From the NCBI GenBank assembly GCA_021292105.1, contig CM037861.1, positions 52,044,920-52,108,919 of the forward strand: DNA of 64,000 nt, read 5' to 3'. Origin of the DNA: Anadara kagoshimensis (Eukaryota; Mollusca; Bivalvia; Arcoida; Arcidae). The stretch's first letter is position 1, and the number at the start of each line of letters is the position of its first letter. This document shows, in pieces, positions 1 to 64,000 of the stretch. Position numbers and translations under genes: made by a program. The notes under the pieces were generated by a model that saw only the letters and a program-made list of their open reading frames with translations, ran no database searches and was not told where the DNA came from.

Positions 1-59
1 TAAATTGAACAATTATTGATACCATTGATTTTAAACTTAGAAAAACATCCGACATAACC

Positions 60-350
60 GTGTTGCGGCAAGTTGATACCAACGATGTGCTTCAAGTACT
101 TTCGTCAATATAAATATGACGAACAAATGCTGGGACTATTGATTTCAGAATTTCAGACCTCAGATGGAAAACCGACATACTCGCAAGTTGGTGCCAACGA
201 TGTGATTCAATTACTTTCATAGGTATAGCTAAGATTCAATTTCGACATATTGAACAAATGTTGGGACTATTGATTCTAGAATTCCTGATATTCAATGAGC
301 CTACAACATATTCGCAAGTTGATACCAACGATATAGTTCGAATAATTTCA
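60..350. repeat. Degenerate tandem repeat, about 3 copies
   Basis: Three diverged copies of a unit of about 115-128 bp lie head to tail. Each contains the string caagttg followed by ccaacgat (near 69, 184 and 309), and the segments between copies share gggactattgatt. No coding potential was seen. The start of the window may cut a longer array. Confidence 0.6.
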
Positions 351-466
351 TTTCGTCTTGGTCATATCATATACGCGTCCAACAAAATAGTTGTAAGCAC
401 GCAAAGAGCTTAGCTATTTATGCTATCTGAACTTCCCAATCACTAGTTTGCACAGAACAAGTTCAC

Positions 467-569
467 CTACAGTTCTGCACTGCGCTGCTCATGTAAGGAC
501 TACATTCAGATACCGGTATATATTCTGTATGTGGTTGCATAAATGTAGAGGGATTTAGTCTGTGAACTA
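467..569 (-). CDS. Candidate internal exon of an unrecognised gene
   Basis: On the minus strand a pyrimidine-rich stretch ending ccattttcag precedes a 103-bp open stretch that ends AACTGTAG followed by gtgaac, so both splice sites are plausible. The frame encodes a non-repetitive peptide containing LNPSTFMQPHTEYIP and ECSPYMSSAVQNC, which looks more protein-like than the surrounding DNA. I do not recognise the family, and no neighbouring exon was found in the window. It may belong to a gene continuing to the left. Low confidence. Confidence 0.22.
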
Positions 570-959
570 CTGAAAATGGAAAAGACCCGTTTGAGGCCAA
601 AAAACAGGTACTGGACAATAAACTATACAACCAAGACAGGCAGCCAGATGACACAATTTGAAAAGTCCACCAGATTTACTGTCAAAAAGTGTTGCTTAAA
701 TACATGGAAAAGTTAGCGCTTACCATATCATTTATATTAAATCACTAATATACCAACTATTGTCAACCTAAAATATATTGTTATTTCATAAAACATCAAA
801 ACTATGAGCCTACATGCAAACAAACTATCCATAAAAGCATGAAAACAACTGTATTTTTACTATTGATTAATGAAGTGTTTTACTGAAAAACAAAACACAC
901 ACACACACAGTAAAAGCATTTGCACCATATACAGCAAAGATGTAAATAAAATTACGTAA

Positions 960-1330
960 GGAAGCTATTGGAGTAAGTCTGGTCGATACATAGGGATTGA
1001 TTGATTGATTAATTGATTGATTCGGTGGTTTTTAAGTCCCAGTCAAGAGAATCTCACTTATATCGAGATGTCACGAGCTATAGTAGAAGTGTCAGAAACA
1101 TTGCCTTTGCAGTGCGCTCATAGCAACATGCAGGGGTGGACCTTAACATACCACGACACAAGACATCTGGGCGTTTAACGTCTCTTCCGAAGGATCGCAT
1201 GACAATCATTATTTCTGTGAAGAGTGCTTGGTGAAAGAACAATCACTATCATTTTTCAAGTCTTTGTCAGACCCGATCGGAATAACATGAATAAAACCCC
1301 GACCTCCAACATACCGATACTTAAAGAGGA
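960..1330. repeat. Dispersed repeat related to 7850-8460
   Basis: The stretch around 1036-1120 (ccagtcaaga, then tcacttatat, gagat and agctatag) matches the segment around 7853-7905 (ccagtcaaga, tcacttatat, gagac, agttatag). Both are followed by a copy-specific stretch near aggggtggacc or agaagggttc. It is an old interspersed repeat of unknown class with no ORF. Confidence 0.45.
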
Positions 1331-1752
1331 CAGTTATCTGAAACTCGGGAACAACCAATACACGTACAGTCTCCAGTGCCATCAGTCATTGTGCTAGGGA
1401 AAGGTGCTAAGGTAAAAGGTTGTGTATGTTTCTTTAACCATACATTAGGTTTGCCCGATACTTCCTACATGTATAAACATTACTCGACATTAATTGTAAC
1501 CTTATGAAAATAAAATCGGAATGCGATTACATTTTTCGCATGTTATGTACACAAAACTGCTGAATTCTAAATAGAAGATGCATCAGAAAAATGGACCATT
1601 GTGTTCACAAGAGTAGACTGTTATCGCATCAATAAAGTTTACAATTGAAAATTCCAAAGTCGCCTTATTATCATAAATTATATATTTTAGTATGGATATT
1701 GATATTTGTATGGATTATGACTTGTTATATATTAAACCAGTTTTAATTTTAC

Positions 1753-1798
1753 AGCACTAGACGGCCGTATCGGAATACAAGTCTTCATCAGAAGTGCT
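1753..1798 (-). ncRNA. Hammerhead ribozyme motif, decayed copy
   Basis: On the minus strand the CTGATGA core is intact and stem III (ACGG/CCGT) and the cleavage C are present. The GAA core triplet reads GAT, stem II is only partly paired (AGACT against ATTCC) and the innermost stem I pair is T-T. It is probably inactive. It is the 3' partner of the motif at 2079-2124 when the minus strand is read. Confidence 0.6.
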
Positions 1799-2078
1799 TG
1801 GACCAAAATTGTGAACCCAAATTTTCCCCCCAAGATGTTGAAAACATATCCAAAGTACCAAAATACATTTTACCAAATAGGTAAGGAAATACTTTGCATG
1901 AGGGAGTATACCTTAGTTTTTGAAAAATTTCAGACTTTAACTAGCAGCAAATTTAGACAATAGTATATTTCTGACAATAATACACAAATATTGCTTTCTA
2001 AGTTTGTGCTATCCTTGAGGAAACGTCCCCAATCGGATCAGTGGTTTAAATTACTTTTTATACCAGTTTAAAATTTAC

Positions 2079-2124
2079 AGCACTAAACGGCCGTTTCGGA
2101 ATACAATTACTCATCAGTAGTGCT
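2079..2124 (-). ncRNA. Hammerhead ribozyme motif, type I, core intact
   Basis: Minus-strand order: stem I AGCACTA, core CTGATGA, stem II GTAAT-TGT-ATTCC with one mismatch, core GAA, stem III ACGG/CCGT, cleavage nucleotide T, stem I return TAGTGCT. All conserved core nucleotides are present, and T (U) is an allowed base at the cleavage position. The motif is open at stem I, which defines type I. Confidence 0.72.
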
Positions 2125-2149
2125 AGGAACAAATTTGTAAACCAATTTT

Positions 2150-3980
2150 TTCTAAGAGCTTGCTTAATAGGTAGATCAAGTATTTATCTATTCTCCAGTG
2201 AGTAGTGGAGTTTAGACAAACGTGAATAGGTATCCATCTTACACCCTTACTAAATCGCGTCTAAGACAAATTATTGTAAAACAAAGCTTCCTGAAAATGT
2301 CTCAGGGACCAAAACCATACAGCTAGCGGTAATAAAGTGTAGCACGCAAAAGGCATTGGTTATCTGGAACCGATCGGGGTAGAATATGTCACAACATTGG
2401 CTATATGCATTAACGCTTACCCAGTAATTTAAAATCAAGACTGGTAATTATGAAACACGGTGACACTAAGACCACTGATTATAAAACACAGGTACATTAA
2501 GAGGACTGAAAGTGGAAAGATTACAGAAAAAAAATCCACTTACAGAAGTTTATGTACATGTAAACGAAATTTATAATTAAAACGTAAGAAATACAAAGAA
2601 ATATACACATGATATAGGTCTGGGATTTTATAATACCGGTTACTATGTATTAACAACAATCACATGTGTGATAACTAACATTTCTAAATTTCAATTAACA
2701 TTTAAATATATTGAATCATAGCCATAAATATTGTAAACAAATGACTGCACTCAAAATTAAACCCCGACACAATAAATACAAATAATGAATTATGAGTAAC
2801 TCAATGCAGTATAATTTATATATCTGTATTACTTGCTCTGAAATTCTGTTTCTTATTGCTTTTATATAGCAAATAAAATATGCACACCCGCATGCAAATG
2901 AATAACTCCTTCCTACATTTTAAATGTAATAATGAGGTACAAGACAAAAAGTGGAATGATGTTTTTGTAAAGATTTTTTCATATCAGTCTGGTATGGTGG
3001 AGGAAACCGGAGTGCCAGCAGAAAATCAATAACCTTCCAGCAAGTGAAATGTCAGTCTGGTATGGTGGTCCACCATGTAGGAAACCAGAGTGACCAGAGA
3101 AAATGACAAACCTTGCAGCATGTGATCTGACAGACTTTCTCATATAACCAGCTACCAATTATATGTAAGCCATTGCTTAATACCACTCGGAACCAAAATT
3201 TAATGGCTTTAAAACTATTTTATAGCAATTAAGAGATAATAAGGTAACAGAATTTTTTGTAGCTTGCACTGGTAAAATCGTTTGGCAAAAGGAATTAAAA
3301 CAAAATTACTGATGATATCAAATTAATGGAACATATTATAACATATGCACAAAACAAAATTAATGTACAAGTGGAGCATTTTCGAGACTTAGTCCTTGTA
3401 ATCCAAGAAATTGTTCTTGCAAGTCTCAAAGTCTCAAAACATCCAAATATAAGAGCGCTGTGGCTTATATAATCAAAATCCATCATGGTGTAGAATTTTA
3501 ATAAAAATAACAATTTAAGCATCTATATTAGGATGAATTAGGACCGATTGGGGACAACAGATGACTTCCTAGTTTTACAAATGCAAAGTATGAACATAAA
3601 TTAATTAACTCATTACAATTAGCTAACATAGATGGTAGATTAAAAATATATTAAGGGTACTTCTGCATGTTAGTATCTAAAACCTTCTATTGTATTAACC
3701 AAAATACTATAAAAAAGGGTGAAGACCTCTAGAAGTACAGAAGTTTTAATTAAGTTATTTTCAATCCGCCAATGGGGTTCACCTCTGTACCACCTGATGA
3801 TCCCTAATATTTGTGCGGAACTATTATTTCCATGTTCTCTCATAAAAAGACCTCATTCTGGGAATTTTACTGTTGATATTTTCCAATATATCCCACACAA
3901 ACATTAAGGGTTAATGATCATATGGTAAAGCATCAAATCCCATCAATTCACATGCAATTTTTATATTTGTAAAACAGGAA
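2150..3980. other. No gene recognised
   Basis: This is AT-rich sequence. A short direct duplication is visible at about 2985-3110, where gtctggtatggtgg and a following gaaac and gag segment appear twice. Open frames at 3295-3522 (minus) and 3719-3907 (plus) have no recognisable domain or splice context. Confidence 0.5.
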
Positions 3981-3991
3981 GTGATCTGTTG

Positions 3992-4028
<37 letters not shown>

Positions 4029-4069
4029 ACATATATATATATATATATATAATATATATATATATATAA
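3992..4069. repeat. (CT)n(TA)n microsatellite
   Basis: About 22 bases of CT repeat are followed directly by about 55 bases of nearly pure TA repeat with two interruptions. Confidence 0.95.
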
Positions 4070-4130
4070 TTCCAAATATGTTTATAAAGTTTATCCTTTG
4101 TGTGAGGTAAATTTATGTATTAAAAACTTA

Positions 4131-4294
4131 AAAATAAGTTAAAATGTTTTCTAAAACATAACTGAATTTATTATTAGTAAAACTTTTTCACCGTTGTGTA
4201 CGGTTCTTCTTGTTACATATAAATGAATGGTATTTAATTTACAACTGAGATAATAAATTCAGTTATGTTTTAGAAAACATTTTAACTTATTTTA
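4131..4294. mobile_element. MITE-like palindrome with 43-bp inverted repeats
   Basis: The left arm (about 4131-4173) and right arm (about 4252-4294) are perfect reverse complements over about 43 bases, beginning aaaataagttaaaatg, and enclose about 78 bases of unrelated spacer. There is no ORF. A foldback or MITE is the likely class; the superfamily is not identifiable because no clear target duplication was seen. It lies 380 bp downstream of the MPST stop codon. Confidence 0.7.
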
Positions 4295-4673
4295 AGATAT
4301 AAACCTAAAACTGGCTTAATGATATGCAAGTCTGTCACCAAAAGTTTTTGATTTGTGTTTTGTTACATTTTACTGCGCTTCATCTTATTCATGAGTCATA
4401 CCACCCAAGAGTACGTCCTTGTTGCAGTTGCAAGGCCACAATTTGCATACATTGTTCTAGGTGTTTAAGAAAACCAAGAACATCTACTCACATCAAGAGT
4501 ATAACTTTCAAATTCGAGGATCACATTGTAGTGTCAAGAAAAGATTTCTTAAAAATTCTCTTTGCATCTATGCCTTCCTTATCTGATTAACTAATTACAT
4601 TTAAATTTTAATTGCCAGTTACAACATGCAATCATGTCTGTACCACAACCAATCAGATGACAATATAACCAAT

Positions 4674-7520
4674 TTAATTTTCTGGACAATCTTCCCGCTG
4701 GTCTGGAGTTGATCTCAGATACCACTCAGTCCATGATCCATCATATACCGGTACTTCTTTATCACATATATGTGCTGCTAGTGTAATACAACAAGCTGTT
4801 ACACCTACAACAGATGATCAAAAAATGCAAAAATTTAGAAATCTGCAGTTGAGAAATGAAATCAAGAAACATGACATAAGACAAATATTTTTCACCTAAG
4901 GACAGAGTTCTCTGTTCCATCCATAGGATGGGGTCATTTTCCTATTTATTACATATCACAATAATTTAAAGCAACTTAACTGATGTCATCATAAACTTAT
5001 TATGTGAGAACATGCATCAGAATTACAACAATAAAGAAATTGGATTGTGATATGTTATTTATGTATTTTGACACAAGTCCAATTTCGGTATGTTATTTAA
5101 TGCTTTAAATAATAAACACATCAAATGTCACTCAAATATTTCTGCAACAAACATAGTGGACAAGCCAATATTACAGGAGATATCATCTGGACAACAAAAA
5201 GGAATGTCACTGCCTCCAACATGAACACTGTAGTGTTAATATCTGATAAATATTACAGAAGTTATCACCCAAAAACCACCATCCAAAACAGATGCAGTAT
5301 GCTAACTAGTTATGAGTGGACTTTGACATCACAGATCCAAGCTTCAACCAAATATTTCTTCAACAGACATACTGAACAAGTCAATTTTACAGGAACACCT
5401 TAGTTTCAAAATCCAACCAATATTACACAAGTTATCATCCAAAAACCATCAAAACCCATCATGATTTTAAACACAAAAAACTAACTTGCTATTAATAAAA
5501 TGTAAACAGGTGAATAAACTACAGTTCCCATATGTATTCCATTACATATGTATTAAAGTACATGTAACCATATAGTATAAAATAGGTGTCTGAAGTTCTG
5601 AACAAATTTAGCGAATTAAGATCCCTAGCCAGGAGGTACTTTTTGTGATTTGCACTTATGTTCAAAGGGCCATAACTCCAAGGAAGATGAGCAAACCAAC
5701 TCAGTTTAATGATGTGCACATCTCCTATTAATGTTGCTGCTTTGCACCAAGTTTCCTAAAAATGTACTTCAAAGTGTTCGACAAGAAGTGCCTGGATGGA
5801 CAGAAGGACAAATAGATGGATGGAAGGATGAAAGTTTGAATTTCATTTCATACCCCCTCTTTCTTTGAAAGGTGGGGGTAATAATATGAAAACAATGAAG
5901 TACCTGAACCACATGTGGCAACAAGAGGCTTTGATAAATCAATATTGGCTTGATTAAATATTTCCTTCAACTCTTCCTTCTCCTTAAATGTTTGTTGTTC
6001 AAGATTGACTAGATTTATGAATGGAATATTAACTGCATTTGGTATATGACCTGGATTTATACCTGCAATATAAATTACATGAACAAATTTAAAGCAACTG
6101 TTATATGGTAAAGCTTCATGGGTGGCTTATCTAGTTGCATGCACTTGATGGGGTAGTGGGCCATGTCTCAGTTCCTTAGCCTGATTTGAAAATTTTTCAG
6201 GAGTGATTCATCTAGCAGGCTTGCTGTTAAGAGTTTGTTTTGGATGATAATTTTAATGCTTTACACCAAATGCAGACCAAGAAACATTGATATTAAATAT
6301 CATAATGTATACAGGAGAGACCTGTCATGTCATACCAGCACTCTACAAGACTTAGCATGCCATATAAATGCTTGTATGGCTCTATGCTTGGCATGTATGA
6401 CCTAAGATTTACCTATTAAAGTCTTGGCATAGAAGACAAGTAAATCATCAAAGTTTTGGCATTTGAGAGCAGTGCTCTACCAAGACTCAGTATGCCAGAA
6501 GAATGGATTATCAACTTTAGTATGCAAGACCCATGCTCTACCAGACTTCGAATGTCAGATAAGCTGAAGCTTGGCAGGCAAAACTAGCACTATACCAGAA
6601 ATTTGACATGCTAGATCAGAGACATAACATGTCAGAGTTGATCCCTGCAATATATAGACTTAGTATGTTAGACTAGTACTTCTAGTACCCTACCCAAACA
6701 TATGAAATGTCATACCAATAATCTATCAGATTTGGCATGCCATACAGGTTTCTTTTAAAATTTGTCAACAACATGTCATGTTACAGCTGTACTCTATCAG
6801 TTCAGCCACTAGTTTATTCTATTCCACTTGAACATCAAAATTATGGCACATGTTATTCTTGTTATTTCAAATGATACATACTATGTACACAATACAAATG
6901 CATTTTGTTTTATAAATATGTGTACCTTGTCTTGGCTCTGGTTCTAAGCCTTTAAACCTTCCCGACCCTCGAGCGTCTACTAACTGAAATGTTTTGCTGT
7001 TAAGATTCCTTTCAATGTCATCAAAATTTTTTACCATTTGTGACTGAAAATCGGCCTTAAAATTTGTTACCGATACTTGCTCTTTTTTATCTGTAGTTGG
7101 TAAATCTTCTGAACACCATTTCTTAAAGCCGCCATCTAATAATGATACTAAATTATGACCAAATACTCGAAATGTCCACCATATTCTCTGTGCTGAAAAA
7201 TATCCACAGTTATCACTTCCGTCATATACAATAACATGTGTCTGATTATTTATTCCTAAATTACTCACATATTTTTCAAAATCAGCAGTTTTTGGTAACA
7301 TATGACTGTAAGGTGACGTTTTATCGCAGCAGTCATCTATATCAAAATACAAAGCACCTGGGATATGCTTATTTGCATATTCAGCTTTTGGGTCCCTGTT
7401 AGCTGTTGGCAGATACCAGGAGGTATCTAAAATCCTCATATTGTAAGACCCTTGAGGACGCAGGATACACTGGTGTAGCCATTTTGTGGAAACTAAAGTC
7501 TGTATTTTATTCATGTCCAT
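4674..7520 (-). CDS. MPST: 3-mercaptopyruvate sulfurtransferase
   Basis: Coding exons on the minus strand: 7520-6926, 6062-5904 and 4804-4674. They join in phase to 294 codons plus stop, close to the usual length of about 297. The enzyme transfers sulfur from 3-mercaptopyruvate to an active-site cysteine in cysteine catabolism and feeds H2S and thiolation pathways. The N-terminal rhodanese-like domain (about residues 10-150) has the typical AQRIWW and SLLDGG strings. The C-terminal domain has DARGSGRF and EPEPRQG, and the catalytic loop CGSGVTA with Cys near residue 249. The serine in CGSG separates MPST from thiosulfate sulfurtransferase, which has CRKG. The loop is split across exons 2 and 3. 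The protein ends VYDGSWTEWYLRSTP plus a short tail. No strong mitochondrial presequence is obvious. It is divergent from SIRT7, 1.7 kb away. Confidence 0.95.
5510..5885. repeat. Dispersed repeat in MPST intron 2
   Basis: This segment contains ccataactccaaggaa followed by gagcaaacca, then a block with gacaagaagtg and tggatgg, then ccctctttct and gaaaggtggggg. The same order recurs at 29290-30115 and, in part, at 32640-32760. It is an interspersed element of unknown class with no ORF. Confidence 0.6.
6290..6790. repeat. Degenerate minisatellite in MPST intron 1
   Basis: Many diverged copies of a unit of about 60 bp are recognisable by alternation of ctctaccaga-like and ctt-gcatgcca-like strings (for example near 6330, 6475, 6535, 6590, 6720 and 6790). 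It is non-coding and lies entirely within the intron. Confidence 0.55.
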
Positions 7521-7849
7521 CTAACAAGTTTGTTTCTAGTTTTATTGAACAGTAATATATATTTATGTCTTTAATTACATGCCTTGGGTGGTTCATCAAT
7601 GGTTCAACATGATCTATCTGAAATACATAAATTACTAATTAATTTACTCTATAAATATTGTTTTTACAATATTTCACAGCTTAAGTTGTTACCAATCTCA
7701 TATGAAACTAATACAGTCTCAGGCTGTTTATTGCACTTATATATCTTTGATCACACAAAGAGAGAGAGAGGAAGAGAGAGGAGTATACATTAATATTACA
7801 CAAAGTTCTGTGTTATGTCTTGCCAAATGAGTTGAGTAATTGTGTTTCA

Positions 7850-8470
7850 CAACCCAGTCAAGAATATTTCACTTATATTGAGACATCGCCAGTTATAGTC
7901 AAAGGTGTAGAAATTTAGCCCATGTGTTGCGTTGATGACAATATACAGAAGGGTTCTTTATTGTGCCATGTCTACCTTTACACTGCACCTTGTTTTGGTT
8001 GGAGTTCAAACCCATGACCCTTCAGAGGGCGCGGTGGCCTAATGGATAAGACGTCAGTCTTCAAATCCAGGGTCTCTCACCGCTATGAGTTCGAGTCCCG
8101 CTCGGACCACATGTGGGAAAGTGAATTTTCCTTGCCGTTGGCCTTTACTGATTCACCTGGTATCAGTATAATGGACTGGGGGAGTGGTACGCTTGTCTGC
8201 GGCGTACTGACTCTGTGAGCTAGCATGGTAAAGTCGCCCTGAGTGCGCGCTAGTACAAGGCAGACCATACGACACACTCGCACTTCACATGCATACACAA
8301 AATTGTTCATAGATTAATCCATAGAGGTTAATTAAATAGTTCTTGTCGCGAATAGCTGAAAAATTGCTGATGCGACGTTAAGCAAAATTCAACCAACCAA
8401 CCAAACCCATGACCCTTCACTTACAGAGAGAGTGCTCTATACCCACTGAGCGTAACCACAGTGGTTTAAT
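7850..8470. repeat. Older dispersed repeat interrupted by a SINE
   Basis: The segment around 7853-8007 resumes at 8420 after the SINE: the text runs into cccatgacccttcacttacag if the insert is removed. It shares its start with 1036-1120. It lies between the MPST and SIRT7 start codons. Confidence 0.5.
8025..8402 (+). mobile_element. tRNA-derived SINE with target-site duplication
   Basis: The head is tRNA-like, with a pol III A box TGGCCTAATGG (8035-8045) and a B box GTTCGAGTC (8089-8097). A body of about 280 bp follows and ends in a CCAACCAACC tail. It is flanked by a 17-bp direct repeat, aaacccatgacccttca, at 8008-8024 and 8403-8419. The perfect duplication points to a fairly recent retrotransposition. 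It encodes no protein, so mobilisation would need a partner LINE. Confidence 0.9.
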
Positions 8471-9234
8471 GTGCCAAATTAGGGCACAAGACAAACGTTA
8501 TTGCCTTGTTCAATCACAATTTTCATTTAACTCTTTTTGTTTCATGCCATTGTCATGAGTGTTGAAAAATACTTGTATTAGGTTTCAATCTGTAGGTCAA
8601 AGGTCAAGGTCACACACCGTGGGCAAACCCTAATTTACTGCAAGTTCAATTCATGCTGAAGACCAGTCTGTACATCAAATGTTAAGGTTATTTGAGATGG
8701 GTATATTTAGTTTCCAATTTTAGGGCACAATGGAGTGACAGCAAATTCACATATGCAGTATTCCATCTCATGCAACCTGCAGTTCACCAGATAGTGGTGG
8801 AAGTTACATAACAACAACAAGAACAACAACTGGGGTCAAGGTCAAAGAAAAGGTGTAAACCTCCAGTTCAAAGGTCAATGTCAAGGATAACCGACAATTC
8901 TACAAATGATTGACTTTAACAAATCATATTATCGGATATGATGCAAAAAAATATATATGTACAAAGTTAAACGTTGCATATATTTGCGACCTGTGTTCGT
9001 CTTTGATCTCTTGTTGATAGGACCGCTTAGATCCACGGATAAATAATGATAAAATGAAAAATCATAATTTAATTAAGTTTGTGGCGTTAATTAATTATTA
9101 ATTAACTATTTCATGAGATGTTTAAGGAATTTTGTCTTGATTAGAAAGACTAAGAGTAAGTGGCGGTTCAACTACTTTACAAGAAACGGAAGTTTTGACA
9201 AAATGTCATAAGGGGCCCATTGTTGTCAAGAAAG
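8470..9234. promoter_or_regulatory. SIRT7 upstream region, presumed promoter
   Basis: Upstream of the SIRT7 start there is no recognisable TATA box at a usual distance. Short strings such as aaggtcaaggtca (8589-8605, 8826-8890) are part of a repetitive stretch rather than clear operators. The region 9000-9234 has higher complexity and probably holds the SIRT7 5'UTR and promoter by position only. Confidence 0.3.
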
Positions 9235-12200
9235 ATGGCGGACGAAGGGGATGTTGATGTGGAAGAGAATAGAGAAGTTAAAAGCGCCGTGAAGCCATCT
9301 AGACCAACCAGAAAAGCTAATAAGTCTGCTACTTTAAAACAGATTATCCTGAAAAATGAAAAGAATGCACTTGTTCGAAGGGTATGCATCTGGACATTAC
9401 AAATTTTACCGCCTTCTGTCAAGTTTTTCTGATATTTTACAAATCATCTATTTGATACTTATGTTAGACATAAGATTCAAATATAAACGTCTCTTGTATT
9501 TATTTAAGTGTACCTAATATTTTTTTGAAATTATAAACAATTTTTTAACACTTATGGGCCTAGACCGACAAGAGGAAAAATAAATGAGTCATAGTAGACT
9601 CGTATTATTTGTTACATTTTAGTATTTTTACTGCATTTTTAGAACATGCTAAGATGTAAATATTTAACAGATTTTTCAATAAAAGCAGTTAAGATTACTG
9701 ATTTATTTACCTGTCCAAATCAAAACGTTGCCAAATGTCATGTTTTTTGGTTCAACAGTTGTTTCATATGTAACAGGAAAGGGAAAAAATGCAATGGCCA
9801 AAGCGGAACTTGAATCCAGGACCTTCCCAGTACTAGCGGAATGCTCTACCCACTGAGCTACCCAGCCACCTATCGAGTCTGGCCGGCCACATTCCTCGCT
9901 TCCTTTTTTTGATTCAACTACCTTGAATAGAAACAACCAGGTTCCATCACCCTGGGACCTTGCTGTTAGTTGGCCACTTCCCAGGGTCAGGACGAGCCCC
10001 CAAATGTAACAGGAAAGGGAAAAAGACAGGGGCCAAACTAGCACCATCCCAATACTAGCGGAACGCTGTACCCACTGAGCTACCGTCCACCCATCTAGTC
10101 TGGCGCGTCGCACGTATTGCCTTTTGTCACAGTATTGTGCAACAAAATGTATATTGGGCGGTTGTGTGCAATGGTAAAAAATTTGACAAAAAATGGTAGT
10201 GTCTTTAAATTTTAATGTGGCAGAAAAATTAACTATTTTCATATATATATATGGGACTATTCTGATCTGTGCCATGGCAAAAATGAATAATATTGGATTA
10301 TGAAATGTGCTTAAAAGATTCCCTCTGAAGCAGTTTAGTAAATCCAATAATTTTTTTTCATTTATCTTACTGAACAGGTATCTAACATTTTACGGAAAGC
10401 CCATGGAGAGAGAACAAAGGAAGACGTAGATGTATTGACATCATCTCCCGAACTGGCTGACAGATTAAAGAAACAAGCCATAAAAAGAGATGCTGTTAAA
10501 TTACGAACACAAGAGGTAAAATTTATGTTGCTAACATAATGAAGAAATGGTTGACACATGACCAAATGACAACTTATAGTTTAGATTTTACCATCTAAGA
10601 GCTCTTCTGTGATATTGTTTTCTAGGTCACGTGGTGACTGTCACTAAAATTAGATTTTTAGACTGCCAGATCAGGGCTCCAAGTAGGATTTGGTTTTCAC
10701 TAGCCTTCTGGCTACCATGTTTTATTTTTACTAGCCAAGGCCAAAATTTACTAGCCAGGGTTAAATATTTTGGTCGCCAAAACAAAAGTTCCCCGTGATC
10801 ATGCAATGATACAAAAAAGCTGAATTTGTAAAACTTTTAATTCAAATTGAAAGCATAATAAAATTTGACAAATAACTGTGTGCCAGCGGAAGTCGCATAT
10901 CATCACTGTCATCAAGATCCAGATCATAACAAAGTCTTCTGGCCATTCTTTGTAGGCCACCTTCATTTTTGTTGACAACAATTGCGCATTCTATACATAC
11001 AACCGAGAAAATTCATTACACCATTTTGCTAAAAACTTTGGCTCGCTTGATGCGGCAGTGGGCATTTGTTGTTCATTATCGGCAACACATTTTGATTTCG
11101 GAATGGATGGTGTGCCGAAACTGAATGAGGACGATTTCCCTTATGTCCTGCTGGCTCGTTTGGCCATGTTGTTTTCTATAGCAATGTGCAATCCGTTGTA
11201 CGTTTGTATATTAGCAAGGATTATCATAAGTTACAAGCGTTTGTGTGACCTGCATAACACAGACGGGGTTCCTGTGTATATGAGCAGGGGCTATAAACAA
11301 ACTGTATACAACACTAGCAGCCGAGGTGTACCAAATTACATTGTTTACATGATCATCTTGTGGCTAAAAACGATGTTTACATGATCATCTCCTGGTTATA
11401 AAACAATCTCTCTGTATTTATTGATCGCCGTTTGGCGAGTGCATCAGAAATTTACTAGCCATATCTGATTTTTAGTTGCATATGCGAGTAATTTACTCGC
11501 TACTTGGAGCCCTGCAGATGATAACTTGCGTTAGAATTGACCAGTTCCATCAACATTTCCTGCATCAATAGTATATGAAGAGTTCTTAAGTGGGATTGCA
11601 TTTTGGATAAAAAAGTCAATTACATAGGCCGCTATTGCTAAATATTTACAATATGACTGTACCTGTCTTTAAAGAAACCTACAGAAGCAATTGTATTGCA
11701 ATTCCCATGAAAGACAATTTGGGTCATGACAATTGATGTGTATAATTTTTCCCGCAATATTACGTCATGTCCTACACGGGGTCACATGGTCATATCATGC
11801 GCCAACCTCGCATAGCTAAACATTATATCTTACAATGACACATGAGCAGGTATGGAAGAAATAGCACCAAGGATTAAAACAAATCAAAATATTTATTAAA
11901 AGAAAGAATTGTAAACATAAGAAATGACATTTCTGCTCATAGTATTTCAAGGGGTAATGAAAGATGTGTGGTGCATGCCGAATTCAAAATCAAGGGCTTT
12001 GCCCTTCATTGAATTTGGCATGCGTCACACTATTTTCCTGCAATATTATGTCATGTCCTACACTGGGTCACATGGTCATGTCATACGCCAACCTCGCACA
12101 GCTTAAAATTATATCTCACTTGAGCAGGTATGGAAGAAATAGCGCCAAGGATTAAAACAAATCAAAATGTTTATTAAAAGAAAGAATTATAAACATAAGA

Positions 12201-15200
12201 AATGACATTTCTGCTCATGGTATTTCAAGGGGTAAAGCAAAATAGTGTGGTGCATGCCAAATTCAAAATCAAGAGCTTTGCCCTTCATCGAATTTGGCAC
12301 ATGCCACACTATTTTGCATTGCCCTTGAAATACTATGATCAGAATGTCATTTCTTAAATGATAGTAAAGGAGAGGTTTTTGTATGGGGTTATTGGGTCAT
12401 TGGTTCAGCAATTAGCATCTGATATGTTACAGTTAAACTCTCACATTACTTCAGTCACACTGATGATGGCTGGGGACAAGTGTTTTATATAACACTGACT
12501 GTCAGCTTGTTAAATTTCAGAGATTATAAGTAAAATTTTACAAGGCAAAATAGATGTATACATAATGAAACTGTTCAAATGCTTAACACATTATTTGCTT
12601 AGTAATGTTAGTTAAATATTTAGTAAAAGGTTGGTGATGTAAAACATGAGTTACATTTGATTAACTTTATAGACTTTGTGTTATTGTTGTTGTTAATATT
12701 AGTTTTATTATGTCTTGTATCATCTCAGATTGAAGATCCTGCTGATATTATGGAACAAAAATGTCAAAAACTGGCAGCGGCTATTGGTAATTCTACAGAA
12801 GTAGTAGTATATACTGGTGCTGGAATAAGTACAGTATGTATAATATATCATTTTGTATAATATTAAAACTAATTAGTACATCACATCTGACATCCATTAT
12901 TGGATAAGTAAACAAATTAATTAGTTTATTTGGTATAGTATTTACCTCCCCATGACTCTTGGATACCATGTAATAGGATTAGGACTATGCCTTAAAGTAA
13001 TTGTATTCCCTGTAGGATTGTATATGAAAATGATTAAATTGTCCATGGTTGAAATTTTCAGTGTATGCCAGACTGCATTGCTTTAAATTGTGTTGAATGA
13101 TCAAATTAATTTAGAGTGATGAAATTAGTGAATTCATGAAATATGAAATACTGTATCTATCGATTGTTCCCTCAAACCATTCTCCTAAGGTGCAACACCC
13201 TTGCTTGTTGTTTTGAGCACAATACCTCACAAGACATTTTTTTGGAGAAAAGTTCCCAAGTCCATAATAGAATGTATGAATTATACAACCAAACCAATAT
13301 ATATCATTCTTTAATGTTTGTACATAGTATAGAAAGACTTTAGAAGTGACATCCATTGTAAACACTAGATATTCAGATGCTGTTCTTTCTCACAAATATA
13401 TTAACTAATTTGCATTAAACATCTACCACTGACTTGTAGGAAGAAGTGTTGGGAATTTCATCATTGCAATACTTCAACTAATGCACAATATACATGTTAT
13501 CTTACAGGCAGCTTCTATACCAGATTACAGAGGTCCTAATGGTGTGTGGACATTGTTACAGAAAGGACAACAACCAGAGTAAGTCTGTAAAATAGTTCAT
13601 TAGCATACAGATATGAAAACATCAAGGGAACCTGAAATTTCCCCCACTCCCACTACTGCAAATACTGAGCAGGGATGTGGTAATACCCTTCATCCATATG
13701 TGTCTGTGTTTCACATGTATCTTAGATAGGTCCAGACACCAGGGATTTTTCTTGCCAACTCCTTAGGATGAAATTATGAAAAATCAATTGAGAAAATCCA
13801 TATTATGATAAAAAGATACTTATTTTGATATCTTTTAATAATAATCTTGTTATACATGTATTATATTGTAACTGAGACAAAAAGATAGATTTACTTGTAA
13901 TAATAACTTGTATTCATACATCACTGTATGCCTAAATTAGAGTTATTATGCAGATACACAAGCTATGCTGATAACTAGGGCTGCAATCAAGTTTCTTGAA
14001 TTTTTCCCTCCAGTTTTAGGGGGAAATTGCACTTTTGACCATTGGGATTTGGTCCTTTTACTGGACTCAGTGGGTGGCCAGAAAGATGCACAGGAAGAGG
14101 GTCTAATTATTAATGGATGTTTAAATTTATTATCTTCTACAACAAAGGGCTTAATTTAGCTTCACAAATTTAGATATTTATTTATTTATTTAGACTGATA
14201 ACTTGTTTCTGTTTTACAGAGCTCAGGATTTAAGTGATGCTGAACCTACCTTTACTCACATGTGTATAACAAAATTATACAAAGAAGGCCATGTAAGTAC
14301 CGTAAAAACCCATGTAATTTGCGCCGTTTTTTTAGTAAAAATAAAGTTGGAAGGTGGTGCGTAAATTAAATAAGTAGATCATTTTCCAATCCCCCCCCTT
14401 CTGTTGACTGTTATATATAGATGCTATTTCGCACATTTTTACACACACACACACACACACGCACTTTATCATTTCCACAAGTTGAGAATGGAAGAGGAAA
14501 TCAAATATACATGTCCATGTAAATATAAAATGTTACTGAAAAATTTGAAAAATAAGCATGTTTTATTTTGACTTAATTGATGATTAAATGAAAGGGCTAA
14601 ATTTTGTCATTTATTGTCAAAATTTACAGGTTAAGGAGTTATCAAAATAATAATAAGCCAGAAGAGAGAATACACTTATTAAAGTTTAGGTTAGACACTC
14701 CTGATCATGTAAAGTTCACAAGTTAAAGATAATTGATAAAATCTGAATTAAAATGTCAGTATAACTAATCTGGCATCTTCACAATGAAGAGGGTAATAGC
14801 AAGTATGTAAATATGTATTTTCATTTGTCAACCATATTAAAATCACACTGGTTATTTTAGGTGAAGTATGTTGTTTCCCAAAACTGTGATGGTCTACATG
14901 TGAGAAGTGGGTTACCAAGAAATGTGTTGTCAGAAGTTCATGGGAATATGTATTTAGAGGTAATGGCATATACATGTAATCAGCTTTAGTTATTTCTGGG
15001 GTATCAAAGAACAAAACCCATTTTAGATCTCACAAATCTATGTATAGTCAACTATTAATTTATAATTTGAATGAATTTTGTTTTCTCAATTCAAATATCA
15101 TTCAAATGTTATGCATGTTTGTCATTCTTTCAAAATAATTACATTTATCTAGGAACCCCATGAATAAGTCTCTGGTGGAAACTTGTGATTTAAATCAAAA

Positions 15201-18200
15201 TGTTTGGTTACTGGTTTTGAAATGGAATTCCTGGAAACTTGTAATCAAAATGAAAGTCCCTAAAAAGTTGTTATCAAAACAGAGGTCCGTCTCTCAAAAA
15301 TTGATACAAAATGGGAGTCCCATCTCTTGAGACTAAGTTTTAATCAAAATGAAAGCTGCTAGAAATTATAATCAAAATTGAAGCCCCTGAAAGTCAAATG
15401 TCCTTGGAGTTGCCATTGTTTTAGTGGATTGGCTCTCTCACTGTATTGTGTTACCTTAATAATATAGTAAGTAGAGAGAGATAAGGTTTGATATAATGTC
15501 CTTTTTGTGTTTTAGATTTGCACAAATTGTAAACCACAAAGAGATTATATACGACTGTTTGATGTGACGGAAAAGACAGGTGTCCGTAGACATTATACAG
15601 ATCGTAATTGTCACATGTGTGGCAAAAAACTCAGGGATACTATTGTTCATTTTGGAGAAAAAGGAGGATTAAAATCCCCTTACAGATGGAAGCAAGCAGC
15701 AAGGGCAGCTAATAACTGTGATATTATTCTTTGTCTGGGAACAAGCTTAAAAGTAAGTTTATATTATGAAGCCAACAGTTAATGGCAACTTAAACAGAGG
15801 ATACACAATGATAACTTCTGGGTTTATTAAGCCTCCTGTATAAACTGAAGGGGTAGTGTTCAATTTCAGATTTTTCATGGAGGGGGTGGGTTTAAAAGAT
15901 TTCCATCTTGAATACCATAGCATCAACATCTTTGCATTTATGTAAAGTTTAATATGGCACTAAGGTCTAAACAATAGGGTCATTTTTCAAAATAAGGGGT
16001 CAGCAGCCCACTAAGGTCTTAACAGTGGGGTCGTTTTGCAATATAATGGGTCAGTGGCCCTATTGCCCCTTCTAGAATTAACACTATAACAGTTAATATT
16101 CTCATTGTTTAGTTTTTTTGTGGACAAAAGAGAAGTTTTCTATTACATGTATTTTAAATGACATAATTATGCAATTGAGCTATGCTTTTCTTACAGCTGT
16201 TGTCTATTCAAACCAAGCATTGTTTTATTTGTAAAGCATAATTTTTAATGTACAGATTTTAAAGAAATACAGTTGTCTTTGGTGCATGGATAGGAGATTG
16301 AAACAACGTCCTGACTTATATATTGTTAATCTACAGTGGACCCCAAAAGATGAAGTGGCAACCCTTAAGATTAATGGTAACCTATTTATAAATTAAATCA
16401 GATGATTAGGCTGTTATTGAATCAGAACTATTAGGGTTAGAATACAATTTATCTGTTTAGAAGTGTCAAAGGACAGACTTTTATACTCAGTCGGGTAGCA
16501 AGTGTTTCGTGTTAATTCAGATGTATCTGTCTGTTAGAAAATTAGGCTGGTAATGGATGAGAATCATAAAGATTATAATACAACTTATCTATCTGTTCAT
16601 ATATGCAGATATCATTTTATCTTATAAGTGTCAATAAACAAACTTTTGTACTTTGTGTATACATAATTTTAATAGAAATGCCAGATTTTAATAAGAATTA
16701 TAATAAAAAGTAAAGGTAAGGTACTGATTGTCTATATCAGTTAACAGGTTATCAAAAACAAAATATTGTTTGCAGCAAAATGTAAGTGAGACGACAAATG
16801 ATCAGGCACATTATTTGTCACAAGTTGTTTGATTACCTAGAATAAAAAAGACTGTTTGCTTTTATCAAAACTATATATTAATCTATGTGTGCCTGTCAGT
16901 CTCAACATTTGTCTGTCAAGTTGGTTTCTGTGTAATGACTTTTAGAAGAAAAAGTTCAGATGTCACCTGAACTATCTGCTTTAAGTCATAGAGAATTGTT
17001 TTTGTTGGAAAGCTCACCTCTACCCTTTTGCCAACTTTATTTACAATTTCCTCTAATATACAATGTTATAACCTACACTCAAGATATGCAGATCAAACAA
17101 GTTTAATGTTAATAAAAATGACTTGCTGTAAGTAGGAAATTTTTTTGTGTTTGCTTTATTTTTGCAATTATTCACAAGAGTAACAAAAGCAGATATAAAG
17201 CTTTCATTAATATTTAATTTTGATATGAAATAGCTTGCATTCACACAGCCTATCAACTGGCCACATAAAAATAAAATTACATGAATAGATAAGAATAAAT
17301 TGAAATGGCTATTCTTGAGAAATTTATCCCATGCAAAAAATTCTTGATTTACTTTTTTTGTCAACAAATGTATGTTTTCTTTTTAAGTTTAGGCTTTGAT
17401 ACACATAATAGATGTTTTTTTTTATTGACAGGGAGATGTGATGCTGTACTGAAGAGAGTGATGGAAATTTTAAGAATACCAATTCCAGTTTACAGAAGGT
17501 ATGATGATTTCAAATGCCCCCTAAATATTGGCTATCCTACACAAAGTGCAGAAAAGTTTTTGCCACTTATGCCTTCTTGTGCAGAACTGGCTATGCCAGT
17601 TAAGCCTTATTGACATTAGTGTCAAGGTCCAATCTTAAAGTTTATAGATGGGCTATTTTCAGTTACCTTAATATTTATTCCGGCTGGATCAATGGTTCAA
17701 AATAAGTTTTCTCTTAAAATCTGTTGGAGTTTTTAACATACCTATACAATACTTCGGTCACTTTGTTGATTGACATCATTTCAACAAAAAATTTAATTGA
17801 GCATGGAGTAATGACTAAAATAAAAATTGAAATAAGTGATGGTTTTAATAATGATTAAAAAGTAAGTAAGACACCTGTATGCTGTTATAAGAAAAATTAT
17901 TTGATCATCCAAAAACTCTGCCTGTTTACCCTTTCCAAGGTATCCAATCTAGTCTCAATAAGGCGGTTGTATTAGTCTTTGGCTTACAGTTGCAGTTTTC
18001 AGTATCAAGCTTTTGTCATTGATATGCTAATAAACCAGATTCTGTCTGACATAGATGTACTTGCAACCTTGACCTCTCCAATATGACCTTAGTTGAAGGT
18101 CATGACACACATTTGGACCATGAAGATTCTTCATGTGAAGTTTCATGAGAGTCCTCCAAAGCATTGATGAAATATGGCCTGGACACAATTTTACATGGAC

Positions 18201-19534
18201 GGACAGACAGAGGAGACAAGACAGACAGACGGACATGGCGATTTCTATATACCCCCTCAAACTAGTTTGCAGGGGTATAAATTTAAGTCATGATTTTGAC
18301 TATTAAGTGATTGTTGTTATGCAACTTCGTTAGATTTCGAATTTAAATGAGTTTCTCTTTTTATCTTTACAGGGAGGAGGATGCCATTTTTACAATGGCA
18401 GTGTCTTTGAAACTAAGCGAGTATAAAACAACAAGTAAAAAAATACTAGCAACTCCGAAACATTTCAGAAAGAGAAAACGTAAAAAAGTATCAAGTAATG
18501 ACTATGATCAGTTTGAAGAGAAAAAACCAACTGTCAGATCAAGTACTGACGATGGCTCACACATCAAAAGTGAAGGTATAAACAGTCATGATGATGAACA
18601 AAGGAATGGTATTCATAGAGGGTTGAATGGATTAAGTTTTACACAGACTAGTTTATCAACTCCTCATATTCCATTACAAACTTCACCGCTTGATCTTTCA
18701 GTATCAAACCAGTCTCAATTATCTAGTAACTTTGCTAGAAATTGGTCACATGATCTCTTTAGTGTATTCTTAGCCAATCAAAATCTTCTGTTGGCAAGTC
18801 AACAACAATTGGATATATGTACGACTTGTTTAGCCAATCGTAGACTAGGACAGCAATGTACATGTGTAAATTCTGGATTATCCCTTCCAGCTGGTTTAAT
18901 GGCCCCAGACATAAATAGTTTACTCTCATACCAGAGTATGCAACTAATGAGGAACATGTTTCTGGGAAATTCATCCATGCATCTTCCATTTCCAGGATTT
19001 TCACCATATGCATCGTCATCGTCATCATCATTATCATCAGTCTTCCAACCCCCACAGAGAGTTGAAACAGTTTTAAGAGACCATTGCTACCTCAATAAAC
19101 AACAAATGCAACAACTTTCGCCAAAACAGAACAAAGATGTCAGTAAGTCTTCCAAACTGTGTAACGACAGTGGACAAAGCCAAAAGGTCAAAGTTGAAAC
19201 TGCGACATCCCCGTTGAAACCTTGTAGTAGTTATATAAAAGACAGTGATCTCACACTAGATACTGATAATAATACTCAGAAGATTAGAACAATGTGCAAG
19301 CTAGAACGCTCTATATCTCAGGACGATCGACCCCCAGAGGTACTACCTCAGAGTAAATCTGAAGTCGAGTTAATAGAAACAGAAACAAATGAGACTGAAC
19401 CTGAAAATAGTGTCTGTAAAAAACCAAAACTCACCCGTAGTGCATCTGTCCCAGGATGGTTCGGTAAAGGCCTCAATATCAGGAAGAAAGAGATTCTAAG
19501 AGAACAATTATTCAGGGAGAGACAACTGTTTTGA
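9235..19534 (+). CDS. SIRT7: NAD+-dependent deacylase sirtuin-7 with long C-terminal extension
   Basis: Coding exons: 9235-9381, 10378-10515, 12729-12833, 13508-13578, 14220-14292, 14861-14959, 15516-15752, 16256-16376, 17432-17498 and 18373-19534. They join in phase to 739 codons. The start ATG lies in AAGATGGCG. Domains: basic N-terminus with VSNILRKA (50-57), NAD+ motif TGAGIST (124-130) followed by [21 protein letters not shown], catalytic His about 205 in HGNM, zinc cysteines about 213/216 and 243/246, then VNLQWTPKD. These strings are diagnostic of SIRT7, a chromatin and nucleolar class IV sirtuin. The last exon begins with the conserved IFTMAVSLK-like block and ends with GWFGKG, as in vertebrate SIRT7. 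Between them lie over 300 residues of low-complexity sequence with a basic RKRKRKK signal. Human SIRT7 has 400 residues; fly Sirt7 is also long. Introns hold many repeats. Confidence 0.96.
9700..10115 (-). mobile_element. Two tandem tRNA-derived SINE-like units in SIRT7 intron 1
   Basis: On the minus strand two units each contain a tRNA-like A-box region (GGTAGCTCAGTGGGTA, one near 9850-9870 and one near 10065-10085). The left unit also has a B-box-like GGATTCAAGTTCC. Each is followed by ccctttcctgtta, on the plus strand taacaggaaaggg at 9771 and 10008. They look like a dimeric or tandemly inserted SINE. The right unit is more diverged. Confidence 0.65.
10672..11514. mobile_element. Non-autonomous DNA transposon, 5-bp target duplication, hAT-like ends
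   Basis: Terminal inverted repeats CAGGGCTCCAAGTAG and CTACTTGGAGCCCTG bound an 843-bp element in SIRT7 intron 2. The flanks carry cagat on both sides (10667-10671 and 11515-11519). No transposase is encoded; the open frame at 11058-11384 has no recognisable domain. The CAGGG start fits hAT-related families, some of which make 5-bp duplications; class is inferred. Confidence 0.8.
11742..12195. repeat. Tandem duplication flanking a foldback element
   Basis: A block of about 296 bp starting near gcaatattacgtcatgtcc (about 11754) is repeated from about 12040. Both copies include the text from gggtcacatggtcat to gagcaggtatggaagaaa and on to aagaaatgacatttctgctc. The second copy runs into the foldback at 12196-12356. 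Confidence 0.7.
12196..12356. mobile_element. Foldback element with arms of about 67 bp
   Basis: The left arm (12196-12264) and right arm (12290-12356) are reverse complements with few mismatches, both holding tatttcaaggg, gcaaaatagtgtgg and gccaaattc strings, and a 25-bp loop separates them. Transcribed as part of the SIRT7 pre-mRNA it would form a long hairpin. It is MITE-like and has no ORF. Confidence 0.75.
14441..14462. repeat. (CA)n microsatellite
   Basis: About 11 CA units in SIRT7 intron 5. Confidence 0.95.
15165..15405. repeat. Degenerate tandem repeat in SIRT7 intron 6
   Basis: Diverged copies of a unit of about 40 bp alternate ttgtaatcaaaat-like and gaaagtccct-like strings. Non-coding. 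Confidence 0.55.
17499..17824 (+). other. Possible alternative SIRT7 terminal exon (readthrough of exon 9)
   Basis: If the exon 9 donor (AG followed by gtatga at 17499) is not used, the frame stays open for 38 more codons to the TGA at 17611-17613, encoding a non-repetitive tail with [14 protein letters not shown]. An AATAAA lies at about 17819-17824. The product would be about 390 residues, near the vertebrate SIRT7 length, but would lack the conserved GWFGKG end. This could simply be a chance open stretch. Confidence 0.3.
18040..18285. repeat. Dispersed repeat in SIRT7 intron 9
   Basis: It contains gaccttagttgaaggtca, a block with acatggacggacagacag and a GGGGTATA-like end. This is the general form of a repeat common in mollusc genomes (named from general knowledge). 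No ORF. Confidence 0.55.
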
Positions 19535-19626
19535 AAACTAATGATATTTATATACTTTGTTTTAGAAAAAATAAGTATAAGACTTCTTTTTCAGATTTCT
19601 TTAGTCTGTTCTCTTTGGTATTTTTG

Positions 19627-19844
19627 GTCCGGTTGTTCAAAGCTCTGTTAGCGTAACCAGTTGGTTAACCGAAATATGTATTTTGTGTTTTAAGCAATAT
19701 TTCTGAAATTTTTTAAAGTTAATGCACACAATTGTTAGAGTTTAAGTCAAAACTATTTTTATGTCACATATTTTCAACATTGATAATAATTTGAATTTTC
19801 ACAATCGATTTGGTCAAGCTTATTGAGCTTTGAACAGCCAGGAC
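19627..19844. mobile_element. MITE in the SIRT7 3' untranslated region
   Basis: The ends are imperfect inverted repeats of about 19 bp: GTCCGGTTGTTCAAAGCTC at the left and, inverted, GTCCTGGCTGTTCAAAGCTC at the right. Length is about 218 bp and there is no ORF. A related half-element starts near 41380 (ctggttgttcaaatctcc). It lies between the SIRT7 stop and the likely poly(A) signal. Confidence 0.65.
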
Positions 19845-20018
19845 AGGATGATTTATATCTTTTTGTCCATTTATCTGTGATTGCCTTTGTTTGAATTACA
19901 TTTACATTTATTGCCAATGGTTTTTATGTTGAAATTCAAACAAAATTAATTTATTATTTAATTATTTGGGTTGCCCATGTACCATGTGGTCCCACTTTAC
20001 ATTTTGTAAAATGATTAC

Positions 20019-20024
20019 AATAAA
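20019..20024 (+). terminator. Candidate SIRT7 poly(A) signal
   Basis: AATAAA lies 485 bp after the SIRT7 stop codon, in attacaataaaacttc. It is the first canonical hexamer I found after the MITE in the 3' region. Confidence 0.4.
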
Positions 20025-20141
20025 ACTTCAATACATTGCCACCATTTGTTCAGTTAGATTTTGGTATTATTAACGGCTTTGGTGATATTATGAAGTAAAA
20101 CAAGATTTTATTGTATTTCCAATGTATGTAGAATCACATTA

Positions 20142-20430
20142 TTTAAGTTGCATATTTCCAGAAAATTGGGATGATAACCTACAAAAACAATCTGTCTACA
20201 TAAATCTTAGCAAATATCACATGGTCCATGGTAAATCCAATTAGACATTTCCAATTATTTATTTGATGATATTAATTGAGAATTAATTAGTTCTTTAAGT
20301 TGCATATTTCCAGAAATTTGGGTTGGTAACCTACAAAAACAATCTGTCTACATAAATCTCAGCAAATATCACATGGTCCATGGTAAACCCAATTAGACAT
20401 TTCCAATTATTTATATGATGATGTTTAATA
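20142..20430. repeat. Tandem duplication, unit 152 bp
   Basis: Two near-identical copies (about 20142-20273 and 20294-20422) share the run from tttaagttgcatatttcc through cacatggtccatggtaaa to attagacatttccaatt. Confidence 0.85.
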
Positions 20431-20891
20431 AAGTTTTAACTAGTTTTTTAACATGACATTTTGGCTACATGTACATGCAATATTTTACAACAATCAGGGA
20501 TTGAAGAAACCAGGCTGCATGAACATTAGTTTACACTTTAGTTGTTATCATTAATGTTAAACATTAATTTTGTAAATAACCAATGTAAATCATGCTTCAT
20601 GCGACAACTATTTAGTATTCAGTTAAGTCTCATAATTTACCATGTTATAAATTTTTCCAAAAAAGTACTTTATTCTTTCAAATAAGTGTTCATTATAATC
20701 CACTCACAGTGAAAGTAAATATATTGAGTTAAAGTTATACAATGTATAATCAAAATATGTACAATGTATATTTATACTACCATATACATTGTACATATAC
20801 AAGTCTTGCCAAATCCAGCTGTATTACATATTATACATGTAATTTGTTTTATCTTCGGAGTTTATATTTATACCTACTGTAAACGTATATA

Positions 20892-21078
20892 CAGTAAAAC
20901 CTCGTTATAATGCCCCTCGATAGCTTTGCCACCTCGCTTATCGCCACACTATTTTGAAGTCCCAAAATCCATTTTGTTTATGTTTTTCTTTATCCACCTC
21001 CCCCGATTTATCGCCAAACCCCTTTATAATGCCAAAATCTGACTGAACAAATGGTGGCAATGAATTGAGGTTTTACTG
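20892..21078. mobile_element. pogo-like MITE with TA target duplication
   Basis: Terminal inverted repeats CAGTAAAACCTC and GAGGTTTTACTG enclose 187 bp and are flanked by TA on both sides. The interior repeats the theme ttataatgcc and ttatcgcca. The end sequence resembles Tc1/mariner-pogo elements; no transposase is present. Confidence 0.75.
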
Positions 21079-21089
21079 TATTTATTCTT

Positions 21090-24000
21090 CGCGGTGCACC
21101 AGTACTAATTTTCGCTTATTTGGCAGTCGTTTGTTTTGCAAGAAAAATAATACATCTACTTCGTGAAAATTATATTATGTTTATTTTGTTATAGTGCATA
21201 TTTAAAAACTGTGAAAATTTAAATTTAAATGCCTAAATTGCATATACCTCGATAATAAGTACATGCGGAATTAAATATGTTTACAGTATTCACTATTGTT
21301 ACTAAAACATGTGATCTGATAAATAATTATAAGTATTTGGTAAATATCTTAACATTAAATTTTATCACGGTATAAGGGAATTTCTTTTTAAAAAAATGAA
21401 CAATGATAATAAATCACCTTGATAATAATGATGTCTCTTTTTAAGCAGTCTCGTTACAGAATACAGATGGAGTGTACTGTAGTTCATGATTTTATGAATT
21501 TCAATTTTCAAATGTCTATTAGTAATAGACAAATGAAAGAAATATGTTTTGGTATTAAAATCATGTATTTGGCATATTGGCATGATTTATGCTATGAATA
21601 TATTTTTAGAATGTTTTAAAGGGACTTTTACCAATAGTTTGATCATGATGTCAAATAGATGATACTCATTTACTTAACTTTGCTACATGTATATAAGTAT
21701 TAGCATATTTTTGCAATTTGGTAGTAAAAAAAGTAGCTTTGATAGTATGTGGTCAGCTTGATCATGTCTTTAATACATTGTACATGTATTAAGATAGAAA
21801 AGTACCTAACAAAGTTTCTCTATATGTTACACAAAATACTTATCAGGGCAAAAAAAGATATTCAACAGGTCTATTAAAATTTTTCCAAATAATCATCAAA
21901 TCACTTCAATTAATGTAGTGTAAAGTGGCCAATACTAAGTATGTTCAGTATTCATCTAAATTACAGAAATACAGATTATAGAATTTAAATTCAGTCCGCA
22001 AGTTATTGATTTAAGGTATAACAGGATTATAACAGTTACTTATTTGTGGCTATTCAGAATTCACAAGACTCGATTCCGGATTCTTCATACTCTTGTCAAA
22101 TTTAGAGAACCTATGGTATATGACTGTATATAGTGATGGCAGGTTTCAATGTTTTCTATGCTGTTTGGTGTAAGATTAAGTAATACAGTATTTTACACTG
22201 CTTTGATTGTTGAATCTGATTATTTATAAGTGCTGGATGAACATGATGAATAACTTTGTACTATTGATGTATTTAAAGTTTAAGTTAAGCCACATTTATT
22301 AACAATGTCCTGTAAAACCTTATTACATATATTTTACCTCTCTGTTGACTTTTGCTACAGGCCTTTCCACACCATTTATATTTATTTTCAGTTTTATTTA
22401 TCATTTTCTAATTCTTCTTCCACTTATTGCTAAACCCACATGTATATAATGTAAGAATTTGATTGATGAAAGTTGGTGGAAGAAAGACTGGTGCTCTGTG
22501 TATTTATTAATGATTGACATTTTATACATGTAGATTTTTTGTCTCATCTTGCCATGACACATAACCAGTGTTTGGTAAGGGAATTTCACTATGGGTTATT
22601 TTATATTCATTTATAGATTTTCAAAATTTGTAATTAGTAATGGTCTTATGTGCTGAATGGCCCTGGGCCTCTTCTTTTCCTTATTAACTGCATAACTATA
22701 TTCCTTATCAGATACTTCCATTGTATTCAAAATGTGAAAGCCTATGTCAAAATGCAAAAGTCGAAGTAATGCTTTTTAATATTTATAGAAGCTGTACAAG
22801 ACATCAGATTCTGTTGAATTCTTGTTGTTTTCTTAGGTATGTATTTCAACCAAATATTTATTACTTTATTGATGTCTGAGAGTGGGGTTAGCCACTGTAC
22901 CATGGGATACACCCTAACATTTGTGTGGAACACTTATTTTTAGTGGATATGGGATTGCACAAGAAAATGTTTTCCCGTAAAAACAACATCATCCTGGGAA
23001 TTAAACATTATCATTTTCCAAGACATTCGGCACACATGTTAAGAAGTATTGATAATGTGGTGCAGCTGCCAACCCTATTGAATATTCAGTATGATGTATG
23101 CATTAGCTGCTAGTTTGAAATATTTTTTATGTATGAAAGTTAATTTGCGTAGTGTCAAGTTGATATTTGGTATATCATTCTAGGGTAAAATTTATATCAG
23201 TTTACATGTTATATTAATATGTAAATTAATTTTAATTTTAGAGATCTAAAATTAAATTTTTTGTTAACAGCATTATATTTTTTAATTGTAATGTTTCATG
23301 TCCCATATTTACTTGGTGCTTTTGGCCTACGTACCAAGCCCACCCATTCATACTTGGCCATGTCTTTCAATTGCCAAACATATTCATTGTAATTCTAGGA
23401 TAAATTTAGAACTATTTGTAAAAATGTGAAAAACTATGAGATGGCGTTGACCTTCACTTTCACCTTGTAAGGTTCTCTTTGATCGAATTTAAAAATAGAT
23501 TGAATGCTTAGCTTGTAATTAATTTAAACAAATTGCCATACATGTAAATCAAGTGACAAATTGTCACTTATACATGCTATAAAAAGATGATAACTTTCGT
23601 GTGCATCGACACAGTTACAAATCACTGAACAAATTTGTAGTTTTTACCGAGTTGACCTATAACATATAATATTCATATAAGATCATTTTAACATCTAGAT
23701 AGAAGCAGGTTAAAGTTTCACAATCATTTTACAATATTTTCCTTATCTTAAATCTGACAAATTTAACAGCTGAATAATTTTGTTATTTTTCAAGATATTC
23801 ATGAATATAAGTTATCATTTTGAAGGTCACTCTAAACTTATTACATCTATATTCTAATTGTGTTGAAACATATTATTTGTAGTACTAGAATACTGTCAAA
23901 CTTTGCCAAATTTAAGTTAAGGAAAATCTTAGTTAAGAAATGATTGTGAGACTGAGGGTTGTTTAATAATAGACCAATATAATTGATATTTATCAACTAC

Positions 24001-24130
24001 AGTCTTGTCAGAACTTTATAAACATACTTAGTCTAATAATCATTGGGATAAAATTGGGACTTTCGTAGATTTTCAAAATTGAAAATAGTGGTTTTATATA
24101 TTGGTATTTTGTTTTGTATTTACATGTATA
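21090..24130. other. Gene-free AT-rich sequence
   Basis: I see no convincing exon. Stretches near 22870-23010 share short blocks (tttgtgtggaac, then ctgggaatt) with 3780-3890, suggesting an old dispersed repeat. Near 23915 the string gttaaggaaaatctt recurs at 42469. Confidence 0.5.
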
Positions 24131-24144
24131 TAATTATTATGAAT

Positions 24145-24600
24145 CATGTAGCGTGGAACCAACCTTGGGTTAACCAGGGGCATGTTAAGTAGAACCTGTG
24201 AAAACTGAATCTTGGGTTAACCATAAACCTGTTCAGTGGAACCTGTGAAAACTGAATCTTGGGTTAACCATAAACCTGTTCAGTGGAACCTGTGAAAACA
24301 GATCTCTGGGTTAACCAAGGGCATATACAGTGGAACATTTGAAAACTGAACCCTGAGGTAACCAGTGGCATGTTAATTAGAACCTGTAAAAACTGAACCC
24401 TAAGTTAACTAAAGACATATACAGTAAAACATGTTAAAACTAAGTCCTTGGTTAACAAAAAACATTTACAGTTTTGTCCTGTGCAAACATAGATAGTCTT
24501 GGGTTTTCAGAAAAAACCTGTCTTATTTTAAGACATATCATTACTCATGTTTGTTGAGAACCTATGTAAACTGAAAGCCTGCCTAACCTGAACAATATCT
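24145..24600. repeat. Minisatellite, unit about 48 bp, about 7-8 copies
   Basis: Repeats of the form gtggaacctgtgaaaactga, then gggttaacc, then cat run head to tail. Two central copies (24191-24286) are nearly identical and outer copies diverge, with a last fragment near 24559. Confidence 0.85.
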
Positions 24601-25137
24601 GGTGGTTCTGGAAGGTGTTCAGTCTAGACAAATTCTTTATTATTATTTGTTGAATTTTGTGTATATTTAAGCTATGACTGAATGGTTTGACTTGTATGTA
24701 AAGTTCAACAAATTTGACCTGGACATATGACTTTTGTTGTATGAAGTACATGTAGATTAGGGAACCTTAATAATGCAGAATGCTGATTACTTCATTTTTG
24801 TTTTGTTTTTTTTTCACTTTCATACATATAATAACACTATTGTTAATGAAACTCAGAAAGTATTTCACCACTATATGGGTGTATAAAATAAATATATTTT
24901 AGGGGAAAAACACAAATATTTTAGGAAATTAAATAAATGACTTTTCAGGGACATTTACTGAGTTAGTGTCATCCCAGTCCACCTGTCTGTCTAACATACA
25001 CCGTTCTGTATAACCCACCTACAGTGGTAATGGTTAGCCAATATAATTTCTCTTACAGTTTTTCACCTACATGCTCTTTAATTCACAATTTGTACATATA
25101 CTGATGTACATACCAGCATACATTCTTGAAAGAATAT

Positions 25138-28100
25138 TGAACACTACTAAAATTGTAAACCCTGTATGTTTGAATCTAATACAGATGAACCTGCCATAAA
25201 GGCCACCTCTATAATAGGGCCACCTGGTTTTAAAAGACAGTACAGTTTTATCCCAATTTCTCTTTATTCATGTTATTTGAACCTCTATATAAGGGTCATC
25301 TGCCCATAAAGGTCAGATTGTTTTTCTTGGATGGCCTTTTTAGACAGTTGTGACTGTATGTTTTAATTGGATTTGTTTCAACTCATGCCCTCCATCATGC
25401 ATAAATAAAAATACCTAAAATAATAGACATATTGAAAAATGAAACAAGATTTGTAGCTGCCGTATCTGTAGCCTGCCTTGGAACACACAGTGATTATATA
25501 CTCTATATTATAGTGGTTTCAGATAGACTATTTTCTGCATTAAGACATTTACAGTCAAACCTGTCTATAAAGGCCACCAAAGGGAACCAATTAAATTGAC
25601 ATTTATATGCAGGTGGCAGTTATATACAGGTTCAAATACTGAGAAACATTGAATAAATTTTACTGGCCTTTAAAAGCAGATGGCTTTTAAGGCATATTTG
25701 ACTATTTGGCTCACTGTATGCTTATTCTAGACCAGTTTTGTTCATTCTCTTTTACTGAACAGAAAAATTTCAGATTTTTAGTATTTCAGGTTGGTTGTCT
25801 TTGTAGAACCAGGTAGAATTTGTTGAACTATATTTATCTTGTATTGATTATTTATCTGTCAAGAAGACAGTTAATCACTCATTACCTTTTGATTTTTTTG
25901 TCATTTATTTTTATTTGAAATTTATTAATCGGGATATTTATTAAATCATGCAATTCCATATTTTTATTAACATTTTCTTACATTATGCAAAACTTGGATG
26001 TTTGAATAAATTTGTATATTGAAAGTGACAGATTTTTTTCGGTATTGTTTTTTATGCCCTGAATGTATGGACATTCAGTAAAAATGTTTATTAGGTCACT
26101 TGAGACAAAGGCTCAAGGTGACCTATAGTGATTGTTGTTTGTCTGGTGGCGTGTGATGTAAAAAATTCAGCATTTACAACTTCCTTTTCAAAACCAGTAA
26201 AGCAGTGGTAGTAAAACTTGATATCAATGTTCCTTGAGCAAATACCTTTCATCTTTGAGAAATATGTTGATCTTGATCCACATTCAAGGTCACATTGACC
26301 TAAAGTAACAAAGCCCTTTACATCTTCTCGTCTTAAACAAGAGGCATATGAGCTTGAAACTTCATTTATCATGTTTATAGCATCAAGACTTAAAGCTCTA
26401 CCAAGTTGCTCAGCTGGTTGACTCTGACCTATATTTAATTTCAAGGTTGCAGTGATATAAAGCAGTGAAATTTAAAAATATCTTCTTGTCATGAACCTAA
26501 AATCCTAGAAGCTTGAAACTTCATATAAAGCACCAGGACATAAGTTCTACCTAGTTTGTAAAGCTTATTGACCTTGATTTCAGGTGACTGTTAAGGTCTA
26601 TTGGGGTTCTTGTTTTATTAAAGGTAGAGTTTACTTACTTAGTCCTTTTCGTGCCTTGGGCACATAAGGCCTTTACTGAGGACCCCCATCTTTGTCTGTT
26701 GGCTGCCATTTGCTGTATTATGCCCCAAGTCCATCCCTGTTCCTTCATCTCTCTCAACTGATCTCTGCATGTCTCCTTGGGTCTTCCTCTGTTTCTCTTT
26801 CCAGGCGGAGTCCATCTTAAGGTTACCCTTGGTATCTCTGATGTGTCCATTCTAAGGACATGGCCAATCCACCTCCAGCGTTTCTCTTTGATCTGGTCGG
26901 ATATGGCAGCTGTTTGTGTTCTACCATACAGCTCTCATTGCTGATGCTGGTCTTATTGGGCCGCAATATTTTTGAATCTCTGGGAGACATCTGGTTTGGA
27001 AGGTGTCTAGTTTTTGAGTGATGGTGTTGGTCACCTTCCAGGACTCTGAACCATCCAGGAGAACTCCAATTACGTTGGTTTTGAATATTCTGATCTTGGT
27101 TTGGGTCCTAATACTTGATGACTTCCAGATGTTCCGTAGGTTTGCAAAAATGGCACGAGCTTTTGTTATTCTGCATTGGACATCTACAGTAGAGTCTCCA
27201 TTGGTTGTGATCTTACTTCCAAGGTATCTGAAATCGCCGACCTCTTCTATTCTGTTGTTATTTGCAGTTACTTGGTTATCTTTCTTGGCATTGATCTTCA
27301 TTAATTTTGTTTTGTTGCCATTTATCGTAAGTCCAATTTGTCTGCTGAAATTTACTAGGTCACCAGTTTTACTTTGGATATCTTATGTCGCTGTGCAAGT
27401 AGAGCGATGTCGTCAGCAAAGTCAAAATCTTCGAGCGACTGTTGGAATGTCCAGGATATTCCTCTACTGGCTTGGCTGGTGGTGGTTTTCAAAAGCCAGT
27501 CTATACAGAGATTGAACAGCAGAGGTGAGAGTAGGCAACCTTGTCGCACTCCTGTTCTGATAGGGAAGCTGTCTGACAGTTCCGTGCCACAGATCACCTT
27601 AGCCTGGATGTCCTTGTAGAGCATCTGTATGATGGGGATGTCATAGTGCACCAGGTTCTTCCATAATGCTGGACGATGCACACTGTCAAATGCCTTGGCA
27701 AAATCGATGAAGTTGGCATACAGTGTGGTATTTCATTCATTACTTTGTTCTACAATTTGCCCCAAGGAAAATATTTGATCTGTGCATGATTTTCCTTTTC
27801 TGAATCTGGCTTGTTCTTTGCGAAGGTGTAGGTCTATCACTGCAGCTATTCTATTTAGGATGACTCTGCTAAGAACTTTACTGGTAACCGACTGCAGCAT
27901 TATACCCCTTCAGTTATTTGTGTCAGCTAGGTCACCTTTCTTGGGTAGCTTTACATGAGTCCAACCTTCTAGTCATACGGTGCAGTTTCTGTTTGCCAGA
28001 TATTTTGTAGAATGTCTGTGAGACGTTTAGGTGTTAGTACTTCTTCCGCTTTTAGCATTTCAGCCTGGACTTGGTCTATGCCTGGGGCTTTCCCATTTTT

Positions 28101-29400
28101 GAGAAGTTTGATGGCCTGTTTAACTTCTTCAACTGTTGGAGGCTCTGTCTCGATGTTCAAGGTGTCCACACTTTTACTAATCTCCGCTTCTGTTAGGCAC
28201 CCCTGGTTTAGTATCCTTTCAAAATGGTCTTTTAAACAGATAAGCTCTTCTTCTATACTGGAGGCCAGTTTTCCATCTTGTTCTGCACTGGTGTATCTGT
28301 GCTTCTGAATCCTCCACTTAATGTTTTGGTGATTTGATACAGAGTCCTCAGGTCTTGTTTTGAGGTCACCTCTTCAGTATCTTGTGCTAATTTCTCAATA
28401 AAGTCTTTCTTGTCCCTTCGTGTACTTTTCTTCACTTCTCTGTCCTGTGCAGAGTATGTATTTTAGCCTGACTGATTTGGTTGTCAATATTTTTTTCTTT
28501 GTTTGGCGTCTTTGTTCTATTATACCCCAGGTCTTTGTTGTTATTCACTCTTCTTTCTTTTTTCTTTTCATCCCAAGTGTTTTCTTTCCTGCTTCTACCA
28601 TTGTTTTGTTGAATTGTGCAATGTCAAGTTCTTGTTTGTTTCTTAGGATGTTAAAACGATTTTTTACTTCTAGCTGAAATGTTTTCATGAGTGTGGGATC
28701 TTTAAGTTTATTCACATCTACTTGGGGTGGACGACGTTCCACTCTCTTTACCTTCTTCAATTTCAATTTCAGCTTTGCCAGGACAAGAGTGTGGTCACTC
28801 CCTGCATCAGCCCCTTTCAATGCTCTGGCATCCTGTAATGTTCCTCTCCATTTCTTGTTTATTAGTACATGGTCAATTTGGTTCTGTGTGTGACCATCAG
28901 GAGAAGTCCACGTAGCTTGTGAATATTCTGATGTTGGAAGATGGTGCCTCCTATAACAAGCTTGCTTTCTTCACAGAAGTCTACTTATTTGTTACCATTG
29001 TTGTTAATCACGCCACAACCATGTCTTCCCATTACGGATTCTTTCCCTTCATTGTTGGTACCAACCTTAGCATTGAGATCACCTAATATGAGGAGTACAT
29101 CATGGACTGGTGTTTCCTCTACAGCTTTCTGTAGTTCTTCGTAAAATGAATCTTTATCTTCCTCCTCTTTGTCTTCTGTTGGTGCGCAGCCGACAATGAC
29201 AGTCAGTTTGGCAGGTAGAGTTTATCACTATCTATTTACAGATAACTTAAACTTGATTTGAAGTGAATATTAAAATCAAGAAGTTATGAAGCAAATTCAG
29301 TGAATTAGGATCCCTGCCAGCAGGTTCTTCTTTGTGGTTTGATCTAATGATCAAAGGGCAATAACTCCAAGAAAATTGAGCGCAAACCAACTGGAGTTAA
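25138..29400. repeat. Segmental duplication, copy A, interrupted by a LINE
   Basis: From gaacactactaaaattgtaaa onward this copy aligns with 31266-32760 over about 1.5 kb once the LINE at 26634-29212 is removed. Copy A has about 140 bp (25788-25928) that copy B lacks. It includes MITE-like blocks starting cagtcaaacctgtctata and a block with caaggctcaaggtgacc-type text near 26100. No gene seen. Confidence 0.85.
26634..29212 (-). mobile_element. Dead 5'-truncated non-LTR retrotransposon (LINE, RTE-like)
   Basis: The minus strand encodes, in order and with frameshifts and stops, the end of an apurinic-type endonuclease (LILGDLNAKVG, then GSDHTLVLAKL), a reverse transcriptase (GVRQGCLLSPLLFNL, FADDIALLAQ) and a C-terminal segment (FRYLGSKITTNG, then GKRNRGRPKET and WTWGIIQQMA). 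The 3' end has a short AAGT repeat. A 12-bp duplication, aggtagagttta, flanks it at 26622-26633 and 29213-29224, and the empty site survives in the duplicate near 32580. The domain order and the endonuclease style suggest an RTE-related clade; this is not certain. Several in-frame stops, for example near 28985, show it is non-functional. Confidence 0.92.
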
Positions 29401-30494
29401 TGATATGCACATTTCCTGCCAATTAAGATGCTTTTGTGAAATAGTGCTACATAAATTTTAAGAATTACTCCGGACAAGAAGTGTTTGTACATAACAGTTT
29501 GACGGCATTTTTTAAATTTTTCAAAATATAACGCAAAAATGCATAAACCATTTTCCAACTAAGATACACGACATTGAATTTAAGTTCAAAAGTATAGAAA
29601 AGATCACATCAAATTTGGACCCAAGTCATGTATTTCAGAGATTTTTCAAATGGCCATAAGTCCCACGAAATTGGGCAAACCATCTCAGGTCAATGATATG
29701 TGTGCATTACTCCAGACAAAATTTTGTCTTGACATTACATTATGAAGACAGTTTTCAATTTTGTCAAAATTAAACGGAAAAAAAACGCGTTATCCATTTG
29801 TCGTGCAAATTTCACGAAATGAATAAATTATTAGTTTAAGACCAAAAAAAAGCTAAACATCAAATCAGATTTTGACTGTGGACAGTCATGCGTTTTAGAA
29901 AATTTAACTGTCTTAGGTGTTTCAGTCAAAGGGTGGTATACGTAACTGCAATGAAAATGAGCAAACTTTTGTTAACAACATGCGCACTTCCCCTATCCAT
30001 GCTGATGCTTTGCGTGAAACAGTGCTTCATAGTTTTTGAGAATAGACACGGACAATAATGTTGGACGGACGGAAACTTAATTTTAATATCCCTCTCTTTC
30101 TGCGAAAGGCAGGGGATAATGACCAGGAACATGTACATTAAGTTGAACTTTAAGAACTCGCCAAACCATTTTAAAAGATTTAAAACACTGTACTCATAAC
30201 CTATTTAAAGTAAACATGTCGCATTTTCGTTTTACCTTCACTATCTTTAAAATGTTATCTACACATAACTTTATCTCATGCATTTCCTGGTTAAATACGT
30301 GGGATGGGTTGCTTCGTTCAAAGATATACTTAATAAATATTATTATCAACGTCCGAAATTACAACCACTAAGTTGTGAATGAAGTGATTTGCGACTATTG
30401 ATAAATGTCTATATTTTCTCTAATGATTGTATTTTTGCTAATGGTCTTGACATCTTAATCGATTGCTTACTGTCAGATTCTTTATACAACCAAG

Positions 30495-30910
30495 CAACGA
30501 ACTGCTGAAGCAAGAATATTGCAAGCCTGGGCTTATCAAGGGCCTCAGGTTGTACAAATGAACTGCTGAAGCAAGAATATTGCGAGGGCTTATCAAGGGC
30601 CTCAGATTGTACAAATGAACTGCTGAAGCAAGACTATTGCAAGCCTGGGCTTATCAAGGACCTCAGATTGTACAAATGAACTGCTGAAGCAAGACTATTG
30701 CAAGCCTGGGCTTATGAAGGGCCTCAGGTTGTACAAATGAACTGCTGAAGCAAGAGTATCGCGAGCCTGGGCTTATCAAGGGCCACAGGTTGTACAAATG
30801 AACTGCTGAAGCAAGAATATTGCAAGCCTGGGCTTATGAAGGGCCTCAGGTTGTACAAATGAACTGCTGAAGCAAGAATATTGCGAGCCTGGGCTTATCA
30901 AGGGCCTCAA
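30495..30910. repeat. Minisatellite, 61-bp unit, 7 copies
   Basis: Unit begins gaactgctgaagcaaga, continues with gcctgggcttatcaag and ends ggttgtacaaat. Copies differ by a few bases, and one lacks 4 bp (near 30582). No ORF runs through it. Confidence 0.93.
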
Positions 30911-31011
30911 AAGATTTAATGAACGTCACCATAGCATTGATAAGTATGATGTTTATATATCCAAAATAACCATGGATATGTTTGACGTCCTATAGTTTCC
31001 TTTATTCTCAA

Positions 31012-31265
31012 TTTTGATTACATTTGTGGCGGGTGTAGTCAGTTCAAAAGGAGATGCTTACTCTTTCGGATCACCCGACCCCACTTTTCTGGTGGAATTT
31101 TGATTACATTTGTGGCGGGTGTAGTTAGTTCAAAAGGAGATGCTTACTGTTTCGAATCACCCGACCCCACTTTTCTGGTGGAATTTTGATTACATTTGTG
31201 GCGGGTGTAGTCAGTTCAAAAGGAGATGCTTACTCTTTCGAATCACCCGACCCCACTTTTCTGGT
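31012..31265. repeat. Tandem repeat, about 85-bp unit, 3 copies
   Basis: Unit runs from ttttgattacatttgtgg through ggagatgcttac to ccccacttttctggtgg, starting at 31012, 31097 and 31182. The unit is itself a piece of the dispersed family also found at 54010, 57930, 59790 and 63090. Confidence 0.9.
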
Positions 31266-32760
31266 GAACACTATTAAAAATTGTAAACCCTGTATGTATG
31301 AATCTAATACAGATGAACCTGCCATAAAGGCCACCTCTATATTAGGGTCACCTAGTTTTAAAAGGCAGTACAGTTTTATCCCAAATTTCTCTTTATTCGT
31401 GTTATTTGAACCTCTATATAAGGGTCATCTGCCCATAAAGGTCAGATTTATTGTTTCACTTGGATGACCTTTTTAGACTGGTGTGACTGTATATTTTAAT
31501 TGGATTTGTGTCAACTCATGCCCTCCATCATGCATAAATAAAAATACCTAAAATGATAGACATATTGAAAAATAAAACAATTTGTAGCTGCCATATTTGT
31601 AGCCTGCCTTGGAACACACAGTGATTATATACTCTATCTTATAGTGGTTTCAGATAAACTATTTTCTGCATTAAGACATATTCAGTCAAACCTGTCTATA
31701 AAGGCCACCAATTAAATTGACATTTATATGCAGGTGGCAGTTATATACAGGTTCAAATACTGAGAAACATTGAATAAATTTTACTGGCCTTTAAAAGCAG
31801 ATGGCTTTTAAGGCATATTTGACTATTTGGCTCACTGTATGCTTATTCTAGACCAGTTTTGTTCATTCTCTTTTACTGAACAGAAAAATTTCAGATTTTT
31901 AGTATTTCAGCTAATCAGGGATATTTATTAAATCATGCAATTCCATATTTTTATTAACATTTTCTTACATGTATGCAAACTTGATGTTTGAATAAATTTG
32001 TATATTGAAGTGACAGATTTTTTTCAGTATTGTTTTTTATGCCATAAATGTATGGACATTCAATAGAAAATATGTTTATTACGCCACATGAGCCAATGGC
32101 TCAAGGTGACCATAGTGATTGTTGTTTGGCTGGGGGCATGCAGTGTAAAAAAAATTAAGCATTTACAACTTCTTCCCCAGAAACAGTAAGCCAGTGGTAG
32201 TAAAACTTTATATATATGTTTCTTTGGGCAATGATCTTTCATGTTTGAGAAATTTGTTGACCTTGAACCACATTCAAGGTCACATTCACCTAAAGTAGCA
32301 AAACCTTTAAACATCTCATTATGAACCAAGATGCCTATGAGCTTGAAACTTCATTTATAGCATCAATACTTGGATCTCTACCAAGTTGCTAAGCTGGTTG
32401 ACCTTTATCTATATTCAAGGTCACAGTGAACTTTAAAACATCTTCTTGTCATGAACCTAAACGCCTAGGAGCTTGAAACTTATTATATCGCATTAGGACC
32501 TTAAGTTCTACCAAGTTTGCATAGCTTATTGACCTTGATCTCAGGTGACGGTTAATTATTGTGCCTCTTGTTTTGTTAAAGGTAGAGTTTATCAATATCT
32601 ATTTACAGATAACTTAAACTTGATTTGAAGTGAATAGTAAAATCAATAAGTGAACAAGCAAATTCTGTGAATTAGGAATCCCGCCAGCAGGTTCTTCTTT
32701 GTGATTTGCAATATGTTCAAAGCCAATAACTCAAGGAAAATGAGCGCAAACCGATTAAGA
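31266..32760. repeat. Segmental duplication, copy B, without the LINE
   Basis: It aligns with 25138-29400 as described for copy A. It begins exactly where the third unit of the 85-bp tandem repeat breaks off. The empty LINE target reads aaaggtagagtttatcaata near 32579. No gene seen. Confidence 0.85.
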
Positions 32761-32769
32761 AATTGTTCA

Positions 32770-35040
32770 ATTGTTTTAAAATGGTTAATCATTAACTTCC
32801 GCATACACATTATTAAAATTTATAAGTTACTTAATAGTTGTGGGAAAATATTTGATGAACTAAACCATATAATGTCATTATGTCAATGTACCAAATATCC
32901 TCCGTTCAATTGGAGTTGTTCATCTTATCGGTCACTATAAACTAAAGCCAAACTGTATGCCACAACAAGTGACTATCTTCCCCAAGCCTTTGAAGTTAAG
33001 CATTATTGTAGGACAATGTGTAATTAAAGATATAACTAAAAAAATTTCAGGACATTTCCGTGCAAAACTGCAGGTAATCAGAACCGTCAGTACTAGTACG
33101 CTAACACTAGTGATACAGAACAAAGTAATGGGGCATATGACATGTTCAGTCGAATTTAATCAAAATGGCTTAGTGAGCTCGACCAAAACACTGGTTAAGT
33201 TCTTTATAAAGTGCTTAGCTGTAACACATAACCACTATGATAAATGCACGTCATATTAGTACCAGTATATATCTCTGTACATACGTATCTTTTAAAACTT
33301 AATTTAAAAAAAAACACAAACAAATTGACCGACTTTCTTTTCAAATAAAGCCTTGTATATACATTGTACAACGCAATTATTCGCGTGTCTTTAAAACTGA
33401 ATTTTAAAATACAAATTGACCGACTTTAGTTTCATTAGAGGTTCATATTTAACTCGCTTTTCTACTTAAATTTATTTTTATCCAACAAGAAGCTCTTTTT
33501 ATTCATTGTAATTACATGTGCATTTGGTGCGAGATAAAAGTGAAAGTTCTGATGACCTGTGTATTTTGATTTTAGGTGTCTTCCGAAATTGTCAGAGAGA
33601 CACGACTTATTTGCCAGAATACCTATCAACGCAAAGAAAATATCTCACCTGCTGATAGGAAGTAGGTTAAAAAGGGATAAAACATCCAAAAATTATAGAT
33701 ATATAAAAAAGATAAATCTTAAACACCCCTGCCCTCCAGTTTGTAAAGCTATCTGGCTAAACTTTGATATAACCCAACAGATAACGTTAAATTTCCTGTG
33801 ACAAAGTATAACATTGATTTATGTTCAGGGGTCAGTTTTAATATTCGTGAATAATATTTTTTTAAAACTCCTTTCTTCTCATAAGACCGCTTTTACAAAA
33901 TTTTAATTTTCTTTTAAAAGGTTGTTCCCCGGAGAACAATTTTTTACACATATTTAATTTAAGTTTTATAGTTTGAAGACACACTCTTTGTTCGTTTTTG
34001 TGAGCCTAAATAAAGATGGTCTTACAAAGAAAATTGCCAATAAACAGACCTTTGCTTGAACCAAAATCTGAAATTCGAATACAATACTATTATTTCTTTC
34101 TTGTGAGTACAAATATATTTAGATATTGATATTACAAAAATCGGAACTGTCGATTTAGGATAAAATCCCATCAAACCCGCCATGTTGTTTATCAGTAAAC
34201 ACGAGTACAACTTTATAGTGCTAGGACACTTTTCCACAATGCCCTACCTAGACAAACGTCGCATACTTCTCAGGCCATTATACTGGTACCAAACCAACCA
34301 ATGGAGGTCTAATCTAAACAAAGGAAACCCCTGGTTTAAGAGTGCAAGTTTAATCCACAAAGCATTCATTGCATAGTGAATTATGTTTCTATTTATATGA
34401 TGAAATTTGTGTCACTTAATAATGTTTAAATATGCTCAAGAAAGTATTCAGTATTGTCTGCATTACATATCGCATTTAAAATTCTATATCATAATAAGAG
34501 TAATACCTTGTTGAACCCTATCCCCTTCTTAAAAAAACACTTAAACTCCCCTATTTAAACATTGACAAGCAGCTTTTCTCTGAAAAAGCTTTCAAAAACA
34601 TAAGTTGTTAAGAAACAAGTTTGTTTTTGTATTTAGCATAATAAATTGTCAAAAAAGTAAATAATGACTGGAGACTTTCATCTTGAGGCTGTTATTTATC
34701 GTTAAATCTATGAGTTCAAGTGAAGCGTATTACGAGGACATAATATTTCATATTTTACCCTCTCAATTGTTACGAACTGACCTTCAGTCTGTTCTCGTAT
34801 GAAGTATTTGCCTAATAATAACTCGCTCATTCAAAGGACAGAGATATATTCAAATAGCGTTTTCAGACCTTTTAAATGCCTATTACATTTATTTACACAA
34901 TAAGAGTACCAAACTCATATTACACATAAAAATTACTGACAGATAAATTTCGAGAGGGAGAAGGATAGCATACCGTCATATTTAACAGAGCTGTACCTGT
35001 GAAATGAACCCTTTTTATGTTGCTGGTGTATAATAGCTAT
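32770..35040. other. No gene recognised
   Basis: Sequence of ordinary AT-rich composition. Open frames at 32957-33259 and 33559-33801 have no domain or clear splice context. The last few hundred bases probably include the TMEM26 promoter and 5'UTR by position. Confidence 0.45.
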
Positions 35041-35045
35041 GTAAA

Positions 35046-38000
35046 ATGGCGAGTCCAAAGCAGCCTGAAGCAACACACACGGAGAAAAAGTTCAGCATTA
35101 TTGGTGGATTGCAGTCCGTATTGGTAAGAACAGTATTAGTTGTGCATAGCTTGCTGACAACATGGAGGGCTGCAGACATCATGAAAAACGATATCTACTG
35201 GTGTATCGGGCTGGTTAACATTCTGTTGATTATAGAAGGACTTTATACTTTAAGGTTCCGAAAAGGACAAGAAGGAAAATGGTAAGTGTAACACATGTAA
35301 TTGTACTTCAGATCAGTATTGTCACTTCTAAATGACAGAACTCTTTATCAAAGTCTTGACCAGTACTCCATTCTGGGACAAATGGACTCAACATCCACTT
35401 CAACAAATACTCAATATTTTGCTTTCAAATCTTTTTGAAAAATTGCTATTGTTTATTGAATAAAAGACATAAATAATTTAAATAATCCCCGAGCACAATG
35501 TGAGAGTAAAGGCAAACAACATTGACCCGTCTACTTGACCTTTCAATAGTGATATTGGCATCGTAGATTCAACCAATACATGGCGTTAGGATTCGTAGGT
35601 TATATATACACAATGCAAGAACGTATAGGTCATTGGCCTGTCTGCTTGACCTTTAATTGTGGATCGGTTTATTTATGTGTAGGAAACTCAGGTGTCCATT
35701 TCGTCTACTATATCATGATTGATACTTTATATAGTAGGCACGTCCACTGTGTTTGTATTAACTTGAATCCTAACTCTGCCCATGTGTTGGGTGGACCCTC
35801 CTAAATGGATGTCCCTAATGAAACATCAAACGGACAGGTCAGTGTTGTTTAACTATAACCTAAATTGAGTTTATATTTCTTTACTAGCAATAACCACTAA
35901 ACAACCAGTTCTGCATATATATAACAGAACATCTTACTAGTTGCGGTATAACTATTATCGTTTAAATATTGTCAATATTGTTCCTTTTCAGGTTTTGTCC
36001 GTGTTTTCTATTGTATCTATGCAGTACTTTACCATCTGTCTGGTTCCTAGAGGTAGACCGTTTGGACAGGCACGATAGCACTGTGGCAGATAATAATTTA
36101 ACTGCAATATTTTGTCTGTTTCAGGTTTTGTCCGTGTTTTCTATTGTACCTATGCAGTACTTTACCATCTGTCTGGTTCCTAGAGGTAGACCGTTTGGAC
36201 AGGCACGATAGCACTGTGGCAGATAATAATTTAACTGCAATATTTTGTCTGTTTCAGGTTTTGTCCGTGTTTTCTATTGTATCTATGCAGTACTTTACCG
36301 TCTGTCTGGTTCCTAGAGGTAGACCGTTTGGACAGATACGACAACACTGTGACGGATAATAATTTAACTGCAATATTTTTTTCTGTTTCAGGTTTTGTCC
36401 GTGTTTTCTATTGTATCTATGCAGTACTTTACCGTCTATATGGTTTCTAGAAGTGGATCGTTTGGACAGTGGCAGATAATAATTTAACTGCAATATTTTT
36501 GTCTGTTTCAGGTTTTGTCTGTGTTTTCTATTGAACCTATGCAGTACTTTACCGCCTATATGGTTTCTAGAGGTGGACCGTTTGGACAGTGACAGATACG
36601 ATAACACTGTGACGGATGATAATTTAACTGCAATATTTTGTCTGTTTCAGGTTTTGTCCGTGTTTTCTATTGTATCTATGCAGTACTTTACCGTCTGTCT
36701 GGTTCCTAGAGGTGGACCGTTTCGACAGTGACCGATAATAATTTAACTGCAATATTTTTTTCTGTTTCAGGTTTTGTCCGTGTTTTCTATTGTATCTATG
36801 CAGTACTTTACCGTCTATATGGTTTCTAGAAGTTGACCGTTTGGACAGATACGATAGCACTATGGCGAATAACAATTTAACTGCAATTCAAGAAGAGACT
36901 TTATCAACAATACAAGGGGTTAGTATCCTCTGTTATATATACCAAAACTCCTCTTTTTGTATATAACGACCTACTTTGATTTTGACTGACAAACTGCATT
37001 ATAATACACATAAGTATCAAATAAAAACAGACATACTATTCTATGTCCAAATCACAATCCCAAAGCAAAGCAACACATTTGCAAATTAAGTAAAAACACA
37101 TCCAGCTAGCTACACCCGCCAGGTGTGTTATCAAAATGAGAAAAAAGGCACATGGAAATATGGGGCTTCAATTATATCCTTGGTAATTTTTGATTCAGAG
37201 ACATAACAATTGTCAACAATATTGTGATGACGGCTATATAACTTTTTGAAACCCGTGATAAGTCTATGCTTGCAATATTAAGCAAACAGCTTGGGCCGTT
37301 GTTTCAAGTTCCTAAAGGGGGAACAAGCTCTACCATAGCGTATTAATTGTGAAACAAATACGTTGTACATGTACATCATAAGCAGGTATGCTGCATAAAA
37401 AAGAAAAGTTGGTCAATGCCGTTAGGTGAATTCAAGTTCCAAATCCCGTGAACATGACATCTTCATTAATGTATAATGTCTTTTCATTATGGAGGTGAAT
37501 CGTTTTTATATTTTAGATAACAATACCAATAGCCCTTACAGCAGACACGTGGATACAACTTCTGGAACAATCAATGATGTTTTTTCTAATAATTGGAAGG
37601 TGGTTACTTCCACGTGGTGATCTTACAAGAAATGAACTCTCCCAGTTATTGTTTGTTTACCTTGGTACCGGATCTGACATTTTGGAACTCTTCATCGTTT
37701 TTGAGGAATCGGAAGTTCGTCAAGACCGGATGTTATCATATATTGTGCTCATTATTTGGTCTGTAAGTTTACTGCAGTTCACCTTCGTGATTACAGCGAC
37801 TAAATCGTCACGAAGACCACGCGTTTTTCTCACCAACACTAATGACGTTATTTTAGCCGAACCTGAAAAGAAAAGGAACTCGGTACTTAGGAATAACAGT
37901 TGTTTAATGTCAATGTTTGCTACTGAGGTTTGGGGACTGATTTTATCCACCGTTATCATAGACATCCCGTTTTTATGCATTAGATTGTACATTTTAATCG

Positions 38001-38158
38001 CTCGTAGAATTCTATCATACGGTATCCTGTTTTTTGCATGTAAAAATGTCATCATGATATTTGTGGTTATTTACCGGATAGCCGTCATCGCCTGCTGCAT
38101 GGAGAAATCTGAAATAGTGTCAAAACCGTATGTCATCCAATCCGAAGTCAAATTGTAG
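35046..38158 (+). CDS. TMEM26: TMEM26-like multi-pass membrane protein
   Basis: Coding exons: 35046-35281, 36771-36918 and 37517-38158. They join in phase to 341 codons, against 368 in human TMEM26. The start is AAAATGGCG. Exon 1 carries two membrane segments (about residues 22-45 and 52-70) and the TLRFRKGQ turn. The junction rebuilds KWFCPCF, matching the family's KWFSPA-like string, followed by LPSIWFLEVD. Exon 3 has the family hallmark FFLIIGRWLLP, then LTRNELSQLL, GTGSDILEL and several hydrophobic helices ending FFACKNVIMIFVVIYRIAVIAC. The molecular function of TMEM26 is unknown; in mouse it is used as a beige-adipocyte surface marker. Oddities: exon 2 and its acceptor are repeated six times upstream (35992-36770), and the 3' end of the gene is duplicated at 38194-38335. 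Only the seventh exon 2 copy has a donor and an open frame. Confidence 0.9.
35495..35830. repeat. Dispersed repeat in TMEM26 intron 1
   Basis: The stretch with gcaaacaacattgaccc and ctacttgacctttcaa, and the later part with cccatgtgttgg and tccctaatg, recurs in SLC5A intron 5 at about 49720-49885 (gcaaacaacattgacctg, cacttgacctttaa). Class unknown. Confidence 0.5.
35992..36918 (+). repeat. Seven-copy tandem array of TMEM26 exon 2 with its splice acceptor
   Basis: Copies begin just after ttcag at 35992, 36125, 36258, 36392, 36512, 36651 and 36771, with spacings of 133, 133, 134, 120, 139 and 120 bp. Each unit is the first part of exon 2 (to aactgcaat) fused to the last 15-20 bp of the upstream intron, with polypyrimidine tract and CAG. 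Copies 1-6 lack the end of the exon and its donor. Reading on from any of them meets a stop or shifts frame. Only copy 7 continues into GCAATTCAAGAAGAG and a gttagt donor. Confidence 0.95.
37025..37150 (-). repeat. Copy of dispersed repeat family D (minus orientation)
   Basis: Shares ccaaatcacaatcccaaagc, then agctacacccgcca and gtgt-atcaaaat blocks with copies at 41445, 42965, 46265, 47390, 48640 and 60695 (same orientation) and at 31012, 54010, 57930, 59790 and 63090 (opposite). Confidence 0.7.
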
Positions 38159-38193
38159 ATAAACTAGGATGGTATCCAATGGTTACAAGATAT

Positions 38194-38335
38194 TGATTAT
38201 GATATTTGTGGTGATTTACCGAATAGCTGTCATTGCCTGCTTGGAGAAATCCATAAATAGTGTCAAAACCGTATGCCATCCAATCCGAAGTCGAATTGTA
38301 GATAGACTAGGGTGGTATCCAATGGTGACAATATA
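38194..38335 (+). pseudogene. Duplicated 3' end of TMEM26
   Basis: A copy of about 38050-38190 lies about 144 bp downstream of the original: atgatatttgtggt, then tgtcaaaaccgtatg and catccaatccgaagtc recur with a few substitutions. It holds a small in-frame shift and lies after the stop codon, so it is part of the 3'UTR or an intergenic relic. Confidence 0.85.
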
Positions 38336-38339
38336 TTTT

Positions 38340-40560
38340 TTGCTCACAAAAAATTGATGTTTTAATATATTTTTCCTCTGTGATATTATTTTACTCTTGT
38401 TGTAACTTAACACATGCATTTACCTTACAGAAAAAACTTTAATCAAATATATGTGATTATATTTAAGAAATAGGAATCCTCATTTTTTTGGTATTTGTGC
38501 ATAATGTATGTTGGAATTTGTCCTCGGAAAAATGTATTTCCCGTACATCTTGGTGTATCATTTCAAGAAACACACAAAGAGACAAGAGAACCCCCTTCCT
38601 TGGAATTTGTGCGTAACTAATATTGGATTGTCTCTTGAAATATTGAATGTTTGTACAGCATATAAAAAAGTACACAGACAAGAGTGAACCTCACATAAAC
38701 TATATGAACTATATCATGAACTCATTGTGTAAAAACTGTGCCGTGTTATTCCGACTTATAGTGGCGTTATTCCAAGGACCTTGGTGTCAGAAAGATATAA
38801 ACGTTTACTTATCACAACACCTAGGTTTCTTGGTTCAAACCCCATTCGGAAAAGACGTCGACCCTTGTGTGAAAATTTGTCAGTTTATTTGCCGAAGATC
38901 GATTCTTTTCTCCCGGTACTCTGGTTTCCTCCACCATATCAAACATTTGACTTTCTCGATATACTAGTATGTGAATGGAACTTCAATAGGCGTAATCATT
39001 TCATTATTCGACTCACCCCCACGTCATATTGCCGGTCATTATCGAGTACCATGTAGGCAATCGTGTGACGCCTATTGTAAATGTATAAAGAAACTATTAA
39101 TGTATGATCTTAATTTACTAATAACATGCATTCTTTTTAATTATTTGAATTTCATTTTATTACCATTTTATGTCATTCAAAAAGGGATTTAAAATGGAAT
39201 CTACTCGGATTTTTAAAATGCATTTTATTGACGAGTATGTAATGGGTAATGTTTTTAAATTATGTAGGCTGTTTTTGTACGTGTGTGTACAGTACCAAGA
39301 CGTAACGTAACATAAGCACCACTTAATCGAATGCACTAAAGCAAGTTTGGCCGAGTTTTAGTTTTCAATTGATAAATCTCAATAGGGCTCAAAAGGGTCC
39401 TTCGAAAGAGACCTTAAAAACGGATGTTCTGTGTCGTGGTAGGCGTCACGGGTACGTTAGCCCTGAGCGCACTGTTAAGCCAAAAAACTACTATTAGTCC
39501 TGTGTTATGCTACTGTGTTCAAGTGCCTTTTTGTAAATTGGTGATGATCAACCCAATCATCAATGCTCTATGGTGTCAATAGTATCATTGATCTCGGTGT
39601 ATGTCCGTCATTGAAGACACAAAATACCATTAGTCAAGTATAATGTCACTGTGCTCAGTGTCCGTTCTTCAAATGTAGAAACAAGCAACTCATTCCTGCA
39701 ACTCATTACATTTTTGTGTTGTTTCAATGGGGTTTGGTCAAAACGTCGTTTACTCGGTTTAATATAATATGTAGTTTGATAGTATTTCAAAAACTGTTAT
39801 AGACAAGTGATTAAGATTGCGTGTAGTTCCAGGCTTTATGTACTAACAAAGTCATTTATCAAAGAATCTTGTCTATCCTGAAATAGTAATATCAATATCA
39901 AGGGGCATCTGTTACCATGCCAGTTTTATTCCTTGTTCAACGTGCAACATATCTAACAAATCGGATAAAAACACGAAGCAAAACTAAAAAAATTAACCTC
40001 TTATGTTACATATATGGAACTTGGTATTAAATCTGGCATTTATTAATATAAACAGTCCAAAAATGAGCGTATAGCATTGACACTGATTGTAACAAAGTAT
40101 AAAACATGGTAAAAAGAAAGTGTAATTTTAAAAAGAAGAAAATAAAAATGTCAAATTAAATAAAACCTTAAATGATTATATTTTCCTTGGAAAAAAAACC
40201 AGATTAAATTCAATAAAAAAAATTTCACGTTTGAACCACCAGCGGACGATTAAGAAAAAAACCTGGCATGGCCTTGTTTATACAAACTTTAAACAGAGAT
40301 ATAAATAATTATTATCTGGAGATGTTACAAACAATATTCTACTTGTGAAAAGTTTTTATATTTCTCTGAAACAATAAATAACCACTGTATTTAACTTACC
40401 ATATATCACTATTGCATTTACTATACATACTAGTGGTATATCATTAGTAATTGATGTTAAATACATGTATTTATAAATTTGTCTGAATGTTTAGAATCGG
40501 AATTTAGTGCGTTTGTACAGATTACAAACTTGAATCTTCTTCACAGAAAGTCTTTTTTGA
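38340..40560. other. No gene recognised
   Basis: AT-rich with some weak internal repetition (for example near 38463-38640). A segment near 39400-39560 has the style of an old dispersed repeat (ggtaggcgtcacgg, actgttaagcc). Nothing coding is supported. Confidence 0.45.
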
Positions 40561-40592
40561 GAAATTGCATATTATACCAGTTTTAATTTTGC

Positions 40593-40638
40593 AGCACTAG
40601 AGGGTTGTTTCGGAATACAATTCCGCATCAGTAGTGTT
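40593..40638 (-). ncRNA. Hammerhead ribozyme motif, decayed copy
   Basis: Stem II (GGAAT-TGT-ATTCC) is perfect and GAA is present on the minus strand. The core reads CTGATGC instead of CTGATGA, and stem III (ACAA/CCCT) no longer pairs. The flanking aaaattaaaactggtata is conserved with the other copies. Probably inactive. Confidence 0.6.
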
Positions 40639-41444
40639 TGAATTAATGCTGAATAATCATGAATTTATTTGAACGATTGGAAACCGTTATTGTACCTCCC
40701 AAGTACATTTTTGTCCTTAAATTACACCACACTTACATTTCGCCAAGTCAGTACCCGTTCAAAAAATCGTGAGTTTTATAATCAGTTGTCCCAAAATTAT
40801 CTTGTTTACTTGTTTGTTTTGCCGTGTTCTCAGTTGTTTTGTTCAATGTCAAGTACGTATCTGATCTTAGCGTTCATCTTCCTCTATGACGCATGGCCAG
40901 TTCAATTGACGGTCGTTATAAATATCACGGTTGTCAGCACTTCTTATGTTTATATAAACACTGGTGCAGATTTATAAGAGTTATGATCGGTAAAACACAA
41001 GACGTCTTTTTAATCCGAGAGATAGGTGTATCACGAACAACAAATAAAGGCAAAAGGGGATTTTATGGGACTTAGATATTTAAACTTCCTAAAGTGTTCA
41101 TGTTAACTTTTTCGGATGTTAAGTCGTTGATATTCAACTCATGTCAGATAAAGTGACATATTTATTTGAACCTACATGGCTTTTTTAAACTATTTTAGTC
41201 AATCTTAAAATGAACACTTGTCTTCCCATTAAAACTGATTTCCCTTGTTCTAGAAATTATGAACCTATTGGTAAAGGTGCTAACAATATACGAGTGACAC
41301 AGTTGACAATGTGCCACCTTCATTTGTACGTCGCAATAAGAAAACAAAAACCAAATAAACTAAAATGGCAAAATACATCCGGGTCTGGTTGTTCAAATCT
41401 CCTTTTACTTAACTAAATGGTTAGTCAAAATACAAATTGTTATT

Positions 41445-41640
41445 AAATCAAAAACAATAATATTACCAATCCATGTCCAAAACACAATCCAAAAGCAAAG
41501 CAAAAACTGATAGTTTACGTTAAACACGTAAACTTCTACAGGGATCTAAGTTCAGGTGCTCCCTAAAGGTAAGCACCTTTTGTTAAGTTAGCTACACCCG
41601 TTACGATCACGCGTGAAATCAAAATTTTGAATGAAAACAA
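41445..41640 (-). repeat. Copy of dispersed repeat family D (minus orientation)
   Basis: Contains ccaatccatgtccaaaacac, aaagcaaagcaaaaac, ggtgctccctaaaggtaag, tagctacacccg and gtgaaatcaaaatttt in family order. Confidence 0.75.
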
Positions 41641-42264
41641 ATTAAAAATATTTCCTATTAAATTGCAGGTTTGACTAGCTGTTTCTATTTGATAATAACA
41701 ATGGTGTCTATTTATTTTTATACTTAACTCTAAAAAGTCTATTTCATGAAATACAAATCTTGGCTTCCCCACGTGATTAAGAAAACAGAACAACCAAGGT
41801 CCTAATCAATACGCAAAACTTAAAACAACTGTTTAAGACCAAGATGCATAATAAATGGACAATGATACTTGTCCCTTTAATAACTATCATAAAACATCTA
41901 TACAAAAACGCATGTCTGAAATAGTTGAATATAATATATCACAGTTAATGGAAAATTTAAATTTTACGACGTTTAAGAGCAAACTCAATTTAAAATCTGC
42001 GTGTCATGCCCCTTGTTTCATTTTATGAACTTGAAAAACACACTATACCTCTTGAAAAGAATAAAACTCAATGACATTTTTTTAAAATTTTAAAAAACAT
42101 TTCCAAAGTATACGTTATATACAAAACCTGTTCTTCTTGGCATATTCAATATTAATTTAGCATTAAGACATATAAAAAACTTTTGAACTTTGCACACGGA
42201 TACTGGACTCCAAAATGTTAAAAACGCATTCCATTTTTTGCAAGCTTTGTATTTCTAACCCAGG

Positions 42265-42495
42265 TCCCAGTTTTGCAATCATTTCTAAACGATGATTTTC
42301 CTTTACTTAAATTCAGCAAATCTTGGCAATCTTTTTTGGAATTAAGACAATTGTTTTGACAAAAATATCCAAATTAAAAGCTTAAGTGATCTTGAATAAG
42401 TTACTATATAGTAATATCTTAACAATTAATAAAATTATTAAGATTTCAAACTTGCCAGATTAGAGTTAAGGAAAATCTTGGTTAAGGAATGATTG
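42265..42495. mobile_element. MITE-like inverted repeat
   Basis: The left end (tttgcaatcatttct, then gattttcctttact) is the approximate inverse of the right end (agttaaggaaaatctt, then aaggaatgattgtac). The right end also occurs near 23915. Ends are imperfect and no target duplication was fixed. Confidence 0.45.
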
Positions 42496-42514
42496 TACAT
42501 TTAGTTCTATAAAT

Positions 42515-42830
42515 AATAGCTTCCGATATCTCTGCTGGTGGCTGGTGCCCCGAGGATATCAAAAACTCAGTAGGCAATAATTTCGTATTATTGTCAGAAA
42601 TATACTATAATTGTCTAACTTTCCTGCAAGTTAAAATTTGAAATTTCTTAAAAACAGGTATACTCCCTCATGCAAAGTATTTCCTTAGCTTAATGTGGTA
42701 AAATATATTTTGGTCCGTTGGGTAGCTTTTCAACATCTTCAAAATAATTTTGGTCCAAGCACTACTGATGAGGGATTGTATTCCGAAACGGCCGTCAAGT
42801 GCTGTAAAATTAAAACTGGTATAATATGTA
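42515..42830 (+). mobile_element. Retrozyme-like monomer with one hammerhead
   Basis: The segment aligns, inverted, with the 326-bp monomer at 1735-2086: shared strings include ttgtcagaaatatacta, gtatactccctcatgc and aaagtatttcctta. The ribozyme lies at its right end. No second hammerhead is visible about 326 bp to the left, so this is a single unit or a truncated element. Confidence 0.65.
42746..42811 (+). ncRNA. Hammerhead ribozyme, type I, best-preserved copy
   Basis: Order on the plus strand: outer stem I AATTTT (42746-42751), internal loop, inner stem I AGCACTA (42758-42764), core CTGATGA (42765-42771), stem II GGGAT-TGT-ATTCC, core GAA (42785-42787), stem III ACGG/CCGT (42788-42795), cleavage C 42796, stem I return AAGTGCT with one mismatch next to the core, and outer return AAAATT (42806-42811). 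All invariant hammerhead core nucleotides are present. Stem III is a loop-less 4-bp palindrome, as in hammerheads known from Penelope-like elements and retrozymes, where activity may need a dimer. Cleavage has not been tested. Confidence 0.82.
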
Positions 42831-42954
42831 ATTTCTATAGAAACTGAACGCTCATTCCCAATATTGCCATCAGATGGAAGGTTATTCTTATTACAAAACT
42901 TACGTAATAATATCAATGGGGATGAATGTCTACAACTGTCCATTGAAATTAGAT

Positions 42955-43100
42955 CGGTACATAAGATATATAAAAACAACATACCAATCCATGTCGAAAC
43001 AACAATCCCAAAGCAAAGTAAAAACTTTGAAACTGGCAAATAAAGATAAACACGTGAATAGTCCACCTGTAAGACTGTTTGAATTTCTAATGAATTAGTT
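42955..43100 (-). repeat. Partial copy of dispersed repeat family D
   Basis: Contains ataccaatccatgtcgaaac, caatcccaaagcaaagtaaa and aacacgtgaa in family order, without the acacccgcca part. Confidence 0.6.
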
Positions 43101-43476
43101 TGTCAAAATTTTATTTATATCTTTATTTACCTATATGTTTGTAAATTTCAAGATAAACATTTGTCGAAGTAGACCTTGAATTGAACATTCCTTTTCTTCA
43201 TAGAAACAAGTGCGTTTGTACTGGTGAGAAATATGATACATTTGTTCCTCGCAGGAAGTTTATAATACATAAGTATTGCATTTACATCGATATGATATAT
43301 TATACTCGAATTTAATATTTTATTGGACAGACATAAACTAGCACTAACGATAAGACTGTTTGAATAGTATTATGTCACTTTGTAGTATATTTAAGTCTCA
43401 GGTAACCCTGATTTGCAGTCATTGGTTCCTTGTCTCTCAACCACGTCGGTAAGAATTTTAAACTTCAGAACTAACC

Positions 43477-46400
43477 ATGAGTTCTGAGATGAAGTACAGT
43501 TTCCAGAATGGACAAACACATACGTTTTCAGTTGTTGATTATGTGTTGTTTGCCTTGATGCTGGTTGTTTCTGCATCAATAGGATTATTCTATGCAATCA
43601 AGGATCGCAGACGACAGAACACCAAGGATTTTCTGATGGCGGGGGGAAACATGCACGCGTTTCCGGTGGCTCTGTCGTTACTTGCTAGTTTTATGTCAGC
43701 TATTACTTTACTTGGGACACCAGCAGAAATGTACAACTATACAACCATGTACTGGTGGATCGGATTGTCATACTTTTTTGTTGTGTTTGGTGCAGCACAT
43801 ATCTTCCTTCCAGTGTTCTATAGACTCAAAGTGACAAGTGCTTACGAGGTAGGTAAGAATTACAGTTGAACCTGCATTACAGGCAATGTCTCTATATAAG
43901 GACAACTTGATTTCAAAGTTCAGAAACATTTTATTTCAATTGCTGTATATTCATGTTATTTTAACCTCTATACAAGAGCATCTGTCCATAAAGGTCATTT
44001 GTACTGGTTCCCTTGAGTGATCTTTATGGACAAGTTTGGCTGTGCTACTTAACCTGTTGTTATTCTGCAACCCTAGACTGTCGTTTCGGAATAGGAATAA
44101 AATTCATACTTTGACGCTCGGACCAAAATTGTAGACATCGATATATTTTTTAACATGCTGAAATATGACAAATAGAACGAACAAATTTTATTTCACCAAA
44201 TCCACCTAAGAATATATCTTATTAGCTTAACTATTTTGGCATGAACTTAACTGCCAATAACTTTTTGGATCTTAAAAACAAACATTTATTAAATATTGAT
44301 GCTGACAGTCCTGTCATGTCATGGGGAACAGTAGTACCGAGAAACCACTGAAATGGACCTTTTTGTATTTACAAGAGGCGTTTATTTATCGTCTTTTTCG
44401 CCAAGTAAACCTGCTTTTCGACAAGAATTGATTTTATATGTTCAACCAAATGAGGTATCTTAACCTTGAGGTTTTGTAAGTCAGAATTGTCAAACTGAAT
44501 GGGTTCAAGATAAATGTATTTAAATGTATACAATGAATAATGTTTTGGTTAATCTACGCAATGTTTTCTAAACAAACCTCTGTAAGTTATTGTAATACAG
44601 TTATACCTCCTACATTATACCACCACGTATTGTACACATTTACCATGAAAATGTTGTATTAAGTTTTTTTTATATATTGTTCCACATTAATTTTAGATTC
44701 CTATAGGATCAATGGAACACTCACTCTCTTGCATAAATAACTTACTGACTATCAGGGGCGTAGCCAGGCGTACGTTTGTACGCAAAAACGTCCACATCGT
44801 TTTCGCAAAAAAAAAAGAGAAGAGAGAGAGAGAGAATATAATATATTTCTTATACCAAACCGTTGGTCTTCACCACTATATTAATTGAACTCCCATTTTA
44901 ACTTGACTTTCTCAATTATTGAGTGTGTTGTTTTCGTAGTGCTTATGCCATACAACATCAGATCCCATTGTACCTCGTCTTCAGGTTTTAGAATGAACCA
45001 GTCCTCAAAAGAACGACAAAAACTACCACAACATAGCATAAAATTATAAGAAAAAATCTGATAAATAGCGCCCTGGAGGGCCGAAAATTCGCATCAGGGC
45101 GGCCCCCAAAGCCCCTGCCCTCTTTAGGCGTCCACATCATAAACACCCCAGCTACGCCCCTGACTATGTAGTTTACATAGTTTATAAGGTTGTTGAATAC
45201 TAAGAGTTTTCCATATTTATCCAGTTTAATTTTAGGACAGGACAATGTATTCAACTTTGTTATCTTCTATCTCAATTTTGTAGTCTGTTTCTCCACTGTG
45301 TGTAGAGCATTTTTGACAATCGTTTTCATAGGTTTTTTTTTCTATTGCAATTTTTCCTTCTAAAAAGCGTGAATGTATTTGTTTTATTTTTACTTAATCT
45401 TACGCACACGCTGCTGTAAATTAAATAACAGTTCTTTTCGTGACATACAGTGCAGGTCTTTAGAAAGTTTAACAATGATTTAACAAAAAGGAGTCGGAAG
45501 TCGGCTGTCGAATAGCCGAAATATTAGCTAATGGCCCAGAAAAGCTGCAGAGAGATAGAGCGCAGCTGCCGAAGAAGTTGTCGAGATATAGGTGACAAGA
45601 TGGTGTGCCGATTTGTCACTTATTTGTTAGCTTAATGTTTAACTTTCTACAGGTCTGTTATATGTAGATGCAGTATGTACACAGTCGTTTAGAATATATT
45701 ACCTACAAGTAGAAGATAAGTATAGTGAATAGACTCATAACATGTTAATATGACACGTTTCTTCTTACGTCAATATTTACAATATTGCAGATAATATCCA
45801 TATACAAGCATATTTTAATTTCTAAAGAACATACCACTTGAAACCAAGTTTATTTACCCCCCCCCCCATTTAAAAGACGAACGCCGAAGTGCTAATCTCA
45901 AAACATAATTTATCAAGATAACTTTTAATATCAACATTGATGGGATATGGTAAAATATCCAAACAAATAAAATTCTAAAATTGTCATATCCTCCGTCACT
46001 CGATCCTTCAATTTTTACTTCTAGTAAGTCAACACTGAAAAGCTATTAAGAAAGAGCAATGGACCACCGCCAAGTCAAATGAATTTTTAAATATTCTTAA
46101 AATAAAATTTAAAAGAATTTTGAAGATTTTGAAAACATTTACAGGAATTTAGAGCAACCGTCATAGCGAATCCGTGTTTAAACAATTCTCTTTTTATTTT
46201 GGAATTCTTCGTCTTTTGTTTTTTCACTTGCTGACATGAGTAATGAAAACTACAATTTATAATAAAAACAAGCATACTTCCTGTAATCCCACGTCCGAAT
46301 CACAAACCTAAAGAAAGTAAAAACTTTGAAACTGTTAAACACATAAACTTCCAACAGGAAAGTGAAGCTGGGTGCTTCGGAAGTGTAAACACTTCCTGTT

Positions 46401-49400
46401 TAGCTAGGCTACAACCGCCACGTGTGAAATCAAATTTTAGAAGGAAAGGAACACGAAATTACTCGTATGTGATGTCAAATATATCAATGGTAGTTTTGGA
46501 CGGAGACATTATACTTCTCAACAATTTTGCGACGGCGGTCATAAACCTTTTTTGGGCCTAAAGTTTGGGACGTCAAACACGTATATACGTGTTAATTTTT
46601 GAAACAGAGACATTATACGTATCAACAATATTGTGACGACGACCACAAAACATGTTTGAGTCTATAGTTTCGGACTTCAAATGGTAATTTTGAATACGTA
46701 TCAACAATATTGTGATGACGGTCATAAAATGTTTTGAGCTTACATTTTTTCCTTACATTTGTTATAGGGGGATTTTTTGACAACAGAAAAAAGTAACACA
46801 CTAAAGAAATATCACCCGATTAGATCCAGTTGGAACTCTCGACATCGTGTTATATAATACTTGTTATTTTATCCTTAGTCAATATGGATAAACTTTCATA
46901 ATAAGTTTTGTTATTGACACCACATCGTAGGTTTGGTTTGTCTTTGTAACGAATATTTTATTATACATTTCAGTATCTAGAACATCGATTTAGTAAAGGT
47001 GTTAGAACAGCAGGATCAATAACATTCTGTGTACAAATGGTATGTATTGTCAACTTTATGAATACATGATGTATCCATTTCATACAGAAGTCAAGTTGTA
47101 ACACGTATTGCTTAGGCGATATATTCAACACAACAAAATGTTCTTGGCTACAGATTATAAGATATTACAGTAAAAATCGCCGCCTTGGTTACTTTGCTAC
47201 AAAGCCTACTTACTTGTTTGTGTGGCGTTTTGGAAAAATGACATGGCGTCAGATTTTTTTCCATGAATGAAAAGACTTGATCCAATTATCAAGTATAGCT
47301 AATAACATACAACTTAGATGTATTGCTCCGTTAATCTCCATTGTTAATACACAACCAAATAAGTTCAGAACATAATGAAATAGATTAAAAAAATACCAAT
47401 CCAGATTCAAAATCACAATTCCAAAGCAAAGTAAAAAAAAACTTTAAAGCTGACTAATTAAGTTAAACACGTGAAATTCCACTAAAGAAGTGAGGCCAGG
47501 TGCTCTGGCAGGGTAAACATCCCCTGCTTCACTAGGGTGTGTAATCAAAATTGAATGAAAGGATCATAAAACTATAGGACGTCAAATATATCTAGCGTAA
47601 ATTAAATAAAAACTAGATTAAGCGATTTATCTGTGCTGTGAAATATTTTTTTGACAAAATTGTTCAAATGGTATTGCAATCTTTATTTCAGTTGTTATAC
47701 ATGGCTTTAGTTCTATATGCACCGTCGCTGGCATTAAATGCAGGTAATCAATACTATAAATTAACCAAATTATAAATAACGACAACATATTTCTTAGACG
47801 ACACTCAAAAACGTGTTCAGAACAGATATTTTGGTAATATTACATTTTTAATTCAAATAGTGTCACCTCATCCAAGCTGATTTTATGATTAAGCCACAAT
47901 TGATAATTTTACCATTTAAGTTACTAAGATACATTTCAATAAATCATTTCCGACCTTCAGTGATAAAATGGCATTTCATGGTTTTTCCTACTTTCCTGAC
48001 AAAAATACATTTCATTTTTTTCCTACTTTCGTAAAATGCACAATGAGTTCCTTCTTTTGTGACGTGTAATTCGATGTTTTTCTACTTTTGTGACAAATGT
48101 TTATTTTATTGTTTTTCGAAACTTTTGTTACAAACCTGTATTTCATCACTTCCCACTTTCAGTGACAAAGATTTTAGTTTTTCCCACTTTCGTGGCAAAT
48201 CCACATTCAATTTTTTTTCACTTTCAGAGAGGGATTCATTTCGATATTTTCTTACTCTCGAGGTAAATGTATATATATATTTCTTTAGTTTTTTTTATTT
48301 GTTTTTCTTCCCTTTTTATAAATCTCAGTCAAAAAGCTATATTGTCATCATACTTTCGGGAAAAAGCAACATTTAATTTTTACTAACTTATGAAAAATCT
48401 GTATTTTTTTGTTTTGCCACTTTCATCTACAAATTTATATTTCATCAATTGTTTTTTTTTTCACTTTGTGTTACATTTTATTTTTTCAGTGACTGGTTTT
48501 ACTCTCTGGGGCTCTGTGATATCAGTTGGTGTTGTCTGCACATTGTATACCACAATTGTAAGTTATCCTAAAACGTTTGTGTTATTGGTTGTATTACATG
48601 TATTTGTGCCATTTTGCAATTAAGTGTAACTATCAAAACATACATACCAGTCCATATTGAAATCACAATACAAAAAGTAAAAGCTTTAAACGCTAGCAAA
48701 TTTAGTAAAACACTTCCACCAGGCTTGAGCGCTTTGATGGGGCAAGCATCTCCTACCTACACCCGCCACTAGTAAAATTCAAATTGGAATAGAAAATAAC
48801 ATGGAACTATTGGACGTCAACTATATCCATGACAGCATTTGATAGAGAGATATCATACTTATCAAAGATAATGTGATGACGACCATTACATTTTGTGAGG
48901 GACTTGATAAGCCTCGGCTTTCAATATCACCGATAGGCATGTCTCTTGAAGTGTTATAGCGGTAAATACAATGTATCCAATAACAATGGAATATATTATC
49001 ATGCATTATTCATATACCCAATGCATAAATAGAAATTAAATGGCTGATGATAATGGTATCAAGCCTGATTGAATATACTTGGCAATGGTCAAAAGAACAA
49101 AAAACAAAAAATACAAAACATCAAAATACCTAAACCAATACTGATATATTACAAAATATATTTTACTTGTATTAATTTAATATGTATTTTGAAGATGTAT
49201 TTGAATAAATATTATAAAACTGTCTATAATAGTACAAGTATACATGTACAGAATTATCACGAATAATCACTAGTAGTTCAGTATTTTGAGGTACACAATC
49301 ATGGACGTGCTTCACGTACGATTCCTAAGCTCGTTCATCAGTTCAATTTAAAGTTTGAACTCGGGAAAAAAATTGGGTAATTCATAAGTTTAAACTCTAA

Positions 49401-52400
49401 CGTTTCACGAACATTCCTATAGTTAAGACGGTTTTCGTGAAACGGACCTAAGAGAATATGTTGTTCCCGAGTGATTGTTATGATGGAAGCTTATAAGACA
49501 CGTATTTGATTATTTTGTACTATAGGGTGGAATGAAAGCAGTGTTGTGGACTGATACATTTCAAGTTGGTATGATGTTTGCTGGTTTATTAGCCGTTCTA
49601 ATAAGAGGTAGTATAGAAATTGGTGGTTTTGGAAATGCGTGGGAAAAAGCGTATGACAGTGGCCGTGTTGTGTTTGACGAGTAAGTGAAAGTCAACAAGT
49701 TTTTTTTAAAATTATTTTGCAAACAACATTGACCTGTCCACTTGACCTTTAAGTGAAATACATTTAATGGACCAGGACATGCGTGTATAAGGAACATATT
49801 TGTTTATTTCATCTATATGCCCTGTTTATGTGTTATCTGACAAATCCTACCACTACCCATGTAATGAATATTCCTAATGTTGTTTGCCTATACCTTGCAA
49901 TCTCGAGTTTCATTTTTGCATCAGTAGTTTTAATTTATGTTTATCTTGCTGATTTCTCAGTTAGTACTTTGTAAAAGTTAAGTATGTGTTTATCAGATTC
50001 AGATTACAAATAACTTTACCTCATTATGTTCAGTGGTTACAACATACAGATCTAGACCCGATAATATTCGCAACTATTTAGGCATTTAATGAATCTTGTT
50101 AAATTCTTAGTTTTAAAAAGTTATTAGTCTATTAGCCGTTATAAGTGGTATTTAAAGTGATACAAAATGTTCTGGACATTTTTTGATACCATGATACTTA
50201 AGGTAGTTCCATACCATAGTGACGTCGTCGTTTTGTGCGTACGGTCGAAATGTCTGATTTGACGTCTTTTTTATCTATGACGTCACGAATGTGTGTTCTT
50301 CGGCGCCTACAGAATTATGGCGGGAACGCTGAACATTACGCTATTATCTGATTATTCAGTAGAATAATTTTCTGCATTCACAAAAGATTAGAATTCACAA
50401 TATCAATTCTTTGCCCTATTTTTAAGAAGAAAATGTATATTGTACATAACGGAAATTAGGTAGATCTACACTTTTGAGAGTACTATTCTAAATAATTGAA
50501 AGATTTGAGTACATTGTTTAAATTTTGAAGACGGTATTTCAAATGCCGGTTTATGTTTGTTTTTTCGGTGATTTTAAATACAAATAGTAGGATACAAACT
50601 GACGATACTGTATAATAATTGTTCTAGGTGTCCAATTTTAGCAGTTTGACTATTGACTATGCTCTTGTATTTGCGTTTCATCCAGCGGCCTAGAATCAAG
50701 AACGCTTCATCAATGTATACGAATCCCCTTTCCACTTTAACTGAGCTGTGTTGGGTAACGGTTGCTATATGGGTTTCTATGGGTGACAGACCATATGATA
50801 TTTCAATTAGTTTTTTTTTCTTTTTGCACAACCAAATAGCTCACAATCAGTGTTTTTGTTTATTTGCTAATACCAAACGAAAAACATTGAGTTCATAATA
50901 GTATACTAGGACATTATTAGAAGCTTCTTACGTAAGGAATGATGATTTTTTCTTGTTTCAGGATTTTGATGCAATTTTATGAAAAAAGTAGCTTGACGAC
51001 CCCCTATTTTTTGTTTCCGAAAATCAAACTTATATATTCATGGGCAATATATGTGAAAATCAGGGGTCGTATTCGACTTAGTTTTTTTAAAATCTACAAA
51101 TTAACGAAAGGGTGTTACTTTTAGTTTTCCGAAAATTTAATGTTCTCTCTTGATAGGTGGCGCTGTAGAAAAATACCACGTGACCGGAAGTAAAATTCCA
51201 TTGGTACAATTAATCTCCATGACATAATGGTTAATTTAAATGCAAGACACTTTTGGTTTCTAAGCATGACAAAAAAATATTAAAGCTTATTTATTGATAA
51301 CAGTAGTTAAAATTTGATCATTTATGTCGTGAAAATGGCCACCAGGTGGCGCTTCAGAACTTCTTAAGGAAGTCGAATACCAGCCCTGAAATTTCGGCAT
51401 GTTGAATGGTTTATGCCCATGTACAACATATCAAAATTTCAATATGTGTTTTCAGGCGATTTGTAAAGTATGGAACTACCTTAAATGCCATTTTACATGT
51501 TAAAATGTGGAATAAAATTGGTTTATTGTGTATTTGTTATAGTTTCAGCCCAGATCCCATTGTAAGACACAGTGTATGGTCACTTGTTATAGGAGGTACG
51601 TTTACCTGGGTAGCTATATATGGTGTAAATCAAGCACAAGTACAGAGATGTTGTACATGTCCAACATTGAAGAAGGCACAGATGTAAGTAGTATTGTATA
51701 CACATACATACATATACGTCGAATATAGTGTTAGTGTTTTTGCTTCCTACTGCGTTTTAGTCTTCGTTGCAGTTTATTAATTGAAACTGATAAATCTATA
51801 AAGCTAAAACGTACCTAATAATAATCAATTAGCCTACACTCTGCTCTGTTTACAAGGCTATGATTTGTCTGGTAGCTTACAATGTAATTTGATGTCCATT
51901 TTAGAACAACTAGCCTTAATGATTCAAATCAATTGAAGATTGTAAATTCCTAGTTAAGTTTATTTTGTTTCAGTGCAATGTTGTTACACTTCCCAGAAAT
52001 ATGCCTTATACTTTATGGGCTCATATAATATGTGTTTTATTGTGTTCCAATACATTGTGGTTAATCTGCCAAGAACTGTGTCTAATACTTTATGACTTTA
52101 TATAATATATGTCATAATTTCTTTTAGTGCAATGTGGTTAAACTTCCCGGGCCTATGTCTGATACTGTATCTCAGTTGTCTTATTGGAATTGTTGTGTAT
52201 GGTTTGTACAGCCAATGTGATCCCTTCACATTTAAACTAGTACAAACATCCGATCAGGTATGTCTGTTTGTATGTTAAAAATATATTATGGAAACTTTCT
52301 GGATTTGATAGTTGTCAAAGTTACCTAGATCAAATCTAACAGACATGAAAATGCAAAAATATAGCTAATTCCATATTATACCAGTTTTAATTTTGCAGCA

Positions 52401-55400
52401 CTAGACGGCCGATTTGGAATGCAATTCCTCATCAGTAGTTCTGAAACCATTTTTTTTTAAATAAGATGAACTTAACAATAACCAGAGCAATGATGAAGGC
52501 GTCACAACTAACGAATAATAAAACCATTAATTAATATAAAAATGCTTACCTTTGATTGACGCTGGATAATTAGTAAATAGTATCTAATGATGTGGAATAC
52601 AGTACAGACCTGTCCAAAGTTTAACACTAAGCTAACAAATAAATGCTGAAGCGGCAGCTCACCTTGATCCCACATTATCTGTATCTCGACAGCTGTTCAG
52701 CAACTCGACAGGCAGCTTTTCGACCATTAGGTAACCATATCTGGGTCACTAAACAGCCAAACTTTCGACAGGACTGTACTGTATGTACTTATGCAAGGAA
52801 TCAACGATCAAACCACTTATGTTTTCTTAACATAATCTCAAACTGTGCAAGTAGAAATATTCTCTATACACTATTGCTTTAGAGTTTTGCGGTCGTTGGT
52901 CAGTCACAACTTTTTTACGTCATCATGGTACAGAAAACATTTACACTTGCAGTAAAAGAGATTGCCTAATGCCAAGTACATGTACTTGTGTTTTAGTTGC
53001 ATATTTCTTTCTCCAATCTTCAGTATTCCTTCTCTATTTTATTCTCTCCAAAAGTTAATATAAGATCCCTTAAACGTAGAAAAAATATTACCAAATTATG
53101 AAGAACAAATTTATCATGCCCGTTTCCCTATAATTAATAATATAAATAAAAGAAACGACTAACAATGAAACTATCTATATTGTGTTTCTTCCAGAGTCCT
53201 ATTCTCTATACAGATCACACATTTTTTATTTTCTTGATTTATGATTTTCAGTAATTCTATTATAAACATCTGCATACTATATTTCAGCTACTACCATTGT
53301 TTGTTATGGATGTTCTAGGATATTTGACCGGGTTTCCAGGGTTATTTGTGGCGTGTCTCTTTAGTGGTGCTCTCAGGTAAACGAACATTGCTTTTCAGTC
53401 ACGTTTACTGTCTTTCAGTCAAACTGTTGGAACAAATTTACTGTATTTCATTCGATCTGTTGGAACCATTTTTCCGAAGAATAATGTGTTTATTGAATTT
53501 ATCTTTGCTGTTATTGAATATGAAACAACAAGTATTACGGAAAACCACAAGAATAATAACAATCCACTCGGCAAACATCGTCACGGAATTGGGCAAGTTG
53601 TGACGAGTGAATATCAACCTACTCTTCATTTGAACTGTCTGTAATTTTTATGCACTGTAATACAGAAACTATTTCTAGAAATATAAATGATGCATTTACA
53701 TATTCGTTGCCATGTGTATTTTGCAAGTGACATCCATAGTTTATTACACTAACATCTTTAAAAAAATTTAAACGTTAGAATTCCAGTGTGCATGTAGGTG
53801 ATTCTATTGAGTATATTTGTATATTAAAGTATTAAAATTTGTTTTGTTTCGATGGATCATTTGTTTTTCTTTAGCGATATTATGGAGGGCATTATTAGCC
53901 TAAACTTATCAAGGCCCAAAAAAACTTTTGTTGCCATTGTTGATAAGTATGGTTTCTTTGTATCGTATTGATTCTTAATGTTTTTACATTTCCATTGTTC
54001 CTTTCATTCATAATTTTGATTACACACGTGCCATGTGTAGCTAGAAAGCACGAGGTACTTACGTACCATTTCGGTGCACCCGGCCTCACTTTACTTCGCG
54101 GAAGTTTACATGTGTATTTTGCTCAAGGATTGTAAATTGGACAAGGATAAGTATGTTTGTTTTTATGTAAACTAAAACCATATAAATGTTTATTTTAATT
54201 AGAAGTTTACATAGTTGAATCATTTGCATTGCAATTCATAACTGTTTCTTCCAATCATTAAATATCTGTTTGTATTTCAGCACTATATCTTCAGGGTTAA
54301 GTTCGTTGTCTGCCGTAGTTCTTACTGATGTCATCAAGGCTTACTTTATTAAGGATCTGTCTGAGGAGAGGGCAACTTTCATATCAAAGATCATAGGTAA
54401 TTCTTACAAAAAGAAGAAGTGTACGGGTAATGTATGTGTATGTTTTACATCACAAAGATGCTTACCCTTCCGGAGTACACGACCTCGCTTTCCTTGGTCT
54501 AAATTACCGCTAACAGATCACAGTTTCACTCGACATCTAGATTGAAATCTCACAGAAAGATGTTAATGGTAGTTAATCGCTTACCGATTGTCAGTAGTCT
54601 CCTGTGAGTATTCCGGTCTGCCTCTTCTACCATCTTGGAACTAACCGCCTCCATATAAGTGAAAAGTATTCGCCATGGCATTAACACAATTACTGTAAGT
54701 AAACTCCATCTCAATACCTAAGATATGACTGAAAATACGTGCAAAGAAGATAACACTGTAAAATAGTCAAGTTAATTCATCGGTAATGCAATACCAGAAT
54801 GAAGAACCTTTTACCTATATCGGTAAGGTATATCTCGAATTATATCTCAAAATGGGCTGCCTATAACAATTAATTTATAAATTTTCAATATATCCATCGA
54901 GTTGGCTGTTGCTGTTTATGTCTCTGTAAGTTCATATAGTAGCAGAATAGCACAGTATTATTTGATTAAAATGTTTTGAATATTTTGTCTATTTTTAAAG
55001 TTTTGGTGTTTGGAGTAGCTTGTCTAGGATTAACATACATCGCATCATTATTAGGAGGTGTTCTACAGGTAACGTATCATTGTTTATATTATTGTTTTTA
55101 AACAACTTTAAACTCTTTTAAATATAAATTTCTAACCGATGGTTCAAACATTTTCTGTAAAAAGGTCTATAACCAGTATCAAAGGTTTAACTACAAGCAA
55201 TCTCTGCATCTTAATCTATCTGGGTTTTTAGTGTTCATGCAACCTTAACAAGGTTAGTGACTGGTTCACTAATTCCTACCGTTGTGGAGACATGGTTCCA
55301 AATTTAAGTTATATTGTGTCACTGGTTAATACATTGTTCAATATTTACGGTCAATATCCCTAATCCTAATCACAGTTCTCTTAAACTGCTCATTGCACTT

Positions 55401-55506
55401 TGACGAAACAACTTGAAGTTATAATGTACATGTTGTTGGTCTGTTCTGTTACAGTTCAGCTTCATCAAGTAATGACAATTATTGAAGCACCTGTAAAATA
55501 TAATAT

Positions 55507-55554
<48 letters not shown>

Positions 55555-58500
55555 ACTAGTCTCTTGACCCACATTCATCATCGTTTTATCTTCAAATACA
55601 TATTACTTGCCTGTTTTGGTTAATTTATATATTTTACAAGTAGCCCAAATATTTAAAAAAATCTTTCTCTTTTTTCTTTAACTTTTCAGATGATGGGGGT
55701 TATTTTGCTTTCACTGAAATCCTTGTTTTGTTTCAGGCAGCTTTAAAGTTGTTTGGCATGATTGGCGGACCACTACTGGGAGTGTTCATACTTGGAATGA
55801 TATTTCCATGGGCTAATGAATGGGTATATATTACTACATTTCTATTAAATATGTACTAATTAAAATCAAATTGAACATAACATATACATGTATTAGAAAT
55901 AAAACCAAGTTACTGTTGTATTTTCCACTCATTTGCCAGACACGGGAAACCTAATGCTTAAACTACATGTACAAAATATATACACCTTTAAACATTAAAA
56001 TATAACATAATTGTATAAAACACTAACATAGACTATATAAACATTCCCTCGTTTAACATGTATATAGCTGTTCTCAGAAACCAATACTACACAAAATTGT
56101 CTGAAACACTACGGCCGTGTTTAAACATTTTCCTCAATAAAAATTCGGGGAATGAAAAAAAAGGTTTGCTGCTAATTCAAGTATGTGTGTATTTAGCTTT
56201 ACGAAGGTTATCAGAAAAAATGAAGGCATTAAATTTATTTATGCTAACAATCTTAAATGTACATTGACCTTGTACTAAACATCTGAAATAAAACTAGAAA
56301 TAGAAACTTACTTAAATGATTACATCATTATTAGTATGACTATTGTGACTTAACATTTTATTTCTATCATTCACTCATACATTTTCTATGTTTAGGGGGC
56401 GTATACTGGATTAATAAGTGGCTTAGCTTTTATGTTTTGGATTGGTATTGGATCAGAAATTTACAAGCCTAACAATCCAAAATCACCTATTTCTACTGCC
56501 GGATGTAACTGGAATCTCACAACAACTACATCTATGACCACAGCCATGACGTCATTATCTTCATCAACCATTCAGACAACATTTACTGATCAAATCTTTA
56601 ACAATGAAACAGCCATTATTGAGAGGTATGTATTATTCGTTGGATGTAACTTTATGAGCCAGTACGTATTAGATTCCGTTACATAAATATTTATAATGAA
56701 ATAAAAAATTCCATCCATTGTTTTTCGTGAGCTAATGATTGAGACACTGTATGGGGGACACTCGTTACCTTTAGCGATTGTCTAAAAATCTCCAATTATA
56801 CCCCCACAGTGTAAAACATTAACACTCATTATTTGTTCTATTTGCCATACCCAGTTTGCACACTTGGTTAGCACTACAATACTAGTATTTCGAAAAAGTC
56901 CGATTTGCAAAATTTAATAAACAAATAACTAAGAAGAAACAAGTACAATGAAATGAAAATACAAAGTTTAGTTAAAGTTAGCCATTAATAAAAACTATAA
57001 TTAGATGTGTTATTTATGGTTATATGTCAACGTTTTTGTTTGCATTGTATTGTTTATATACAGAATATAATTCGGGGCAATGTTTTGCTTTGTTTAAATT
57101 TTACTAGTCCTTATGTTTTGGGGCCACATTTTAATTCCGTTTGGTCCTGTACAGTATTTGTTTTCGGACCACATTTTTGTGTTCTATTTGAATTTCATTG
57201 AAATTTGATAATTTTAAATAAAAAATGGTATTACATTTTACATTATGGGTTTGGTGCATCAATATTTTTTTTAGAATCTTCATTACTAATTACATGTATA
57301 TATTAAAAAAATTTCAATAATTACATTTTGTATTGCATTTTAGTCCGATTGATGAATTGGTAGGCTTGTGGTTTATAATTTTATTTTATGCTTATCTCAG
57401 TAAGCTCGTTTTTCTTTTCTCTCCGTACTTCGAGGAATTCATATGCAAATTTTTGTTATAATTCATTTAATCTTACCCTTTAATATTATTTGTATAAGGT
57501 CTCTTTTTCATTAACACGACCTGGTATTTTTCTCTTTTTTTTTGTATTTACAGCAATCCTCTACAGCGTTTATATTCTTTGTCGTATATCTGGTTTAGTG
57601 CTACTGCAGTTTTATGGGTTGTGGGTATTGGTCTTATCGTTAGTTTTATTACAGGTAAAGATCAAGTAAAATAAATTAAATATATTTTGTATAAACATTT
57701 TTTTTAAGTTTACATGTTTAACTTAATTTTACCATATTAAAGTTATTACTTTGCGTTTGGAATTTGTTTTGGATATGGATTGTTATGTTTGATTTTGTCA
57801 TATTACTTGACGTTCCCGTAATAGTTTTTTATTAAAAAGCATTCAACCTCTTTCCGTGTCATCCGTCAAAACTGAATACTAGTAGCAAACTGTAGAAAAA
57901 CATATATTACACACGATGCTTTTAGACGTTTTATAAGTGGCGCGTGTAGCTAGCGTGAGGTGCTTTTCTTTCTGGAGCACCCGGTTTCATGTCCTTGGTA
58001 GAAGTTCATTTGGTTAACTTAGTTTGCGAGTTTTATAGATTTTACTGTGATTTTGACAGGGATTTTTTGTTTGTAATTGATTTCTCCTGTATCATATTGT
58101 TTATTTCCTGATTGTTACTTGTCCATTAAGTAAATAGTGCACCGGATTACTAGACACTTTTTATAATTTAACTGACACTCATTAAAAGTCAGCAGTTTAT
58201 TATAAATGGTCTTTATACGTATACATGTATTTTGCGTATTCAGGGTGATTTGTGTGATTCGGATATCGCCAAGTATGTACATGCATGCTACAACTTAATA
58301 GAAAAATATACTTGCGTTAGATCGATATACATACAAAGTGATATAGTAACATGTTTCGTTTTACAATTTATAGTCATATGCCCTTATTCTATAAAATCTT
58401 TTCACTCCGGTATTAGCCATTGTATATCTGTCCTACCCCTGAAGATGTTCATATCTTACAAGTAAAACTTTATGATAGTCATAAATGTTTCACACTTGTA

Positions 58501-59701
58501 GGTAGAAGGAAACCAGAAGAAATAGATCCAAAATTAATGTGTCCACTATTTGATATATTGTTTCCTTACTTACCAGAAAAGGTCAGAAAACCGTTTAGAT
58601 TTGGAGTAAAATTCGAGAAGGCAAGTTAATTAATAAATGAACGATTTGCTATATATTTTATATTCATCTTGATCAGCAAGTAATTTAAGTACAAGTAATT
58701 GTGAGAACCCTGACAATGCCACTATTTTTAAAACCAGTGGTTTGCAATAATAAAGTTCAAGTGAAATGCCGTCCTGTTTACATTTAGTAGTCAACAATGA
58801 TTTGTTTTAATACCCTGGTCATGTCACTTGTATACAACCAATAGTCCATATTGATGTGTTCTAGCTGTGTTGTTCGTTGCTTCCTGCTACTTATTCTTTG
58901 CTTCTATATTTAAATAAATAATTAAATGTATTGCCGGTGTCAGGTATCGAATCTTGATGCAATTACATGTATGTTTAAATGTGGTTCTCCGATGACTTAT
59001 GAAATATTATCAGTTAAAAAGAAATAGGAATTCCTTTCTCCATTCCATGAATTTAGAGGAAAATTATCTTGGTAGTTTTCTTGGTAAAGCACTCATCTAT
59101 TATGCGGAGATCACTGGTTCTGTCACTAGTCCCCACCGACGTATTTTCTCCAGTTAGAAATCAAACTTTTGAATACGGATTTGTTTTATATACATAATGA
59201 TTAAAAACATTTATGACGATACCACATATGAATTGGTCTAAATTGCATAAACCCATTTTAAACAGAGGAACTCGCCTGCCATCACTTCCTTGGTATTTTA
59301 CTTAAATTGTCAGCTTCAAAAGTTTTTATTTTCCATTTGAATTCTGGTTTGGACATGAACTTTGTTTTGATTGGTATTTCACATCAAACATTGTTTTTTT
59401 TCAGCTAAAGGATGAACCACCTAAAAGTGTATCCACAGTAACCTTATCCAAACTCGATCAGGAGATTAAAGTTGGAGATGAAAGTAAAAATAATGGGCTT
59501 CCTGACGTTGACACTTCAGCAATATTCATAGACGAAGTAGTATCTAATGGATCAACTCCAGTGAATAGTAACGGCGTATTGCATTCTAATAACATAAACT
59601 CTAATAAATATGATAGCACAAATAATGGAACAAATAACCATAGTTATATTATAGGTGAGAATGATATAGAAATGAACAGTCATATACAAACAAAATTATA
59701 A
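43477..59701 (+). CDS. SLC5A8-like: SLC5A-family sodium-coupled solute transporter (SMCT/SMVT-like)
   Basis: Fifteen coding exons: 43477-43848, 46974-47039, 47692-47743, 48490-48557, 49526-49680, 51543-51683, 52128-52257, 53288-53376, 54281-54396, 55001-55068, 55737-55823, 56396-56625, 57554-57654, 58502-58620 and 59405-59701. They join in phase to 696 codons (SMCT1 about 610, SMVT about 635). The family are plasma-membrane Na+ symporters for monocarboxylates, iodide or vitamins; substrate here is not decidable. Diagnostic strings: [93 protein letters not shown] and [13 protein letters not shown] Ser/Thr-rich loop with N-glycosylation sites lies in exon 12. The long cytoplasmic tail ends TKL, a class I PDZ-ligand form. 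Oddities: intron 14 has a GC donor (AAG followed by gcaagt), and two decayed copies of the start of exon 7 lie just upstream of it. Confidence 0.95.
43862..44045. mobile_element. MITE-like element, CAGTTGAACCTG ends
   Basis: It begins immediately after exon 1 of the SLC5A gene with acagttgaacctg and ends caagtttggctgtg, an approximate inverted repeat. Its interior (cctctata, ataaaggtca) matches blocks at 25180-25355 and 31309-31490. Pogo-type MITE by resemblance of ends. Confidence 0.55.
44068..44135 (-). ncRNA. Hammerhead-bearing repeat, strongly decayed copy
   Basis: On the plus strand cctagactgtcgtttcggaa followed later by ctcggaccaaaattgt keeps the order of the family, but the CTGATGA core and stem I are lost. 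A relic in SLC5A intron 1. Confidence 0.5.
44753..45162. mobile_element. Non-autonomous DNA transposon, hAT-like ends, 5-bp duplication
   Basis: Ends CAGGGGCGTAGC and GCTACGCCCCTG enclose 410 bp in SLC5A intron 1, with actat on both flanks (44748-44752, 45163-45167). No transposase is encoded. Confidence 0.82.
46265..46450 (-). repeat. Copy of dispersed repeat family D (minus orientation)
   Basis: Family blocks in order: cccacgtccgaatcacaa, gaaagtaaaaactttgaaac, ggtgcttcggaagtgtaa, ctacaaccgcca and cgtgtgaaatcaaatttt. Confidence 0.75.
47390..47560 (-). repeat. Copy of dispersed repeat family D (minus orientation)
   Basis: Family blocks in order: accaatccagattcaaaatc, ccaaagcaaagtaaaa, aacacgtgaa, ggtgctctggcagggtaa and gtgtgtaatcaaaattgaa. 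Confidence 0.7.
47950..48489. repeat. Pyrimidine-rich degenerate minisatellite ending at the exon 4 acceptor
   Basis: About a dozen diverged copies of a unit of about 38-40 bp, with ctactttcgtgacaaa-like and catttcattttt-like parts, fill the end of SLC5A intron 3. The array runs up to the ttttttcag acceptor at 48489, so it supplies a very long T-rich tract. Confidence 0.65.
48640..48800 (-). repeat. Copy of dispersed repeat family D (minus orientation)
   Basis: Family blocks in order: ataccagtccatattgaaat, cacaatac, gatggggcaagcatctcc and ctacacccgccac, then aaaattcaaatt. Confidence 0.7.
50202..51480. mobile_element. Non-autonomous element with TTAA target duplication (piggyBac-like)
   Basis: Perfect 13-bp terminal inverted repeats, GGTAGTTCCATAC and GTATGGAACTACC, bound 1279 bp in SLC5A intron 5. 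TTAA lies directly outside both ends (50198-50201, 51481-51484). No transposase frame is visible. TTAA duplications are typical of piggyBac and a few other superfamilies, so the class is inferred. Confidence 0.85.
51971..52127 (+). pseudogene. Two decayed tandem copies of the start of SLC5A exon 7
   Basis: Copy 1 (cag at 51971-51973, then tgcaatgttgttacacttcc) and copy 2 (near 52050, cattgtggttaatctgcc) precede the real exon 7 (acceptor ending at 52127, then tgcaatgtggttaaacttcc) at a spacing of about 77-78 bp. Each copy carries the matching atactttatg and ataatat text of the intron-exon unit. Copy 1 retains an intact acceptor but no donor. Confidence 0.8.
52397..52442 (-). ncRNA. Hammerhead ribozyme motif, one core defect
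   Basis: On the minus strand CTGATGA, stem II (GGAAT-TGC-ATTCC, perfect), the cleavage C and TAGTGCT are present. The GAA triplet has become AAA, and the stem III start has A to T. Stem I has one change (AGAACTA). In SLC5A intron 7, antisense to the gene. Probably inactive or weak. Confidence 0.65.
54000..54110 (+). repeat. Copy of dispersed repeat family D (plus orientation)
   Basis: Contains ttttgattacacacgtg, tgtgtagctag, aggtacttacg and ggtgcacccggcctcacttt. Confidence 0.7.
55511..55553. repeat. (GT)n microsatellite
   Basis: About 21 GT units in SLC5A intron 10. Confidence 0.97.
57930..58030 (+). repeat. Copy of dispersed repeat family D (plus orientation)
   Basis: Contains gtggcgcgtgtagctagc, gaggtgctttt and ggagcacccggtttcatg. 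Confidence 0.65.
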
Positions 59702-59784
59702 TAAAATCAAATATATTTTATATGGGTAGTAGATATTTTTAACTCTGGATACTGTGGATGGGACAACATTTTGTTTCATTTTTA

Positions 59785-59960
59785 AGTTTTTATTACACAC
59801 ATAGCGGGTGTAGCTAACCCTTCCGGAGCATCCGGCCTCACTTACTCCGTGGAAGTGCAACCTAATTTGCCGCAGTTTTCAACGTTTTTACATTGTTGGG
59901 ATTTTTAAATGGTCATGAATTGGTATGCTTGTTGTTTTTATATGATTAACGACTTATGTA
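59785..59960 (+). repeat. Copy of dispersed repeat family D after the SLC5A stop
   Basis: Contains attacacacatagcgggtg, tagctaacccttccggagc and ccggcctcacttactccgtg, then gccgcagttttcaa and catgaattggtatg. It may lie in the SLC5A 3'UTR. Confidence 0.7.
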
Positions 59961-60169
59961 CATGTATATTATTTCCAGTTGAAATGGACTATCAAATGCA
60001 AAATGTTTTAATGCCGCTGCAAGTAGACTTTTGTACAGGTTCAACTCAAACGTTTGGAGCCTCCTTAAAAAAACACATTTTGTTTCTATTTATGTTTTGG
60101 AATGTTGATCTGGTTTTTAATATTTACTGACAGGTGACAAACACATAATATAGATGAAGTTCTGGTGTA

Positions 60170-60175
60170 AATAAA
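60170..60175 (+). terminator. Candidate SLC5A poly(A) signal
   Basis: AATAAA in gtgtaaataaatgtaaag, 469 bp after the stop. Another AATAAA overlaps the stop codon itself (59700-59705), so the true site is uncertain. Confidence 0.3.
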
Positions 60176-60179
60176 TGTA

Positions 60180-63080
60180 AAGGAAAGAATTATTCCCCTT
60201 TATACAATTAGTCGGAATAAGAGTTGTCCTTCTGCATTTAAAAAAACAAACATAATACTAAAGAGAACGAGGGGAATGCTTTGAATATCAATAATTTTCT
60301 TCATGTAAAATGAACTAAAAGTAAAATAAGTCTTTAAAAATCGTTAAAATATAAATTTGTTATTTTTAATTGTTCAAGATATTTTATCTAGGAATGGTAT
60401 TTATCTTTTATTCTCGAAAATGATATTATTTGCTAATACAAAATATATTCTTAAATATATTACTGAAATAAATAATAATTGGCACATCACTGGTAATTGG
60501 CAACAATATCTAAAGTTATATTTTTTAAAAAGTATACTACAAGTTGTCTTACTGTACAAACTCGCATTAAGAAAGAAATATTCTATTTCTTAGCGTTAAT
60601 TTTGTATTCATTACAAAGTATATGCGTAAAATTAGAGGTTTGAAAAATGCATTACATGCAAAAAGCTATTTTAGTGCCTGAATTGTATAAAGCAAAAACA
60701 AACATACTAACCCATGTCCGAATCACAATTTAGAAGCGAAGTAAAAACTTTGTAACTAAAGGGTATTGTTATGTCTGTAGATACTGTTGTGTGCCTATTC
60801 TAACTGTATTGGTTTATCATAATTTAGTAAATATAAAGGCATAATATACAAAACATGTCATTTTTATAGTTTACAAACTGGTGTCTAGTTATAATAATTA
60901 TTTAAAGGGTTCACACTTTAGAATTGGAATTGTACACAGTAGTGACATTGAAATCTAAAACAGGTTTATATACATAAACACTACACTACTCAGACACTTG
61001 TCTACAAGTATGATGATAATCCATTTAAAATGTAACATAAAATCCCAAATTTGATTTTTCTTGAAACGAATAATATTCTTAAAGATGGACACAACATTGT
61101 TCAATATTCAACTGACAGAAAGAAATAATTGATAAACCTTATCAAACGTTCATGATCGAACAGATAACATGTTGCTCATATGAAAGAGACCCATGGAATT
61201 GAAAGTCACAAATAAAACAAAATGCATATCTAGACAATGGCATATCTGTGATAATGTCATGGTAATTACTGTAGTATGTTCTAGTCTATTCTAACATAGA
61301 TTGTTGTAACAAATAAAGGGTGATTATGCGTGATTTTCTATTACACGTTGTAATCATGTGTCAAAAACTCAGATCGTGAACGACCATTTCTTGCATGTTT
61401 CTATACATAACTATTTTTGAACATATAAGTAATAGTTACCGACTAAAATTAGAAAACCATAAGCATGTGCAGTATGGAACACACACAATAAAGCAAAAAA
61501 TGATCCATATGACATGACCAGGCTTTCCAGTTCATGAACTTCGAAGAATAAATAAACAGTCCTAAACGATGGCATATCAATAGATCCCTATTTGTTGTAC
61601 ACCTTCCAGATTGACACCTCGTCGGATGCTGTAATATTTCCAACAGTTCCTTTCATTTCCCGACAATTCAGCTCAACTATATCCATTGTGTCCTTTTGGC
61701 AACATAGGTATTCTTATATACCATTTTAGCGACGACAGTAATGGGATGAAATCCAAGACACTCTACCTGGCTTACCCATTGGCCACACAATGTTACCAAT
61801 GCACAACCAATATGTCGATATTGTCTTACTCTATGTTTTTTATATAAATCACTAAGCAATATGTTAAATGCAAAATAAAGCAGTTTGTCAATTGTTAAAA
61901 AAATAAAAATTGGTAAATACTTTGCATTGCATAAGGAACAAGGAACAATAAAAGACCAGAAACTAAATAATAAATAAAAATACATAATATATTTATATAT
62001 ATATAAATAAATTAACTCGTCAATACTCAATAGGCTAGTGGTGTATTGCCACGCATGTAAGTGGAACCAACATTACTATTGCAATTTCTTGGAAGTTGCG
62101 ATATCCTCTGGTGCACGGTGTACATGGGTCGCGTTCGTCTTTGATAGTTAAACCTTAAAATCTATAATTATTAAAATCGTTAACCTATTAGCACTCTATA
62201 TGGCTTTACTTAATCCATCAGGGTAGCTGACATTACGTGCAGCTAAGACATTAAAAATGTATGATTTGTCTTAAGTATGGTACAAGGTAGCTGTTGCAAT
62301 TGACAATAATCCTCGAGTATGAATAAAATGCTTGTGAACAATGATGTTGGTTGATATTAGTTTGCAAGATTGACGATGGTAGTGTCTGAACTTTACTTCA
62401 GTGCCAGTGTCTTTTATAACTATAATTATGACAATTTAATACATTGTTGTCGATGTCATAATGCGAAATGTAGAAACCTTTTTTGTCCTATAAACAAACA
62501 TATCGAATTCATACACATTTTAGATGGCCCTGTCTTATAGATGGTTTGGGAAAAAAGGCGAGGCGTTGGTTTACCGCCAGCCAGCATGATTCTTTTTCAC
62601 ATTCTAACACAACTTTCATTGTTGTTTCTTTACGTCGTATCTTTTAAAAGCATACAATGGTATGCTTCGCTTGTAAGACGCGGCTTACATTGTATCATAT
62701 TTTATACCTCCATATCAGCGTGTGTACTTTTCTAACTCAATCCCGTATAACACAGTGATAGGAAAATCCAGGTGATTGAAATACCTGTAAAAATGCATAA
62801 ATACAGAATAGAAGACTAATACATTTGTAATTTTGTCAAGTAAACAAAATATTTTTAATAATTAAGAAAGTCAGTTCTAAAATGTTTGGTGAATCAGACC
62901 CATATCTAGTAACATTTACCCTATAGCTTACAATTTTCGGTTTTATTTTTATTATTCGTCTACTATGTCACTTTAAAAGTAATACATCAATGCACTTTCC
63001 ATAGAAAGCAACCAGACGGTAACAGGAGGTGCTTACCCTATCCTGGAAATATAGGACCTTCAATTTTTCAATGTTCCTTT
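60180..63080. other. No gene recognised
   Basis: AT-rich sequence with one partial family D copy (60695-60760). Open frames at 61449-62030 (minus) lack recognisable domains. Nothing coding is supported. Confidence 0.45.
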
Positions 63081-63084
63081 TATT

Positions 63085-63245
63085 CTCAATTTTAATTACA
63101 CATATGGCGGTTGCAACTAACTAACCCATCCGGAGAACCCGGTCTCACTTCCCTAGTGGTTCACTTGTCTAACCTAATTTGCCAGTTTTCAAGGTTTTTG
63201 CTTTGATCTGGAATTGTGATTTGAACATGAAATGGTATGTTTATC
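63085..63245 (+). repeat. Copy of dispersed repeat family D (plus orientation)
   Basis: Contains attacacatatggcggttg, catccggagaacccggtctc, cacttccctagtgg, tttgccagttttcaagg and gattgtgattt-like text in family order. Confidence 0.75.
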
Positions 63246-63249
63246 TTTG

Positions 63250-64000
63250 ATTAGCAAATTGAGCGTTGAATAAATGTAAGCACAATTTTTAACAAACCCG
63301 TAGAATAAACTGCAAGCAAGACAGAAAAGAACACACTTCTAGCGTACTGAACAAAAACATGTTCAACAAATTTTAACAAAATGGGTTTCTTGTAAAGATG
63401 CTTTAAGAGGTTCTCTGCGGTCTCCATCATAAATGGATGTACCCACAAATATGCGTTGAGTATTAGCAATTTCATAAAAATGTTAATTAAGGTTACACAC
63501 TTTGTAAAATTTTAAATATTGTCTGATAATATATATATATCTGTTATATATATAACATATATAATTAAGATCATCAACTCCATGTAATTATTATTGGCTT
63601 GTGTTGCCATTAACAAAAACATCAAGCATTACCTTTCCAGTATTCTAATCTTGCAGAAGAATTCGTCCATTCTGAGCACATCTTTTGAAATTTTTCTGTT
63701 CCTAAACATTAAACATATGTATAAAAGAACATGAACTCACAATTGGTATTGTTCTGATAATATTAATAGATTCTGTTAATAGATTCGGACCATAAGTTTT
63801 CATATAGCAGTGAAAGATATTAAAATGAATTTATCGTGTAACAAATCGGTAAAGAAGGCATTGCAGTTGGAAACATGTTTTGTGTTTTTATACTACAGGT
63901 AAAACGTATTATAAATAGACACTGACCTGTCTTTTTAACTTTAATTTGAATATTTATTTTGGGCCAAGAAATCCATGAATATGGGACATGGTATATGTTA
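63250..64000. other. No gene recognised; short TA repeat
   Basis: A TA-rich stretch with a small palindrome lies at about 63525-63565. The open frame at 63251-63475 (minus) has no recognisable domain. Confidence 0.4.

Follow-up and report, generated by a model that had tools for sequence, protein, structure and literature searches.

A hammerhead-bearing repeat of Anadara kagoshimensis with non-LTR retrozyme anatomy and a common 3' end that suggests a Penelope-type enzyme

Introduction

A stretch of 64,000 nucleotides from the bivalve Anadara kagoshimensis (hereafter the window, located on contig C5) carries a hammerhead motif inside a dispersed repeat, which raises the question of what kind of element this repeat is and how its copies return to DNA. 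Animal retrozymes form abundant RNA circles, and the enzyme by which these circles are turned back into DNA is unproven; Penelope-like elements are called a strong candidate in PMC7229834. We analyzed the motif, the repeat unit and the insertion ends in the window and in the genome (1.115 Gb, 36 contigs), together with the Penelope-like elements resident in the same genome.

Results

The motif at 42746–42811 on the forward strand contains CTGATGA (42765–42771), GAA (42785–42787), A15.1, U16.1 and C17 (42796) in the correct order, with three stems and the open end at stem I, as in type I hammerheads, although pair 1.1 is missing. This confirms the ordered invariant core claimed by the earlier note, and the outer helix proposed there can also form, as AATTTT (42746–42751) is able to pair with AAAATT (42806–42811); the bipartite stem I of fast hammerheads that the earlier note reads from it is a putative feature. 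The description of the hammerhead as complete holds for the core and is overstated for the whole, since the return strand of stem I is AAGTGCT and pair 1.1 is consequently A.A; among 110 aligned copies of the family, the partner at this position is T in 108, and pair 1.1 is present in the majority form. Stem II includes one G.U pair. Stem III cannot stand as the ACGG/CCGT given in the earlier note, which would be loopless; in cis, only AC/GT is possible, under a GGCC loop, and the 8-base palindrome can pair fully only between two hammerheads. The copy is worn, and it may be slow or dead.

A strict descriptor (CTGANGA, GAAA, TH, and stems I, II and III of at least 5, 3 and 2, respectively), with a mismatch permitted at 1.1 that was chosen when this copy was already known, had a single match when both strands of the window were scanned, namely this site, and none in 120 first-order Markov windows of 64 kb each. 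The looser pattern CTGATGA-N8-20-GAAAC matched twice in the window against 0.09 expected, and one of 100 shuffles also reached two matches. When the covariance-model check suggested by the earlier note was performed, RF00163 aligned to the site over its full length (1–45 of 45) at 23.2 bits, with an E-value of 6e-4 that refers to a search of 101 bases only; the score falls below the gathering cut-off of 34 bits, which is a database threshold and not a chemical criterion. Rfam scans of the whole window returned no RF00163 match, and RF00163 did not match at 1700–2180, where two further hammerheads (A1 and A2) are located. The genome-wide RF00163 search gave no matches, but likewise none in its 14 controls, and was thus uninformative. 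One hammerhead pattern was searched in viral contigs and had no match.

Folding was calculated with a model that omits magnesium and core contacts. For the majority form of the hammerhead, represented by a real copy (L012:1491–1556), the unconstrained best fold of two strands was the dimeric hammerhead, at -36.7 kcal/mol. As a monomer, the same sequence reached -7.4 kcal/mol in the hammerhead fold against -13.4 kcal/mol in its best fold, a difference of 6; the corresponding values were -5.9 and -14.5 kcal/mol (8.6 above) for window copy B, which contains the 42746 site, and +0.5 and -11.5 kcal/mol (12 above) for A1. The best two-strand fold of copies B and A1 was not the dimeric hammerhead, and the circular fold had a z value of -0.97 (100 shuffles). 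The compensatory changes anticipated by the earlier note amounted to one double change, in the outer helix of A1, against 2.1 in shuffles, in a set of 70 of the 80 distinct copies whose mean identity of 94% leaves such a comparison with little power; the ten sequences left out comprised nine that were not 66 nt long and one that was shifted.

Five clear copies of the repeat are present in the window, and the sixth one counted by the earlier note (44049–44136, reverse strand; match E 1.5e-6) is decayed, with its core lost. Copy B (42523–42831, forward strand) is nearly one unit, covering unit positions 15–325 at 96% to the unit of array L011, and ends with a 35-nt tail (42797–42831) that runs from the cleavage site to the common 3' end described below. 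The remaining clear copies are on the reverse strand. Copy A (1725–2136) consists of a partial unit (240–325) followed by a full unit (1–325, 81%). Its hammerhead A1 (2071–2136) has an intact core with T as H17 at 2086, a mismatch in stem II and an outer helix with one compensatory change, and its hammerhead A2 (1745–1810) has GAA changed to GAT and its H17 at 1760, so that the two H17 positions are 326 nt apart. Copies C (40565–40640) and D (52369–52442) are short 3' pieces (250–325 and 252–325, respectively); the former is broken inside the hammerhead and has the core CTGATGC (hammerhead region 40585–40650), and the latter has GAA changed to AAA (hammerhead region 52389–52454). Overall, the core is kept in two of the five clear copies, namely the 42746 site and A1, and carries substitutions in A2, C and D.

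Several other features were observed in the window and the sampled loci. Window positions 40882–44381 match C5:51349000–51352500 (locus L009) over 3,501 bases in inverted orientation at 99.86%, about 0.7 Mb apart, and this pair either arose by recent inverted duplication or represents a haplotype that was retained; further flank-identical pairs are L013/L014, L063/L065 and L066/L069. Tandem arrays occupy 30499–30909 (61 bp), 31010–31266 (86 bp) and 35986–36887 (~133 bp), and a tRNA-like match of 41.8 bits at 9795–9867 (reverse strand) is perhaps a tRNA or the head of a SINE.

Genome-wide, a pattern of the core plus stem III had 5,290 exact matches (2,718 and 2,572), and the reversed control had none; the family must be larger than this number because exact core matches alone were counted. 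Loci were sampled in two ways. The first set comprises 38 loci that resemble copy B, selected among 40 that were scored out of 2,197 candidates, and one of these loci (L009) duplicates the window; the second set comprises 20 regions at the top of the core-pattern list, which lie on contig C1. The core counts, 47 and 62 of 81, mix array units and duplicated loci and are therefore not independent. In the five-unit array L011, the unit is 325 nt long, with the hammerhead at 240–305 and the predicted cut after 290; neighboring units are nearly identical and the period is constant. A second form of ~339 nt carries a 14-nt insertion. Units of 325–339 bp, with 35% GC and one type I hammerhead each, occur both singly and in tandem, and Pol III box patterns had no match. 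Across the 110 aligned copies, the last 86 nt (hammerhead and tail) show ~1–12% variation per site, with a few sites higher, and the stretch directly upstream exists in two forms.

These features agree with those of animal non-LTR retrozymes, which have a unit of 150–450 bp with a hammerhead in each, occur in tandem and dispersed, and contain less than 50% GC. LTRs, a primer binding site and a polypurine tract would also be expected to be lacking in such an element. An open reading frame with reverse transcriptase (RT) and GIY-YIG domains, by which Penelope-like elements are recognized, is absent from the unit because 325–339 nt is too short for it, and the unit is apparently non-coding. By anatomy, the repeat is an abundant non-LTR retrozyme with putative cleavage and circles; a type I hammerhead in an abundant dispersed family, as described in the earlier note, and its placement with the animal retrozymes are supported by both unit anatomy and genome counts.

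The two ends of the insertions differ. The 3' end falls at unit positions 322–325, ~35 nt beyond the cleavage site, in 60 of 73 hammerhead-bearing chains and elsewhere in 13. By set, such ends were found in 18 of 26 core-selected, 38 of 43 body-selected and 4 of 4 window chains, the core-selected set being the fairer one because the body-selected query contained the 3' end; six of the eight other ends in the core-selected set are at 307–321 and may be worn. The 5' starts occupy all 13 bins of 25 nt, mostly at 226–275 and 26–100, a spread shaped by the choice of hammerhead-bearing chains, and some starts at 238–241 lie where the 14-nt insertion that marks the 339-nt form causes a break. More than 335 nt is covered by 28 of the 73 chains, and insertions extend up to five units. 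Four loci with repeated flanks (L009, L014, L063 and L066) were omitted from the junction, 3'-end and 5'-start counts, and the latter two counts also omit chains at locus edges or without a hammerhead.

Of 61 junctions, 56 have T directly after the 3' end and 46 have TT, and neither a poly-A nor a microsatellite tail was found at the listed junctions. The 5' starts do not accumulate where the hammerhead would cut. Tail counts with a 5' limit of 291, 288 and 285 were 2,815, 2,481 and 1,899, respectively, and a steep loss at the cut is absent; the loss over the cut (291 to 288) was 12% against ~8% expected, which leaves a minor class of 35-nt insertions possible, and the next three bases lost 23%. 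Since an enzyme starting at 325 on linear RNA cut at 290 would copy only 35 nt, the usual template would be circular or uncut. In the 19 sampled chromosome-scale loci, the 5' ends of insertions often lie a short way upstream of an additional unit; circular and uncut templates both allow this.

The target-site duplications of animal retrozymes, when present, exceed 4 bp; the direct repeats found here are few and weak: six were scored at 61 junction pairs, one of 30 bp and five of 5–7 bp. The 30-bp repeat, at L058, was rejected as its flank is a tandem repeat, and the 5–7 bp matches at L055, L037, L041, L030 and L010 were judged too weak, with chances of 0.004–0.04 each over 61 tests. A 7-bp duplication considered for copy B was also rejected, as the element starts further upstream. 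Longer-range flank repeats in direct orientation exceeded the 95% null in 6 of 60 cases against ~3 expected, which was likewise too weak.

In the same genome, a GIY-YIG search gave at least 50 matches (150 scored of 248 candidates). Loci L080 and L082 contain RT and GIY-YIG domains (Pfam), and in L080, L081 and L082 a hammerhead-like motif of putative activity lies downstream, with the palindrome ACATGT and, if G12 is kept, one additional unpaired C ahead of stem II. Penelope-like elements with a hammerhead-like motif, whose co-occurrence is expected of retrozymes, are thus present. Their end lies at query positions 203–211 in 39 of 39 non-query copies (40 scored of 220 candidates), some of which are close pairs and not independent; the putative cut is at query position 140, and the fixed end is ~68 nt beyond it. 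The tails of the retrozyme and the Penelope-like elements are alike in a TAATT-like end only.

In L081 and L082, the RT-GIY-YIG frame is followed by a 248-aa open reading frame, at ~1772 of the element strand, in which the stretch CNICGKSY is zinc-finger-like. The Penelope-like copies are often inverted pairs a few kb apart, for example, C15:59520667/59523173 and C3:1658447/1660515.

Discussion

By description, the closest known systems are animal non-LTR retrozymes, especially those of the mussel Mytilus galloprovincialis (PMC7229834), which share with the present repeat a type I hammerhead whose stem III has two pairs and a tetraloop, small repeats in tandem, a low GC content and the co-residence of Penelope-like elements. 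The mussel has ~5000 copies, and 5,290 exact cores were counted here; the mussel unit measures ~350–390 bp, against 325–339 bp in the present repeat. Plant LTR retrozymes are also small hammerhead elements thought to pass through RNA circles but differ in having type III hammerheads, LTRs of ~350 bp and 4-bp duplications (PMC7761336 and PMC7229834). Penelope-like elements (L080–L082 here, and PMC11167929) resemble the retrozyme in the palindromic stem III of the hammerhead-like motif, the fixed downstream end, the AT-rich junctions and the tandem or paired copies; unlike the short retrozyme unit, they code for RT and GIY-YIG, and they differ in stem II, in tail sequences and in the spacing of the end, which lies 68 nt away as compared with 35 nt in the retrozyme.

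The 3'-end pattern of the retrozyme, together with the fixed end in 39 of 39 Penelope-like copies, suggests that a Penelope-type enzyme initiates at an internal site of circular or multimeric RNA. A precedent is the enzyme of a lizard Penelope-like element, which initiates reverse transcription at a fixed internal position and cuts preferentially at ATT (PMC11167929). We infer transcription, cleavage, circles and the identity of the enzyme, as follows. Transcripts of tandem copies would be cut by their hammerheads, one of type I per unit, probably aided by pairing of the stem III palindrome between two hammerheads, and the monomers would be joined into circles. An RT from another element, most likely the resident Penelope-like element, would then begin synthesis ~35 nt beyond the cleavage site, always at the same internal position, and would travel backward around the template over differing lengths, so that insertions would share their 3' end and vary at the 5' end. 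To this proposal as a whole, a non-LTR retrozyme with hammerhead-cut circles and a Penelope-type RT, we assign a probability of roughly 0.55. The more specific reading, that the footprint was left by an internally initiating Penelope-type enzyme that reverse-transcribes retrozyme circles in a rolling-circle, target-primed manner, is tentative and has somewhat less than an even chance. Several results speak against the retrozyme proposal as a whole: the 13 of 73 ends that lie elsewhere, covariation not above that of shuffles, the disfavored monomer fold, the best two-strand folds of copies B and A1, the few weak direct repeats, the tails of retrozyme and Penelope-like elements that differ beyond the TAATT-like end, and the in vitro insertion of lizard hammerhead mutants.

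The asymmetry of the ends has also to be weighed against other routes of spread. The constant-period arrays and nearly identical neighbors in L011 would be expected of a satellite that spreads through exchange at the DNA level and carries the hammerhead as a passenger; however, dispersed single or short copies with one 3' end and spread 5' starts are not products of exchange, and this account is very improbable. A second route is mobilization by a LINE that recognizes the tail. Insertions driven by LINEs typically share a 3' end and are truncated on the 5' side, and the last 86 nt are conserved between unit subfamilies in which the upstream part differs; but the listed junctions are without poly-A or microsatellite tails, the direct repeats are few and weak, and it is the resident Penelope-like element that has the layout of a hammerhead followed by a fixed end. 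We consider a LINE a candidate mobilizer of low probability.

A further alternative concerns the template, which might be an uncleaved multimeric transcript and not a circle, with the hammerhead acting late or being unneeded for insertion. The lizard Penelope-like element inserts in vitro from unprocessed RNA, and its hammerhead mutants still insert (PMC11167929); the 28 multi-unit insertions and tail counts that do not drop steeply across the cut are in keeping with such a template and fit circles equally. Known animal retrozymes, however, accumulate as circles (PMC7229834), and we regard an uncut template as unlikely.

A search of literature titles and abstract openings found none that describes this common 3' end of retrozymes, although the observation may already be in print. 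The useful part of this study is the end pattern, the window copy itself being ordinary: the common 3' end and the similar layout of the Penelope-like elements make the question of the mobilizer testable. If true, rolling-circle reverse transcription by a Penelope-type enzyme would name the mobilizer of animal retrozymes.
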